Of a DNA stretch of 54,756 bases, positions 1-54,756 are shown in pieces (position 1 is the first letter of the stretch; each line of letters begins with the position of its first letter). A program made the translations under genes and the position numbers. The stretch is taken from the NCBI GenBank assembly GCA_902635795.1, contig CACPPH010000004.1, positions 1-54,756 of the forward strand. Direction: 5' to 3'. The notes below the pieces were generated by a model that ran no database searches, had not been told where the DNA came from, and was given only the letters and a program-made list of their open reading frames with translations. Source of the DNA: an uncultured Pelagibacteraceae bacterium (GTDB lineage Bacteria > Pseudomonadota > Alphaproteobacteria > Pelagibacterales > Pelagibacteraceae).

Positions 1-1299
1 GATCTAAATGATCAATTTAAAAGTAAAATTTCTCAACTTAAAGACTCAACTTTAGATCAAAAAAAATTTAATTCTTTAATTTCTGAATTAATATCTAATA
101 TGAGTTTGGACGAAAATGTTGATGAAGAAAAGAAAAAAGAGGAAAATAGTGACATTGATGATAAGCATTCAAAACCTCAGGACCAGGACCAAAAGGCTAG
201 AGAAAAAGAGGAACAATACGAAGAAATGTCAATTGAAAGTGGTGCACCAGATTTAGAAAATGAAGCTAAAGACTCAGACAAATTCGATGAAGAAATTGAG
301 ATTGAAGATAGCTCCAGACCTGATCTAAAAAAAAGAGGAATTTCTAACTTAAGCGATTTAAAATACAAAACTTATACTGAGGAATTCGATGAAATTATAA
401 AAGCAGAAGAACTTGAGAATTCAGAGGAACTTGCACGATTAAGGAAAAATTTAGATCAACAATTATTGCAACTAAAAAATTTTATTTCTAAACTAGCAAA
501 CAAGTTACAAAGAAAATTACTTGCAAAACAAAACAGATCTTGGAACTTTGACTTAGAAGATGGTTTATTAGATACTTCAAAACTTCCTAGAGTTATTATG
601 GATCCCTTTAACTCTTTATCATTTAAAAAAGAAAGAGACATAGAATTTAAAGATACATTGGTGACTATACTGATAGATAACTCTGGTTCGATGAGAGGCA
701 AACCTATTTCTGTTGCAGCGATCTGTGCAGACATACTTTCTAGGACACTAGAAAGATGTATGGTTAAAGTTGAAATATTAGGATTTACAACTAAACATTG
801 GAAAGGTGGATTATCCAGAGAAAAATGGATGAAAAATAATAAACCAAGTCTACCTGGCAGATTGAACGATCTTAGGCATATAATTTATAAATCTGCTGAT
901 ACTCAATGGAGACAAGCTAAAAATAATATGGGATTAATGTTAAAAGAAGGTTTATTAAAAGAGAATATTGACGGAGAAGCCTTGAAATGGGCTTTTAATA
1001 AAATGAATAAAAGAAAAGAAGATAGAAAAATTTTGATGGTTATTTCGGACGGAGCACCCGTAGATGACTCGACTCTTTCTACAAATACTAGCGATTACTT
1101 AGAGTCTAATTTAAAAAAGACTGTTAAATTAATTGAGAATAAATCAGATATTGAGCTTTTGGCTATAGGTATCGGACATGATGTAACGAGATACTACAAT
1201 AGAGCAGTTAAAATAACAGACGTACAGGATCTAGGTGACGTAATGATAAATCAATTAACTGATTTATTTGTTGAAAAAAGCAAAAAAACATTTCATTAA
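1..1299 (+). CDS. cobT: CobT-like cobaltochelatase subunit / vWA-domain protein (5' truncated by window edge)
   Basis: Frame 1 has no stop from base 1, so the CDS begins before the window. Acidic linker followed by a vWA domain with MIDAS-like DNSGSM and a C-terminal [16 protein letters not shown]...[12 protein letters not shown] typical of CobT. Confidence 0.85.
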
Positions 1300-1301
1300 A
1301 G

Positions 1302-1871
1302 TTAAGCTTTAGATACTGAGTTTTCCGAGTATTCTTTAATTCTTTTCAGTAAAAGTCTAAAAGGTATTAACATTAACATAGTAATAATTAATTTTACGGC
1401 AAGATCTCCAAAAGCTAGTGTTACCCACGGAATACCTGTTGAATAAAAAGCTATTGAAAAGAATAAAAAAGTATCAGCTAAAGATCCTATTGAAGACGAA
1501 ACAAGAGGAGCAATGTACCAACTTTTTTTTCTTAGTTTATCAAATACCTGTACATCTAAGTTCTGAGCAATAAAAAATGCAACTCCCGAACCAACTGCAA
1601 TCCTAACAGAAATTATATCAGAAAAGTTTGTAGAAACAAATAAAGTAAGTAATATTCCTATGATAAAACCTATATATACTACTTTCCTTGCAACAAATTT
1701 ACCATAGGCTCGATTTGCTAAATCAGTTATTAAAAAAGTGACTGGGTAACTAAAAGCGCCATAAGTTAATATTTCACTTAAGCCAAATTGTTTGATTGGA
1801 AATTGAACAAGGTAATTAGATAGGACAACAACCATTCCCATCATAATTGATAGTTTGTAGTATAAATTCAT
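1302..1871 (-). CDS. VUT-family queuosine precursor transporter (YhhQ-like)
   Basis: 189 aa multi-TM protein; SNYLVQFPI...LTYGAFSYPVTFLITDLANRAYG motif of the YhhQ/VUT family. Confidence 0.8.
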   Translation of the reverse strand: MNLYYKLSIMMGMVVVLSNYLVQFPIKQFGLSEILTYGAFSYPVTFLITDLANRAYGKFVARKVVYIGFIIGILLTLFVSTNFSDIISVRIAVGSGVAFFIAQNLDVQVFDKLRKKSWYIAPLVSSSIGSLADTFLFFSIAFYSTGIPWVTLAFGDLAVKLIITMLMLIPFRLLLKRIKEYSENSVSKA

Positions 1872-1872
1872 T

Positions 1873-2151
1873 TTAAGACTTTGCAGAAATAGAGGCTTTA
1901 ATTTTTTTTACTTTTTTTGATAGTTTTGTATTTTTTGCAGACATTAAAAATTTATCTAGTCCACCTTTAAAGTCTACTGTCCTAAGAGCAGCATTTGCTA
2001 CGTTTAATTTTATATCTTTCTTTAATATATCGCTTCTAAATGTAACTTTTTTTAAATTTGGTAGAAATCTTCTCTTAGTTTTGTTTTTAGCATGGCTCAC
2101 GTTATGGCCTTTCAAAGGAGATATTCCAGTTAATTCGCATCTTTTAGACAT
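1873..2151 (-). CDS. rpmB: 50S ribosomal protein L28
   Basis: MSKRCELTGISPLKGHNVSHAKNKTKRRFLPNL is a canonical L28 N-terminus. Confidence 0.95.
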   Translation of the reverse strand: MSKRCELTGISPLKGHNVSHAKNKTKRRFLPNLKKVTFRSDILKKDIKLNVANAALRTVDFKGGLDKFLMSAKNTKLSKKVKKIKASISAKS

Positions 2152-2193
2152 AAAAATTTTCCTACAGTTATATAATTGTAGTGATAAGAAGGG

Positions 2194-3240
2194 TCAAGTA
2201 TTAATTCCAACAGCCTCGCTAATATTTTTGAGATTTTCTTTTTTCAAAATTGAAATTAACTCTTTTTTCATCTCTCTAACCACTCCAGGCCCTTTGTAAA
2301 CCATTCCGGTGTAAAGTTGAACTGCGCTAGCGCCAGCGCATATTTTTTCAAAAGCTGATAATCCAGAGTCTACACCTCCGACACCAATAATTTGGAATTT
2401 TCCTTTTGTATCTTTATAAAATTTTTTTATAAGCTCTGTAGACAAATTTTTCAAGGGTTGGCCTGATAGCCCTCCTTTTTCATTTTTTTGGGTGTCTGAC
2501 AAATTTTCACGGTTACTATCAGTTGTATTAGATACAATCACTCCGTCAATTTTATATTTCATGATCAACTCAATTATTTTACTAATCTCTGTGTCATTAA
2601 TATCAGGAGAAAGTTTAACTACAATAGGTTTTAAAATATTTTTTTCTCTTTTAATTTTATTTATACCCGTAAGAAGTTTTTCAAGTGAATTTTGATCATG
2701 AAAATCTCTCAACCCTTCGGTATTTGGTGATGATATATTAATTGTTAAGTACCCAGCTAAAGAATAAAGTCTTGATAAACAAAGATAATAGTCTTCCTCT
2801 TTTTTTTTGGTATCTTTATTCGGGCCAACGTTAATTCCTAGAAAACCAGTCGGCAAATTTTCTGATATTCTTTTAGAAACTATTTCAGAACCATGGTTAT
2901 TAAAACCAAGTCGATTTATTAAAGCTTGATCTTTTTCTAATCTAAAAACTCTAGGTTTCGGATTTCCAAGTTGTCTTTTTGGTGTTACTGTTCCAACTTC
3001 TACAAAGCCATAACCTAGTTTAAATAAGGAATTGTAAACTTCAGCACTTTTATCAAAACCTGCGGCTAACCCAACTGGATTAGGTAAAATCTCATTAAAT
3101 AAATTAGTTTCTAATAATTCTTCATTTTCAACCTGAAAAATATTTTTTGGCAGAAAATTTATCTTTAAAGAATTTATTGCAAAGTCATGCGCTGTTTCTG
3201 GATCTAACGAAAAAATGAATGGTTTAAAAATTGAAAACAT
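2194..3240 (-). CDS. pyrD: Dihydroorotate dehydrogenase (quinone, class 2)
   Basis: NPVGLAAGFDKSAE, VEVGTVTPKRQLGNPKPRVFRL, INISSPNTEGLRDF, GVGGVDSG motifs. Confidence 0.95.
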   Translation of the reverse strand: MFSIFKPFIFSLDPETAHDFAINSLKINFLPKNIFQVENEELLETNLFNEILPNPVGLAAGFDKSAEVYNSLFKLGYGFVEVGTVTPKRQLGNPKPRVFRLEKDQALINRLGFNNHGSEIVSKRISENLPTGFLGINVGPNKDTKKKEEDYYLCLSRLYSLAGYLTINISSPNTEGLRDFHDQNSLEKLLTGINKIKREKNILKPIVVKLSPDINDTEISKIIELIMKYKIDGVIVSNTTDSNRENLSDTQKNEKGGLSGQPLKNLSTELIKKFYKDTKGKFQIIGVGGVDSGLSAFEKICAGASAVQLYTGMVYKGPGVVREMKKELISILKKENLKNISEAVGINT

Positions 3241-4802
3241 TATTTTAGTTTATCATTTATTAATTCAATTGTTTCAGTAAGTCCAAAGAAACTTATAAAA
3301 AAACCCATTCTAGGTCCGTTTTCTTCACCAAAAACTACTTGATAAATTAGTTTAAACCAATCTCTCAAATTTTTTTCATATCCGTTTTCTTTTCCTACAG
3401 AATAAACATATGTTTGTATTTCCTCAGGGCTTAGAGTTTGATCAATTTCTTCTAATTTTTTTATTAAATTAACTAAAGCTTTTTTTTCTTCTAAATTCGG
3501 TTTTTTAAATTTTTTTTTAGGCTCTACTTTATCTTTAAAATAATTAATTGCATAATTTATCAGTCCGTCAAGAATTTTGTGATCACTCGGTTTTATTTCT
3601 TTATGGAATCTATTAATAAATTTCCAGAGAACATCTTTTTCATTCGCATTACTTGATCCAACTAGATTAAGTAACATTGAAAAAGGCATAACTATTTTTT
3701 CATTTGGCGGTTTTCCATTATGAACGTGCCACACAGGATTTTGAATCTTATCTTTTTCATTTTGAATTTTGTATTTTTCAATCAACGTGAGGTATTCATC
3801 TACTGTTTTTGGCACTACTTCTGAGTATAATTTTTTAGCCCTTTTCGGATTTGGGTACATATACAACGCTAAACTTTCTGGAGAAGCGTATCTTAACCAT
3901 TCTTCGATGGAAATACCATTGCCTTTAGATTTAGAAATTTTTTCTCCTTTTTCATCAAGAAATAATTCATAAGCAAATCCATTTGGCGGAACTTTTCCGA
4001 GAGATCGACAAATTTTACTAGATAATATTGCGCTTTCAGTTAAATCTTTACCGTACATTTCAAAATCAACATTAAAAGTAAACCAACGCATCGCCCAGTC
4101 TACTTTCCATTGTAATTTACAATAACCGTTTAAAATACTTGTTTCTAATTTTTGACCGTTATTTTCAAATATTACTCTTCCTGATTTTTGGTCCATATCT
4201 ACCATTGGAATTTCGAGAACAACGCCTGTTTTAGGGCATATAGGTAAAAATGGACAATAGGTTTTTCTTCTTTCCTCTCTTAAGGTCGGTAAAATTATAT
4301 TCATAATTTCATCATATTTTTCTAAAACTCTAATTAAGGAATTGTTAAAAATTCCTTTTTTGTAATTTTCAGTTGAGCTTTTAAATAAGAATTTAAAATT
4401 AAATCTTTGTAAAAATTCTTTAAGCATCTCGTTATTATGCTCACCAAAACTGTTGAATTTTTTAAAAGGATCAGGAATTGATGTAAGAGGTTTACCTAAA
4501 TTTTTTTTTAATACTTCATCGTTAGGAATATTATCTGGTACTTTTCTCAAACCATCCATGTCATCTGAAAACGTGATTAACTCATGATCAATTTTTTGAA
4601 TATGATTTAAAGCATTTATCATCATAGATGTTCTAGCTACTTCGCCAAAGGTTCCAATATGGGGGAGTCCACTTGGACCATATCCTGTTTGAAAAGTAAT
4701 TTTGTCCTTTTTTTTAATTAGCTCTTTTCGATCCTTTAAAAGTTTCCTTACTTCTACGAAGGGCCAAGATGATGTCGACTGAATTAAGTTATTATCAAGC
4801 AT
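3240..4802 (-). CDS. lysS: Lysine--tRNA ligase, class I
   Basis: Class I signatures: GPSGLPHIGTFGE (HIGH-like) and KISKSKGNG (KMSKS-like); 520 aa. Confidence 0.93.
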   Translation of the reverse strand: MLDNNLIQSTSSWPFVEVRKLLKDRKELIKKKDKITFQTGYGPSGLPHIGTFGEVARTSMMINALNHIQKIDHELITFSDDMDGLRKVPDNIPNDEVLKKNLGKPLTSIPDPFKKFNSFGEHNNEMLKEFLQRFNFKFLFKSSTENYKKGIFNNSLIRVLEKYDEIMNIILPTLREERRKTYCPFLPICPKTGVVLEIPMVDMDQKSGRVIFENNGQKLETSILNGYCKLQWKVDWAMRWFTFNVDFEMYGKDLTESAILSSKICRSLGKVPPNGFAYELFLDEKGEKISKSKGNGISIEEWLRYASPESLALYMYPNPKRAKKLYSEVVPKTVDEYLTLIEKYKIQNEKDKIQNPVWHVHNGKPPNEKIVMPFSMLLNLVGSSNANEKDVLWKFINRFHKEIKPSDHKILDGLINYAINYFKDKVEPKKKFKKPNLEEKKALVNLIKKLEEIDQTLSPEEIQTYVYSVGKENGYEKNLRDWFKLIYQVVFGEENGPRMGFFISFFGLTETIELINDKLK

Positions 4803-4895
4803 AAATATGGTTTATTAAATTTTATACGCAAAATACAGATATAATTTTATGATATTAAGTTGAATTTTAGGACTATTTAAATACTCTCAGTTTTT

Positions 4896-6344
4896 ATGGC
4901 CACAAATAAAACAGTCTTTTTTTTAATAGGTATCTTATTAATTGTTTTAGGAACTTCAATGCTAGCTCCTTACATGTTGCAAGTAATTTTTAAAGAAGGA
5001 AGTCATAGCTTCATTTCAGCCTCTTTTGTGACGATCTTTATTGGAGTTTTATTTATACTAGCAAATTTAGAGAGAGAATTTAAACTTAATTTGAGGCAAA
5101 CCTTTTTATTCTCATCTTTAGCATGGTTGATGATCGCAAGTTTCGGTAGTTTACCTTTTTTGCTTTCTACACAAAATTTTAGTTTAAGTGATGCATTTTT
5201 TGAAAGTATGTCAGGCATAACAACTACCGGAGCAACAATTATTTCTGATTTAGATAATAGTCCAAAAAGTATTTTATTATGGAGGGCTATTATGCAATGG
5301 CTAGGTGGTATTGGAATAGTTGTAATGGCAATTACTATTTTACCACTATTAAAAGTTGGAGGTATGCAATTATTTAAAATGGAGGGGCCAGATAGTACTG
5401 AAAAAATATTACCTAGAACAATCGAGGTAGCTACAATAATAATTTCTACGTATATAGTTCTTACGCTTCTTTGTGGTTTTTTTTATTGGGTTTTTGGAAT
5501 GTCAATTTTTGATAGTGTAAGTCATGCTATGACGACTATTGCTACGGGTGGTTTCTCAACACATAATGACTCTATTGGTTTCTTCAAAAATTCAAATATT
5601 GAAATTGTTGCGAGTATATTTATAATTTTAGGTAGTATACCTTTTATTTCTTATCTAAAATTTTCTCAAGGCAATAGAAAGATCTTTTTTCAAGATGTTC
5701 AAATTAAAGGGTTAATTTATATATTGCTGCTAGCTATAGTTATTATGTTTTTTTATTTAATATTTATTAATTATGAAAGCAGTTTATTTGATAAAATTAG
5801 AATATCTTCTTTTAACGTTATTTCTATATTATCAGGTACTGGTTATGTTACCGATGACTTTGGTTTATGGGGAAAATTTTCTTTAATTTTTTTTCTGCTT
5901 TTAATGTTTATAGGTGGTTGTGCAGGATCAACGGCCTGTGGTATTAAAATTTTTAGATTACAAATGTTACTTATTTTTCTAAAAAATCAAATTAAAAGAT
6001 TAATATCACCGAATAGCGTTATAATTACAAAATACAACAATCAAAAAATTTCAGATAATTTTATAAATTCTGTAATAATTTTTATTTTTACATTCTTATT
6101 TATCTTTTTAATAATAGCAATGCTTCTATCTATAAGTGGATTAGATTTTATAACGTCAATCTCTGGGGCAGCTAGCTCAATATCAAATGTTGGTCCTGGT
6201 TTAGGGGATGTTATTGGTCCCAATGGAAACTATAAAGATATTCCGGATATTTCTAAATGGGTTCTATCATTTGGAATGTTATTAGGAAGGTTAGAACTAT
6301 TTGCAGTATTAGTTCTTTTCTTTCCATCTTTTTGGAGAAATTAA
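4896..6344 (+). CDS. trkH: TrkH-family potassium uptake protein
   Basis: 482 aa multi-TM; SMSGITTTGATI, TTIATGGFSTHNDS, LSGTGYVTDD, SSISNVGPGLG selectivity-loop repeats. Confidence 0.92.
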   Translation: MATNKTVFFLIGILLIVLGTSMLAPYMLQVIFKEGSHSFISASFVTIFIGVLFILANLEREFKLNLRQTFLFSSLAWLMIASFGSLPFLLSTQNFSLSDAFFESMSGITTTGATIISDLDNSPKSILLWRAIMQWLGGIGIVVMAITILPLLKVGGMQLFKMEGPDSTEKILPRTIEVATIIISTYIVLTLLCGFFYWVFGMSIFDSVSHAMTTIATGGFSTHNDSIGFFKNSNIEIVASIFIILGSIPFISYLKFSQGNRKIFFQDVQIKGLIYILLLAIVIMFFYLIFINYESSLFDKIRISSFNVISILSGTGYVTDDFGLWGKFSLIFFLLLMFIGGCAGSTACGIKIFRLQMLLIFLKNQIKRLISPNSVIITKYNNQKISDNFINSVIIFIFTFLFIFLIIAMLLSISGLDFITSISGAASSISNVGPGLGDVIGPNGNYKDIPDISKWVLSFGMLLGRLELFAVLVLFFPSFWRN

Positions 6345-6347
6345 AAC

Positions 6348-7721
6348 ATGGAGATAATCAAAAAACAATCATTTTCAGAAACATTTAAAGTTTATTTAGA
6401 TCAAAGAATGATCAAAATTTTACTTCTTGGTGCAATCAGTGGTTTCCCATGGGTTTTAATTGGAAGTAGTTTAAGTCTTTGGCTAAAAGAAGATGGTTTA
6501 AGTAGAAGCACAATTGGCTGGGCAGGTTTAATTTTTGCTGTTTATGCTTTTAATTATTTATGGGCCCCAATTATAGATAGAGTTAGAATTCCCTGGTTAA
6601 CTAAAAGAGTAGGTCACAGGCGTGGATGGATTATATCGATGCAAAGTTTAATTTTAATCTGTCTAGTATGTTGGAGTTTAATAAATCCTACTATAAATTT
6701 AGCATTGGTAATTAGTGTTGGACTAATAATTGCTATCGCATCCGCGACTCAAGACATAACAGTTGATGCTTTGAGAATTGAGCAAATAGGTGAGCATGAA
6801 GGAAAATCTATGCAAGCAGGAGCGGCGATGGCAGTAGTTGGTTGGTGGACTGGGTACAAATTGGGTGGAGTTGTATCTCTAAATTCAGCTGAGTTTTTTC
6901 AGAAAGCAGGTTTTGAAAACTATTGGCAAATAACTTTTTTAGTTTTGGGTATACTTATAATTTGTTGCAATATTGGTCTTATGTTTGTTAACGAACCACA
7001 ACCAATTGATAGAGCAGAAAGTCAAAGACAAACTGATAAAATGATAGAAGATAAACTGGGTTCTTCTAACATAATAACAAAAATAGTTGCGTGGTTGTCT
7101 GGTACAGTAATTGGTCCTGTAATAAGTTTCTTTAAAAAAAACGGCTTTAATATTGCAATTGCAATACTAGGTTTTGTTTTTCTTTTCAAAATTGGTGAGG
7201 CATTCTTAGGAAGAATGTCTGTGATTTTTTATAAAGAGATAGGATTTACAAAGTCAGATATCGCTCTTTACTCAAAAGGTCTCGGGTGGGTTACAACCGT
7301 GATATTTACTTTAATTGGAGGTTTGTTTGCAATTCGATCTGGAGTAATTAAAGCTATGTTTGTTTCTGGGATACTTATGGCTTCAACAAATCTCTTATTT
7401 TCTTTATTAGCTTGGTCAGGAAAATCTGAATTATTGTTTGCAATCGCAGTAATATTTGATGATATGGCTGCAGCATTTGCAACAGTAGCATTCGTTGCTT
7501 TCATTTCAATGCTCGTAGATAGAACTTATACTGCTACTCAATATGCTCTTCTTGCCTCTATAGGAACAGCTGGGAGAACAACTTTAGCAGCATCTTCTGG
7601 TGCGTTAGTTGATTGGTTAAATGGAGATTGGGGAATATTTTTTATTATTACTGCATTAATGGTTATACCGTCTCTAATATTTCTTTATATGATTAAAGAT
7701 AAATTGAAACTTAATGACTAA
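6348..7721 (+). CDS. ampG: AmpG-like MFS transporter (muropeptide permease family)
   Basis: 457 aa; GFPWVLIGSSLSLWLKEDGLSRSTIGW, WAPIIDR, ATQDITVDALRIE typical of AmpG. Confidence 0.82.
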   Translation: MEIIKKQSFSETFKVYLDQRMIKILLLGAISGFPWVLIGSSLSLWLKEDGLSRSTIGWAGLIFAVYAFNYLWAPIIDRVRIPWLTKRVGHRRGWIISMQSLILICLVCWSLINPTINLALVISVGLIIAIASATQDITVDALRIEQIGEHEGKSMQAGAAMAVVGWWTGYKLGGVVSLNSAEFFQKAGFENYWQITFLVLGILIICCNIGLMFVNEPQPIDRAESQRQTDKMIEDKLGSSNIITKIVAWLSGTVIGPVISFFKKNGFNIAIAILGFVFLFKIGEAFLGRMSVIFYKEIGFTKSDIALYSKGLGWVTTVIFTLIGGLFAIRSGVIKAMFVSGILMASTNLLFSLLAWSGKSELLFAIAVIFDDMAAAFATVAFVAFISMLVDRTYTATQYALLASIGTAGRTTLAASSGALVDWLNGDWGIFFIITALMVIPSLIFLYMIKDKLKLND

Positions 7722-8454
7722 GTATTTTACAAATAATTTCAATATTATTAATCTTTATAAAAAGCCCTCGACCAAGTCTGAAATTGTGACACAAATGATT
7801 TTTGGAAACAATTTTTCAATACAAGCAAGCGGAAGAAAATGGTTAAAAATAAAGATAAAAGAAGACGGTTATAAAGGTTATATTAAAAACAAAAAATTTT
7901 CTAAGTTTTATAAACCTACTCATAAGGTTTATATTCTTAAGTCAAAAGTGTTTAAAAATGCCAGTCAAAGCAAGAAAATAAATGAGATATCTTTTGGTTC
8001 AAAAATAAAAGTCACAGAAAGTAAAAATAAATATTTAAAATTCTCAAAGGGATGGATATTGAAAAATGATGTTAAACCTATCACTTTTATTGAAAAAAAC
8101 CCTTTCAGGAAAATATCTATTTTTAAAAATATTAAATATAAATGGGGAGGAAAATCTTTTAAGGGGATAGATTGTTCTGCCTTGATACAAGTTTTTTTAA
8201 ATTTTAATAATAAATTTTGTCCACGGGATACTAAAGATCAGTTTAAATTTTTTAAAAAAAACGTAAAACTAAAAAATTTAAGAAAAAACGATATTATCTA
8301 TTGGAAAGGGCATGTAGCTTTAGCTCTCTCAAATAAAAAACTTATTCATGCATATGGTCCAATGAAAAAAACAGTTATAATGGGGATTAATCAAACAATT
8401 AAAAGAATTTACCGAACTGCCAAATTGAAAGTAATAGGAATTAAAAGACTATAA
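7714..8454 (+). CDS. NlpC/P60-family cysteine peptidase with bacterial SH3-like N-terminal domains
   Basis: [16 protein letters not shown] (catalytic Cys) and [13 protein letters not shown] (catalytic His); no signal peptide; overlaps ampG by 8 nt. Confidence 0.8.
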
Positions 8455-8455
8455 A

Positions 8456-8493
8456 GTGCAAAGGCAGCTTCAGTCTCCCTCCACTGCCCTTAA
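8456..8493. terminator. Possible convergent terminator or structured RNA hairpin
   Basis: GC-rich patch in an AT-rich intergenic region directly after the NlpC/P60 stop. aaggcag and ctgccctt can form a 7-bp stem with one bulge around a 16-nt loop; no strong U-tract. Confidence 0.35.
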
Positions 8494-8556
8494 TAATATT
8501 TTAAACGATTCGACCAAAATAATTAAGACCTTTATAAATTTAGTGTGGATATATAA

Positions 8557-8630
8557 TGGCGGAAAGAGAGGGATTCGAACCCTCGAAACGGTTTCCCGTT
8601 TACACGCTTTCCAAGCGTGCGCCTTCAACC
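8557..8630 (-). pseudogene. 3' fragment of tRNA-Ser (GGA), duplicate of 9815..9888
   Basis: 74 nt from tggcggaaagagaggg... to ...gcgccttcaacc match the intact tRNA-Ser with one mismatch (8564). Identity stops at the D-arm and the 5' acceptor strand is absent. Confidence 0.9.
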
Positions 8631-8716
8631 TAGCCTTCTAGAGTTATTGATTAGTGAACATTAATTTTTTGAATTTCGATAAAATTTGAGCTGGCGACAG
8701 CAATACGGAGTCAGAA

Positions 8717-9766
8717 TTAATTGCAGAAAGTATAAAGTGTAGAATCCTCTAATAATTTAGCAACATCTTTTGTTGAAAACCAACTAGTCGGAACTTTTAC
8801 CTGATTAGCATCTAAAAAATTTTTCACCGAGCTAGTTTTAATCCCAAAGTTTTGACCTTCGGAGATGTTTTTTTTCATTCCCATAACAGATACGGCTACT
8901 AATTTGCCGGTCTCTTCATCGACGATTGGACCTCCGCTGTTTCCAGGATTTAATGCAGCATCAACTTGAACAAGTGTTGAGTCGTCGTTAGGTCCTTTTA
9001 AAGAACTTACTATTCCAGAAGTAAACTTTAAATCATCGCTTATAAATTTTCCAAATGGATAACCTGATGCTATAATCCTTTGAAGTTTTTTAGGTTGACT
9101 ATTAGAAAGTGCAACATATTTAGTATTAGTTAAATTTGCTTTGAGCAAAGCTAAATCAAGTAATTGATCTTTAGCAATTACCTTAGTTTGAATATCTTTG
9201 TCGTTATATTTAATTTTAGGATTTGAGGAGCAACTTTTAATAACGTGATAATTTGTAATTATGTGCCCCCTGTTAGTCACAAAAAAAGCTGAACCTGACG
9301 ACCCTTTTGAAGTGCTTGTTTTAGTTTTTGTTTTTGGTTTAGATGCTACTCTGTTATTATTTTTACCGCTAGATTGTCTTGGTTTTAAGACAATAGCAGT
9401 AGCGTACTGTCTTGTAGTAGGATCATAAACTTGCTCGCTAACTTGTTTATATTTACTTAAATCTTTTTGATATTTTGATTTCCAATCAGCCGCTTCTGAA
9501 GCCGTAACAGTTCTATCGTTTATGTATTTTGGCATACAGTTTGCATATGGATTATAATTTTGGCATCTCATTATTGCCTCAAAAACTGCTATTTCAATTG
9601 TAGGTCTAGCCCAAGAAGCTCCATAGCCTCCATCACCACTTTCAGCAGAAGCTTTTTGAGGTTTGACAACTGGTGAAAAGTATACTGAAGGAGTTCCGCA
9701 TGCTGACAAAAGCATTAAAGATATAATCACTAAAAATTTTTTTATATGTTGACGACAATACGACAT
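8717..9766 (-). CDS. Trypsin-like serine protease (S1C/Do-like), predicted lipoprotein
   Basis: Start re-called at ATG 9766 because the longer ORF runs through a tRNA. Lipobox LLSAC; catalytic triad contexts [30 protein letters not shown]. Confidence 0.85.
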
Positions 9767-9814
9767 CAAAACTATAATATTATATATTTTAGGTTGTGCA
9801 AGACTATTAAAAAA

Positions 9815-9904
9815 TGGCGGAGAGAGAGGGATTCGAACCCTCGAAACGGTTTCCCGTTTACACGCTTTCCAAGCGTGCGCCTTCAACCACTCGGCCACCT
9901 CTCC
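9815..9904 (-). tRNA. tRNA-Ser (GGA anticodon), CCA encoded
   Basis: Reverse complement GGAGAGGTGGCCGAGTGGTTGAAGGCGCACGCTTGGAAAGCGTGTAAACGGGAAACCGTTTCGAGGGTTCGAATCCCTCTCTCTCCGCCA folds as a type II tRNA with a long variable arm. Confidence 0.97.
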
Positions 9905-9964
9905 AAGTTTAATAAATATTAAAAGTAGTATATAAAACAATATTTAAATAAGTTGAAGGAAAGA

Positions 9965-10975
9965 ATGAATAAGCAAAATCTCATTATTTTGAACAACGAA
10001 AAAGTTTTCAAAGATGGAGATAATTATTTTTGTGAAAATTTAGATCTAAAGATAGTCCCCGAGGGACTTAACAGTTTTTTTAATGTAAAATTTATAGTAA
10101 GAAGCTCAAAAAAAAAGGGGGCTCAAAAATTAAATTTAAAAGATATTAATACAGCATCGAATATTTTTTTATATATTTTTAATGTAATTAAATCTTTTAA
10201 TACTAATTCAAAATATCTTATTATTTCAATAACCCCTTATACATTCTTAGCTTATTTGTTTTTACTTATTTTTAGAAAAAAAGTTTACTTATATTTATGG
10301 AGCGATGGTCACGAGGAATGGGAACATTTAATTGGTAAATGGTCAGTTTGGATTTATAGCTTAATGTATAATATTTGTATTTTAAAATCAGAAATAATTG
10401 TATGTAATAAAAGATTAACCCGCAAAAAATCACATCTTATATCTATTTCAAGGTTAGATGAACAATGGTTTAGTAATATTAAAAAAGTTTCAAGTGATAA
10501 AGCAAATTTTTTATATGTTGGTAGAATAAGTAAAGAAAAAGGAATTTTTAATTTTATTAAAATTTTTGATAAAATGAATTTAAATAGTACTTTGTCAATT
10601 GTAGGTAACACAGAAAAATTTTCTTTAAATAATCCAAAAATTATTAAAATTGGTTACATATCAGATGCTAAATCATTGATAAGAATTTATGATGAGTGTA
10701 ACATTACTATCCTTCCCTCTTACACTGAGGGCTATCCTTACGTTATTGATGAATCTCTATCTAGGTTAAGGCCAGTAATTATATTTGAAGAAATATCTTA
10801 TGTTGTAAACGATAAAGAGGGTATTTATATTTCAAAAAGAAATTCGGATTCCTTAAGACAAACTACTGAGTACATTCTTAAAAATTATACTGCTATTCAG
10901 AGTAAAATGTCAAAAAACACACTGCCAACAAAAAAAAGTATGTTAAAACAAATTTCAGACATCATTATTGTCTAG
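9965..10975 (+). CDS. Glycosyltransferase, GT4/group 1-like
   Basis: ANFLYVGRISKEKGIFNFIKIFDKM, ILPSYTEGYPYVIDESL motifs; ATG at 9965 preceded by aaggaaag is more likely than TTG at 9953. Confidence 0.75.
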   Translation: MNKQNLIILNNEKVFKDGDNYFCENLDLKIVPEGLNSFFNVKFIVRSSKKKGAQKLNLKDINTASNIFLYIFNVIKSFNTNSKYLIISITPYTFLAYLFLLIFRKKVYLYLWSDGHEEWEHLIGKWSVWIYSLMYNICILKSEIIVCNKRLTRKKSHLISISRLDEQWFSNIKKVSSDKANFLYVGRISKEKGIFNFIKIFDKMNLNSTLSIVGNTEKFSLNNPKIIKIGYISDAKSLIRIYDECNITILPSYTEGYPYVIDESLSRLRPVIIFEEISYVVNDKEGIYISKRNSDSLRQTTEYILKNYTAIQSKMSKNTLPTKKSMLKQISDIIIV

Positions 10976-10985
10976 AAGTTTTTAA

Positions 10986-11906
10986 ATGAAAAAAGGAAAA
11001 TATCTTATAACAGGATGCGCTGGATTTATTGGATCTCATCTTACTGAAAAACTTTATAAAAAATATAATTTAATACTTGTAGATGATTTATCCGAAGGGA
11101 AAAAGAGTAAACTGCCTAAAAAATTAAGAAAAAAACTAATTAATAAGAAAATTCAAGATATAAAAAAAATAAATTCAAAAAATATCAAAGGAATTTTTCA
11201 CTTAGCTGCTCAATCATCAGTTCCAGCATCTATTAAAGATTTTTATAAAAGTTCGACTAATAATATTAATAGTACTTTGAAAGTCTTCGAAATAGCTAGA
11301 AATTATTCTATTCCTGTAGTTTATGCATCGTCCTCTGCGATATACGGTAACTTACCAAATGGCAATGATAATAAAAAAAAATTTCAAATATCTTCACCTT
11401 ATGCTCAAGATAAATTATCTTTAGAAGATTATGCTAAACTCTGTTTTGAAATATTTAATATTTCCTCAATTGGATTAAGGTTTTTTAATGTTTACGGCTC
11501 AAAACAAAACGCTAATAGCCCGTATTCTGCAGTAATACCAATATTTATTAATAAAATGAAAAAAAACTTACCAATCACTATAAATGGTGGGTTTCAGACT
11601 AGAGATTTTATATATATTGATGACGTTATAAAAATTCTTTTAATTTCCATGAAAAAAGCACAAGATAAAAAAATTTCAGATAATTTTAATGTTGGAACAG
11701 GACGATCAATTAAAATTAGTCATCTTTACCAAATAATAAAAAAAAGAGTTCCAAATAATTCAAAAATAATAAGAAAAAAATTAGAAAAATTTGATCCAAA
11801 AAAATCAAGCGGAAAATTGGAAAAAATTAAGAAAAATTTAATAGGAAATAAATTTAAATTCACAAGATTAGAGGATGGAATTGATAAAACAATAGAGTCT
11901 AATTAA
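10986..11906 (+). CDS. NAD-dependent sugar epimerase/dehydratase (extended SDR)
   Basis: TGCAGFIGSHLTEKL Rossmann motif; SSPYAQDKLSLE (YxxxK); TRDFIYIDDVI. Confidence 0.88.
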   Translation: MKKGKYLITGCAGFIGSHLTEKLYKKYNLILVDDLSEGKKSKLPKKLRKKLINKKIQDIKKINSKNIKGIFHLAAQSSVPASIKDFYKSSTNNINSTLKVFEIARNYSIPVVYASSSAIYGNLPNGNDNKKKFQISSPYAQDKLSLEDYAKLCFEIFNISSIGLRFFNVYGSKQNANSPYSAVIPIFINKMKKNLPITINGGFQTRDFIYIDDVIKILLISMKKAQDKKISDNFNVGTGRSIKISHLYQIIKKRVPNNSKIIRKKLEKFDPKKSSGKLEKIKKNLIGNKFKFTRLEDGIDKTIESN

Positions 11907-11910
11907 AAAT

Positions 11911-13158
11911 ATGAAATCGTACGATTGGATAATTGTTGGAGGGGGAGTAGCAGGAGTATCTGTTGCAGAAATTCTAACACGAGAAGGACATAAGGTAGCT
12001 CTGATTGAAAAAAATAAAAAATTAGCTTCAGTAGCAACTAGAGAATTTCATGAGTGGGTGCATACTGGATCACTATACACTTTAGTAAAAGATCAAATGA
12101 AAACTCTAAAGTACATCTTAGGATCTTTGGATGACCTATTGGAATTTTACAGTTGTTATAAAAATATGAATTTAATACCAACTGAGAATGGTCTTAAAAT
12201 TAACCAAAATAAAAATGGTTGGTTTAATGAAAATTTCATTAATTTTAAATATAGATTAAAAAATAGAAAATTTTTGTTAAATTGGATTTATTCAGTTTCT
12301 AGATCAATAGCATTGATAGAGGGAATAAGGAATCACGATTGGCTTAGACGCAGGGCTGGTATAATTGAAAGTGTAACATCCAAATACTATTTTCCAATAA
12401 TAAAAAATTTTTTTAGATTAATTTTATCTAATCAAAAATTTTTAAAACTCAAATCTACAGATTTCACAACAAATTCAAGATATTTATTAAAAGATTTACT
12501 ATCCAATTCAATTAAAAATGGATTAGAGGTATTTACTGAAAATGAACTTATAAATTTTGAAAGTAAAAATGGAAAAATTCAAGCTAGGTGCAAAAAGGGT
12601 CAAATAATCTCAGACAAAATAGTTTTATGTGTAGGTGGAAGTATTGAAAAATTTACTAAAATTAAAATAAAAAAAACTTTAGCTCCTATAGCGGTAGTTA
12701 AAAATGTCCCAGTTGAGACTGAATCGTTTGTAGAGTTAGACTATTTTAAAAAAAAATGTATAAATATTATTACGAAAGGTTCCACCTATGGTATGATTGG
12801 GGGTATAAGTTTATCAAATCAAGAAGAGGTGGAGGATTATTTTGATTATATGATAAATGAACATAAGAAAGCAAATCCAAGTATTGAAATTTTAGAAAAA
12901 TATGTTGGAGTAAAAAATGAGATAATTTCTAAGGGAGAAAGTAGAAATTATATTTTTCATATCAATCAAGAATTAGGTAAAGAGAATGTATGGTCAATAA
13001 TACCAGGAAAATTTACTCTTGCATTTAGTATTGCGCCTGAATTTTACAGATTAGTATACAAAAAAAATCCAAGAAAATTTTTTGATACTTCAGATAATGA
13101 AAATGATACAAATTTTATAGATGAAACAGTTTGGGGAGAAATTCAAAACAAAAGTTAA
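11911..13158 (+). CDS. FAD-dependent oxidoreductase (DAO-like)
   Basis: N-terminal dinucleotide fold DWIIVGGGVAGVSVAEILTREGHKVALIEKN; 415 aa. Confidence 0.78.
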   Translation: MKSYDWIIVGGGVAGVSVAEILTREGHKVALIEKNKKLASVATREFHEWVHTGSLYTLVKDQMKTLKYILGSLDDLLEFYSCYKNMNLIPTENGLKINQNKNGWFNENFINFKYRLKNRKFLLNWIYSVSRSIALIEGIRNHDWLRRRAGIIESVTSKYYFPIIKNFFRLILSNQKFLKLKSTDFTTNSRYLLKDLLSNSIKNGLEVFTENELINFESKNGKIQARCKKGQIISDKIVLCVGGSIEKFTKIKIKKTLAPIAVVKNVPVETESFVELDYFKKKCINIITKGSTYGMIGGISLSNQEEVEDYFDYMINEHKKANPSIEILEKYVGVKNEIISKGESRNYIFHINQELGKENVWSIIPGKFTLAFSIAPEFYRLVYKKNPRKFFDTSDNENDTNFIDETVWGEIQNKS

Positions 13159-13161
13159 ATT

Positions 13162-14205
13162 ATGTCTACAATTAAAATACCTAAAGACTCAATTAATTTT
13201 TTTAAAAGTAAGCAGGACGAAATTTTTAATTCTGGAAACTTAGCTGAGGGACCTTGGAATAAAAAACTTTCAGAGGAAATTAAAACGATCTCAGGTTCAA
13301 GCAACGCGGTATCAGTAAATTCAAATGGAAGTGGACTGGTTGCAATTTTATTAATTTTCAAAAATTATTTTGGTCGAGAGGATATAATGATTCAATCAAA
13401 TACTATGTATGGAGTAAAAACTATTGTAGGCACCGCAGGGTATAATCTTGTAAATTATATCGATTGTAAAATACAGACTTTGATGCCAGGTATAGAGGAA
13501 GTTAAAAAAGCAATAGAGAATTATAAAGGTGATAAAAATAAACTCGTAATAATGCTTAGTGATATAGGTGGGATCATTAACCCAGACATTGAAAAAATAT
13601 CTTCATTTCTAAAAACGAACAATATTCTTTTACTTGAAGATGCTGCACATAGTTTTGGGGCTAAACTAAATAATAAATTTGCTGGAACTTTTGGGGACGC
13701 TGGAGTGTATTCCTATTATTCTACCAAAGCTATATTTGCGGGTGAGGGAGGTGTAGCTGTTACCAACAACAATGAATTAGGATTAATGCTTCAAGATTTT
13801 ATCGCATATGACAGATTCAAACAAAAAATGCCTATTGGTTGTAATATTAGATTATCAGAATTGCAGGCTTTAATGATTTATTCTGTAGTACGAAATTATA
13901 AAAACATTATTTTAAACAAAAGTGAAATTGCAGAAAAATATATTGAATTTTGTAAAAAGAATGAGATAGATTTTATCAATCAAACGGATAATAATAATTT
14001 TGGTAATTATTACAAATTTACAATTATATCCTCTGAAAAAAAAGTTTCTGATAAATACCCTAAAATTCAAACTACAACATCCAAAGTTTATGACTACGCA
14101 CTTGGAAATAATAAAGATATTCCATCCAAACATTTATGCCTGCCAATTTGGTACGGTTTGGAGGAACCAGTCATTAATAAAGTTTTAAGTGAGCTTCAAA
14201 GATAA
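13162..14205 (+). CDS. DegT/DnrJ/EryC1-family PLP aminotransferase
   Basis: LLLEDAAHSFGAKLNNKFAGTFGDAGVYSYYSTKAIFAGEGGVAVTNN motif with PLP lysine. Confidence 0.87.
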   Translation: MSTIKIPKDSINFFKSKQDEIFNSGNLAEGPWNKKLSEEIKTISGSSNAVSVNSNGSGLVAILLIFKNYFGREDIMIQSNTMYGVKTIVGTAGYNLVNYIDCKIQTLMPGIEEVKKAIENYKGDKNKLVIMLSDIGGIINPDIEKISSFLKTNNILLLEDAAHSFGAKLNNKFAGTFGDAGVYSYYSTKAIFAGEGGVAVTNNNELGLMLQDFIAYDRFKQKMPIGCNIRLSELQALMIYSVVRNYKNIILNKSEIAEKYIEFCKKNEIDFINQTDNNNFGNYYKFTIISSEKKVSDKYPKIQTTTSKVYDYALGNNKDIPSKHLCLPIWYGLEEPVINKVLSELQR

Positions 14206-15083
14206 TTTATAAAGCTTTTATAAAACCTCGAGTCTTTTCTAATAGCAAATAAATCACTTGATGTCTCACGAGGTGTATAATTGATCACTTTGCCGTCAAC
14301 TATTGCATAAAGTTCATACTTGAAATCTTTTAAAAATTTTAAGATTTCTTTTTTTTTTCTTGTCATTTCACATAAAAAAATTGGTTTAAATTTTCTAATA
14401 GTTTTTTTAGATTTCATCAAAATTTCATATTCAGCTCCCTCAGAGTCTATTTTTATAAAATCAACAATGTTTAATTTCTTTTGATTTATAATTAAATTAT
14501 CTATAGTGAATGATTTTACTTTTAATTTTTTTTTTATTTTCTTATCTGCAAAATACACATCTCTTGCTAATGAATAATAACCATGCTCATCGTTTACTCT
14601 ATATAAGTCCTGTTGAGTATCTTTATTTGAAATAACTCCTTTTATAAGCTGAATTTTTTTTGAATTAACTCTATTTAATCTTAAAATTTCCTTAAAATCT
14701 CTAATAGCTTCGTCTAATGGCTCAATAGAAATTCCTTTCACATTTTTATTTAGAGAAATTAAATACATCGAAAAGAAACCTCTAGAGCATCCAATATCAA
14801 TAAAATTAAATTTATCATTAAAAATTTTTTGACCAATTTTGAAAAAAGGGTCATATCCCTCTCTCAAAATATACTGACCCCTTCCGCCTAAACCAGATTT
14901 TGGATAATTCTTAAAAGTGTATACAAATAAAGAATTACCAAAGTTAATCTTATATTTAAAAGATATATTCAATAAAGATGAGAAAAATATAATCAGAACT
15001 CTGTAAATTATTTTAAAGGGCTGATTATAAAATTCTTGCGATTTTAAAATGAGGCTTAATTTAATTAAATTACTTTTTAACAT
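14196..15083 (-). CDS. FkbM-family methyltransferase
   Basis: FIDIGCSRGFFSMYLI; IDNLI...VDFIKIDSEGAEYEIL typical of FkbM. Confidence 0.82.
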   Translation of the reverse strand: MLKSNLIKLSLILKSQEFYNQPFKIIYRVLIIFFSSLLNISFKYKINFGNSLFVYTFKNYPKSGLGGRGQYILREGYDPFFKIGQKIFNDKFNFIDIGCSRGFFSMYLISLNKNVKGISIEPLDEAIRDFKEILRLNRVNSKKIQLIKGVISNKDTQQDLYRVNDEHGYYSLARDVYFADKKIKKKLKVKSFTIDNLIINQKKLNIVDFIKIDSEGAEYEILMKSKKTIRKFKPIFLCEMTRKKKEILKFLKDFKYELYAIVDGKVINYTPRETSSDLFAIRKDSRFYKSFINYL

Positions 15084-15137
15084 AAATAATAATTATATCT
15101 AAATTAAAAAAACTGCTATAATAATGTTTTTTTAATT

Positions 15138-15875
15138 ATGCTTGAAAAACATCATTTAGATTATTTTAATTTAGGAAAAAAAGAAAATGAGAAATTTTGG
15201 AGAAGGTTGGATGAAAAACCTGACTTTAAGGGTAAAACAGTTTTAGATTTTGGTTGCGGACATGGGGCTCTTGCTATTGAAATAGCAAAACAAGGTGCAA
15301 AAAAAGTAGTGGGTATAGATCTTGAAAAAGATTATATAAGATTTGCTAATGAAAACTTAGAAATAAACTATCCCTCATTAAAAAATATTATTGAATTCCA
15401 TAATATTGATTTACTTAAAAATGAAAAATTTGATAAGTTCGATTTTATCGTTTCTAAAGATACGTTTGAGCATACTCAAGATTTAAACTCTGTGGTGGCT
15501 AAATTTTATGATTTGCTCGATCAAAATGGAAAAGTATATTTAGGATTTGGCCCCCTTTATAATTTTTACAATGGTGATCACGGATGGACAAAATCTTACT
15601 TGCCTTGGTTTCATTTAATAATTCCTGAAAAGCTAAATATTAAAAGGCATAATCTGAAAAATAAAAGAAAAATTAATAAAATCGAAGATTTGGGTTTAAG
15701 TAAGTACTCTTATAAACAATATGTTGATTTATTCAAAAATTCAGAATTCAAAGTTTCCTATTTTAAAATAAATTTATCTGATCATCCTGTAGCTTTTATT
15801 TTTAACGTCTTAAGAAAAATAAAATTTTTAAGTGAATTTTTTACTTTTAACATTTATTGTATTTTAGTAAAATAA
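15138..15875 (+). CDS. Class I SAM-dependent methyltransferase
   Basis: KTVLDFGCGHGALAIEIAKQGAKKVVGIDLEKD motif I; 245 aa. Confidence 0.82.
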   Translation: MLEKHHLDYFNLGKKENEKFWRRLDEKPDFKGKTVLDFGCGHGALAIEIAKQGAKKVVGIDLEKDYIRFANENLEINYPSLKNIIEFHNIDLLKNEKFDKFDFIVSKDTFEHTQDLNSVVAKFYDLLDQNGKVYLGFGPLYNFYNGDHGWTKSYLPWFHLIIPEKLNIKRHNLKNKRKINKIEDLGLSKYSYKQYVDLFKNSEFKVSYFKINLSDHPVAFIFNVLRKIKFLSEFFTFNIYCILVK

Positions 15876-15877
15876 AC

Positions 15878-17686
15878 TTACGTATCTTTATTTATTTTAA
15901 GTACTCCAATAAATGCCTCTTGCGGTATTTCAACTTTGCCAAATTGTTTAGATCTAGCCTTGCCTTTTTTTTGTTTATCTAGAAGTTTTCTTTTTCGATC
16001 TGTCGCCCCTCCTCCATGAATTTTTGTTAGTACGTCTTTTTTGAAACCCTTAATGGACTCTCTTGCTACAATTTTTCCTCCAATAGCTGCTTGGACGGGT
16101 ATCATAAAATTATGTCTTGGTATTAAATCTTTAAGTTTTTCACAGACTTGTCTTCCAGTTTTTTGAGCAAAATCCTTATGAATTATCATTGCTAAAGCGT
16201 CAACAGGTTCTGAATTTACTAAAATACCTAATTTTACTAGATCTCCCTCTCTATAACCAGAAATTTCATAATCAAAGCTTGCATAGCCGCTAGATACAGA
16301 CTTTAATCTATCATTAAAATCAAACACAACTTCATTAAGTGGTAAATCATATGATAATACTGCCCTGCTTCCAGTGTAAGATAAATTAGTTTGGATACCT
16401 CTCTTATCTTGGCAAATCTTTATAATCGAACCTAAATACTCATCTGGAGTAATAATAGTAGATTTAATCCAGGGTTCTTCAATTTTTTCAATCTGAGATG
16501 GGTCTGGCATGTTTGATGGATTTTGTAAATCCAAAATTTTACTTGTAGTCGTATGAACTTTATAAATAACTCCCGGAGTAGTAGTTATCAAACTTACATC
16601 AAATTCTCTTTCAAGCCTTTCTGTTATTATCTCAAGATGTAAAAGACCTAAAAAACCACATCTAAACCCAAGACCTAATGCACTTGAAGACTCGGGTTCA
16701 TAAGAAAAACTTGCATCATTTAATCTAAGTTTAGCTAAACCATCTTTTAATTTTTGGTACTCTGAGCTATCTACTGGAAATAAACCACAAAATACAACTG
16801 GCTTACTCGGTTTAAAACCAGGTAGAGGATCATTAATTGGATCATTAGCATCGCATATCGTATCTCCAACTTTTGTTTCTAACAGAGATTTAATACCAGT
16901 GATTATAAAGCCAATTTCTCCAGAGTTTAGTTCATCCACATCAGTCGGTTTAGGGGTAAAGACTCCTACTTTTTCTAATAAATGTTCTTGATTATTAGAC
17001 ATTAATTTTATCTTCATACCTTTTCTTAATTTACCATTTATAACCCTAACTAGAATAACCACTCCTAGATAGCTGTCATACCAACTGTCCACTAATAAAC
17101 ATTTAAGTTTATCATTCAAAATACCTTTTGGGGCTGGTAACTTATTTATTATTGCCTCTAAAATGTCATCAATACCTTCACCAGTTTTTCCTGAACAAGG
17201 TATCGCATTTATAGTTTCAATTCCGACTACGTCTTCTATTTCTTTTTTTGTTTTTTCTATGTCAGATGCAGGTAAATCAATTTTATTTAAAATGGGAATT
17301 ACTTCATGATTAATCTCAAGTGCTTGATATACATTAGCTAAAGTTTGAGCTTCCACTCCTTGAGTACTATCAACTATCAAAAGTGAGCCTTCGCAAGCCG
17401 ATAATGATCTGCTTACTTCATATCCAAAATCTACGTGTCCAGGTGTATCGATTATATTAAGTTTGTAACTTTGACCGTCTTTGCTTTTGTAATTAAGTTT
17501 CACTGTTTGAGCTTTAATTGTAATACCTCGCTCTCTTTCTATATCCATTGAATCTAAGACTTGTTGTTTCATCTCACGGTCTGTCAGACCTCCGCACTTA
17601 TGGATTATTCTATCTGCAATTGTAGATTTACCGTGATCAATATGCGCAATTATAGAAAAATTACGTATTCTTTTTATATCTGACAT
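15878..17686 (-). CDS. lepA: Elongation factor 4 (LepA GTPase)
   Basis: [36 protein letters not shown], and the LepA C-terminal domain. Confidence 0.97.
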
Positions 17687-20088
17687 TAGGATCTAATTAT
17701 AGCGCCTGTTTTTTCTTTGACTACATCAATAATTTTTTTACTAATCTGATCTAAATCTTTTTCGCTTAGGGTTTTGTTAGGAGACTGCAAAGTAACATTT
17801 ATCGCAACTGATTTTTTATCTTTGGGAATATTTTCACCCTTGTAAACATCAAAAGTTGTTACTTCTTGAATAAGTGAGTCATCTATTTCTTTGATAATCT
17901 TTTCTAACAAACCAATTTTAAAAATTTTATCTATTACAAAAGCAAAATCTCTTTGAGATTTTTGAAAATCTGAAGGTTGAAAACTTTTTTTTGTTTGTCT
18001 TATCTTTTTGTTAGGTTCAGGTATATTCTTTAAAAATATCTCTAATCCATAAATATTTGGCTCTTTAAAATCTAATTTTTTTGTTATGGCAGGATGTAAT
18101 TCTCCAAAATAAGCAAGGTGAGGTCCTTTTTCTGATTTAAAATTAATAGAGCCAGATCTTCCTGGATGGTAACACTGTTTTGTGTTATCACTTATAAAAA
18201 GATCTTTCTCTGATAATCCAAGTTCAATTAAAGTTTTGATTACGTCACTTTTAATATCAAATACATCTATATTTCTCTCCTTTTCAATCCAGCTTTTTCT
18301 ATTTACTTTCCCTGATTTTAAAGCACCAACTACAATTTCTTGTTCTCCAGGATTTTTTCCAAAAAATACTGGTCCTATTTCAAATAGAGATACATCTTCA
18401 TAACCTCTATCTTGATTTTTTTTTAGGTAAATTGAAAGATTTGAAAACATTGACCTTCTCAAAACATTAAGGTCAGAGGAAATAGGATTAAAAATTGGAA
18501 TTTCCTTTTCACCTTTTGAGAATTGACTATCAATTTTAGAGTCAGTAAATGACCAGGTAACTGACTCGAGAAATCCTTTTGATGCAAGAGATCTTTGTGA
18601 CAAATGAAATAACTTTTGTTTAAAATTTAAAGTTTCACTTTCTCTAATTCTCTCAGGGGTGACTAATTTTATATTTTTGAAACCTTTAATTCTAATAAGT
18701 TCCTCAATTATATCTACATTTTGATTAATATCTGGTCTCCAGGAAGGAATTTCTATTTTAAGTGCTTTTTTTCCTTTTTTGCAAATGAAACCTAATGAGA
18801 TAAGAATTTTTTGTGCCTCATTAATAGATATTGGTATACCAATTAAATTTTCAAAATTATCAATATCAAAATTTATAATTTTACTTTTTTTATAATTTTT
18901 TCCAGTAATTATAAATTTACTAGCTTCCCCTCCACATATTTTTAATATCAAATCGGTAGCAACTTGTAAGCCCTCTGACACAGAGTTGGGATCGATACCC
19001 CTTTCAAATCTATATTTTGCATCAGTGTTAATTGATAATTCTCGAGATGTTTTTCTAATGGAAGATGGTAAAAAGTATGCAGATTCAAGTAAAATATTTT
19101 TAGTATCAAATTCTGTCGAAGTTTTTGTTCCCCCAATTATTCCACCAAGACCCAAAACACTAGACTTATCAGTAATTACACACATACCTTTTCTAAGTTT
19201 ATATTTCTTATTATCTAATGCTTCAAACTCTTCTCCCTCTTTTGAATCTCTTACTATTAACTCTCTGTCAATTTTATCTGCATCGTAAGCGTGTAATGGA
19301 CGGTTCAAATCAAACATGACATAATTAGTGATATCGACAACAGCAGAGATTGGTTTTAAACCAAGAGCAACAAGTTTGTTTTTTAACCATTCTGGACTCT
19401 CTTTATTTACTATATTTTTAATATAACAACTTCCAAATGTTAGACACCCTTGATGCTTATCTTTAGTTATTGAGGTCTTAATTTGATGCTTGGAGCTTTG
19501 TTTTATCTTTTTTCTTTTTGAAGTTATTAATTTGCCTATTCCAGCTGAAGATAAATCTCTTGCAATACCTCTTATACCTAAACAGTCTGGTCTATTTGGT
19601 GTAATTGCAATATCGATTACTTTTTCTGATTTACTTTTAAAGTAACTTTTTCCTATTTCTTTTTCCTTAACATTTAATTCTATTATACCGTCACTCTCAT
19701 CTGATAAATTGAGTTCGCTTTCAGAACACAACATTCCACGAGACTCGACTCCTCTTATTTTAGCAATTTTTAATTGAAATTTTGTTTTAGGTATTACGGC
19801 CCCAGGTGGAGCGTAAATTGTTATAAGGCCATCCCTTGCGTTAGGTGCTCCACATACAACTTTTAAAGTTTCTTTTCCACCAATGTTTACATCGCACACT
19901 TTTAATTTATCTGCGTTAGGATGTTTATCAGCTTTGATAATTTTAGCTATTTTAAATTCACTTAGCTCTCCAGAGTTTTCTTTTACACTTTCAACTTCTA
20001 AGCCGATGTTAGTGAGTTTATTTATAATTTCATTTTCGTTTGCATTAGTCTTTAGATGCTCTTTTAACCATGGTAGTGTAATAATCAT
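17686..20088 (-). CDS. pheT: Phenylalanine--tRNA ligase beta subunit
   Basis: 800 aa with N-terminal tRNA-binding domain, B3/B4, B5 and C-terminal anticodon-binding domain. Confidence 0.97.
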
Positions 20089-21152
20089 TTGCTTAATCCT
20101 CTATAGTTTGTGGGTACATCTAAAGGGTCAAAACCAAAATGACTTAACCATCTAAAATCTGTTTCAAAAAAAGCTCTTAAATCATTAATTCCATATTTTA
20201 ACATGGCCAAGCGATCAATACCCATGCCAAATGCAAATCCTTGATATTTTCTTGGATCAACTTTTGCATTTTTTAGGACATTGGGATGAACCATTCCACA
20301 ACCTAATATTTCTAACCATTTATTACCTTCACCAATTACGATTTTTTCATTCTCAATTCTGTATCCAATGTCTACTTCAGCAGATGGTTCGGTGAACGGG
20401 AAATGACTAGGTCTGAATCTCATTTTAACATTTTTAACTTCGAAAAATTCTTTAATAAAGTAGTCTAAACATCCTTTAAGATGACCCATAGTAATATTTT
20501 TATCGATATGAAGACCTTCTAATTGATGAAACATTGGAGCATGAGTTTGATCACTATCACATCTATAAGTTCTTCCAGGAACAATTATTTTAAATGGTGG
20601 TTTTCCATCAAGCATTGCTCTAATTTGAACTGGAGAAGTGTGTGTTCTCAAAAGAATTTTTTTATTTTTTTCTAAATAGAATGTGTCATGCATATCTCTT
20701 GCAGGATGATCTTCAGGTGTATTTAATGCTGTAAAATTATTATATTCAGTCTCTACGTCTGGACCTTCTGCAACAGTAAAACCAATTTCGGAAAAAATAG
20801 AAGAAATTTCATCTATGACTTGAGATACTGGATGAATTTTTCCTTGTTGATAAGGTCGGATTGGTAAAGTTACATCAACTTTTTCATTTTTTAATTTTTC
20901 AATTATTTCTGCATTGCTGATTTCAAAATCTTTTTGCTCAATTTGTTTTGTTAAATCATCTTTAATTTTATTTAAATTAAAGGCAAAGTCTCTTCTTTTA
21001 TCGGGTTCTAAAGAACCTAGAGTTTTAAATTGTTTTGTGATTTGACCGTTTTTTCCAAAAAACTCTGTCTTGACATTTTGTAAATCCTCTTTGGTTTTGA
21101 CAGAGTCAATTTTTGCGTTAAAAATAGAATTTATTTTATCCAAATCACTCAT
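20085..21152 (-). CDS. pheS: Phenylalanine--tRNA ligase alpha subunit
   Basis: [45 protein letters not shown]; overlaps pheT by 4 nt. Confidence 0.97.
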
Positions 21153-21200
21153 TCAGTAATTGATTTTTTATATTAAGTTGAAGTTAATTCAAAGACCCTT

Positions 21201-21557
21201 TTAATTCAGGGAAGATTGAACCTTTTTTACCACAGATTTAAAGACTTCTGGATTGTTATAGGCTAATTCAGCTAAAACTTTTCTATCCAATCTAATTTTT
21301 GATTTAGCTAAACCATTAATAAATTTCGAATAAGTTAATCCTTCCGCTCTAACACCTGCATTAATTCTTTGAATCCATAAAGATCTAAATTCTCTTTTTT
21401 TTGCTCTTCTATCTCTGTAAGCATATTGCATTGCTTTTTCCATGGCTTGACGAGCAATTCTAATTGTATTTTTTCTTCTACCGTATTGTCCCTTAACAGA
21501 TTTTAAAACTTTTTTATGCTTAGCTCTACTTACGACTCCTCTTTTTGTTCTCGCCAT
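21201..21557 (-). CDS. rplT: 50S ribosomal protein L20
   Basis: [30 protein letters not shown]. Confidence 0.97.
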
Positions 21558-21568
21558 ATTTTCCTCTT

Positions 21569-21766
21569 TTAATTATATGGCATATACGATTTTACAATTC
21601 TTGAGTCTTGCTTTGTCATTATCGTAGTGCCTCTTTGTTTTCTTATTTGAGAATTTGTTCTTTTTATCATACCATGTCTCTTTCCAGCTTGAGGCATCTT
21701 TATTTTTCCTGAAGCTGTAAACCTAAACCTCTTTTTAGCTGAGCTTTTAGTTTTCAATTTTGGCAT
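21569..21766 (-). CDS. rpmI: 50S ribosomal protein L35
   Basis: [23 protein letters not shown]. Confidence 0.97.
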
Positions 21767-21825
21767 AAATATTTGGGTCTTATATAACTAATATTTTATC
21801 TTAGCAAGTCGCTAATATGATAGGT

Positions 21826-22371
21826 TTAAATAGGTTGGATGATCATGACCATCTGTTTACCTTCAAATTTTGGCTGACTTTCAACTTTAGCTATATCTTT
21901 TGTCTCTTGAATTATTTTTTCCATCAGTTCTTTACCCAGTTCAGTATGTTGCATCTCTCTTCCTTTAAATTTTACTGTAAATTTTACCTTATCACCTTTA
22001 ATAATAAATTTTTTTGCATTTTTAATTTTAAAATTATAATCATGTGTCTCTGTACCCGGTCTAAGCTTAATCTCTTTTAATGTAGCTGTCTTTTGTTTTT
22101 TCTTTGCTTGGTTAGCCTTTTTTTGAAGATCGTACTTATATTTTCCAATGTCCATTATCTTACAAACTGGAGGATTAGCATTTGGAGAAATTTCGATTAA
22201 ATCTAAATTTTCCATCTTAGCTAATTCTATAGCTTTAGTTAATGGCATTGAGCCTAAATTTGAACCATCATTTCCAATGACTTGAACATCAAGTGCTCTT
22301 ATACGCTCATTAGCTCTAGGACCTTGAGGCTTAGTCCTTCTATGAAAATAATTTGTTTTGGGATTTGGCAC
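21826..22371 (-). CDS. infC: Translation initiation factor IF-3 (GTG start)
   Basis: PRANERIRALDVQVIG...IVI-type IF3 fold; conserved operon context thrS-infC-rpmI-rplT. Start codon is GTG immediately after the thrS TAA. Confidence 0.95.
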   Translation of the reverse strand: MPNPKTNYFHRRTKPQGPRANERIRALDVQVIGNDGSNLGSMPLTKAIELAKMENLDLIEISPNANPPVCKIMDIGKYKYDLQKKANQAKKKQKTATLKEIKLRPGTETHDYNFKIKNAKKFIIKGDKVKFTVKFKGREMQHTELGKELMEKIIQETKDIAKVESQPKFEGKQMVMIIQPI

Positions 22372-24291
22372 TTAATTTAATGGCAGCTTATTTAGGTCTA
22401 ACATATTTTTTATAAATTTATCTCTTTTTACGATTTCTTGTTTGTCTGATCCAAGTTTTCTTACAGTCACTGTATTTTCGTTTACCTCTTTTTTCCCGCA
22501 TACAACGATGTAAGGGATTTTTGAAAGAGAGTGCTCTCTAACTTTATAGTTAATTTTTTCATTCCTTAAATCCATCTCACATTTTATACCCTCTTTAAAC
22601 AAATCTTCAAATAACTTTTTAACGTAGTTGTTGTTCTCCTCTGCAATTGGACATACTACTACTTGTGCTGGAGACAACCAAAAAGGCAATTTACCCGCAT
22701 AGTTTTCAATTAAAATACCTATAAACCTTTCCAAAGATCCAAATAGTGCTCTGTGCAACATTACTGGAACCTTTTTAGTGCCATCCTTAGATACGTAAGA
22801 TGCGCCAAGTCTATCAGGTAAGTTTAAATCAACTTGGAGTGTTCCACATTGCCAGTCTCTACCAATAGCATCTCTTAAAACGAATTCTATTTTAGGACCA
22901 TAGAAAGCTCCTTCACCTTTATTGATTGTATATTTTAATTTAGTTTTTTTTATTGCAGTTAAAAGCGCCTCTTCAGATTTATCCCAAATATTATCATCAC
23001 CGACTCTGTTAATAGGTCTGTCAGAGTATTTTAAAATTACATCTTTAAAGCCTAAATCTTTGTAAATTTCTAAAATTAAGTTAGTAACTGAGAGAGACTC
23101 ATTTGTTATTTGGTCTTCTGTACAAAATATATGAGCATCATCTTGTGTAAACGCTCTTACTCTAAGTAATCCATGAAGTGCTCCTGAGGGTTCATATCTA
23201 TGAACTTTTCCAAATTCTGAAAGTTTTAAAGGTAAATCTCTGTAACTTTTCAATCCTTGATTAAAAATTTGAACACATCCAGGGCAATTCATAGGTTTCA
23301 CAGCAAAAGTTTTCTCATCAGGTGTTTCTGAGGTGAACATGTGTTCTCCAAATTTCTCCCAGTGACCAGACTTTTCCCATAAAGTTTTATCCAAAAGTTC
23401 CGGAGTATTTATCTCTTTATACCCTGCAAGCCGCTGCTTCATTCTCATATATTCAATTAATCTTTGAAATAACAGCCAGCCTTTCTCGTGCCAAAAAACT
23501 GACCCTGGACTTTCTTCTCTAAAATGAAATAAGTCCATCTCTTTACCAAGTTTTCTGTGATCTCTTTTTTCAGCTTCTTCTAGGCGATTTAAATATTGAT
23601 CTAAATCTTTTTTTGAACTCCAGCAAGTTCCATAAATTCTTTGCAGCATTTCATTTTTTGAATCCCCTCTCCAGTAGGCTCCTGAAACCTTAGTTAATTT
23701 AAATGCCTTGCCAATTTTACTTGAGGATGCCAAATGCGGACCTCTACACAAATCATGCCAACTGTCACCATGATGATACACTGAAAGTTCCTCACCCTCG
23801 GGTATACTCTCGATTATTTCAGCTTTATATTTTTCCCCAATTTCTTTAAAATGAGCTATAGCTTTTTTTCTTTCCCAAACTTCTCTTTTTGTTTTGACAT
23901 CTCTGTCGATTATTTCTAACATTTTCTTTTCAATCTTTTTAAGATCTTCCTCAGTAAAAGGTTCTTTTCGAGCAAAATCGTAATAAAAGCCGTTATCTAT
24001 TACAGGTCCAATTGTTACCTGAGTGCCTGGGAATAATTCTTGAACTGCCATTGCCATAATATGAGCAGCATCGTGCCTAATAACTTCTAATCCCTCTTTA
24101 TCTTTTGAAGTAATTATTCTAACTTTGGAATCATTGATAATTTCATGACTTAGATCTTTAAGTTCTCCATTAACTTCCATGATAAGAGCTAATTTTTCCA
24201 AGGATTTGCTAATTTTTTTTATTAACTCAAATCCGTTTATCGACTTATTAAAAGATATTTTTTTTCCGTCTAGTAGTTGAACTTGAGGCAT
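22372..24291 (-). CDS. thrS: Threonine--tRNA ligase
   Basis: N-terminal TGS domain, HHDAAHIMAMA-like editing domain, class II core (MNCPGCVQIF, GLLRVRAFTQDDAHIF). Confidence 0.97.
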   Translation of the reverse strand: MPQVQLLDGKKISFNKSINGFELIKKISKSLEKLALIMEVNGELKDLSHEIINDSKVRIITSKDKEGLEVIRHDAAHIMAMAVQELFPGTQVTIGPVIDNGFYYDFARKEPFTEEDLKKIEKKMLEIIDRDVKTKREVWERKKAIAHFKEIGEKYKAEIIESIPEGEELSVYHHGDSWHDLCRGPHLASSSKIGKAFKLTKVSGAYWRGDSKNEMLQRIYGTCWSSKKDLDQYLNRLEEAEKRDHRKLGKEMDLFHFREESPGSVFWHEKGWLLFQRLIEYMRMKQRLAGYKEINTPELLDKTLWEKSGHWEKFGEHMFTSETPDEKTFAVKPMNCPGCVQIFNQGLKSYRDLPLKLSEFGKVHRYEPSGALHGLLRVRAFTQDDAHIFCTEDQITNESLSVTNLILEIYKDLGFKDVILKYSDRPINRVGDDNIWDKSEEALLTAIKKTKLKYTINKGEGAFYGPKIEFVLRDAIGRDWQCGTLQVDLNLPDRLGASYVSKDGTKKVPVMLHRALFGSLERFIGILIENYAGKLPFWLSPAQVVVCPIAEENNNYVKKLFEDLFKEGIKCEMDLRNEKINYKVREHSLSKIPYIVVCGKKEVNENTVTVRKLGSDKQEIVKRDKFIKNMLDLNKLPLN

Positions 24292-25448
24292 TATTTGTTT
24301 AACAATTTTTTATATTCTCTCAAATTTGAATCACACATTACTTCAACGTCAAATTTTTTAGTTATGTTTTTTCTACCTTCGTTTCCCATTAATTTCAACT
24401 CTTCTTGACTTAATTGAATAACAGTATTTAAATTTTTAGCAAGATCTCTTGGATCGTCATGTTTATATAAAAAACCTGATTTTTTATTCAAAATCGTTTC
24501 TTTTGATCCCCCTAAATTGCTAGCTATTATTGGTTTTCCCATAGATTGAGACTCAACAGAAACTCTTCCAAACGCTTCTGGTTCAATTGATGCCGATACT
24601 ATTACATCAGCCAGGGAGTATGCTAGGGGCATTTCTTTACAATGATTTATAAACTTAATCTTTTTTGTTAAGCTATACCTTTCTACCAAACTAAAAAGTT
24701 TTTTACTATAAACTTTTCTTCCTTGATCAGAACCTAACATAATAGCTTGAAAGTTAGTAATGTTATAATCCTCTATCAAAATATTCAATGACTCAATAAA
24801 TTTTTCTTGTCCTTTCCAATACGTTAATCTACCAGGCATTAAAATGGTAAATTTATTTGGCTCTAAACTCCATTCTTTTTTTAATTTTTCCTGTTTTAAA
24901 ATTGAAATATTTTTTTGATTAAAATAATCAATATTTATTCCCCTGAAAATTACCCTTAATTTTTTCTTTTTACTTAAGTATTCGCTATAATTATCATTAA
25001 TATGTCCAAATATGAAATTTGAACCTGCTATTGTTAGTTTCGATCTTAACATTACGCTGTTATAAAACTTTTTGAATTTATTTTTAAAATTGTATGTCCC
25101 GTGAAATGTTGTAACAAATATGGTGTTAGTTATTAAACATGCCAAATAGCATGACCAAGCTGGTGCTCTACTCCTAGCATGTACAATGTTTATTTTTTTT
25201 ATCAATATTAAAAAAGATATAAGAATAATATTTAAAAATATCACTATTGGATTTTTAGAATGCACAGGAATTTTAAATACACCAACTTTGTTTTTCTTAA
25301 CAAATTTGAGTAATTCTCCGCCAGAAGTTGCAATATATGAACCACAATCTTTTTCTGCTAAGTAGTGAGCTATGTCGTAACAACCAGTTTCAGCGCCCCC
25401 ATAACCTAGTTTGGGTATCACTTGCAAAACATTTATTTTAGTAGTCAT
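24291..25448 (-). CDS. Glycosyltransferase family 4
   Basis: VLQVIPKLGYGGAETGCYDIAHYL; MPGRLTYWKGQEKFIESL; EAFGRVSVESQSMGKPIIASNLGG. Confidence 0.87.
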   Translation of the reverse strand: MTTKINVLQVIPKLGYGGAETGCYDIAHYLAEKDCGSYIATSGGELLKFVKKNKVGVFKIPVHSKNPIVIFLNIILISFLILIKKINIVHARSRAPAWSCYLACLITNTIFVTTFHGTYNFKNKFKKFYNSVMLRSKLTIAGSNFIFGHINDNYSEYLSKKKKLRVIFRGINIDYFNQKNISILKQEKLKKEWSLEPNKFTILMPGRLTYWKGQEKFIESLNILIEDYNITNFQAIMLGSDQGRKVYSKKLFSLVERYSLTKKIKFINHCKEMPLAYSLADVIVSASIEPEAFGRVSVESQSMGKPIIASNLGGSKETILNKKSGFLYKHDDPRDLAKNLNTVIQLSQEELKLMGNEGRKNITKKFDVEVMCDSNLREYKKLLNK

Positions 25449-25486
25449 ATTTAATAATATATAATAACAAATTAAGAGGTCCTTAT

Positions 25487-26242
25487 ATGAAAAAATTTAA
25501 ATTTTTAAAATTCTCAAAGACAAAAAAGCTAAGGTATTGGGATAATTACTTTAAAGAAAAACTGTATTTAGTTTTTTTGCCAGGCTTTATGTCTGATATA
25601 GAGGGAAAAAAGCCTAAGGCTCTCATTAAATTTGCAAAACTATATAAATTGGGGTTTTTGACTTTAGAGTACTCCGGGCATGGAAAATCATCAGGAATTT
25701 TTACTAAAGGAAATATTTCTATTTGGACAGAAGATGCTAAGAAAATGATAAAAAAAATTGTTAGAAAAAATAATTTTATTCTAATTGGATCAAGCATGGG
25801 AGCTTGGATTGCTATTAATCAGTTTAAATATTTTAAATCAAAAATAAAAGGTTTTATAGGTATTGGCGCAGCACCTGAGTTTTTAACAAGACTAATGTGG
25901 AAAAAATTTCCAAAAAAAATTAAAAATGAAATTAAGAGAAAAGGTAAAGCAACAGTTGTTAATGATGGATCCGAATTCCCTATTTCTTATCAATTAATTA
26001 AAGATGGAAGAAGTAATAAAGTTTTTAGAAAAAAAATTAATTATAAAATTCCTGTTACAATGGTGCATGGAACTAAGGATAAAGCAGTGCCTGTTTCTTC
26101 ATCCAGGTTAACTCTTTCAATTTTTAAAAAATCAAAAAAAAGGTTAGTATTAATCAAAAACGGTGATCACAGTTTATCAAGCAATAATCATTTAAAGATA
26201 ATTTTAAAAGAATTAAAAAGAATTATTAAAAATCTTGTTTAA
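25487..26242 (+). CDS. Alpha/beta hydrolase
   Basis: FLPGFMSDIEGKK, GSSMGAWIA nucleophile elbow, VHGTKDKAVPVSSS, NGDHSLS; SD aagagg upstream. Confidence 0.82.
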   Translation: MKKFKFLKFSKTKKLRYWDNYFKEKLYLVFLPGFMSDIEGKKPKALIKFAKLYKLGFLTLEYSGHGKSSGIFTKGNISIWTEDAKKMIKKIVRKNNFILIGSSMGAWIAINQFKYFKSKIKGFIGIGAAPEFLTRLMWKKFPKKIKNEIKRKGKATVVNDGSEFPISYQLIKDGRSNKVFRKKINYKIPVTMVHGTKDKAVPVSSSRLTLSIFKKSKKRLVLIKNGDHSLSSNNHLKIILKELKRIIKNLV

Positions 26243-27091
26243 ACCTTCTTTATAGGTAGGATACTTAAATTTATAGTTAAAAAGTTTTTTGATTTTTTTA
26301 TTATCAACTTTTTTTGAGTCTCTATAAAAATTTTTTAACATTTCGCTGTTTAATTGATCTATTGTTATAGGTTTCGGTTCCTCTAAACTTAACAACTTTG
26401 CTCCAAAAGCTGCCACCTCTTTTTGAGATGCTGGTAAGTCATCACAAATGTTATAGGTTTCTCCACTCTTAAAATTTGTGAGAGATGCAAAGAGAATATT
26501 TGCAATGTCCTCTAGGTGAACTCTAGAAAAAAAATGATTTTTTTTATCTACTATTTGAATTTTTCTGTCTTGTAATCTCTTTAAAATATTAAATTGATTT
26601 GAATAAATTCCAGCTAGCCTGAAAATTTGAAGAGGTAAATTATATTTTGTTGCTAATTCTTTCCAAGAATTTTCAGCATTTAATCTGTCTTTACCATTTG
26701 GTGAAGTAGGTTTAGTGATACTTTTTTCATTAACCCATCTTCCATTATGATCTCCGTAAACGCTAGTAGCAGATAGATAGGTTATCCATTTGCTTTTTTT
26801 GATTTTTGTAAGATAACTTTTAAAATTTTTTAAAACAATATCTTTACCCTCTATTGGTGGGATTGAAATTAAAATGTAATTCGCCTCTAGAAGATTTGTA
26901 CTTAATTTTTTATCAAATTCTCCATTATTAAATAGATAGGAATTAATTTTAAGATTATTAAGTTTTATTTGGTGAGTGTCTTGTCTGGATGTAATAGTTA
27001 ACTCAAATTTTCTTTTCTCAAAAATTAACTTATTTATAAAACTTTCGGCAACTTGTCCAAAACCAAAACAAAAGATATTGATCTTTTCCAT
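26213..27091 (-). CDS. NAD-dependent epimerase/SDR family protein (YeeZ-like)
   Basis: INIFCFGFGQVAESFINKL; YLSATSVYGDHNGRWVNE; FSRVHLEDIANIL; 3' end overlaps the convergent hydrolase by 30 nt. Confidence 0.75.
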   Translation of the reverse strand: MEKINIFCFGFGQVAESFINKLIFEKRKFELTITSRQDTHQIKLNNLKINSYLFNNGEFDKKLSTNLLEANYILISIPPIEGKDIVLKNFKSYLTKIKKSKWITYLSATSVYGDHNGRWVNEKSITKPTSPNGKDRLNAENSWKELATKYNLPLQIFRLAGIYSNQFNILKRLQDRKIQIVDKKNHFFSRVHLEDIANILFASLTNFKSGETYNICDDLPASQKEVAAFGAKLLSLEEPKPITIDQLNSEMLKNFYRDSKKVDNKKIKKLFNYKFKYPTYKEGLNKIFNNSF

Positions 27092-30000
27092 TAACCCGCT
27101 TTCTTCACATACGCTTTTAAACTAATTGGATTATCTAATTTGTCTAGCATTTCGATTGGGCATACTTGTTTGAAATTTTTTAAATTAGTCTCAAAATTAT
27201 CTAATATCTTTTTTGCCTTTTTGGAATTAGTGCTTAATTGGAAATTCTTAATATTTTCTTTTAGAAAATTTTTCCAATAGTCAGTTTCAACTGATTGCCA
27301 AATGATAGATGCAGGATTAGCAAAATTTTCAAAATTATTTTTTTCATCGTATACAAATGCCATACCACCTGTCATTCCAGCTCCAAAATTGTCTCCAACA
27401 GATCCTAAAATAATTGCAGTCCCGCCAGTCATATACTCACATCCGTGGGCGCCACAGCCTTCAACTACTGCAAAACTTCCAGAATTTCTTACTGCAAATC
27501 TCTCACCAGCTTGACCAGAAGCATAGAGTTTTCCTGATGTGGCACCATACAGAACTGTATTACCAATAATAGTATTTTGGTCTGAAATCAAATCACTTTT
27601 TTGAGATGGCTTTACAATTATTTTTCCCCCAGACAATCCTTTGCCAACATAATCATTACAGTCACCCTCAACTGTTAAGGTAATTCCTTTTGTCAGAAAT
27701 GCGCCTAGTGACTGTCCAGCAGACCCGATCAAGTTGATATTTATAGTTTCATCGTTAAGTTTGTTATTTCCATATTTTTTATAAATGTGATGTGAAAGCC
27801 TCGTTCCAACAGATCTGAATGTGTTCTCTATTTCGTATTCAAAACTATTTTTATCTGAAGAATTAATTTTGTCTTTGATATCACTCCAAATTTTTTCATC
27901 CAAAGTTTCTGGAACTCTATTTATATGATTATCTTTACAATATCTCAAATTCTCCCCTGGATCAGCTTGAACTAATAATGGATTTAAATCTAAATCATCT
28001 AAATTCGATGCGCCTTTATTAACTTGAGTTAATAAATCTGTCCGACCAATTATTTCATTTACAGATTTAAAACCTAAAGAAGCTAAAATTTCTCTTACTT
28101 CTAACGCAACAAATTTAAACAAATTCACAACTTTTTCTGGTGTGCCCGTAAATTTTTCTCGTAACGAAATATCTTGACTGCATACTCCAACTGGACATGT
28201 ATTTGAATGACACTGTCTTACCATGATACATCCCATTGCTACTAAAGAGGATGTACCCATACCATATTCTTCAGCTCCCATCATTGCAGCTATCACAACA
28301 TCTCTACCAGTTTTTAGTCCTCCATCGGTTCTGAGAGTTATATTATGTCTTAAATTATTAAGCGTTAAAATTTGGTTTGCCTCTGTTAATCCCATCTCCC
28401 AAGGTATCCCAGCATATTTTATGCTTGTTTGAGGACTTGCCCCAGTACCTCCAGAATGACCAGAAATTAATATTATATCCGCTTTAGCTTTTGCTACTCC
28501 AGCTGCAATGGTTCCTATCCCTGTTGACGCAACAAGCTTTACTCCTACTCTTGCCTTAGGATTTATTTGTTTTAAATCGTAAATCAACTGAGCTAAATCC
28601 TCAATAGAGTATATGTCGTGATGAGGAGGAGGTGAAATTAAAGTTACCCCAGGAGTCGAGTGTCTTAGTCTTGCTATTTCATCTGTCACTTTGAAGCCTG
28701 GAAGTTGACCGCCCTCTCCCGGTTTTGCTCCCTGGGCGATCTTTATCTCTATTTCATTTGCATTATTTAAATAATCTACTGTCACTCCAAATCTAGCTGA
28801 AGCTATCTGTTTCACTCTTGAGTTAGCACTGTCTCCATTAGGTAAAATTTTAAATCTTTTTGCATCTTCACCACCTTCACCACTACACGAGGCTCCTTTT
28901 ATTCTATTCATACCAGTTGCTAAAGTTTCGTGAGCTTCAGCAGACAAAGCTCCGTGAGACATACTGCCACTTCCAAATCTTTTAAGAATATTTTCAATTG
29001 GCTCAACCTCGCTAATATCTACAGCTTTTTTGGTTTTTTTAAATTCAATTAAATCTCTTAAATTAATTGGTGGTAAACTATGAATACCTTGAGAATATTT
29101 TTTGTACTGTTCATATGAGCCTGACCCAACAGCATTCTGAAGTAAGTGAATTAATCTTCCTTGATATTGATGATCCTCCCCACTTTTCCTGTATCTGTAA
29201 AGACCTCCAATAGGTAACGTGAAGATATTTTTTGCGTTAAACTTATTATGAAGCTGTTTGATTTTTTTCTCAATTCCAATGATCCCAATGCCTGAAATTC
29301 TTGAAGACATTCCTGGAAAATAGTCTGAAACAATAGCTCTACTTAATCCAACGGCCTCAAAATTACACCCTCCTCTATATGAGCTTATTACAGATATTCC
29401 CATCTTAGACATTATTTTTAACAAACCTGCATCTATTGATTTCTTAAATTTCACTACACAACTCTCAAAGTCAGATTTTCCAAACAATTTTTTTTCAAAT
29501 CTCTGGTAGATACTATCAATTGCTAAATATGGATTTACAGTCGTTGCACCTACACCAATTAATATTGCAAAAGAATGGGTGTCAAGCGCATCAGAGCACT
29601 CAACGTTTAAAGAGCAATAACCACGTAAACCAAGTTTAACTAAGTGAGAGTGAACAGCTCCTACAATCAAAATACTTGGAATGCTAGCTTTTTGGTCTGT
29701 AATATTTCTATCAGATAAAATTAAACAAGTGCTTCCTTCTCTTACCGAAGTTTCTGCTTCTTCTCTAATCGCTTCAATTCTTTCTTTCAAAGATGAAGAA
29801 ATTTCAAAAGTACAGTCAATTACTTTTGTTTTTTTTGAGAAAAATTTTTTAAATTTTTTAAACTGTGAATTTGTGATTATAGGACTATCTAAAACGTAAA
29901 TATTTTCTTCAGTTAAGTTATCAAAATCTAGGATATTCCCCAGATTTCCAAATCTAGTTTTTAAACTCATTACTTTATTTTCTCTTAAAGAATCAATAGG

Positions 30001-31587
30001 TGGGTTAGTAACTTGGCTAAAATTTTGCCTAAAATAATGAGACACAGGCCTATAATGGCTGGATAATACAGCAACAGGAGTATCGTCTCCCATTGAGCCT
30101 GAGGCTTCTTTACCTTCTTCAGCCATGGGATGCAAGATTAACTCTAGATCTTCTACACTCAAACCTGATAAATATTGTCTCTTTCTGAGTGCATCCCCTG
30201 TATAGTTAGGCTTTTCATTTTCACCTGAAATTTTTTTATCTAAATCAATAATTTGTTTACTATATTTTTTGTAATCTTTTGCTAATAAATCTTTTATTTC
30301 TTTATCTTTAAATAATTTACCTTTTTTTAAATCAATAGCTATTATCTGGCCGGGCCCTAGTTTACCTTTCTCAATAATTTTTTCCTCTGGAATTTTTATC
30401 ATTCCCGTTTCCGAACCCGCAAAAAATAAATCATCAGAGGTTATACTGTACCTTAATGGCCTCAAACCGTTTCGATCTGAGGATGCTAAGACCCACTTTG
30501 CATCTGTGGCACAAATTGCAGCTGGACCATCCCATGGTTCAATGGTGCTATTCAAAAAATTGAATAAATCTTGGTGGTTTTTTGGAACAGTTTTACTTCT
30601 TTTTGACCAAGCATCGGGTATCATCATTAATTTGATTAAGGGGGCTAACTTACCTGAATGCACTAGTAGTTCAAAAACATTGTCCAGAGCGCCGGAGTCT
30701 GATGAACTTCTTATCACCGGTTTAAGATCTTTTACGTTTTTAAACAAAGAACTTGACATATCTTGTTCATGAATTTTCATCCAGTTAATGTTACCTTTTA
30801 AAGTATTAATTTCTCCGTTGTGAGCTAATGTTCTGAAAGGCTGAGCTAGATCCCAGCTTGGAAAGGTATTTGTTGAATACCTTTGATGAAAAACTGCAAA
30901 TCTCGAAGTTAATTTTTCATCGTTTAAATCAGTATAAAACTCAGACAACATTTCTGCCAGAAACATGCCTTTGTATACAATTGACCTTGAGCTGAAAGAG
31001 CAAATGTAAAATTCTTTTAATTGACTGTCTCTAGCTATCTTTTCAATTTTTTTTCTAGTTTCAAACAAATCCCTTTCAAGATCATTTGTTTTCAAATTTT
31101 CATTTTTTTTGAACATAACCTGGGCTATTTCAGGACGGCTTTGTTCAGCAGTTTTTCCAAGCACTTTAGGGTTAATTGGAACTTGCCTCCATCCATAAAT
31201 GTAATAATTAGCTTTAAGCAATGCTGACTCGATAATTTCTCTGCATTTTTCTTGATCCGAATAATCTGTCCTTGGAAGAAAGACCATGCCAACACAAATC
31301 CTTTTTTGTTCATCTAGTGTGTGGCCTGTATTTAAAATTTTTTCTTTGAAAAAATCAGGAGCAATCTCAATTTGAATTCCTGCTCCATCTCCAGATTTGC
31401 CATCTGCATCCACTGCTCCTCTGTGCCAAATAGCTTTTAAAGCTTCAATTCCATATTCAACTACTTTTCTTGTTTTTTTTCCATTAGTAGATGCGATTAA
31501 ACCTACACCACATGCATCGTGTTCCATCTCGTTTTTGTAGTTATGTGTCTTTTCTAAAAGTAATTTATTTTTTTTGTAATTATTCAT
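27091..31587 (-). CDS. gltB: Glutamate synthase large subunit
   Basis: 1498 aa; N-terminal class II amidotransferase (CGVGLIAS), FMN domain and GXGXG C-terminal domain. Confidence 0.96.
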   Translation of the reverse strand: MNNYKKNKLLLEKTHNYKNEMEHDACGVGLIASTNGKKTRKVVEYGIEALKAIWHRGAVDADGKSGDGAGIQIEIAPDFFKEKILNTGHTLDEQKRICVGMVFLPRTDYSDQEKCREIIESALLKANYYIYGWRQVPINPKVLGKTAEQSRPEIAQVMFKKNENLKTNDLERDLFETRKKIEKIARDSQLKEFYICSFSSRSIVYKGMFLAEMLSEFYTDLNDEKLTSRFAVFHQRYSTNTFPSWDLAQPFRTLAHNGEINTLKGNINWMKIHEQDMSSSLFKNVKDLKPVIRSSSDSGALDNVFELLVHSGKLAPLIKLMMIPDAWSKRSKTVPKNHQDLFNFLNSTIEPWDGPAAICATDAKWVLASSDRNGLRPLRYSITSDDLFFAGSETGMIKIPEEKIIEKGKLGPGQIIAIDLKKGKLFKDKEIKDLLAKDYKKYSKQIIDLDKKISGENEKPNYTGDALRKRQYLSGLSVEDLELILHPMAEEGKEASGSMGDDTPVAVLSSHYRPVSHYFRQNFSQVTNPPIDSLRENKVMSLKTRFGNLGNILDFDNLTEENIYVLDSPIITNSQFKKFKKFFSKKTKVIDCTFEISSSLKERIEAIREEAETSVREGSTCLILSDRNITDQKASIPSILIVGAVHSHLVKLGLRGYCSLNVECSDALDTHSFAILIGVGATTVNPYLAIDSIYQRFEKKLFGKSDFESCVVKFKKSIDAGLLKIMSKMGISVISSYRGGCNFEAVGLSRAIVSDYFPGMSSRISGIGIIGIEKKIKQLHNKFNAKNIFTLPIGGLYRYRKSGEDHQYQGRLIHLLQNAVGSGSYEQYKKYSQGIHSLPPINLRDLIEFKKTKKAVDISEVEPIENILKRFGSGSMSHGALSAEAHETLATGMNRIKGASCSGEGGEDAKRFKILPNGDSANSRVKQIASARFGVTVDYLNNANEIEIKIAQGAKPGEGGQLPGFKVTDEIARLRHSTPGVTLISPPPHHDIYSIEDLAQLIYDLKQINPKARVGVKLVASTGIGTIAAGVAKAKADIILISGHSGGTGASPQTSIKYAGIPWEMGLTEANQILTLNNLRHNITLRTDGGLKTGRDVVIAAMMGAEEYGMGTSSLVAMGCIMVRQCHSNTCPVGVCSQDISLREKFTGTPEKVVNLFKFVALEVREILASLGFKSVNEIIGRTDLLTQVNKGASNLDDLDLNPLLVQADPGENLRYCKDNHINRVPETLDEKIWSDIKDKINSSDKNSFEYEIENTFRSVGTRLSHHIYKKYGNNKLNDETININLIGSAGQSLGAFLTKGITLTVEGDCNDYVGKGLSGGKIIVKPSQKSDLISDQNTIIGNTVLYGATSGKLYASGQAGERFAVRNSGSFAVVEGCGAHGCEYMTGGTAIILGSVGDNFGAGMTGGMAFVYDEKNNFENFANPASIIWQSVETDYWKNFLKENIKNFQLSTNSKKAKKILDNFETNLKNFKQVCPIEMLDKLDNPISLKAYVKKAG

Positions 31588-33033
31588 CTAAGCTGCTTCT
31601 ACAGTTTTATTTTTACTAATTTTAGACTTTAAATATTTTTCAATTTGACTTGCAGCATCTCTACCGTCTCTTATAGCCCATACTACCAGCGAAGCACCCC
31701 TTACAATATCACCAGCTGCAAAGACCCCCTCTAAATTTGTTTGCATCGACTTTAGATCAATTTTTATTGTTCCCCATTTAGAAACAACTAAATCTTCTGC
31801 GTTAAATAATTTTGGTAAATTTTCTGGATCAAATCCTAACGATTTTATTACTAAATCGGCTTTAATTTTATATTCTGAACCAACTTCTATTTCAGGTCGT
31901 CTTCTGCCTGAAGTATCAGGATCACCCAATTTCATTTTATTTACTTCAACATACTCGACTTTTGATTTCCCAATAAAACTTTTTGGGCTTGTTAACCATA
32001 CAAATTCAACACCTTCCTCTATAGCGTTTCCAACCTCTCTAGCTGAACCAGGCATATTTTCTCTATCTCTTCTATAAAGACATTTCACTGATTTAGCTTT
32101 TTGTCTAACAGAAGTTCTAACGCAATCCATTGCGGTATCACCTCCACCAATCACGACTACATTTTTTCCTTCTGCATTAAGAGTACCGTTATCAAACAAT
32201 TTTACTATGTCACCTAACCCTTTTCTATTTGAGGCAGTTAAAAATTCCATGGCAGGAAAAATATTTTCTAAACTATGACCAGGTATATCTATTTCACGAG
32301 CTTTATAAACTCCTGTGGCTATTAATATTGCATCATGTTTTTCTTTAAGTTCATAAAGTGTTTTATCTTTACCAACTTCAAAATTTTGAACAAATTTTAT
32401 TCCGCTATCTTTTAAAAGCTTTGTTCGTCTTTCAACTACAAATTTTTCAAGTTTAAAATTTGGTATCCCATAAATTAAAAGTCCGCCAGGTCTATCGTAT
32501 CTATCGTAAATAGTAACTTGATATCCAGATTTTCTTAACTCCTCTGCGCAAGCCATTCCAGCTGGGCCAGCACCAATTATGCCGATAGTTTGTTTTAATT
32601 CCTTCTTTACTTTTATAGGCTTTACCCAACCTTTTTCCCATGCGGTATCATTAATATATTTTTCTACTGAACCTATTGTAACTGTTCCATGGCCAGATTG
32701 TTCGATTACACAATTTCCCTCACAAAGCCTGTCTTGTGGGCAAATTCTTCCACAAACTTCTGGCATATTGTTAGTGCTTTGCGAGATTTCATAAGCTTCT
32801 TTTAATCTACCTTCTGCGGTCAACTTAAGCCAATCGGGAATATTATTACTTAAAGGACAATGTATTTGACAAAAAGGAACCCCGCACTGAGAACATCGGC
32901 TTGATTGCTCCTTGGCTTTATCGGTTATAAACTCATTGTAAATTTCATTAAAATCACTTTTTCTTTGTGCAGTACCTCTTTTAATAGGAGTTTCCTGCTT
33001 TATATCTACAAATTGAAGCATCTTTTTATTCAT
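31588..33033 (-). CDS. gltD: Glutamate synthase small subunit
   Basis: N-terminal Fe-S CSQCGVPFCQIHCPLSNNIPDW; GIIGAGPAGMACAEELRKSG; VVIGGGDTAMDCVRT. Confidence 0.95.
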   Translation of the reverse strand: MNKKMLQFVDIKQETPIKRGTAQRKSDFNEIYNEFITDKAKEQSSRCSQCGVPFCQIHCPLSNNIPDWLKLTAEGRLKEAYEISQSTNNMPEVCGRICPQDRLCEGNCVIEQSGHGTVTIGSVEKYINDTAWEKGWVKPIKVKKELKQTIGIIGAGPAGMACAEELRKSGYQVTIYDRYDRPGGLLIYGIPNFKLEKFVVERRTKLLKDSGIKFVQNFEVGKDKTLYELKEKHDAILIATGVYKAREIDIPGHSLENIFPAMEFLTASNRKGLGDIVKLFDNGTLNAEGKNVVVIGGGDTAMDCVRTSVRQKAKSVKCLYRRDRENMPGSAREVGNAIEEGVEFVWLTSPKSFIGKSKVEYVEVNKMKLGDPDTSGRRRPEIEVGSEYKIKADLVIKSLGFDPENLPKLFNAEDLVVSKWGTIKIDLKSMQTNLEGVFAAGDIVRGASLVVWAIRDGRDAASQIEKYLKSKISKNKTVEAA

Positions 33034-33134
33034 AAGCTCGTAAAAATAGTAAAAAAATTAAAAAATTTATACAAAAAAATGGTCAATATAACTTACCTAT
33101 TCTGAATAAATACCACAATTTTACTGTTATTTAT

Positions 33135-33151
33135 TGCATAGCTGATATGCA
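33135..33151. promoter_or_regulatory. Perfect dyad TGCATA-GCTGA-TATGCA (candidate operator)
   Basis: 6-bp arms, 5-nt spacer, in the divergent gltD/uppP intergenic region about 100 bp upstream of gltD. Confidence 0.45.
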
Positions 33152-33199
33152 TTTTAGAATGACATCAAAAAAACATTCTTGAGTTTTAATTATTCAAAG

Positions 33200-33958
33200 A
33201 TGGTTGAAATATTTATTCTATCATTGATTCAAGGGGTCACTGAGTTTTTACCTGTAAGTTCTTCATCTCATTTAATTTTAATTTCTGAATTTATTAATTT
33301 TCAAAAACATAGTCTATCGATTGATGTTAGTCTTCATATTGGTTCTTTTATTGCCGTTATAACTTATTTTAATAGAGATATTTTAGATTTTGTTAAAAAT
33401 AAGGAATTATTAGTAAAAATAATTATTTCCTCGATACCGGTAATGTTAGCGGGATATTTTTTAATTCAAACGAATTTAATTTCAGAATTGAGAAGTATTA
33501 AAATAATTGGCTGGATGACAATAATTTTCGGAGTTTTGCTTTTTATCAGTGATAAGTTTAGATTAGATAAGAATATAGATAATAGTTTTAATTACAGATC
33601 TGCTTTAATAATAGGGTTTTTCCAAATTATGTCATTAATACCTGGGGTAAGTAGATCAGGTATAACAATCACTGCAGCTAGATTGCTCAATTTTAAACGA
33701 TATGATGCTGCAAAAATTTCTTTTCTACTATCCATCCCCACTTTAGGTGCAGTATCAGTTTTCGGATTAAAAGAAATAATTCAAACTAATAATTTAAGTT
33801 TTTCTATTTTAAATCTTTTTTCGATATTATTTTCTTTTTTTTTCTCATTAATAACAATTAAATTCTTTTTGAAATATATTGAAAGATTTAGTCTTAATTT
33901 ATTCGTAGCCTATAGAATAGCTTTGGGTTTATTCATCCTAGTTTTAAGCAGTCTATAG
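33200..33958 (+). CDS. uppP: Undecaprenyl-diphosphatase
   Basis: SLIQGVTEFLPVSSSSHLIL and PGVSRSGITITAAR motifs. ATG 33200 preferred over TTG 33179. Confidence 0.93.
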   Translation: MVEIFILSLIQGVTEFLPVSSSSHLILISEFINFQKHSLSIDVSLHIGSFIAVITYFNRDILDFVKNKELLVKIIISSIPVMLAGYFLIQTNLISELRSIKIIGWMTIIFGVLLFISDKFRLDKNIDNSFNYRSALIIGFFQIMSLIPGVSRSGITITAARLLNFKRYDAAKISFLLSIPTLGAVSVFGLKEIIQTNNLSFSILNLFSILFSFFFSLITIKFFLKYIERFSLNLFVAYRIALGLFILVLSSL

Positions 33959-34048
33959 AATGAGAGTTAGTACAATTAAAATAGCTAATACTACGATGAA
34001 GAAGAAAATTACCGATTTTTGTAAAGATAAGTTGTATAAAAATTTCAT
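33953..34048 (-). CDS. Hypothetical 31-aa single-TM peptide
   Basis: Read from sequence: MKFLYNLSLQKSVIFFFIVVLAILIVLTLIL*; not in the supplied track (<60 aa). Overlaps uppP stop; no clear SD. Confidence 0.4.
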   Translation of the reverse strand: MKFLYNLSLQKSVIFFFIVVLAILIVLTLIL

Positions 34049-34091
34049 AATTTATTTTGACAATTAATAACGTGTATTTCAACAAAATAAT

Positions 34092-34167
34092 GGTGCGCCT
34101 GCTAGGATTTGAACCCAGAACCTCCTGGTCCGTAGCCAAGCGCTCTATCCAGTTGAGCTACAGGCGC
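34092..34167 (-). tRNA. tRNA-Arg (ACG anticodon), CCA encoded
   Basis: Reverse complement GCGCCTGTAGCTCAACTGGATAGAGCGCTTGGCTACGGACCAGGAGGTTCTGGGTTCAAATCCTAGCAGGCGCACCA. Confidence 0.96.
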
Positions 34168-34241
34168 AATTTAAAATTATTTAAAACGTTTCACTATGAT
34201 TAGATTAATATATAATAAACACTACTTAATAAAAGCCTAAA

Positions 34242-35561
34242 ATGTTGGATCGTATAATTAATAACTCTAGTATAAGCAATTACTTTAATTTTTTAATTGC
34301 TTCAATACCTCTAAGTTTTATTGTTGGAAACACAATTATAAATATCAATTTGATATTGATAATACTGTCTACATTTTTGTTTTTTAAAAATTTTTTATTA
34401 AAGATACAATATTTTATTGTCGATAAATTACTTTTCATATTTTTTTTTCTAATTCTATTTAGTGCTATTAGCAATGATGTAAATTATTATCTTCATCATA
34501 AAGATTTTTCTGATTGGAAAGGTCCATACGAAACTACTTTAAAGTCTTTAGGGTTTTTTAGATTTTTAATCTTGTATTTATCAATTAGATATTTAATAGA
34601 AAATAAAATAATTAATTTAAAGTTCTTCTTTATTTCTTGTACAATACTTACTACGCTTGTCTGCTTGGATATTTTTTATCAATTGTATTTTGGTAAAGAT
34701 GTGTTTGGCTATGAAAGTATAGCTAGAAAATATCCTGGTCCTTTTGGAGATGAGCCTATAGCTGGTGGTTATATATTAAGATTTTCTTTATTTGCTCTTT
34801 TTTTATATCCAATTTATTTGTTAAATAAATCTTCGAAATTTTCCTATTTATTTCTTGCAATATTTTTAATTATTTATCCTGCTGCAATTTTAATTTCTGG
34901 AAATAGAATGCCTTTTTTGCTCTTCATACTTTTAATTTCATCGATTTTTATTTTTCAAAAAGATTTAAGAAAATTCTTTTTGTTATTCTGCTTGATGTTT
35001 TCCTTAGTTTTTTTATTAGCATTTAAATTTAATGATAAAGTAAAAGGTAATTTTCTAAATTTATTTTATCAAGTAAATGAGATGGTATCTGTCATTATCC
35101 CTGGAACTTCAAAAGAAAAAGAAGGAAAAGTTCAGGGTTTAGATACATACTTAGATCAATTTAAATCTTTTAAAGATACTTGGTTAATGAATAAATATAT
35201 TGGAGGTGGTATTAAAAATTTTAGATATAATTGTCATCTCGCAAAATCAACAATTAATAAAAAAAATTATATATGTAATATGCACCCGCATAATTACTAT
35301 CTGGAGATTCTGACCGAAACCGGAATAGCTGGGTTTTTACTAATTCTCTGTATATTTGTATTAAGCCTTTACAGCGTTATATCTAAAATTTCATTATCAA
35401 CATTAATTTTAAATTATCAGATTATTACTCCTTTTATTTTTTTATTCTTAATAGAAGTTTTTCCATTAAAAGGCACCGGGAGTTTTTTTACAACAGTTAA
35501 TGCTTCATATCTATTCTTAATCATGGGTATTATGATTGGCTTAGTTCGTAAACAAAATTAA
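34242..35561 (+). CDS. O-antigen ligase/polymerase-family membrane protein
   Basis: 439 aa multi-TM; periplasmic loop and CNMHPHNYYLEILTETGIAGF, typical of Wzy/WaaL-C domains. Confidence 0.82.
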   Translation: MLDRIINNSSISNYFNFLIASIPLSFIVGNTIININLILIILSTFLFFKNFLLKIQYFIVDKLLFIFFFLILFSAISNDVNYYLHHKDFSDWKGPYETTLKSLGFFRFLILYLSIRYLIENKIINLKFFFISCTILTTLVCLDIFYQLYFGKDVFGYESIARKYPGPFGDEPIAGGYILRFSLFALFLYPIYLLNKSSKFSYLFLAIFLIIYPAAILISGNRMPFLLFILLISSIFIFQKDLRKFFLLFCLMFSLVFLLAFKFNDKVKGNFLNLFYQVNEMVSVIIPGTSKEKEGKVQGLDTYLDQFKSFKDTWLMNKYIGGGIKNFRYNCHLAKSTINKKNYICNMHPHNYYLEILTETGIAGFLLILCIFVLSLYSVISKISLSTLILNYQIITPFIFLFLIEVFPLKGTGSFFTTVNASYLFLIMGIMIGLVRKQN

Positions 35562-35597
35562 ATTGAAAATTAAAAATAAAGATATAAATTCATCAGA

Positions 35598-36770
35598 ATG
35601 AAAAATGTTTACATTGTAGGAGCTGCTAGAACTGCCGTAGGTTCCATAGGAAAATCTTTAAAAAATATAAGCGCTGAAGACTTGGGATCATCAGTCATTT
35701 CTGATGTTTTAAAAAGATCAAAGATAACTAGTAATGATGTTGATGAAGTTATTATGGGTCAGGTTTTAACTGGTGGTTCTGGTCAAAATCCAGCAAGGCA
35801 AGCCTCGATGAAGTCAGGCATACCTAAAGAAAAACCAGCATTTATAGTCAATCAAGTTTGTGGCTCAGGTATAAGATCTGTTGCCTCAGCTTTTCAAAGT
35901 ATCAGAGCTGACGATTCAAAGATAGTGATAGCTGGAGGTCAAGAAAGTATGTCTTTGGCGCCACATGCTATTCACTTAAGAGATGGAAAAAAATTGGGAG
36001 ATACTGAGCTTGTAGACACAATGATTAAAGATGGTTTATGGGACGCCTTCAACGGGTATCATATGGGTATTACAGCAGAAAATGTAGCTGAAAAGTTTCA
36101 GGTCACTAGAGATCAACAAGACAAGTTTGCTTTAAACTCTCAAAATAAAGCTTTAAAAGCACAAAAAGAAAATAAATTTCTTGACGAAATTATCAAATTT
36201 AAAATCAAATCAAACAAAGCTGAGGTAGATTTTTACAAAGACGAACATCCTAGGGAAGGAATAAATTTATCTGCTTTATCTAGATTAAAACCTGCTTTTA
36301 AAAAGGATGGTACTGTCACAGCAGGAAATGCATCAGGAATAAATGACGGTGCTGCTGCTGTTGCAGTGATGTCAAGTGAAGAGGCAGATAAAAGAGGTAT
36401 TGAAAAATTAGTCTCTATAAAGTCATGGGCAAGTTGTGGAGTTGATCCAGCTTTAATGGGAACTGGACCTATTCCTTCTTCCAAAAAAGCTATGGATTTA
36501 GCAGGCTGGTCTGTAAAAGATATAGATCTTTTTGAAATAAATGAGGCGTTTGCTGCGCAAAGCTTAGCGGTTCTAAAAACCCTTTCAATTCCAGAAGAGA
36601 AAGTAAATGTGAATGGTGGAGCTATAGCTATAGGTCACCCAATTGGCGCATCGGGCACAAGAATACTCGTTACATTAATTCATGAAATGATCAAAAGAGA
36701 TGTTAAAAAGGGATTAGCGACTCTTTGTATTGGTGGTGGTATGGGTATTGCAATGTGTGTTGAAAGATAG
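35598..36770 (+). CDS. Acetyl-CoA C-acetyltransferase (thiolase)
   Basis: VNQVCGSGIRSVASAFQSI (active Cys), NVNGGAIAIGHPIGASGTR, CIGGGMGIAM. Confidence 0.95.
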   Translation: MKNVYIVGAARTAVGSIGKSLKNISAEDLGSSVISDVLKRSKITSNDVDEVIMGQVLTGGSGQNPARQASMKSGIPKEKPAFIVNQVCGSGIRSVASAFQSIRADDSKIVIAGGQESMSLAPHAIHLRDGKKLGDTELVDTMIKDGLWDAFNGYHMGITAENVAEKFQVTRDQQDKFALNSQNKALKAQKENKFLDEIIKFKIKSNKAEVDFYKDEHPREGINLSALSRLKPAFKKDGTVTAGNASGINDGAAAVAVMSSEEADKRGIEKLVSIKSWASCGVDPALMGTGPIPSSKKAMDLAGWSVKDIDLFEINEAFAAQSLAVLKTLSIPEEKVNVNGGAIAIGHPIGASGTRILVTLIHEMIKRDVKKGLATLCIGGGMGIAMCVER

Positions 36771-36784
36771 AATATCATCTTTCC

Positions 36785-37678
36785 ATGGAATTACCCGTAG
36801 TAAATCATCCTGATTATGTTGCAAAAATAAACGACGATAACAAATTTCCCATTAAAAAATTCGGTGCCTTAGCAAATCATCTTTTAGAGAGTAAAGTGGT
36901 CCGAAAATTTCATATTCCTAAAGAATGCTCAATAGAGACGATGAAATCTTCTCATTCCTTAAAATATATAAATGATATTAAAAATAAGACTCTTGATATT
37001 AAAGCACAGAAAAGAATTGGATTTCCAATTAATGATAGTGTTGTGAGAAGATCTTTTGTGGCTACTGGAGGTACAGTGCTAGCTAGTAATCTTGCTCTTG
37101 ATTCAAAGCTTGCTTGTAATACTGCTGGGGGCAGTCATCATGCTACGTTTGATTACGGGGCAGGATACTGTGTCTTTAATGATACTGCTGTTGCAGCTAA
37201 TTATTTAAAAAACAAAGGTTATGCAAAAAAAATCTTGATATTAGATTTGGATGTACATCAAGGAAATGGAAATTCGGAAATATTTCAAAACGATAAAGAT
37301 GTTTTAACTTTTAGTATGCATTGTGCTTCAAATTACCCTGCAAAGAAATCTAAAAGCGATATAGATATAGAGCTTCGCGATAATATGGAAGATAATGAAT
37401 ACTTAAATATTTTAAATAAAAATCTAAAGGAGCTAAATAACAATTCTTATGATTTTGTATTCTATGTTGCAGGAGTTGATATTCATTATGAGGATAGATT
37501 AGGTAAACTTAAAATTACAGACAATGGTATCAATAAAAGAGATCAAATAGTTATTGAAAACTTTTATTCAAAAAAAATTCCTTTATGTGGTGTGCTTGGT
37601 GGTGGTTACAATAAAAGCTTTGAAAAACTTATAGAGCTTCACTCGATGTTACACAAAAACTGTGCAAGCTACTTTTGA
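36785..37678 (+). CDS. Histone deacetylase / acetoin-utilisation-like family protein
   Basis: AGGSHHATFDYGAGYCVFNDTAVAANYL; LDLDVHQGNGNSEIF; GVLGGGYNKS. Confidence 0.88.
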   Translation: MELPVVNHPDYVAKINDDNKFPIKKFGALANHLLESKVVRKFHIPKECSIETMKSSHSLKYINDIKNKTLDIKAQKRIGFPINDSVVRRSFVATGGTVLASNLALDSKLACNTAGGSHHATFDYGAGYCVFNDTAVAANYLKNKGYAKKILILDLDVHQGNGNSEIFQNDKDVLTFSMHCASNYPAKKSKSDIDIELRDNMEDNEYLNILNKNLKELNNNSYDFVFYVAGVDIHYEDRLGKLKITDNGINKRDQIVIENFYSKKIPLCGVLGGGYNKSFEKLIELHSMLHKNCASYF

Positions 37679-37728
37679 TTGGTCTTGACTTTAGATGGAC
37701 TAAACTTAGGGACTAAAGCCAAGACTAA
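37679..37728. terminator. Long hairpin between convergent genes
   Basis: GTCTTGACTTTAG (37682-37694) pairs with CTAAAGCCAAGAC (37713-37725), 12/13 bp, extendable with T-A pairs; no immediate U-tract. Confidence 0.5.
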
Positions 37729-37778
37729 ATAAAATAATAACTTTTTTTAGACCAAATATGACTCTCAAAACTGACGCG

Positions 37779-39707
37779 CTACAATTTTAACTGCGGCAGT
37801 TTCTCAAAAAATTGAAGAGACTCAGGATTAGCAATTGCCTCTTTATTTTTAATTTTTTCACCATTTATTATCTGTCTTACAGCTAACTCCACAATTTTCC
37901 CGCTTTTTGTTCTTGGTATCTCAGGAGCTTTAATTATTATTGCAGGCACATGCTTAGGAGAACAGTTTTTTCTTATTTTAGATTTTATTAATTTAATTTT
38001 TTCATTGTCTATTTCTTGATTATTTTTAGTAGTAACAAATAAAATAATTCTTACATCATCATCAAAGTCTTGCCCCACAACCAATCCTTCAGTGATGAAA
38101 TCTATATCTTCTACTTGCTGATAAATTTCAGAAGTTCCTATTCTAACACCTCCCGGATTTAAAGTGGCATCAGATCTACCGCGCATAATAAATCCATTCT
38201 TATCAGTTCTTTCAATAAAATCTCCATGGTGCCAAATATTTTTGAACTTAGCGAAATAAGCCTTATGATATTTTTGACCGTCATCATCTCCCCAAAACTT
38301 TATCGGCATAGAAGGAAATGGTTTTTTGACAACTAACTCTCCTTTTTCTCCATCGATTGTGCTTTTTCCGTCATCAGTGAAGACATCTACGTCGATACCT
38401 AAACTTTGTCCTTGAATTTCCCCTTTATGTACTTTTGAAAAAAGATTTCCAAGCACCAAGCATCCAACTAAATCTGTACCTCCTGCAATAGAAGCGAGAT
38501 GGACATCTTTCTTAATGTTATCGTATACATATTTGAAACTTTCCTCCGCTAACGGTGATCCAGTTGAAGTAATAATTTTTACAGAATTTAAATCCAAATT
38601 TTTACTGTTATACTTTTCATTCTTTAGGTGGTCTATGAATTTTGCACTTACACCAAAAAGATTAATTTTTTTATTTTGGCAATATTCAAGAAGAACATCT
38701 ATCTTGGGGTAAATGGGAGCTCCGTCAAAAAGGAAAATTGATGAGCCAGTAGCTAATCCTCCAACTAACCAATTCCACATCATCCAGCCAGTAGTAGTAT
38801 AGTAAAATAATTTTTCGTTTTCTCTAATATCGCAATGAAGCATAAACTCTTTGTTATGTTCAATTAATACATTTCCTGTTCCATGAGTAATGCATTTTGG
38901 TTTCCCTGTGGTGCCGCTCGAAAAAAGAATATAAATAGGATGATTGAATTCAAATCTTTCAAAAACCTCATCTAAGTCGTTCTTTAAAGTCTCTTCAAAA
39001 TTAATGAAATTCTTTAAACTTTCTCTTTCTTGTTTATTATAATTAAATGCAATTACTTTCTTAATTGATGGTATCTGTTTAAGAATTTTTGCGACTTTAT
39101 CTAAAATATTTATTTTTTTTCCATTGTAATAATAATAATCGCATGTAATAAAAACTTTTGGTTCTATCTGCTTGAACCTGTCTACAACTCCCTGAACTCC
39201 AAAATCAGGTGAACAAGAAGACCATATAATTCCATTTTTTGCACAAGCCAAAAAACAAATGATCGTCTCTATTTTATTAGGCACATACGCTGCAACTCTA
39301 TCTCCTTTTTGAAGATTTAGTTTTTTGAGATAAGATGAAAATTTACAAACTTTTTCATATAATTCATTCCAAGTAATACTTTCCTCAAAACCTTTTTCAG
39401 ATAAAAAATTAATAGCTATCTTATCAGATTTTTTTTTAAGGATATTTTCTGTGTAGTTCAATTTTGAGTCTGGAAAAAATTTAGTTTTATTGAATACATT
39501 ATCTTTTTTAATTATTTCAGATCCCTTATCTCCAATAATTTTAGAATAATCCCAAAACTTTGACCAAAATTCATTTGGGTTATCAATAGACCATTGCCAA
39601 ATTTCTTTAAAATTAAATGAAGATTGAAAATTTATAAACTTACAAAAATCTCTTAATAAGGAGTTTTCTTTTAATTTTTCTGAAGGTTGCCAGAGTGGTT
39701 TATTCAT
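37779..39707 (-). CDS. Acetoacetate--CoA ligase
   Basis: 642 aa AMP-forming ligase; ILFSSGTTGKPKCITHGTG, TTTGWMMWNWLVGGLATGSSI, PRTKSGKIVELAVR. Confidence 0.93.
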   Translation of the reverse strand: MNKPLWQPSEKLKENSLLRDFCKFINFQSSFNFKEIWQWSIDNPNEFWSKFWDYSKIIGDKGSEIIKKDNVFNKTKFFPDSKLNYTENILKKKSDKIAINFLSEKGFEESITWNELYEKVCKFSSYLKKLNLQKGDRVAAYVPNKIETIICFLACAKNGIIWSSCSPDFGVQGVVDRFKQIEPKVFITCDYYYYNGKKINILDKVAKILKQIPSIKKVIAFNYNKQERESLKNFINFEETLKNDLDEVFERFEFNHPIYILFSSGTTGKPKCITHGTGNVLIEHNKEFMLHCDIRENEKLFYYTTTGWMMWNWLVGGLATGSSIFLFDGAPIYPKIDVLLEYCQNKKINLFGVSAKFIDHLKNEKYNSKNLDLNSVKIITSTGSPLAEESFKYVYDNIKKDVHLASIAGGTDLVGCLVLGNLFSKVHKGEIQGQSLGIDVDVFTDDGKSTIDGEKGELVVKKPFPSMPIKFWGDDDGQKYHKAYFAKFKNIWHHGDFIERTDKNGFIMRGRSDATLNPGGVRIGTSEIYQQVEDIDFITEGLVVGQDFDDDVRIILFVTTKNNQEIDNEKIKLIKSKIRKNCSPKHVPAIIIKAPEIPRTKSGKIVELAVRQIINGEKIKNKEAIANPESLQFFEKLPQLKL

Positions 39708-39865
39708 AAAAGCTAATTTAGCTCTTATAAAATTATCTTAATAGATATTTTTTTAATAGAAATTTCTGAACAATTTGACCTTGATTGCTTCTTATTTCTT
39801 TCTTTTTAAACAATAAATTAATTAGCCATTTCATATCTAATAGAAACATCTAGAGGTGACAAAAA

Positions 39866-39907
39866 ATGGCAAAAAATGTGTCAAAAATTGAACTATTCAA
39901 CTTATAA
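39866..39907 (+). CDS. Possible 13-aa leader peptide MAKNVSKIELFNL
   Basis: ATG preceded by gaggtg (39853-39858) at about 7 nt spacing, in the aceE upstream region. Confidence 0.25.
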   Translation: MAKNVSKIELFNL

Positions 39908-39974
39908 GCGCTATTCTTTCTAGTTTATTATTCAATAACTTTTTTATATGTTCCATCCAGTTTATAATAGAGTT

Positions 39975-42900
39975 ATGGCTCAGAATATTTCAGTCCCAGA
40001 TATAGGTGATTTTAAAGAAGTAGAAGTAATAGAAATTTTAGTCAAACCTGGTGATCAAATAAATAAAAACGATCCTATAGTTACAATCGAAAGTGATAAA
40101 TCCAGTGTAGAAATTCCATCTCCTTCAGCTGGCCAAATAAAAGATTTAAAAGTAAAGATAGGAGATAAAGTATCAGAAGGAAGCTTGTTAGCAACTATTG
40201 AAAATGGCCAAGCAGCTTCTTCACCAAAACAAGAAATAAAAAGAGAAACTGTGAAAGAGAATGTGGTTAAAGAACAACCAAAATCTAATGGTAACTTAAA
40301 TCCTGTAAAACAAGTTAAAAAAGTTTTTGCAGAACCGGCTTCAAAGGATGATATTGATCCAGTTGAAACTAATGAATGGATAGAATCATTAAACTCTGTA
40401 ATTGAGTCTGATGGAGCACCAAGAGCAAGCTATCTATTAAATAAAGTTATTGATCAAGCTTATAAGTCTGGTTTGGTTTTACCTGATACTAGAACAACGC
40501 CATATATAAATACTATTCCGCCCGAGGCAGAAGCTAAATCTCCGGGTGATCAAAATATTGAAAAAAAATTAAGAGCAATTATTAGATGGAATGCCGCTGC
40601 AATGGTAGTAAAAGCTAATAAGAAAAGTTCTGAACTAGGCGGACATATAGGAACTTTTGCGTCAGCGGCAACATTGTATGACGTTGGTATGAATCATTTT
40701 TGGAGAGCAAAAAACAATAAATTTGGTGGAGACTTGGTATATTTTCAAGGTCACTCGGCTCCAGGTATGTACGCAAGGGCATTCTTAGAGGGAAGGCTCT
40801 CAGCAAAACAATTAGATGGATTTAGACAAGAGGTTGGTAAAGATGGTCTATCATCTTATCCTCATCCTTGGTTAATGCCTGACTTTTGGCAGTTTCCAAC
40901 AGTGTCGATGGGTCTTGGTCCTATCATGGCAATTTATCAAGCTCGGTTCTTAAAATATTTAATCAATAGAGGTTTAGTCAAAGATGAGGGTAGAAAAATT
41001 TGGGTATTCTTAGGAGATGGAGAAATGGATGAGCCAGAGTCTATGGGAGCAATCGGTTTAGCCGCAAGGGAAAAATTAGATAATTTAATATTTGTAATTA
41101 ATTGTAACCTTCAAAGACTTGATGGGCCTGTTAGAGGTAATGGAAAAATTATTCAAGAACTTGAAGGAAGTTTTAGAGGGACGGGTTGGAATGTAATCAA
41201 AGTTATTTGGGGATCTTATTGGGATAAACTTTTGATGAAAGATAAGTCTGGCCTTCTTGTGAAAAGAATGAATGAATGTGTTGATGGAGAGTACCAAGCT
41301 TTTAAAGCGAAGGATGGTTTATATGTTCGGGAAAAATTCTTTGGTAAATATCCTGAACTAAAAGAAATGGTGTCTACTATGACAGATAAAGACATTTGGA
41401 GATTAAATAGAGGAGGCCATGATCCTCATAAGGTCTACGCTGCCTACCATTCAGCAATGCAGCATACTGGTTCTCCAACTGTCATTCTTGCTAAAACCAT
41501 AAAAGGTTATGGTATGGGAAAATCTGGTGAGAGTATAAATACAACCCACCAACAAAAAAAGTTAGATGAGGAGGATTTACTATATTATAGAGATAGATTT
41601 GGTGTGCCTCTTACTGATAAACAGGTAAAAGATATTGAATATTACAAACCAGATGAAAACTCTGAAGAAATTAAGTATCTAAAAGCTCAAAGAGTAAAGC
41701 TTGGAGGTTTTATTCCAGAAAGATCTTCTTTTGCAAAACAAATAAAAGCTCCACCTAAAGAAATTTTCGATAATTTTATGAAATCTACAGGAGATAAAGA
41801 AATGTCAACTACTATGGCATTAGTTAGAATGCTTACTGCATTACTTAGAGATAAAAATATATCGCCAAGATTAGTTCCTATCATCCCAGATGAAGCAAGA
41901 ACTTTTGGTATGGAAGGTTTTTTCCAAAAAATAGGAATATATGCTCATGAAGGTCAAAAATATGAGCCTGTAGACTCAGAGCAATTAAGTTCTTACAGGG
42001 AAGATAAAAGTGGTCAAGTATTAGAAGAGGGTATAAACGAGTCAGGAGCAATGTCATCTTGGATTGCAGCTGGTACAGCTTACACAAATCATGATTTAGA
42101 AATGATACCGATTTATATTTTTTACTCTATGTTTGGTTTTCAAAGGGTTGGGGATTTGGCTTGGGCCGCTGGAGATTCTCAAGCAAGAGGTTTCTTGATT
42201 GGAGCTACTGCAGGAAGAACTACTTTAGCTGGAGAAGGACTTCAGCACCAAGATGGTCATAGTCATTTATTAGCATCGAATATTCCAAACTGTATTAGTT
42301 ACGATCCTACATTTGCTTACGAAATGGCTGTTATACTTAGAGATGGAATGAAAAGAATGCACGAAAAAAAAGAAAACATTTTCTATTACATCACAGCAAT
42401 GAATGAAAATTATACTCATCCTGAAAAACCGAAAGGCTCAGATGAGGGAATTCTTAAAGGAATGTATTTGTTTAAAGAAAATAACAACAAGAATAAAACT
42501 AAAGTTCAGCTTTTAGGTTCAGGAACAATTTTAAGAGAAATAATTGCTGCTGCAGAAATTTTGTCAAAAGATTATGGTGTAGACTCTGATGTATGGAGTG
42601 TAACTAGCTTCAATGAATTAAGAAAAGACGGTATGGAAACCGAGAGATGGAACTTACTAAATCCAAATGAAAAAAAGAAAAAATCATATGTTCAAAAGTG
42701 TTTAGAAAAAACAGATGGACCAGTTATTGCTGCATCGGATTACACTAGATCATTTTCAGATCAAATAAGACCTTACACAGAAAAACCATTTTATTCTTTA
42801 GGGACAGATGGTTATGGAAGAAGTGATACCAGAAAAAATTTAAGAAAATTTTTTGAGGTTGATAAAGAACATATAGTTGCCTATACATTAAGTGCTTTAG

Positions 42901-42992
42901 CAAAAGAGCAATTGGTTGAGACTAAGAAAGCTGAAAGTGCGATCAAAAAGTTCAAGATTGATAAAGATAGAGATTTTCCATCTAATTTATAA
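39975..42992 (+). CDS. aceE: Pyruvate dehydrogenase E1, homodimeric AceE type, with N-terminal lipoyl domain
   Basis: Lipoyl domain (VPDIGDFKEVEVIEILVKPGD...ESDKSSVEIPSPSAG) fused to AceE (DPVETNEWIESLNSVIESDG..., GHIGTFASAATLYDVGMNHFW, WVFLGDGEMDEPESMGA). ATG 39975 preferred over 39948. Confidence 0.93.
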   Translation: MAQNISVPDIGDFKEVEVIEILVKPGDQINKNDPIVTIESDKSSVEIPSPSAGQIKDLKVKIGDKVSEGSLLATIENGQAASSPKQEIKRETVKENVVKEQPKSNGNLNPVKQVKKVFAEPASKDDIDPVETNEWIESLNSVIESDGAPRASYLLNKVIDQAYKSGLVLPDTRTTPYINTIPPEAEAKSPGDQNIEKKLRAIIRWNAAAMVVKANKKSSELGGHIGTFASAATLYDVGMNHFWRAKNNKFGGDLVYFQGHSAPGMYARAFLEGRLSAKQLDGFRQEVGKDGLSSYPHPWLMPDFWQFPTVSMGLGPIMAIYQARFLKYLINRGLVKDEGRKIWVFLGDGEMDEPESMGAIGLAAREKLDNLIFVINCNLQRLDGPVRGNGKIIQELEGSFRGTGWNVIKVIWGSYWDKLLMKDKSGLLVKRMNECVDGEYQAFKAKDGLYVREKFFGKYPELKEMVSTMTDKDIWRLNRGGHDPHKVYAAYHSAMQHTGSPTVILAKTIKGYGMGKSGESINTTHQQKKLDEEDLLYYRDRFGVPLTDKQVKDIEYYKPDENSEEIKYLKAQRVKLGGFIPERSSFAKQIKAPPKEIFDNFMKSTGDKEMSTTMALVRMLTALLRDKNISPRLVPIIPDEARTFGMEGFFQKIGIYAHEGQKYEPVDSEQLSSYREDKSGQVLEEGINESGAMSSWIAAGTAYTNHDLEMIPIYIFYSMFGFQRVGDLAWAAGDSQARGFLIGATAGRTTLAGEGLQHQDGHSHLLASNIPNCISYDPTFAYEMAVILRDGMKRMHEKKENIFYYITAMNENYTHPEKPKGSDEGILKGMYLFKENNNKNKTKVQLLGSGTILREIIAAAEILSKDYGVDSDVWSVTSFNELRKDGMETERWNLLNPNEKKKKSYVQKCLEKTDGPVIAASDYTRSFSDQIRPYTEKPFYSLGTDGYGRSDTRKNLRKFFEVDKEHIVAYTLSALAKEQLVETKKAESAIKKFKIDKDRDFPSNL

Positions 42993-42994
42993 AT

Positions 42995-44254
42995 ATGGCT
43001 AGTACAAAAATTTTAGTTCCAGATATGGGTGACTTCAAGGATGTAGAGATTATTGAAGTTCTAGTCAAAGAGGGTCAACAAATAAAAAAAAATGACTCTC
43101 TTATTACATTGGAAAGTGACAAATCAAGCGTTGAGGTACCCTCCACTCACGAGGGAGTTGTTGAAAAAATAAATGTTAAAGTAGGCGATAAAGTTAATAA
43201 GGGAGACTTAATTCTTAGTCTGAATGCAGAAAGTGCTATTGAGGAAAAAAAAGAAGCAGTCAGTGAGAAAAAAAAGGTAGAAAAGACAGAAATAAAAGAG
43301 GTCAAACCTCAGAAACCAAAAGAAATAATTCCTTTAGCGCCTACATCACAATCAGGTAGTAAGTCAGCTAGTCCAAAAGTTAGAAAATTTGCAAGAGAGT
43401 TAGGTGCCAATGTAGTTGAAATACCTGGTTCTCAAAGAGGTGGTAGAGTTTCCGTGGAAGATGTAAAAAATTTTGTAAGATCTCAGGTTACAGTCAGCGG
43501 TGGAAAAATAGAAAAGAAAGTTCATAAAGAAGAGTATCCGCATGAGGAGTTTGGTGAAATCGAACTAAAAGATATACCAAGAGTTAAAAGATTATCTGGT
43601 CCTCACTTAGTAAGATCTTGGACTGAAATTCCCCATGTAACACAGCATGATGAAGTTGATATAACAGAAATGGAGCAATTTAGATCATCGTTATATGATT
43701 ACTATACTGGTGAGAAAATAAAAGTGACACCTCTAGCTTTTATAGCAAAAGCACTTGTCAGTGCTTTGAAGAAATTTCCAAATTTTAATGCTTCAATTGA
43801 TAGTGCTAACGACAAAATCATTTATAAAAAATATTTTCACGTTGGTTTTGCAGTGGATACTCCTCATGGTTTAATGGTGCCTAAAATAAGAGATGTTGAT
43901 CAAATGAGTATAAAAGAAATCGGAAGCGCGTTAAGGAAAACAAGTAGACTGTGTAGAGATTTAAAAATTGATAAAAAGGAATTTTTTGGAGGGTCGATGA
44001 CGATATCAAGCTTGGGTGGCATTGGAGGAACTTTCTTTACCCCAATTATAAATCCTCCTGAAGTCGCAATACTTGGAGTCGGAAAAAGTTTCGACAGGTT
44101 AGTAAAAGTAAATGACAAGTTTGTTTCAAGAAAAATTTTACCTATTTCACTCTCATACGATCATAGAATAATTGATGGCGCGGAGGGTGCTAGGTTCTGC
44201 GTTTATCTAGGGAAATGTCTTGGCAAGGACTTTGCTTTTAAACTTGCCGTTTAA
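42995..44254 (+). CDS. aceF: Dihydrolipoamide acetyltransferase (E2)
   Basis: One lipoyl domain (ESDKSSVEVPS), peripheral subunit-binding domain (SPKVRKFARELGANV), catalytic SYDHRIIDGAEGARF. Confidence 0.94.
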   Translation: MASTKILVPDMGDFKDVEIIEVLVKEGQQIKKNDSLITLESDKSSVEVPSTHEGVVEKINVKVGDKVNKGDLILSLNAESAIEEKKEAVSEKKKVEKTEIKEVKPQKPKEIIPLAPTSQSGSKSASPKVRKFARELGANVVEIPGSQRGGRVSVEDVKNFVRSQVTVSGGKIEKKVHKEEYPHEEFGEIELKDIPRVKRLSGPHLVRSWTEIPHVTQHDEVDITEMEQFRSSLYDYYTGEKIKVTPLAFIAKALVSALKKFPNFNASIDSANDKIIYKKYFHVGFAVDTPHGLMVPKIRDVDQMSIKEIGSALRKTSRLCRDLKIDKKEFFGGSMTISSLGGIGGTFFTPIINPPEVAILGVGKSFDRLVKVNDKFVSRKILPISLSYDHRIIDGAEGARFCVYLGKCLGKDFAFKLAV

Positions 44255-44277
44255 TCAATTATAAAATAGTACAAGGC

Positions 44278-45177
44278 ATGAATAAAAAAGTTTTCTCTCT
44301 TATTTGTGCTATCAGCTGTTCTTTAATTTGGGGTTCAGCTTTTGTCGCTCAAGATATGGGAATGGATTATAACGGACCATTTACTTTTACTTTCGGCAGA
44401 CTTTTTCTTGGATTTCTAACACTAGTCCCATTTTTATTTATGTTCGAATATAAAAAGGTTAATTCAATAATTTTTAAAAAAGTTAACATTTTAAATCTAT
44501 TGCTAATTGGATTTCTTCTTTCAATGGGTAATGTTTTACAGCAGTATGCCCTACTTTATACAGATGTAGCTAATACAGCAGTATTTACAATTTTTTATGT
44601 AGTTTTAGTTCCATTTGTTGCTTACTATTTTTTTTCTAAAAATATTCATAAATCTGTTTGGCTATCTATTATTATATGTTTATTTGGAGGTATTCTTTTA
44701 ACTGAGTTCGATAATATTCAAGTGAGAATAGGAGATAGTATTGCAGTTTTTAATGCATTATTTTGGGCGTTCCATATTGTTTTTATTTCAAGATTTTTAA
44801 GAATATTTAATTACCCAATTACTATTGCATGCCTTCAATGCTTAATTGCATCTATATTTGCATTGATGCCAGCTTTTGTTTTTGAAAGTGTTAAATTTTC
44901 AAATATGGTTTTAGATGGAAAAGAGATGTTATACGCTGGAATTCTTTCAAGCGGAGTGGCCTTTCTTCTTCAAATTTATGGACAACAAAACCTTTCTCCA
45001 GCGCCTGTGGCTATTATATTTTCACTGGAAGGTGTATTTGCTTCAATTTTCGGATGGATAATTTTAAGTCAGTTTTTAAATGAAATTAAAATTATAGGAA
45101 TAATTCTTATTTTATTTGCAGTTATTTTTTCACAATTAGCTCCGTTATATGATAAAAAAAAGTATGGACGAGTCTAA
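44278..45177 (+). CDS. EamA/DMT-family transporter
   Basis: ISCSLIWGSAFVAQDMG...; two EamA repeats, 10 TM-like. Confidence 0.87.
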   Translation: MNKKVFSLICAISCSLIWGSAFVAQDMGMDYNGPFTFTFGRLFLGFLTLVPFLFMFEYKKVNSIIFKKVNILNLLLIGFLLSMGNVLQQYALLYTDVANTAVFTIFYVVLVPFVAYYFFSKNIHKSVWLSIIICLFGGILLTEFDNIQVRIGDSIAVFNALFWAFHIVFISRFLRIFNYPITIACLQCLIASIFALMPAFVFESVKFSNMVLDGKEMLYAGILSSGVAFLLQIYGQQNLSPAPVAIIFSLEGVFASIFGWIILSQFLNEIKIIGIILILFAVIFSQLAPLYDKKKYGRV

Positions 45178-45538
45178 TCAAGGGTTTATGAAACATCTTG
45201 GCGGGTTAGAGCTAAAAAAACTTAGCGATACTCAATATGAGTTTGTCGTAGAGGTTAAAGAAATACATTTAAACACCGGTAAAATTGCACATGGTGGATT
45301 CCTCTCCACTATCGCCGATACTGGGATGGGAACTGCTGCTCACAAAGTTGCTGGTGACAAGAGATGTGTAACTATTAATTTAGATATGAAATTTATCTCA
45401 GTAGGCCAACTTGATGATAAACTTATTGGAAAAGTAAAAATATTAAAAAAAACTAAAACGTTAGTCTTTATAAGCTGTGAAATTTCTAAAAATAAAGAGA
45501 TAGTAGCTTCTGCGTCTGGAACCTGGAAAATTCTTTAG
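45164..45538 (+). CDS. PaaI-family hotdog thioesterase
   Basis: HLNTGKIAHGGFLSTIADTGMGTAA...VTINLDMKFI. ATG 45164 is the likely start inside the eamA end. Confidence 0.83.
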   Translation: MDESNQGFMKHLGGLELKKLSDTQYEFVVEVKEIHLNTGKIAHGGFLSTIADTGMGTAAHKVAGDKRCVTINLDMKFISVGQLDDKLIGKVKILKKTKTLVFISCEISKNKEIVASASGTWKIL

Positions 45539-45684
45539 TCCTTTTTTCTTATTTTTTTAATTCCGCAATCTTTACATTTTATCGTTTCAGTTGAACCGCC
45601 AGATCCAAAACTGTAGTTAATATCAATTTTTTCATATCTATGTATGCCAACTTTACAAAACAACAAATACAACCACCTAATCAT
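45535..45684 (-). CDS. Hypothetical 49-aa CxxC protein (possible half zinc ribbon)
   Basis: Read from sequence: MIRWLYLLFCKVGIHRYEKIDINYSFGSGGSTETIKCKDCGIKKIRKKD*; below the track threshold. Confidence 0.6.
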   Translation of the reverse strand: MIRWLYLLFCKVGIHRYEKIDINYSFGSGGSTETIKCKDCGIKKIRKKD

Positions 45685-45717
45685 AATTTTAACAAAATAA
45701 TTATTAAATATTATAAC

Positions 45718-45724
45718 AGGAGGT
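45718..45724 (+). promoter_or_regulatory. Shine-Dalgarno AGGAGGT
   Basis: Exact AGGAGGT, 6 nt before ATG 45731. Confidence 0.6.
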
Positions 45725-45730
45725 AATTAA

Positions 45731-45787
45731 ATGTCAGGTTGGGAAATTTTAATAGTTGTAGCTATACTTTACGCAATAGTTAATTAA
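45731..45787 (+). CDS. Hypothetical 18-aa hydrophobic microprotein
   Basis: ATG-TAA ORF MSGWEILIVVAILYAIVN* with perfect SD at optimal spacing. Confidence 0.55.
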   Translation: MSGWEILIVVAILYAIVN

Positions 45788-45829
45788 GCTTATTTTAAAA
45801 GCAAGAAGATTAGAAATTTTAATTTGGAG

Positions 45830-48154
45830 TTATTTTCCAGATCTAAAATTCGTATATCCAATAATTAGTAAAAATAATAAAGCGAATGGATAAACTATCG
45901 CTTTGTTAGGCCTGTCTGGATTTTCAATTTTAAAATTACTAATTATATCACCCGTTTGTAATCCAGATTTTTTTGCTTCCCCTTTCCAGTTTAATTTATC
46001 AACGGTTAATTGATCATTCTGGTCGAATAATGTTACGCCAAATTCTTCAAGGTTATAATTGTTTTCAAATTTCCCTTTATCGATAACAAATAGTTTATAT
46101 CTTTCACCATACTCAGTAATTCGTGTGACTTTTATATGAACTTCTTTTGATGGGTCAAAAGATAAATTTTGAATATTTTCTGCCGAAAGTTTTTGCTCAT
46201 TAAATTTAGGATAGAATTTGCCTAAAACATAATCTGGAGCTAAAAAAGATAAAGATATTATTAAAAAAGCTATGATCTCATACCACCTTAATTTATTTAT
46301 AAACCATTGTTGAGTAGCAGCAGTAAAAACTAAAATTCCAATCAATGAAGTTACTATAACTAATAAAGCTTGCCAGATGCTATCTACTCCAATTAATAAT
46401 AGTTCGTGATTAAACAAAAAGACTATTGGTAAAATTCCGGTTCTTAAACTATACCAAATAGCTTGCAGTCCTGTTCTCAAAGGGTCACCACCAGAAATTG
46501 CAGCTGCTGCATAAGAGGCTAAACCAACTGGAGGTGTTACATCTGCCATTAAGCCAAAATAAAATACGAATAAGTGAACAGCAATTAATGGAAAAATAAA
46601 GCCTGAAGCATTTCCAACATCAACTAAAACTGTAGCCATTAAAGAAGCTACTACTACATAGTTTGCAGTTGTGGGAAGACCCATACCAAGTAGCAAACAA
46701 AGTATAATGGTTAATAATATTAAAATTATTACATTATCTCTTGCAATTGTCTCAATCACTATGATTAAATTTGTACTTAGACCAGTAGAACCCACTGCAC
46801 CAACAATTATTCCTGCTGTAGCAATTGCGATCCCTACCCCTACCATGTTAATTGCACCTTTTTGAAGACCAACTATTGTTTGATTGTACCAATCTATTAA
46901 ACCAGTTTTAAAATCTGGATTTTTAATTATACGACTTACTAAGTTTACTATTACTAAAGATAACGTTGCATAGAAGATAGAAAAACCTGCTGTGTATCTC
47001 ATATAAACAAGTAAAAAAATTAAAACAAAAATAGGTATTAAAAAATGCAGTCCAGATAAAAAAGTTTTCTTGAGATGCGGAACATCAGCGTCATCCATCC
47101 CTTTTAATCCCAATTTAAGGGCTTCTAAATGAGAGATGTAAAATAAAGCAATGTATGAAATGATAGCTGGTAAAAAAGCATGTTTTACAACTTCAAAATA
47201 AGTTACACCAATAAAACTTGCCATAACAAATGCAGCTGCTCCCATAACCGGAGGCATTATTTGTCCATTAACAGATGAAGAAACTTCAATAGCACCTGCT
47301 TTCTCTTGAGAGAAACCTGTTTTTTTCATTATTGGAATTGTAAAAGTTCCAGTTGTTACAGTATTTGCAATTGAGGAACCTGAAATCATACCTGTCATAC
47401 CAGATCCTAATATTGCAGCTTTAGCAGGACCTCCTCTCATTTTGCCAACCATCGCAAAAGCTAAATCTAAAAAATACTTTCCCCCTCCAGCGGTTTCTAA
47501 TAAAGCTCCAAAGAGTACAAACAAAAATATAAAATCTACTGAAACCCCAATTGGTATTCCAAATATTGCTTCTTGATCAAACCATTGAAATCCTACTAGT
47601 CTTTTTACAGAAAGTCCGCCGTGAGAGATAATATCAGGAGCATACTTTCCGAAATAAGAAAACAAGAGAAAACAGACTGCAATTATAACTAAAGGTAAGC
47701 CTATAGCTCGTCTAGTTGCTTCTAATAAAATCAATATACCTATGGCCCCAATTATAAGTTCAACTGGAACTTTAAAACCAAATATCTCTTTTACTAAAAG
47801 GATACCGCCTCTATTTACTAAATCGTCATAGAAAAAATAAATATATAAACAACTTAACGCCCCGGTAATACTGATAATAATATCAATTATTGAAATTTTT
47901 TTTCCTCTAACTGCTGGAAAAATTAAAAAAGCTAAAGTTAAAGCAAAACCTAGATGAATGGCTCTAGCAGGCAATCCTTTAAACATTCCAAAATTAAACC
48001 AAAAAGGAAAAGGAGAGGCGTACCAAAGTTGAAAAAAAGTCCAGAGAATAGCTATACTAAAAACTATTTTTAAATGGACTCCTGATAAATTTCGAGTTGG
48101 AGAAATATCTTCTTGTATTTTATCTTTTATCTTACTTTGAATGTTTTGATTCAT
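45830..48154 (-). CDS. TRAP transporter fused 4TM/12TM permease (TAXI-type, DUF3394-like C-terminus)
   Basis: 774 aa; GSGMTGMISGSSIANTVTTGTFTIPIMKK, LGMGLPTTANYVVVA, ADVTPPVGLASYAAAAISG; C-terminal PDZ-like extension. Confidence 0.92.
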   Translation of the reverse strand: MNQNIQSKIKDKIQEDISPTRNLSGVHLKIVFSIAILWTFFQLWYASPFPFWFNFGMFKGLPARAIHLGFALTLAFLIFPAVRGKKISIIDIIISITGALSCLYIYFFYDDLVNRGGILLVKEIFGFKVPVELIIGAIGILILLEATRRAIGLPLVIIAVCFLLFSYFGKYAPDIISHGGLSVKRLVGFQWFDQEAIFGIPIGVSVDFIFLFVLFGALLETAGGGKYFLDLAFAMVGKMRGGPAKAAILGSGMTGMISGSSIANTVTTGTFTIPIMKKTGFSQEKAGAIEVSSSVNGQIMPPVMGAAAFVMASFIGVTYFEVVKHAFLPAIISYIALFYISHLEALKLGLKGMDDADVPHLKKTFLSGLHFLIPIFVLIFLLVYMRYTAGFSIFYATLSLVIVNLVSRIIKNPDFKTGLIDWYNQTIVGLQKGAINMVGVGIAIATAGIIVGAVGSTGLSTNLIIVIETIARDNVIILILLTIILCLLLGMGLPTTANYVVVASLMATVLVDVGNASGFIFPLIAVHLFVFYFGLMADVTPPVGLASYAAAAISGGDPLRTGLQAIWYSLRTGILPIVFLFNHELLLIGVDSIWQALLVIVTSLIGILVFTAATQQWFINKLRWYEIIAFLIISLSFLAPDYVLGKFYPKFNEQKLSAENIQNLSFDPSKEVHIKVTRITEYGERYKLFVIDKGKFENNYNLEEFGVTLFDQNDQLTVDKLNWKGEAKKSGLQTGDIISNFKIENPDRPNKAIVYPFALLFLLIIGYTNFRSGK

Positions 48155-48180
48155 TTTAGCTAAGATACCTTATTCTAAAA

Positions 48181-48210
48181 AAAAAGGCCCAAGAAATATT
48201 GGGCCTTTTT
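48181..48210 (-). terminator. Perfect intercistronic hairpin terminator
   Basis: AAAAAGGCCCAA-GAAATA-TTGGGCCTTTTT: 12-bp perfect stem, 6-nt loop, T-runs on both strands. Confidence 0.85.
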
Positions 48211-48231
48211 TAATTAAACTATAAAGTTGAA

Positions 48232-49236
48232 TTACATTAATCCAGCTTCTTTGTAGTACTTAATTGCACCTGGGTGTAACGGAGCTGATAAACCATCAGC
48301 TATCATGTTTTTCTTTTCCAGTGGTCCAAAAGCAGGGTGTTGAGCTCTGAAATCATCAAAGTTTTCCATCACCGCTTTTGTTACTAAGTATACAAGCTCT
48401 TCAGAAACATTAGCGCTTGTAACAACTGTAGCTTTTACACCAAACGTTGTAGCGTCTTTTTTCTGATTAGAATATGTTCCTTTTGGAATTACAGCTTTTG
48501 CATAGTAGTCAGCTCCATCAATTAAGCCTTGTACTGGCGCACCAGTTAAATTGATTGGGCTAGCTTTCGCTTTACAAGTAGCTGCTTGCTCCATAGCACC
48601 ATTTGGAAATCCTACTGAGTATCCAAATGCATCTATTTTACCATCGCAAAGAGCTTTTACTTGTTCAGAAGAAGTAAGTTCAGTAGTTGCTTTGAACATA
48701 CTCATATCTGCACCCATAGCCTTCATTAATTCTTCCATTGTTCCTCTTTGACCAGAACCCGGGTTACCGATGTTTACTGTTTTTCCTTTTAGGCCTTTGA
48801 AATTTTTAATTCCAGATTTTTTACTTGCCCAAATTTGGAAAGGTTCGTTGTGAACAGAAAATACAGCTCTTAAGTCACTGAACTGTTTTCCTTCCCATTT
48901 GCTTGAACCATTGTAAGCATGATACTGCCAGTCTGACTGAGCAACACCAAATTGAAACTCACCATCTTTGATTTGTCCAATATTGTAGTTTGATCCACCT
49001 GTTGAAGGTGCAGTACATCTGTAAGCTTTAGCTGTACCTTTTTTTCTACCATGGTCAGCACTTATTGCTGATTTATGTAACATTTTACAAATAGCGTTAC
49101 CTGTTTGGAAATAAACTCCAGTAGGACCGCCTGTTCCTATTGTAAAGAACTCTGCTGATTTAGCGATTGATGTAATGGGGCTTGAAAAAGCAAACATTAC
49201 TAGTACCGCTGAAATCAATGACATCATTTTTTTCAT
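48232..49236 (-). CDS. TAXI-family TRAP transporter solute-binding protein
   Basis: Signal peptide then FFTIGTGGPTGVYFQTGNAICKML; 334 aa; SD AGAGGAG upstream of start. Confidence 0.92.
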   Translation of the reverse strand: MKKMMSLISAVLVMFAFSSPITSIAKSAEFFTIGTGGPTGVYFQTGNAICKMLHKSAISADHGRKKGTAKAYRCTAPSTGGSNYNIGQIKDGEFQFGVAQSDWQYHAYNGSSKWEGKQFSDLRAVFSVHNEPFQIWASKKSGIKNFKGLKGKTVNIGNPGSGQRGTMEELMKAMGADMSMFKATTELTSSEQVKALCDGKIDAFGYSVGFPNGAMEQAATCKAKASPINLTGAPVQGLIDGADYYAKAVIPKGTYSNQKKDATTFGVKATVVTSANVSEELVYLVTKAVMENFDDFRAQHPAFGPLEKKNMIADGLSAPLHPGAIKYYKEAGLM

Positions 49237-49299
49237 GTGTACTCCTCTTGTTATAATGATTAATTTAACTACGTTATTAGTAAGAGGTCAAAGAGATTC

Positions 49300-50538
49300 T
49301 TATAAATTTTTGGCCCAATTTGAGAGCTTAGTGGTGCCTTCAACTACATTTGGGGCATAGGTCTTGACCATTTCTTCACTAATAGAATTATAGTCTTTTA
49401 CATTTTTAAAAAAGTTTACACCGTCAAAGTCTGTATAGCTTAATCTAGTAAGCATTTTTTTTGGTTTAAATCCAAAATCTGATCCGGGAAGCATTGCAAC
49501 ACCAGTCTCTTTTAATATTACATCGCATAATTGAGCTGAAGTTTTAAATTTTTTATTTTTAAATTCAGGCATTAAATAAAAAGCTCCTTGAGGTGGATTT
49601 ATTATAACTTTATTTGATTTAAGATTATTATAAACATAGTTTCCAACTGAATTAAGTATAGATCTTACTTTCAGCTTGTACTGCTCATAGTCACCTTCAT
49701 AAGCTTCAACCGCAGCAAACTGGGTTGGTGTATTTACAGTTGAATATGATTCACTTGCTAATGATTTTAAACTATTAATAAATTGTTTTGATCCATTAGG
49801 GACTGCTAGAAACCCAAGTCTCCAACCTCCTGCCCCACACCATTTGCTTAATCCACCGCTAATGAATGTAGCTTCTGGGTAAAATTCTGAAATAGAGTTG
49901 TAACTATTATCAAATGAGAGATCTGTATATATTTCGTCTGATAAAATTAATAGTTTATATTTTTTAGCTACTTGAGCTAATTCTCTTAAATTTTTACAGA
50001 TTGCTCCAGATGGATTATTCGGTGAGTTTAATATAAAAATAATATTTTTATTTTTTCCTATTTTCTTTAATTTCATGTCAAGTTCCCTTGCTGTTGGAAA
50101 CCAGTTGTTAGCTTTAGAAGTTTCCAGCCAATGAACTTTATTAGAACCAATTTGTGCTTGTGGTTCATAAGATACCCAGCTTGGGGCTGGGGTTAAAATT
50201 TCTCCATTAAATGCAACGTGCATTAACAACATTGCCTCTTTGGATCCTGGGGTAATTAAAATATTTTCTTTTGAATACCTTACGCCTGTATTTTTAAATA
50301 AATGATTTGAAATTTTCTCTCTTAGTTCAGGTAAACCTTGTATGGGCAAGTACTCCTTTTTGTGTGCATTAAGTTTTAACTTCTCAACAACTCTTTCTGG
50401 AATATGAAATGGTGATTGTCCAAAACCAAATCTGTAAATTTTTTTACCAGATTTAATCAATTTTTTTGATTTTTCGTTGATAGCTAAAGTAGAGGAGTCT
50501 TTTAATTTTAAAATATTTTTTTTAACTTTTGAACTCAT
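49300..50538 (-). CDS. PLP-dependent aminotransferase class I/II
   Basis: FILNSPNNPSGAICKNL; LILSDEIYTDL; SGGLSKWCGAGGWRLGF (PLP Lys). Confidence 0.9.
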   Translation of the reverse strand: MSSKVKKNILKLKDSSTLAINEKSKKLIKSGKKIYRFGFGQSPFHIPERVVEKLKLNAHKKEYLPIQGLPELREKISNHLFKNTGVRYSKENILITPGSKEAMLLMHVAFNGEILTPAPSWVSYEPQAQIGSNKVHWLETSKANNWFPTARELDMKLKKIGKNKNIIFILNSPNNPSGAICKNLRELAQVAKKYKLLILSDEIYTDLSFDNSYNSISEFYPEATFISGGLSKWCGAGGWRLGFLAVPNGSKQFINSLKSLASESYSTVNTPTQFAAVEAYEGDYEQYKLKVRSILNSVGNYVYNNLKSNKVIINPPQGAFYLMPEFKNKKFKTSAQLCDVILKETGVAMLPGSDFGFKPKKMLTRLSYTDFDGVNFFKNVKDYNSISEEMVKTYAPNVVEGTTKLSNWAKNL

Positions 50539-50583
50539 TTAAACAACTTACCTATACGGGGACTGCCCATTGAAAGTCAAATT

Positions 50584-50605
50584 AAATGTTCAAATAGGAA
50601 CATTT
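50584..50605. promoter_or_regulatory. Perfect inverted repeat AAATGTTC-AAATAG-GAACATTT (candidate operator)
   Basis: 8-bp perfect arms; abuts and overlaps a TTGACA-N17-TTTAAT promoter reading toward the helicase gene. Confidence 0.55.
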
Positions 50606-50632
50606 GACAAATTGATTCGGTCATGTTTTAAT
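50604..50632 (+). promoter_or_regulatory. Sigma70-like promoter for the helicase-terB-fdxA-carD unit
   Basis: TTGACA (50604-50609), 17-nt spacer, TTTAAT (50627-50632). Confidence 0.5.
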
Positions 50633-50691
50633 CATATTTTGTTCTCAACTTTGATCTACATATAGTATAAATAAAATTAGCTTACACAAAA

Positions 50692-53157
50692 ATGAAAAAA
50701 CAATCAGACAGGATCATTGCAATACTAGGACCTACAAATACAGGTAAAACTTATGTGGCTATAGAAAAAATGCTTGAGCACGAAACAGGTATTTTTGGAT
50801 TGCCTTTAAGGCTTTTGGCTAGAGAAGTTTACGACAAATGTGTTAGCAAGGTAGGTCCTGAAAAAGTAGCATTAATAACAGGTGAAGAAAAAATAATTCC
50901 TAGCACTGCTGATTATTTTATTTGCACAGTTGAGTCCATGCCTAAAGATAAAGAGGTTGATTTTGTTGCAATTGATGAAATTCAAATGTGTGCAGATAGG
51001 GAAAGAGGTCATATCTTCACTCAAAGGTTATTAGAGTCACGTGGTAGCAAACTTACAATGTTTTTAGGATCGCAAGTGATGGAAAATATTATTAGAGACT
51101 TAGTTGGTAATGTAGAGTTTGAAAAAAAGCAAAGATACTCCAAATTAAGTTATTCAGGAGTAAAAAAAATTTCTAAATTAGACAGGAAAGTTGCAGTTAT
51201 AGCTTTCTCAATTGAGGAAGTTTATGCAATTGCGGAATTAGTGAGACGACAAAAAGGTGGAGCAGCTGTAATAATGGGTTCATTAAGTCCGAAAACAAGA
51301 AATTCTCAAGTTGGTTTATATCAATCTGGAGATGTTGATTACTTAATTGCAACAGATGCAATTGGTATGGGATTAAACATGGATATAAATGAAATTTATT
51401 TTTCAAATTTAAAAAAATTTGATGGAAAAAAAACTAGGAGACTAAATTTAATTGAGATGTCTCAAATTGCAGGCAGAGCTGGTCGATTTAAAAATGATGG
51501 TGGATTTGGAACAACTGGTGATTGTGATACATTAAATTCAGATGAGATCGAAAAAATAGAAAAACATAATTTACCTGAGACTAAAACAATTTATTGGAGG
51601 AACTCCAACTTAGACTTCAAAAATCCCGAAAATCTTATTTCCTCACTGGAGCTTAAACCAAATAAAAAAAATCTTTTAAGAACTAATGATTCACTTGATG
51701 AAAGTGTATTGAGGTTTTTTCTTAAAAAAGGTGCAAATAATATAATCTACCATAAAAATTTAGAAATTCTTTGGGAATGTTGTCAGATACCAGATTTTGA
51801 AAAGAAAGCCTATGGTCAACATATAAATGTAGTTGATAAAGTTTTTCAATTTTTAACAACAAGGAAGAAAAGAATTCCAAGCACTTTTATGAAAGAACAG
51901 CTTAAAGGTTTAGAAAAAGATCATGGCAATGTAGATTTGCTTTCTCACAGACTTTCGAATGTAAGAACTTGGTCTTACGTTGCTAATAAAAAAAACTGGG
52001 TCGAAAATTCTGACTATTGGGTTCAACTAACTAAGAGTATAGAGGATAAACTTTCGGACAAACTTCACGATGAATTGACAAAAAGTTTTATAGATAAAAA
52101 AATTAGTATTCTTTCAAGAAGTCTTAAACAAGATTTTGTATTAAATACAGAAATAAATGATGATAATAAAATCTATATTGATGGTCAGCTTATAGGTGAA
52201 CTTAAAGGACTTAAATTTTTAATAGAAGTAACGTCAAAAACACTCGATACAGATATTAAATCAATCAGAAAAGCTGCAAGAAAAGGTATTGAAAAAGAGT
52301 TAGTGAAAAGAGTTGAGGAAATACTTGAAAAAACAGAAATAGATTTAAATAATGATAATAAAATTATTTGGAGAAATAATCCAATTGCAAGATTAAAAAA
52401 GGGCAGTAATTACCTTAACCCTCAAATAGATATTATTGCTGACGATTCTTTAAATGATGAGTCAAAATCAAAATTAATAAAATTTTTAAATAATTGGCTT
52501 ACAAAATATATTAATGAAGTTTTAGGTGATCTCGTGCTTTTAACAAAACACAAAATCACAAACCAGTATCTTAGAGGATTAGTTTTTCAACTTTATGAAA
52601 ATAATGGAGTAATAAAAAGAAATGAAATTGATCAGATAGTGAAGTTAATCCCATCCGAAGAAAGAAAAAAATTGTGGGGTATGGGCATTAAGATTGGAAG
52701 ATACCATATTTATCTTCCAAAAATGTTGAAACCAAAAGCTGTTAAATTCAGGATAAGTCTTTGGAAAATATTTTATAATTTATCTAATAAAAACAAGATA
52801 CCTCAATCAGGATTGAATTTTATTTCTGCAGACAAATTGGATAAAAATTTTTTACTATTATGTGGTTTTGAAAAGTTTAAACAATTTTTTGTGAGAATTG
52901 ATATCTTGGAAAAGTTGTTTTTAAAAATATTAGAAAATACTAAAGATAAAAAATTTAAGGTAAATGCTGAAATGATGAATTTATTAGGGTGTTCTAAAGA
53001 AAATTTTTATAAATTAATGACTTTTATGAATTACAAAAAAGATAAATCAATAGATACTTATATTTTTAAGGGAGAAAAAAAGAAAAAAGAGAAAATAATA
53101 CGATTTGACAAAAAAGAAAATCCATTTAATAAACTCCTAACTTTAAACATTAAATAA
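50692..53157 (+). CDS. SUV3-like helicase-domain protein
   Basis: GPTNTGKTYVAIEKML (Walker A), IDEIQMCADRERG, ATDAIGMGLNMDI, QIAGRAGRF. Confidence 0.9.
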   Translation: MKKQSDRIIAILGPTNTGKTYVAIEKMLEHETGIFGLPLRLLAREVYDKCVSKVGPEKVALITGEEKIIPSTADYFICTVESMPKDKEVDFVAIDEIQMCADRERGHIFTQRLLESRGSKLTMFLGSQVMENIIRDLVGNVEFEKKQRYSKLSYSGVKKISKLDRKVAVIAFSIEEVYAIAELVRRQKGGAAVIMGSLSPKTRNSQVGLYQSGDVDYLIATDAIGMGLNMDINEIYFSNLKKFDGKKTRRLNLIEMSQIAGRAGRFKNDGGFGTTGDCDTLNSDEIEKIEKHNLPETKTIYWRNSNLDFKNPENLISSLELKPNKKNLLRTNDSLDESVLRFFLKKGANNIIYHKNLEILWECCQIPDFEKKAYGQHINVVDKVFQFLTTRKKRIPSTFMKEQLKGLEKDHGNVDLLSHRLSNVRTWSYVANKKNWVENSDYWVQLTKSIEDKLSDKLHDELTKSFIDKKISILSRSLKQDFVLNTEINDDNKIYIDGQLIGELKGLKFLIEVTSKTLDTDIKSIRKAARKGIEKELVKRVEEILEKTEIDLNNDNKIIWRNNPIARLKKGSNYLNPQIDIIADDSLNDESKSKLIKFLNNWLTKYINEVLGDLVLLTKHKITNQYLRGLVFQLYENNGVIKRNEIDQIVKLIPSEERKKLWGMGIKIGRYHIYLPKMLKPKAVKFRISLWKIFYNLSNKNKIPQSGLNFISADKLDKNFLLLCGFEKFKQFFVRIDILEKLFLKILENTKDKKFKVNAEMMNLLGCSKENFYKLMTFMNYKKDKSIDTYIFKGEKKKKEKIIRFDKKENPFNKLLTLNIK

Positions 53158-53544
53158 ATGAATAAACTAGATAAAGAGAGTGTAGTGGGTATATCTGCAT
53201 TATTAGTTCATGCAGCGAATATAGATGAAATTTATTCGGATCATGAAAAAGATTTAGTAAAAGATTTTATAAAATCTTACTTAAAAAATGAGGATGCATC
53301 TAAAATATTAGAGGAAGCTGAGGAAATAGAGAATAACTCTAATCAATTACTTAATTATACAAATGTAATTAAAAAAAATTCACTTGAAATAAAAAAAGAT
53401 ATTATTGAACATCTTTGGAAAGTAATTATCTCCGATAACTCAGTGGACCAATACGAGGCTAATTTGATGAGGAGAATTTGTGGCTTGATATATTTCCCAG
53501 ATAAAGAATGTGCCGAAATTAAACTTAAATTGTTAAATTCTTAA
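53158..53544 (+). CDS. TerB-like protein
   Basis: 128 aa helical protein; [22 protein letters not shown] ... [20 protein letters not shown] resembles the TerB/DjlA-like fold. Confidence 0.72.
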
Positions 53545-53885
53545 TGACATATATTGTAAAAGACGAATGTATTAAATGTAAACTAACAGATTGTGTTGAG
53601 GTATGTCCTGTCGACTGTTTTTATGAAGGAGAAAATATGCTAGTTATAAATCCAGATGAGTGTATTGATTGTGGGGTTTGTGAGCCTGAGTGTCCTATTG
53701 AAGCTATTAAAGCAGATACAGATGATAGTATTGAGGAAAAAGAAAAATGGTTATTGCTAAATAAAAAGTTTTCTGCAATATGGCCAAATATCTCAAAAAA
53801 AAAGGAACCGATGGAAAATCATGAAAAGTTTAGAAATGTTAAAAATAAGTTTAAAGAACACTTTTCTGAAAAACCAGGAAAATAG
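53544..53885 (+). CDS. fdxA: 7Fe ferredoxin, FdxA type
   Basis: [54 protein letters not shown]. Confidence 0.95.
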
Positions 53886-53888
53886 TAA

Positions 53889-54560
53889 ATGCCAAAAAAG
53901 AAAAAAGTAAAAAAGGTTAAAAAACCTAAAAAAATTAAAAAATTAAAAAACTTAAAAGTTAAATCACCATTAAAACCGCAGGAAAAAAAATCTTCTATCC
54001 CAGGTCAAGATGAAAAACCAGAAATAAAGAAAATTAAAAAACAACCTTCAGAAAAAAGAACATATAATATTAAAGACTTTGTTGTATATCCAAAACATGG
54101 TGTTGGAAAAATTACATCAATTGAAAAGGCTACAATTGGAGATATTGATATACAGTTTTACAAAATATTTGTTGAAAAAGAAAAATTAACGTTAACTGTT
54201 CCTATTAATCAACAATCAAAAATGAGACCTATATCTTCTATAAATCAGATAAATAAATGTATCTCAATTTTAAAAACTAAACCAAAAATAAAAAGGACTA
54301 TGTGGAGCAGAAGAGCTCAGGAATATGATCAAAAAATAAATTCTGGTAAAATTTATGAATTAGCTGAAGTAGTAAAAGATCTTAATAAAAATTCAGACAT
54401 AATTGCAGATCAATCCTATTCGGAGAGGCAATTGTTTGAAAAAGCCTACGATAGGCTAAAATCAGAATTTGAAGCTGTGCTCAATATAAGTTCGGAAGAT
54501 GTTGAAAAAAAAATGGACAAAGCTTTAGGTCGAACAAAGATTTCTGAGGAAATGCAATAA
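53889..54560 (+). CDS. CarD/CdnL-family transcriptional regulator with Lys-rich N-terminal extension
   Basis: CarD RID motif FVVYPKHGVGKITSIEKATIGDIDIQFYKIFVEKEKLTLTVP after a roughly 57-aa Lys-rich N-terminus. Confidence 0.9.
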   Translation: MPKKKKVKKVKKPKKIKKLKNLKVKSPLKPQEKKSSIPGQDEKPEIKKIKKQPSEKRTYNIKDFVVYPKHGVGKITSIEKATIGDIDIQFYKIFVEKEKLTLTVPINQQSKMRPISSINQINKCISILKTKPKIKRTMWSRRAQEYDQKINSGKIYELAEVVKDLNKNSDIIADQSYSERQLFEKAYDRLKSEFEAVLNISSEDVEKKMDKALGRTKISEEMQ

Positions 54561-54562
54561 AA

Positions 54563-54596
54563 AAACGCCCTCTTTAAAAAGATAAAAAGGGCGTTT
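54563..54596. terminator. Bidirectional hairpin terminator
   Basis: AAACGCCC ... GGGCGTTT between convergent carD and the small basic ORF. Confidence 0.75.
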
Positions 54597-54610
54597 AGTT
54601 AAAGAGAAAA

Positions 54611-54682
54611 CTATCTTCTTCTTCTTCTCTTTTTTGCTTTCTTTTTAGTTTTCTTTTTAGCTTTTTTTCTTCTTTTAGCCAT
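54611..54682 (-). CDS. Hypothetical 23-aa highly basic peptide
   Basis: Read from sequence: MAKRRKKAKKKTKKKAKKRRRRR*; SD-like GGGAG upstream; followed by the hairpin terminator. Confidence 0.6.
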   Translation of the reverse strand: MAKRRKKAKKKTKKKAKKRRRRR

Positions 54683-54756
54683 CTTTTCTCCCTTGTTTTA
54701 AAACAAATCTTAATGATTCGTTTATTAATAAAACATTAATTAATTAAAGATTCATG

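Follow-up and report, generated by a model that had tools for sequence, protein, structure and literature searches.

Gene cassettes anchored at tRNA genes are already known from streamlined marine bacteria other than SAR11. In the available passages of the study of Ca. Actinomarinales (PMC7771536), additive flexible islands consist of gene cassettes inserted at tRNAs and accompanied by partial tRNA repeats, and sharing between genera is described at about 75% identity. For Methylophilaceae, the accessible part of the account of fGI-2 (PMC10872708) describes additive islands of 330 bp up to 42 kb that are preceded by repeated copies of the final 20 bp of tRNA-Lys. Here we describe a cassette at a tRNA-Ser(GGA) gene of a SAR11 genome, and we cautiously judge the SAR11 cassettes to be a variant of these known ones.

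Like the Actinomarinales cassettes in those passages (PMC7771536), they carry variable cargo at a tRNA and end in a direct repeat of part of that tRNA. They differ in their promoter-like motif, arm-like repeats, single-gene size, inferred exchange position, 99% identity between distant hosts and use of a tmRNA site; the Actinomarinales passages give no such cassette-end anatomy. The fGI-2 islands differ from the SAR11 cassettes in using another tRNA and in reaching 42 kb, and arm repeats are not described in that part of the source (PMC10872708). Tycheposons, in the excerpts considered, are also marine, integrate at tRNA genes and carry cargo, but they measure 4-200 kb and have a tyrosine recombinase, whereas the SAR11 cassettes measure 0.4-2 kb and have none. 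With CALIN, integron cassettes that lack an integrase (PMC11389934), the SAR11 cassettes share exchangeable gene cassettes, arrays and, probably, an enzyme in trans. However, the CALIN site is attC, while the SAR11 site is the 3' end of a tRNA accompanied by arm-like repeats, the repeats that bracket the cassettes are tRNA-derived, and each SAR11 cassette, unlike CALIN cassettes, seems to carry its own promoter. As in the Islander definition (PMC4383910), an intact tDNA and a fragment in the same orientation bound the insert. That definition also asks for an integrase inside, which no listed cassette has, and for a length of 2-200 kb; the window cassette has 1,184 bp and the family spans 440-2,000 bp. 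A common island detector requires an integrase and a length of 2 kb or more, and the SAR11 cassettes fall below its limits. A tRNA-Ser cassette site is not mentioned in the passages considered here from two papers on SAR11 islands.

The cassette and its target

The window is the whole stretch of DNA analysed, 54,756 nucleotides long, and corresponds to contig C4 of a host assembly of 0.73 Mb that is 65% complete. The named genomes that share the 74-nt fragment described below are affiliated with Pelagibacteraceae (SAR11). We consider it likely, with a probability of roughly 80%, that positions 8631-9814 are a small integrative element, non-autonomous and inserted at the 3' end of tRNA-Ser(GGA), made up of a protease gene, its own promoter-like sequence and recombination-site ends, and one of a family of interchangeable SAR11 cassettes. 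The features of the locus are as follows.

9815..9904, minus strand: intact tRNA-Ser(GGA), the integration target (ARAGORN and Rfam tRNA model)
9815..9826, minus strand: probable strand-exchange region, tRNA positions 79-90 (CTCTCTCCGCCA), placed from the AG-470-E16 variants
8631..9814, minus strand: cassette of 1,184 bp, 99.3% identical to the AG-470-E16 cassette and absent from empty sites
9774..9801, minus strand: promoter-like motif at the left end, TTGCAC (9801-9796) N16 TATTAT (9779-9774), common to most cassettes
9749..9769, minus strand: left arm-like 11-bp direct repeats TGATGTCGTAT/TGTCGTCAAC (alignment and period-11 test)
8717..9766, minus strand: cargo gene for a Trypsin_2 trypsin-like protease, a predicted lipoprotein (PF13365, PF00089)
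8693..8713, minus strand: right arm-like element TGACTCCGTATTGCTGTCGCC, its repeat degenerate here and missed by the period-11 test
8631..8653, minus strand: right-end motif TAATCAATAACTCTAGAAGGCTA adjoining the tRNA piece, common to cassettes with differing cargo
8557..8630, minus strand: 74-nt tRNA-Ser piece (positions 17-90), right junction, 73/74 identical with one mismatch
8507..8556, no strand assigned: ancestral flank TATCCACA..AAGAGTCTTAA..CGAATC, aligned with 12 relatives without a cassette of the window's type
Cassette termini: right end ..TCTAGAAGGCTA followed by the tRNA piece; left end TTTTTTAATAGTCTTGCAC..

The initial annotation had reported the intact tRNA, its 74-nt same-strand copy with one mismatch and a sharp boundary in the D-arm, and a single secreted or lipoprotein trypsin-like protease between them without an integrase. 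These observations hold. The identity begins abruptly at tRNA position 17, inside the D-loop, and amounts to 96% over 81 nt when a few flanking bases are included. ARAGORN labels the fragment (8557-8639) a tRNA, but the Rfam tRNA model matches the intact gene only, and the fragment is thus not a second tRNA gene. It is found again, with an identical 5' boundary, in about 20 other genomes, which excludes chance; the tRNA-Ser(GGA) sequence itself is 100% identical across most of the genus.

The protease is the sole ORF between tRNA and fragment. It matches PF13365 (E=1.2e-27) and PF00089 (E=2.8e-9), begins with an apparent signal peptide and an LSAC lipobox, and has all of the His, Asp and Ser motifs as read from its sequence. 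Composition does not mark the window cassette as foreign. The protease gene was absent from the viral contigs searched, and phage records gave merely distant DegQ-like matches to the protein. A right-end hairpin that could act as terminator is clear in one relative (G008) but not in the window. On the other side of the tRNA, the sugar/envelope genes between lepA and tRNA-Ser (window 9953-15083) vary among many relatives, which points to a replacement-type island directly upstream of the cassette site.

Empty sites in relatives

In relatives, the typical order at this locus is lepA, variable sugar genes, tRNA-Ser, a variable gap, nlpC/P60, MFS, trkH and lysK. Empty sites, each with one tRNA only, were seen in at least ten relatives; nlpC follows about 100 bp after the tRNA in G004, G031, G028, G021, G002, G007, G029, G006, G024 and G033. 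The sequence after the tRNA in these sites is TATCCACA..CAAC..AAGAGTCTTAA..CGAATC and then a conserved hairpin-like block. In the alignment, this empty-site flank comes after the fragment in the window and in G022, G008, G018 and G019. Since what follows the fragment aligns with what follows the intact tRNA where the site is empty, the DNA between tRNA and fragment is an insertion. In the window the hairpin-like block, GGCAGCTTCAGTCTCCCTCCACTGCC, lies at 8462-8490 between the tRNA site and nlpC; it is exact in many relatives and has no Rfam match.

The initial annotation had suggested looking among relatives for empty single-tRNA sites and for alternative cargo, and both exist. It had also named a pattern that would speak against integration, namely a protease always present at this position and a fragment that is an old second tRNA gene, and this is not what the relatives show.

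A family of cassettes with shared ends

The genus-wide search covered 169 genomes, in 131 of which tRNA-Ser was found. At least two copies of the 74-nt piece were present in 22 genomes; in 21 of these the additional copy is at most about 2.1 kb downstream of the tRNA, and the second copy of G014 lies within 2.8 kb, while none was found in the region fetched for G212. A cassette occupies the tRNA-Ser site in 21 of the 131 genomes with the tRNA, with about 14 different cargos and lengths of 440-2,000 bp; no longer insert with the 74-nt fragment was seen among the genus loci. Comparison of the genomes shows, by empty sites, shared ends, differing cargo and tandems, that interchangeable cassettes of SAR11 use tRNA-Ser(GGA) as a hot spot.

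Most but not all cargos look exported in a simple check of N-terminal hydrophobicity. Three distinct trypsin-like lipoproteins (window, G502, G476) have a common catalytic domain and differing N-termini. Other cargos are a DUF2846 lipoprotein (G504), small secreted proteins (G018, G014, G106, G470, G432, G514), a 211-aa protein with weak nucleotidyltransferase matches (G012, G220), two unclassified ORFs (G420) and autotransporter-like proteins of about 579 aa. The predicted structure of the 579-aa cargo has a confident beta-helix N-terminus and a low-confidence C-terminus, and it gave no PDB match at E<=0.001; the model is only suggestive of an autotransporter fold. Cassettes also occur in tandem: there are two in G014, and a second left end follows the fragment in G448 and G466.

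In the majority of left ends, TTGCAC (or TTGTAC) N16 TAAAAT stands at a constant spacing from the tRNA and is followed by direct repeats with an 11-bp period (GGTCGTCGTAT GGTCGTC and relatives); the left arm is missing from some autotransporter-like cassettes. At the right ends, similar repeats lie 75-90 bp before the tRNA piece, together with a conserved motif ending in GCTA, and the repeat is degenerate in several cassettes including that of the window. Pooled over 16 cassettes (32 ends), the period-11 repeat score reached 201, while shuffled sequences averaged 146.5 and did not exceed 161; scores for the other periods in the same pooled test ranged from 127 to 161. Arm-type repeats on both sides of a core, as expected for att sites of tyrosine recombinases, are thus present in the pooled set and weak at several right ends. 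The arm motif occurs 18 times in 14/169 genus genomes, and every inspected locus was at the tRNA-Ser site.

Transfer between hosts and probable position of strand exchange

The cassette of Pelagibacteraceae AG-470-E16 (L248) is 99.3% identical to that of the window over 1,184 bp, yet the sequences on either side are unrelated, with 46% and 43% identity over aligned positions, and lepA of the two genomes is only 72% identical. In AG-470-E16 an aldehyde dehydrogenase gene lies beside the tRNA-Ser, and pyruvate dehydrogenase genes are near. Likewise, the cassettes of G008 and G011 are 99.2% identical, versus 84% for lepA and 79% for nlpC. The high identity extends no further than the tRNA on one side and the tRNA piece on the other, and these comparisons show that the cassette, bounded by the two, has evidently moved between distant species recently. 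SAR11 is among the ocean's most abundant bacterial groups, and the cassettes, with one or a few genes each, mostly for secreted or envelope proteins, give its streamlined genomes a concrete vehicle for surface-gene swapping. The cargo would be expected to alter the cell envelope.

AG-470-E16 also helps to place the crossover, and the tRNA 3' end is among the known sites of bacterial integrases. Compared with the genus type, its intact tRNA has variants at positions 49, 53, 57, 58, 64 and 78, and these variants are native, since its relatives share most of them. Its fragment is of donor type at all six positions, and the sequence after the fragment is native flank: it is 74% identical to that of relatives, where shuffled sequences gave a mean of 47 and at most 56. 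Because the native tRNA variants are kept through 78 and the fragment is of donor type, the crossover falls 3' of 78, in CTCTCTCCGCCA. The second fragment of G014 carries variants at 41, 64 and 78 and agrees with this placement, which draws on one clear and one supporting case. Exchange within positions 79-90, with the 74-nt piece riding on the right end of the cassette, is strongly indicated by these variants. A crossover in the D-loop, where the identity begins, was considered and dropped in view of them. In the window, the piece at 8557..8630 is accordingly likely to be cassette-borne up to the crossover. The integration at a tRNA 3' end that the initial annotation had proposed is therefore retained, but its view of the fragment as the displaced 3' end of the host tRNA is not: the variants of AG-470-E16 indicate that the cassette probably carried it.

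Search for a recombinase

Arms, core and precise ends suggest that a tyrosine recombinase acts in trans. Such an enzyme may catalyse the reaction and recognise the 11-bp repeats through an arm-binding domain, and the cassette may travel as a circle, probably helped by a phage, satellite or vesicle; no circular form was seen. Neither the 65% complete genome of the window nor any listed cassette yielded an integrase, and none with matching arms turned up among the scanned genus genomes or in IMG/VR. As a candidate attP source, phages were searched by exact IMG/VR scans with the 74-nt piece, the tRNA 3' end, both end motifs and the arm motif. Nothing recognisably SAR11 was returned, and the one arm-motif match (L290) lies in the coding region of an unrelated contig. 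INPHARED gave solely tRNA-Ser genes and phages of other organisms. Phage-type integrases of the genus are located at tRNA-Leu, -Met, -Glu or -Val or lack a nearby tRNA, and none is at tRNA-Ser. A conserved Xer-like recombinase was considered as helper, but its presence in these incomplete genomes did not clearly track the cassettes. As the ends are defined, cassettes can be searched for in reads, and the question of the helper enzyme is directly testable.

Several recombinase-bearing regions were observed in passing. Most genus genomes (e.g. L121-L134) have one divergent tyrosine recombinase of 304-325 aa in a variable sugar-gene region, versus two strong XerC/XerD-like matches in the sister family. 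At tRNA-Met and tRNA-Glu (L282 in G010, L284 in G450) there are small satellite-like elements in which an integrase is accompanied by a large ORF of primase/helicase size, and prophage-like regions lie at tRNA-Leu (L283, L285, L286).

Alternative explanations

The most serious rival needs no dedicated recombinase: incoming foreign DNA, or a circle by single crossover, could have been integrated by RecA-dependent homologous recombination between the 74-bp repeats. Near-perfect identity over 74 bp at both ends, a tRNA piece that is still identical to the host tRNA in many cassettes and the failure to find an integrase all agree with this. However, conserved 11-bp arm repeats at both ends would be purposeless under homologous recombination, the exchange in AG-470-E16 took place in the last 12 nt despite 92% identity over the rest of the repeat, and the same cassette sits in unrelated chromosomal surroundings. 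We thus regard this explanation as unlikely, and favour a non-autonomous element mobilized at its ends.

Two further possibilities had been offered in the initial annotation beside the minimal cassette that the empty sites and the other cargo in relatives now support. One was a decayed integration, that is, a prophage or genomic island inserted once that lost its integrase and shrank to a single gene. The tRNA, the fragment, their direction and the missing integrase would fit, but many cargos have the same ends in other genomes and every insert with the fragment measures 440-2,000 bp. A cassette that is 99.3% identical in a distant host is, moreover, not a decaying scar, so that we give this origin a very small probability. 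The other was a tandem duplication. This, or a second tRNA-Ser gene that is old and degenerate, could appeal to the ARAGORN label, but is hardly credible given the single tRNA of empty sites, the missing Rfam match and the tie between fragment and cassettes.

Cassettes at tmRNA and at other tRNA-Ser genes

The permuted tmRNA gene is a second cassette hot spot (L342; also L006, L007, L343-L345) with units of 0.4-2 kb, which lie between 23-29-nt copies of a tmRNA piece and of which several have 11-bp repeats at both ends. The genome of the window has such a cassette itself (G000:C9; L342, 1-7000), of 1,216 bp with two or three small ORFs and with copies of a tmRNA piece at 2724-2746 and 3963-3985; others are found in G018, G021 and G008. 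In G034 and G015, homologous proteases are found next to tmRNA between such 23-29-nt copies, and they have 11-bp repeats of their own. Left and right repeats of tmRNA cassettes usually match within a cassette and differ between cassettes (GGGCGGAGCT, ACTCGTCC, GGACTCA), while the 386-bp units of G008 and G018 have no obvious repeats. Most tmRNA cargo is encoded on the opposite strand, so the repeats are a feature of the ends and not of the gene. These cassettes might together form an integron-like SAR11 system on tRNA and tmRNA genes, with one or few mostly secreted or envelope genes per cassette, matched 11-bp arms of multiple specificities, family-wide exchange and recombinases in trans; we propose this tentatively, at slightly less than even odds.

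A lipoprotein cassette of 636 bp with GGCGGCGCTGT repeats occupies tRNA-Ser in a distant genome (G516). Another family of the order has small tRNA-Ser inserts without evident integrase (L097-L100, L102: G050, G053, G038, G041, G037), which end in a tRNA piece starting at about position 33, in the anticodon loop, preceded by the conserved motif ATTATCCTCTAATCT..GACTCAT.
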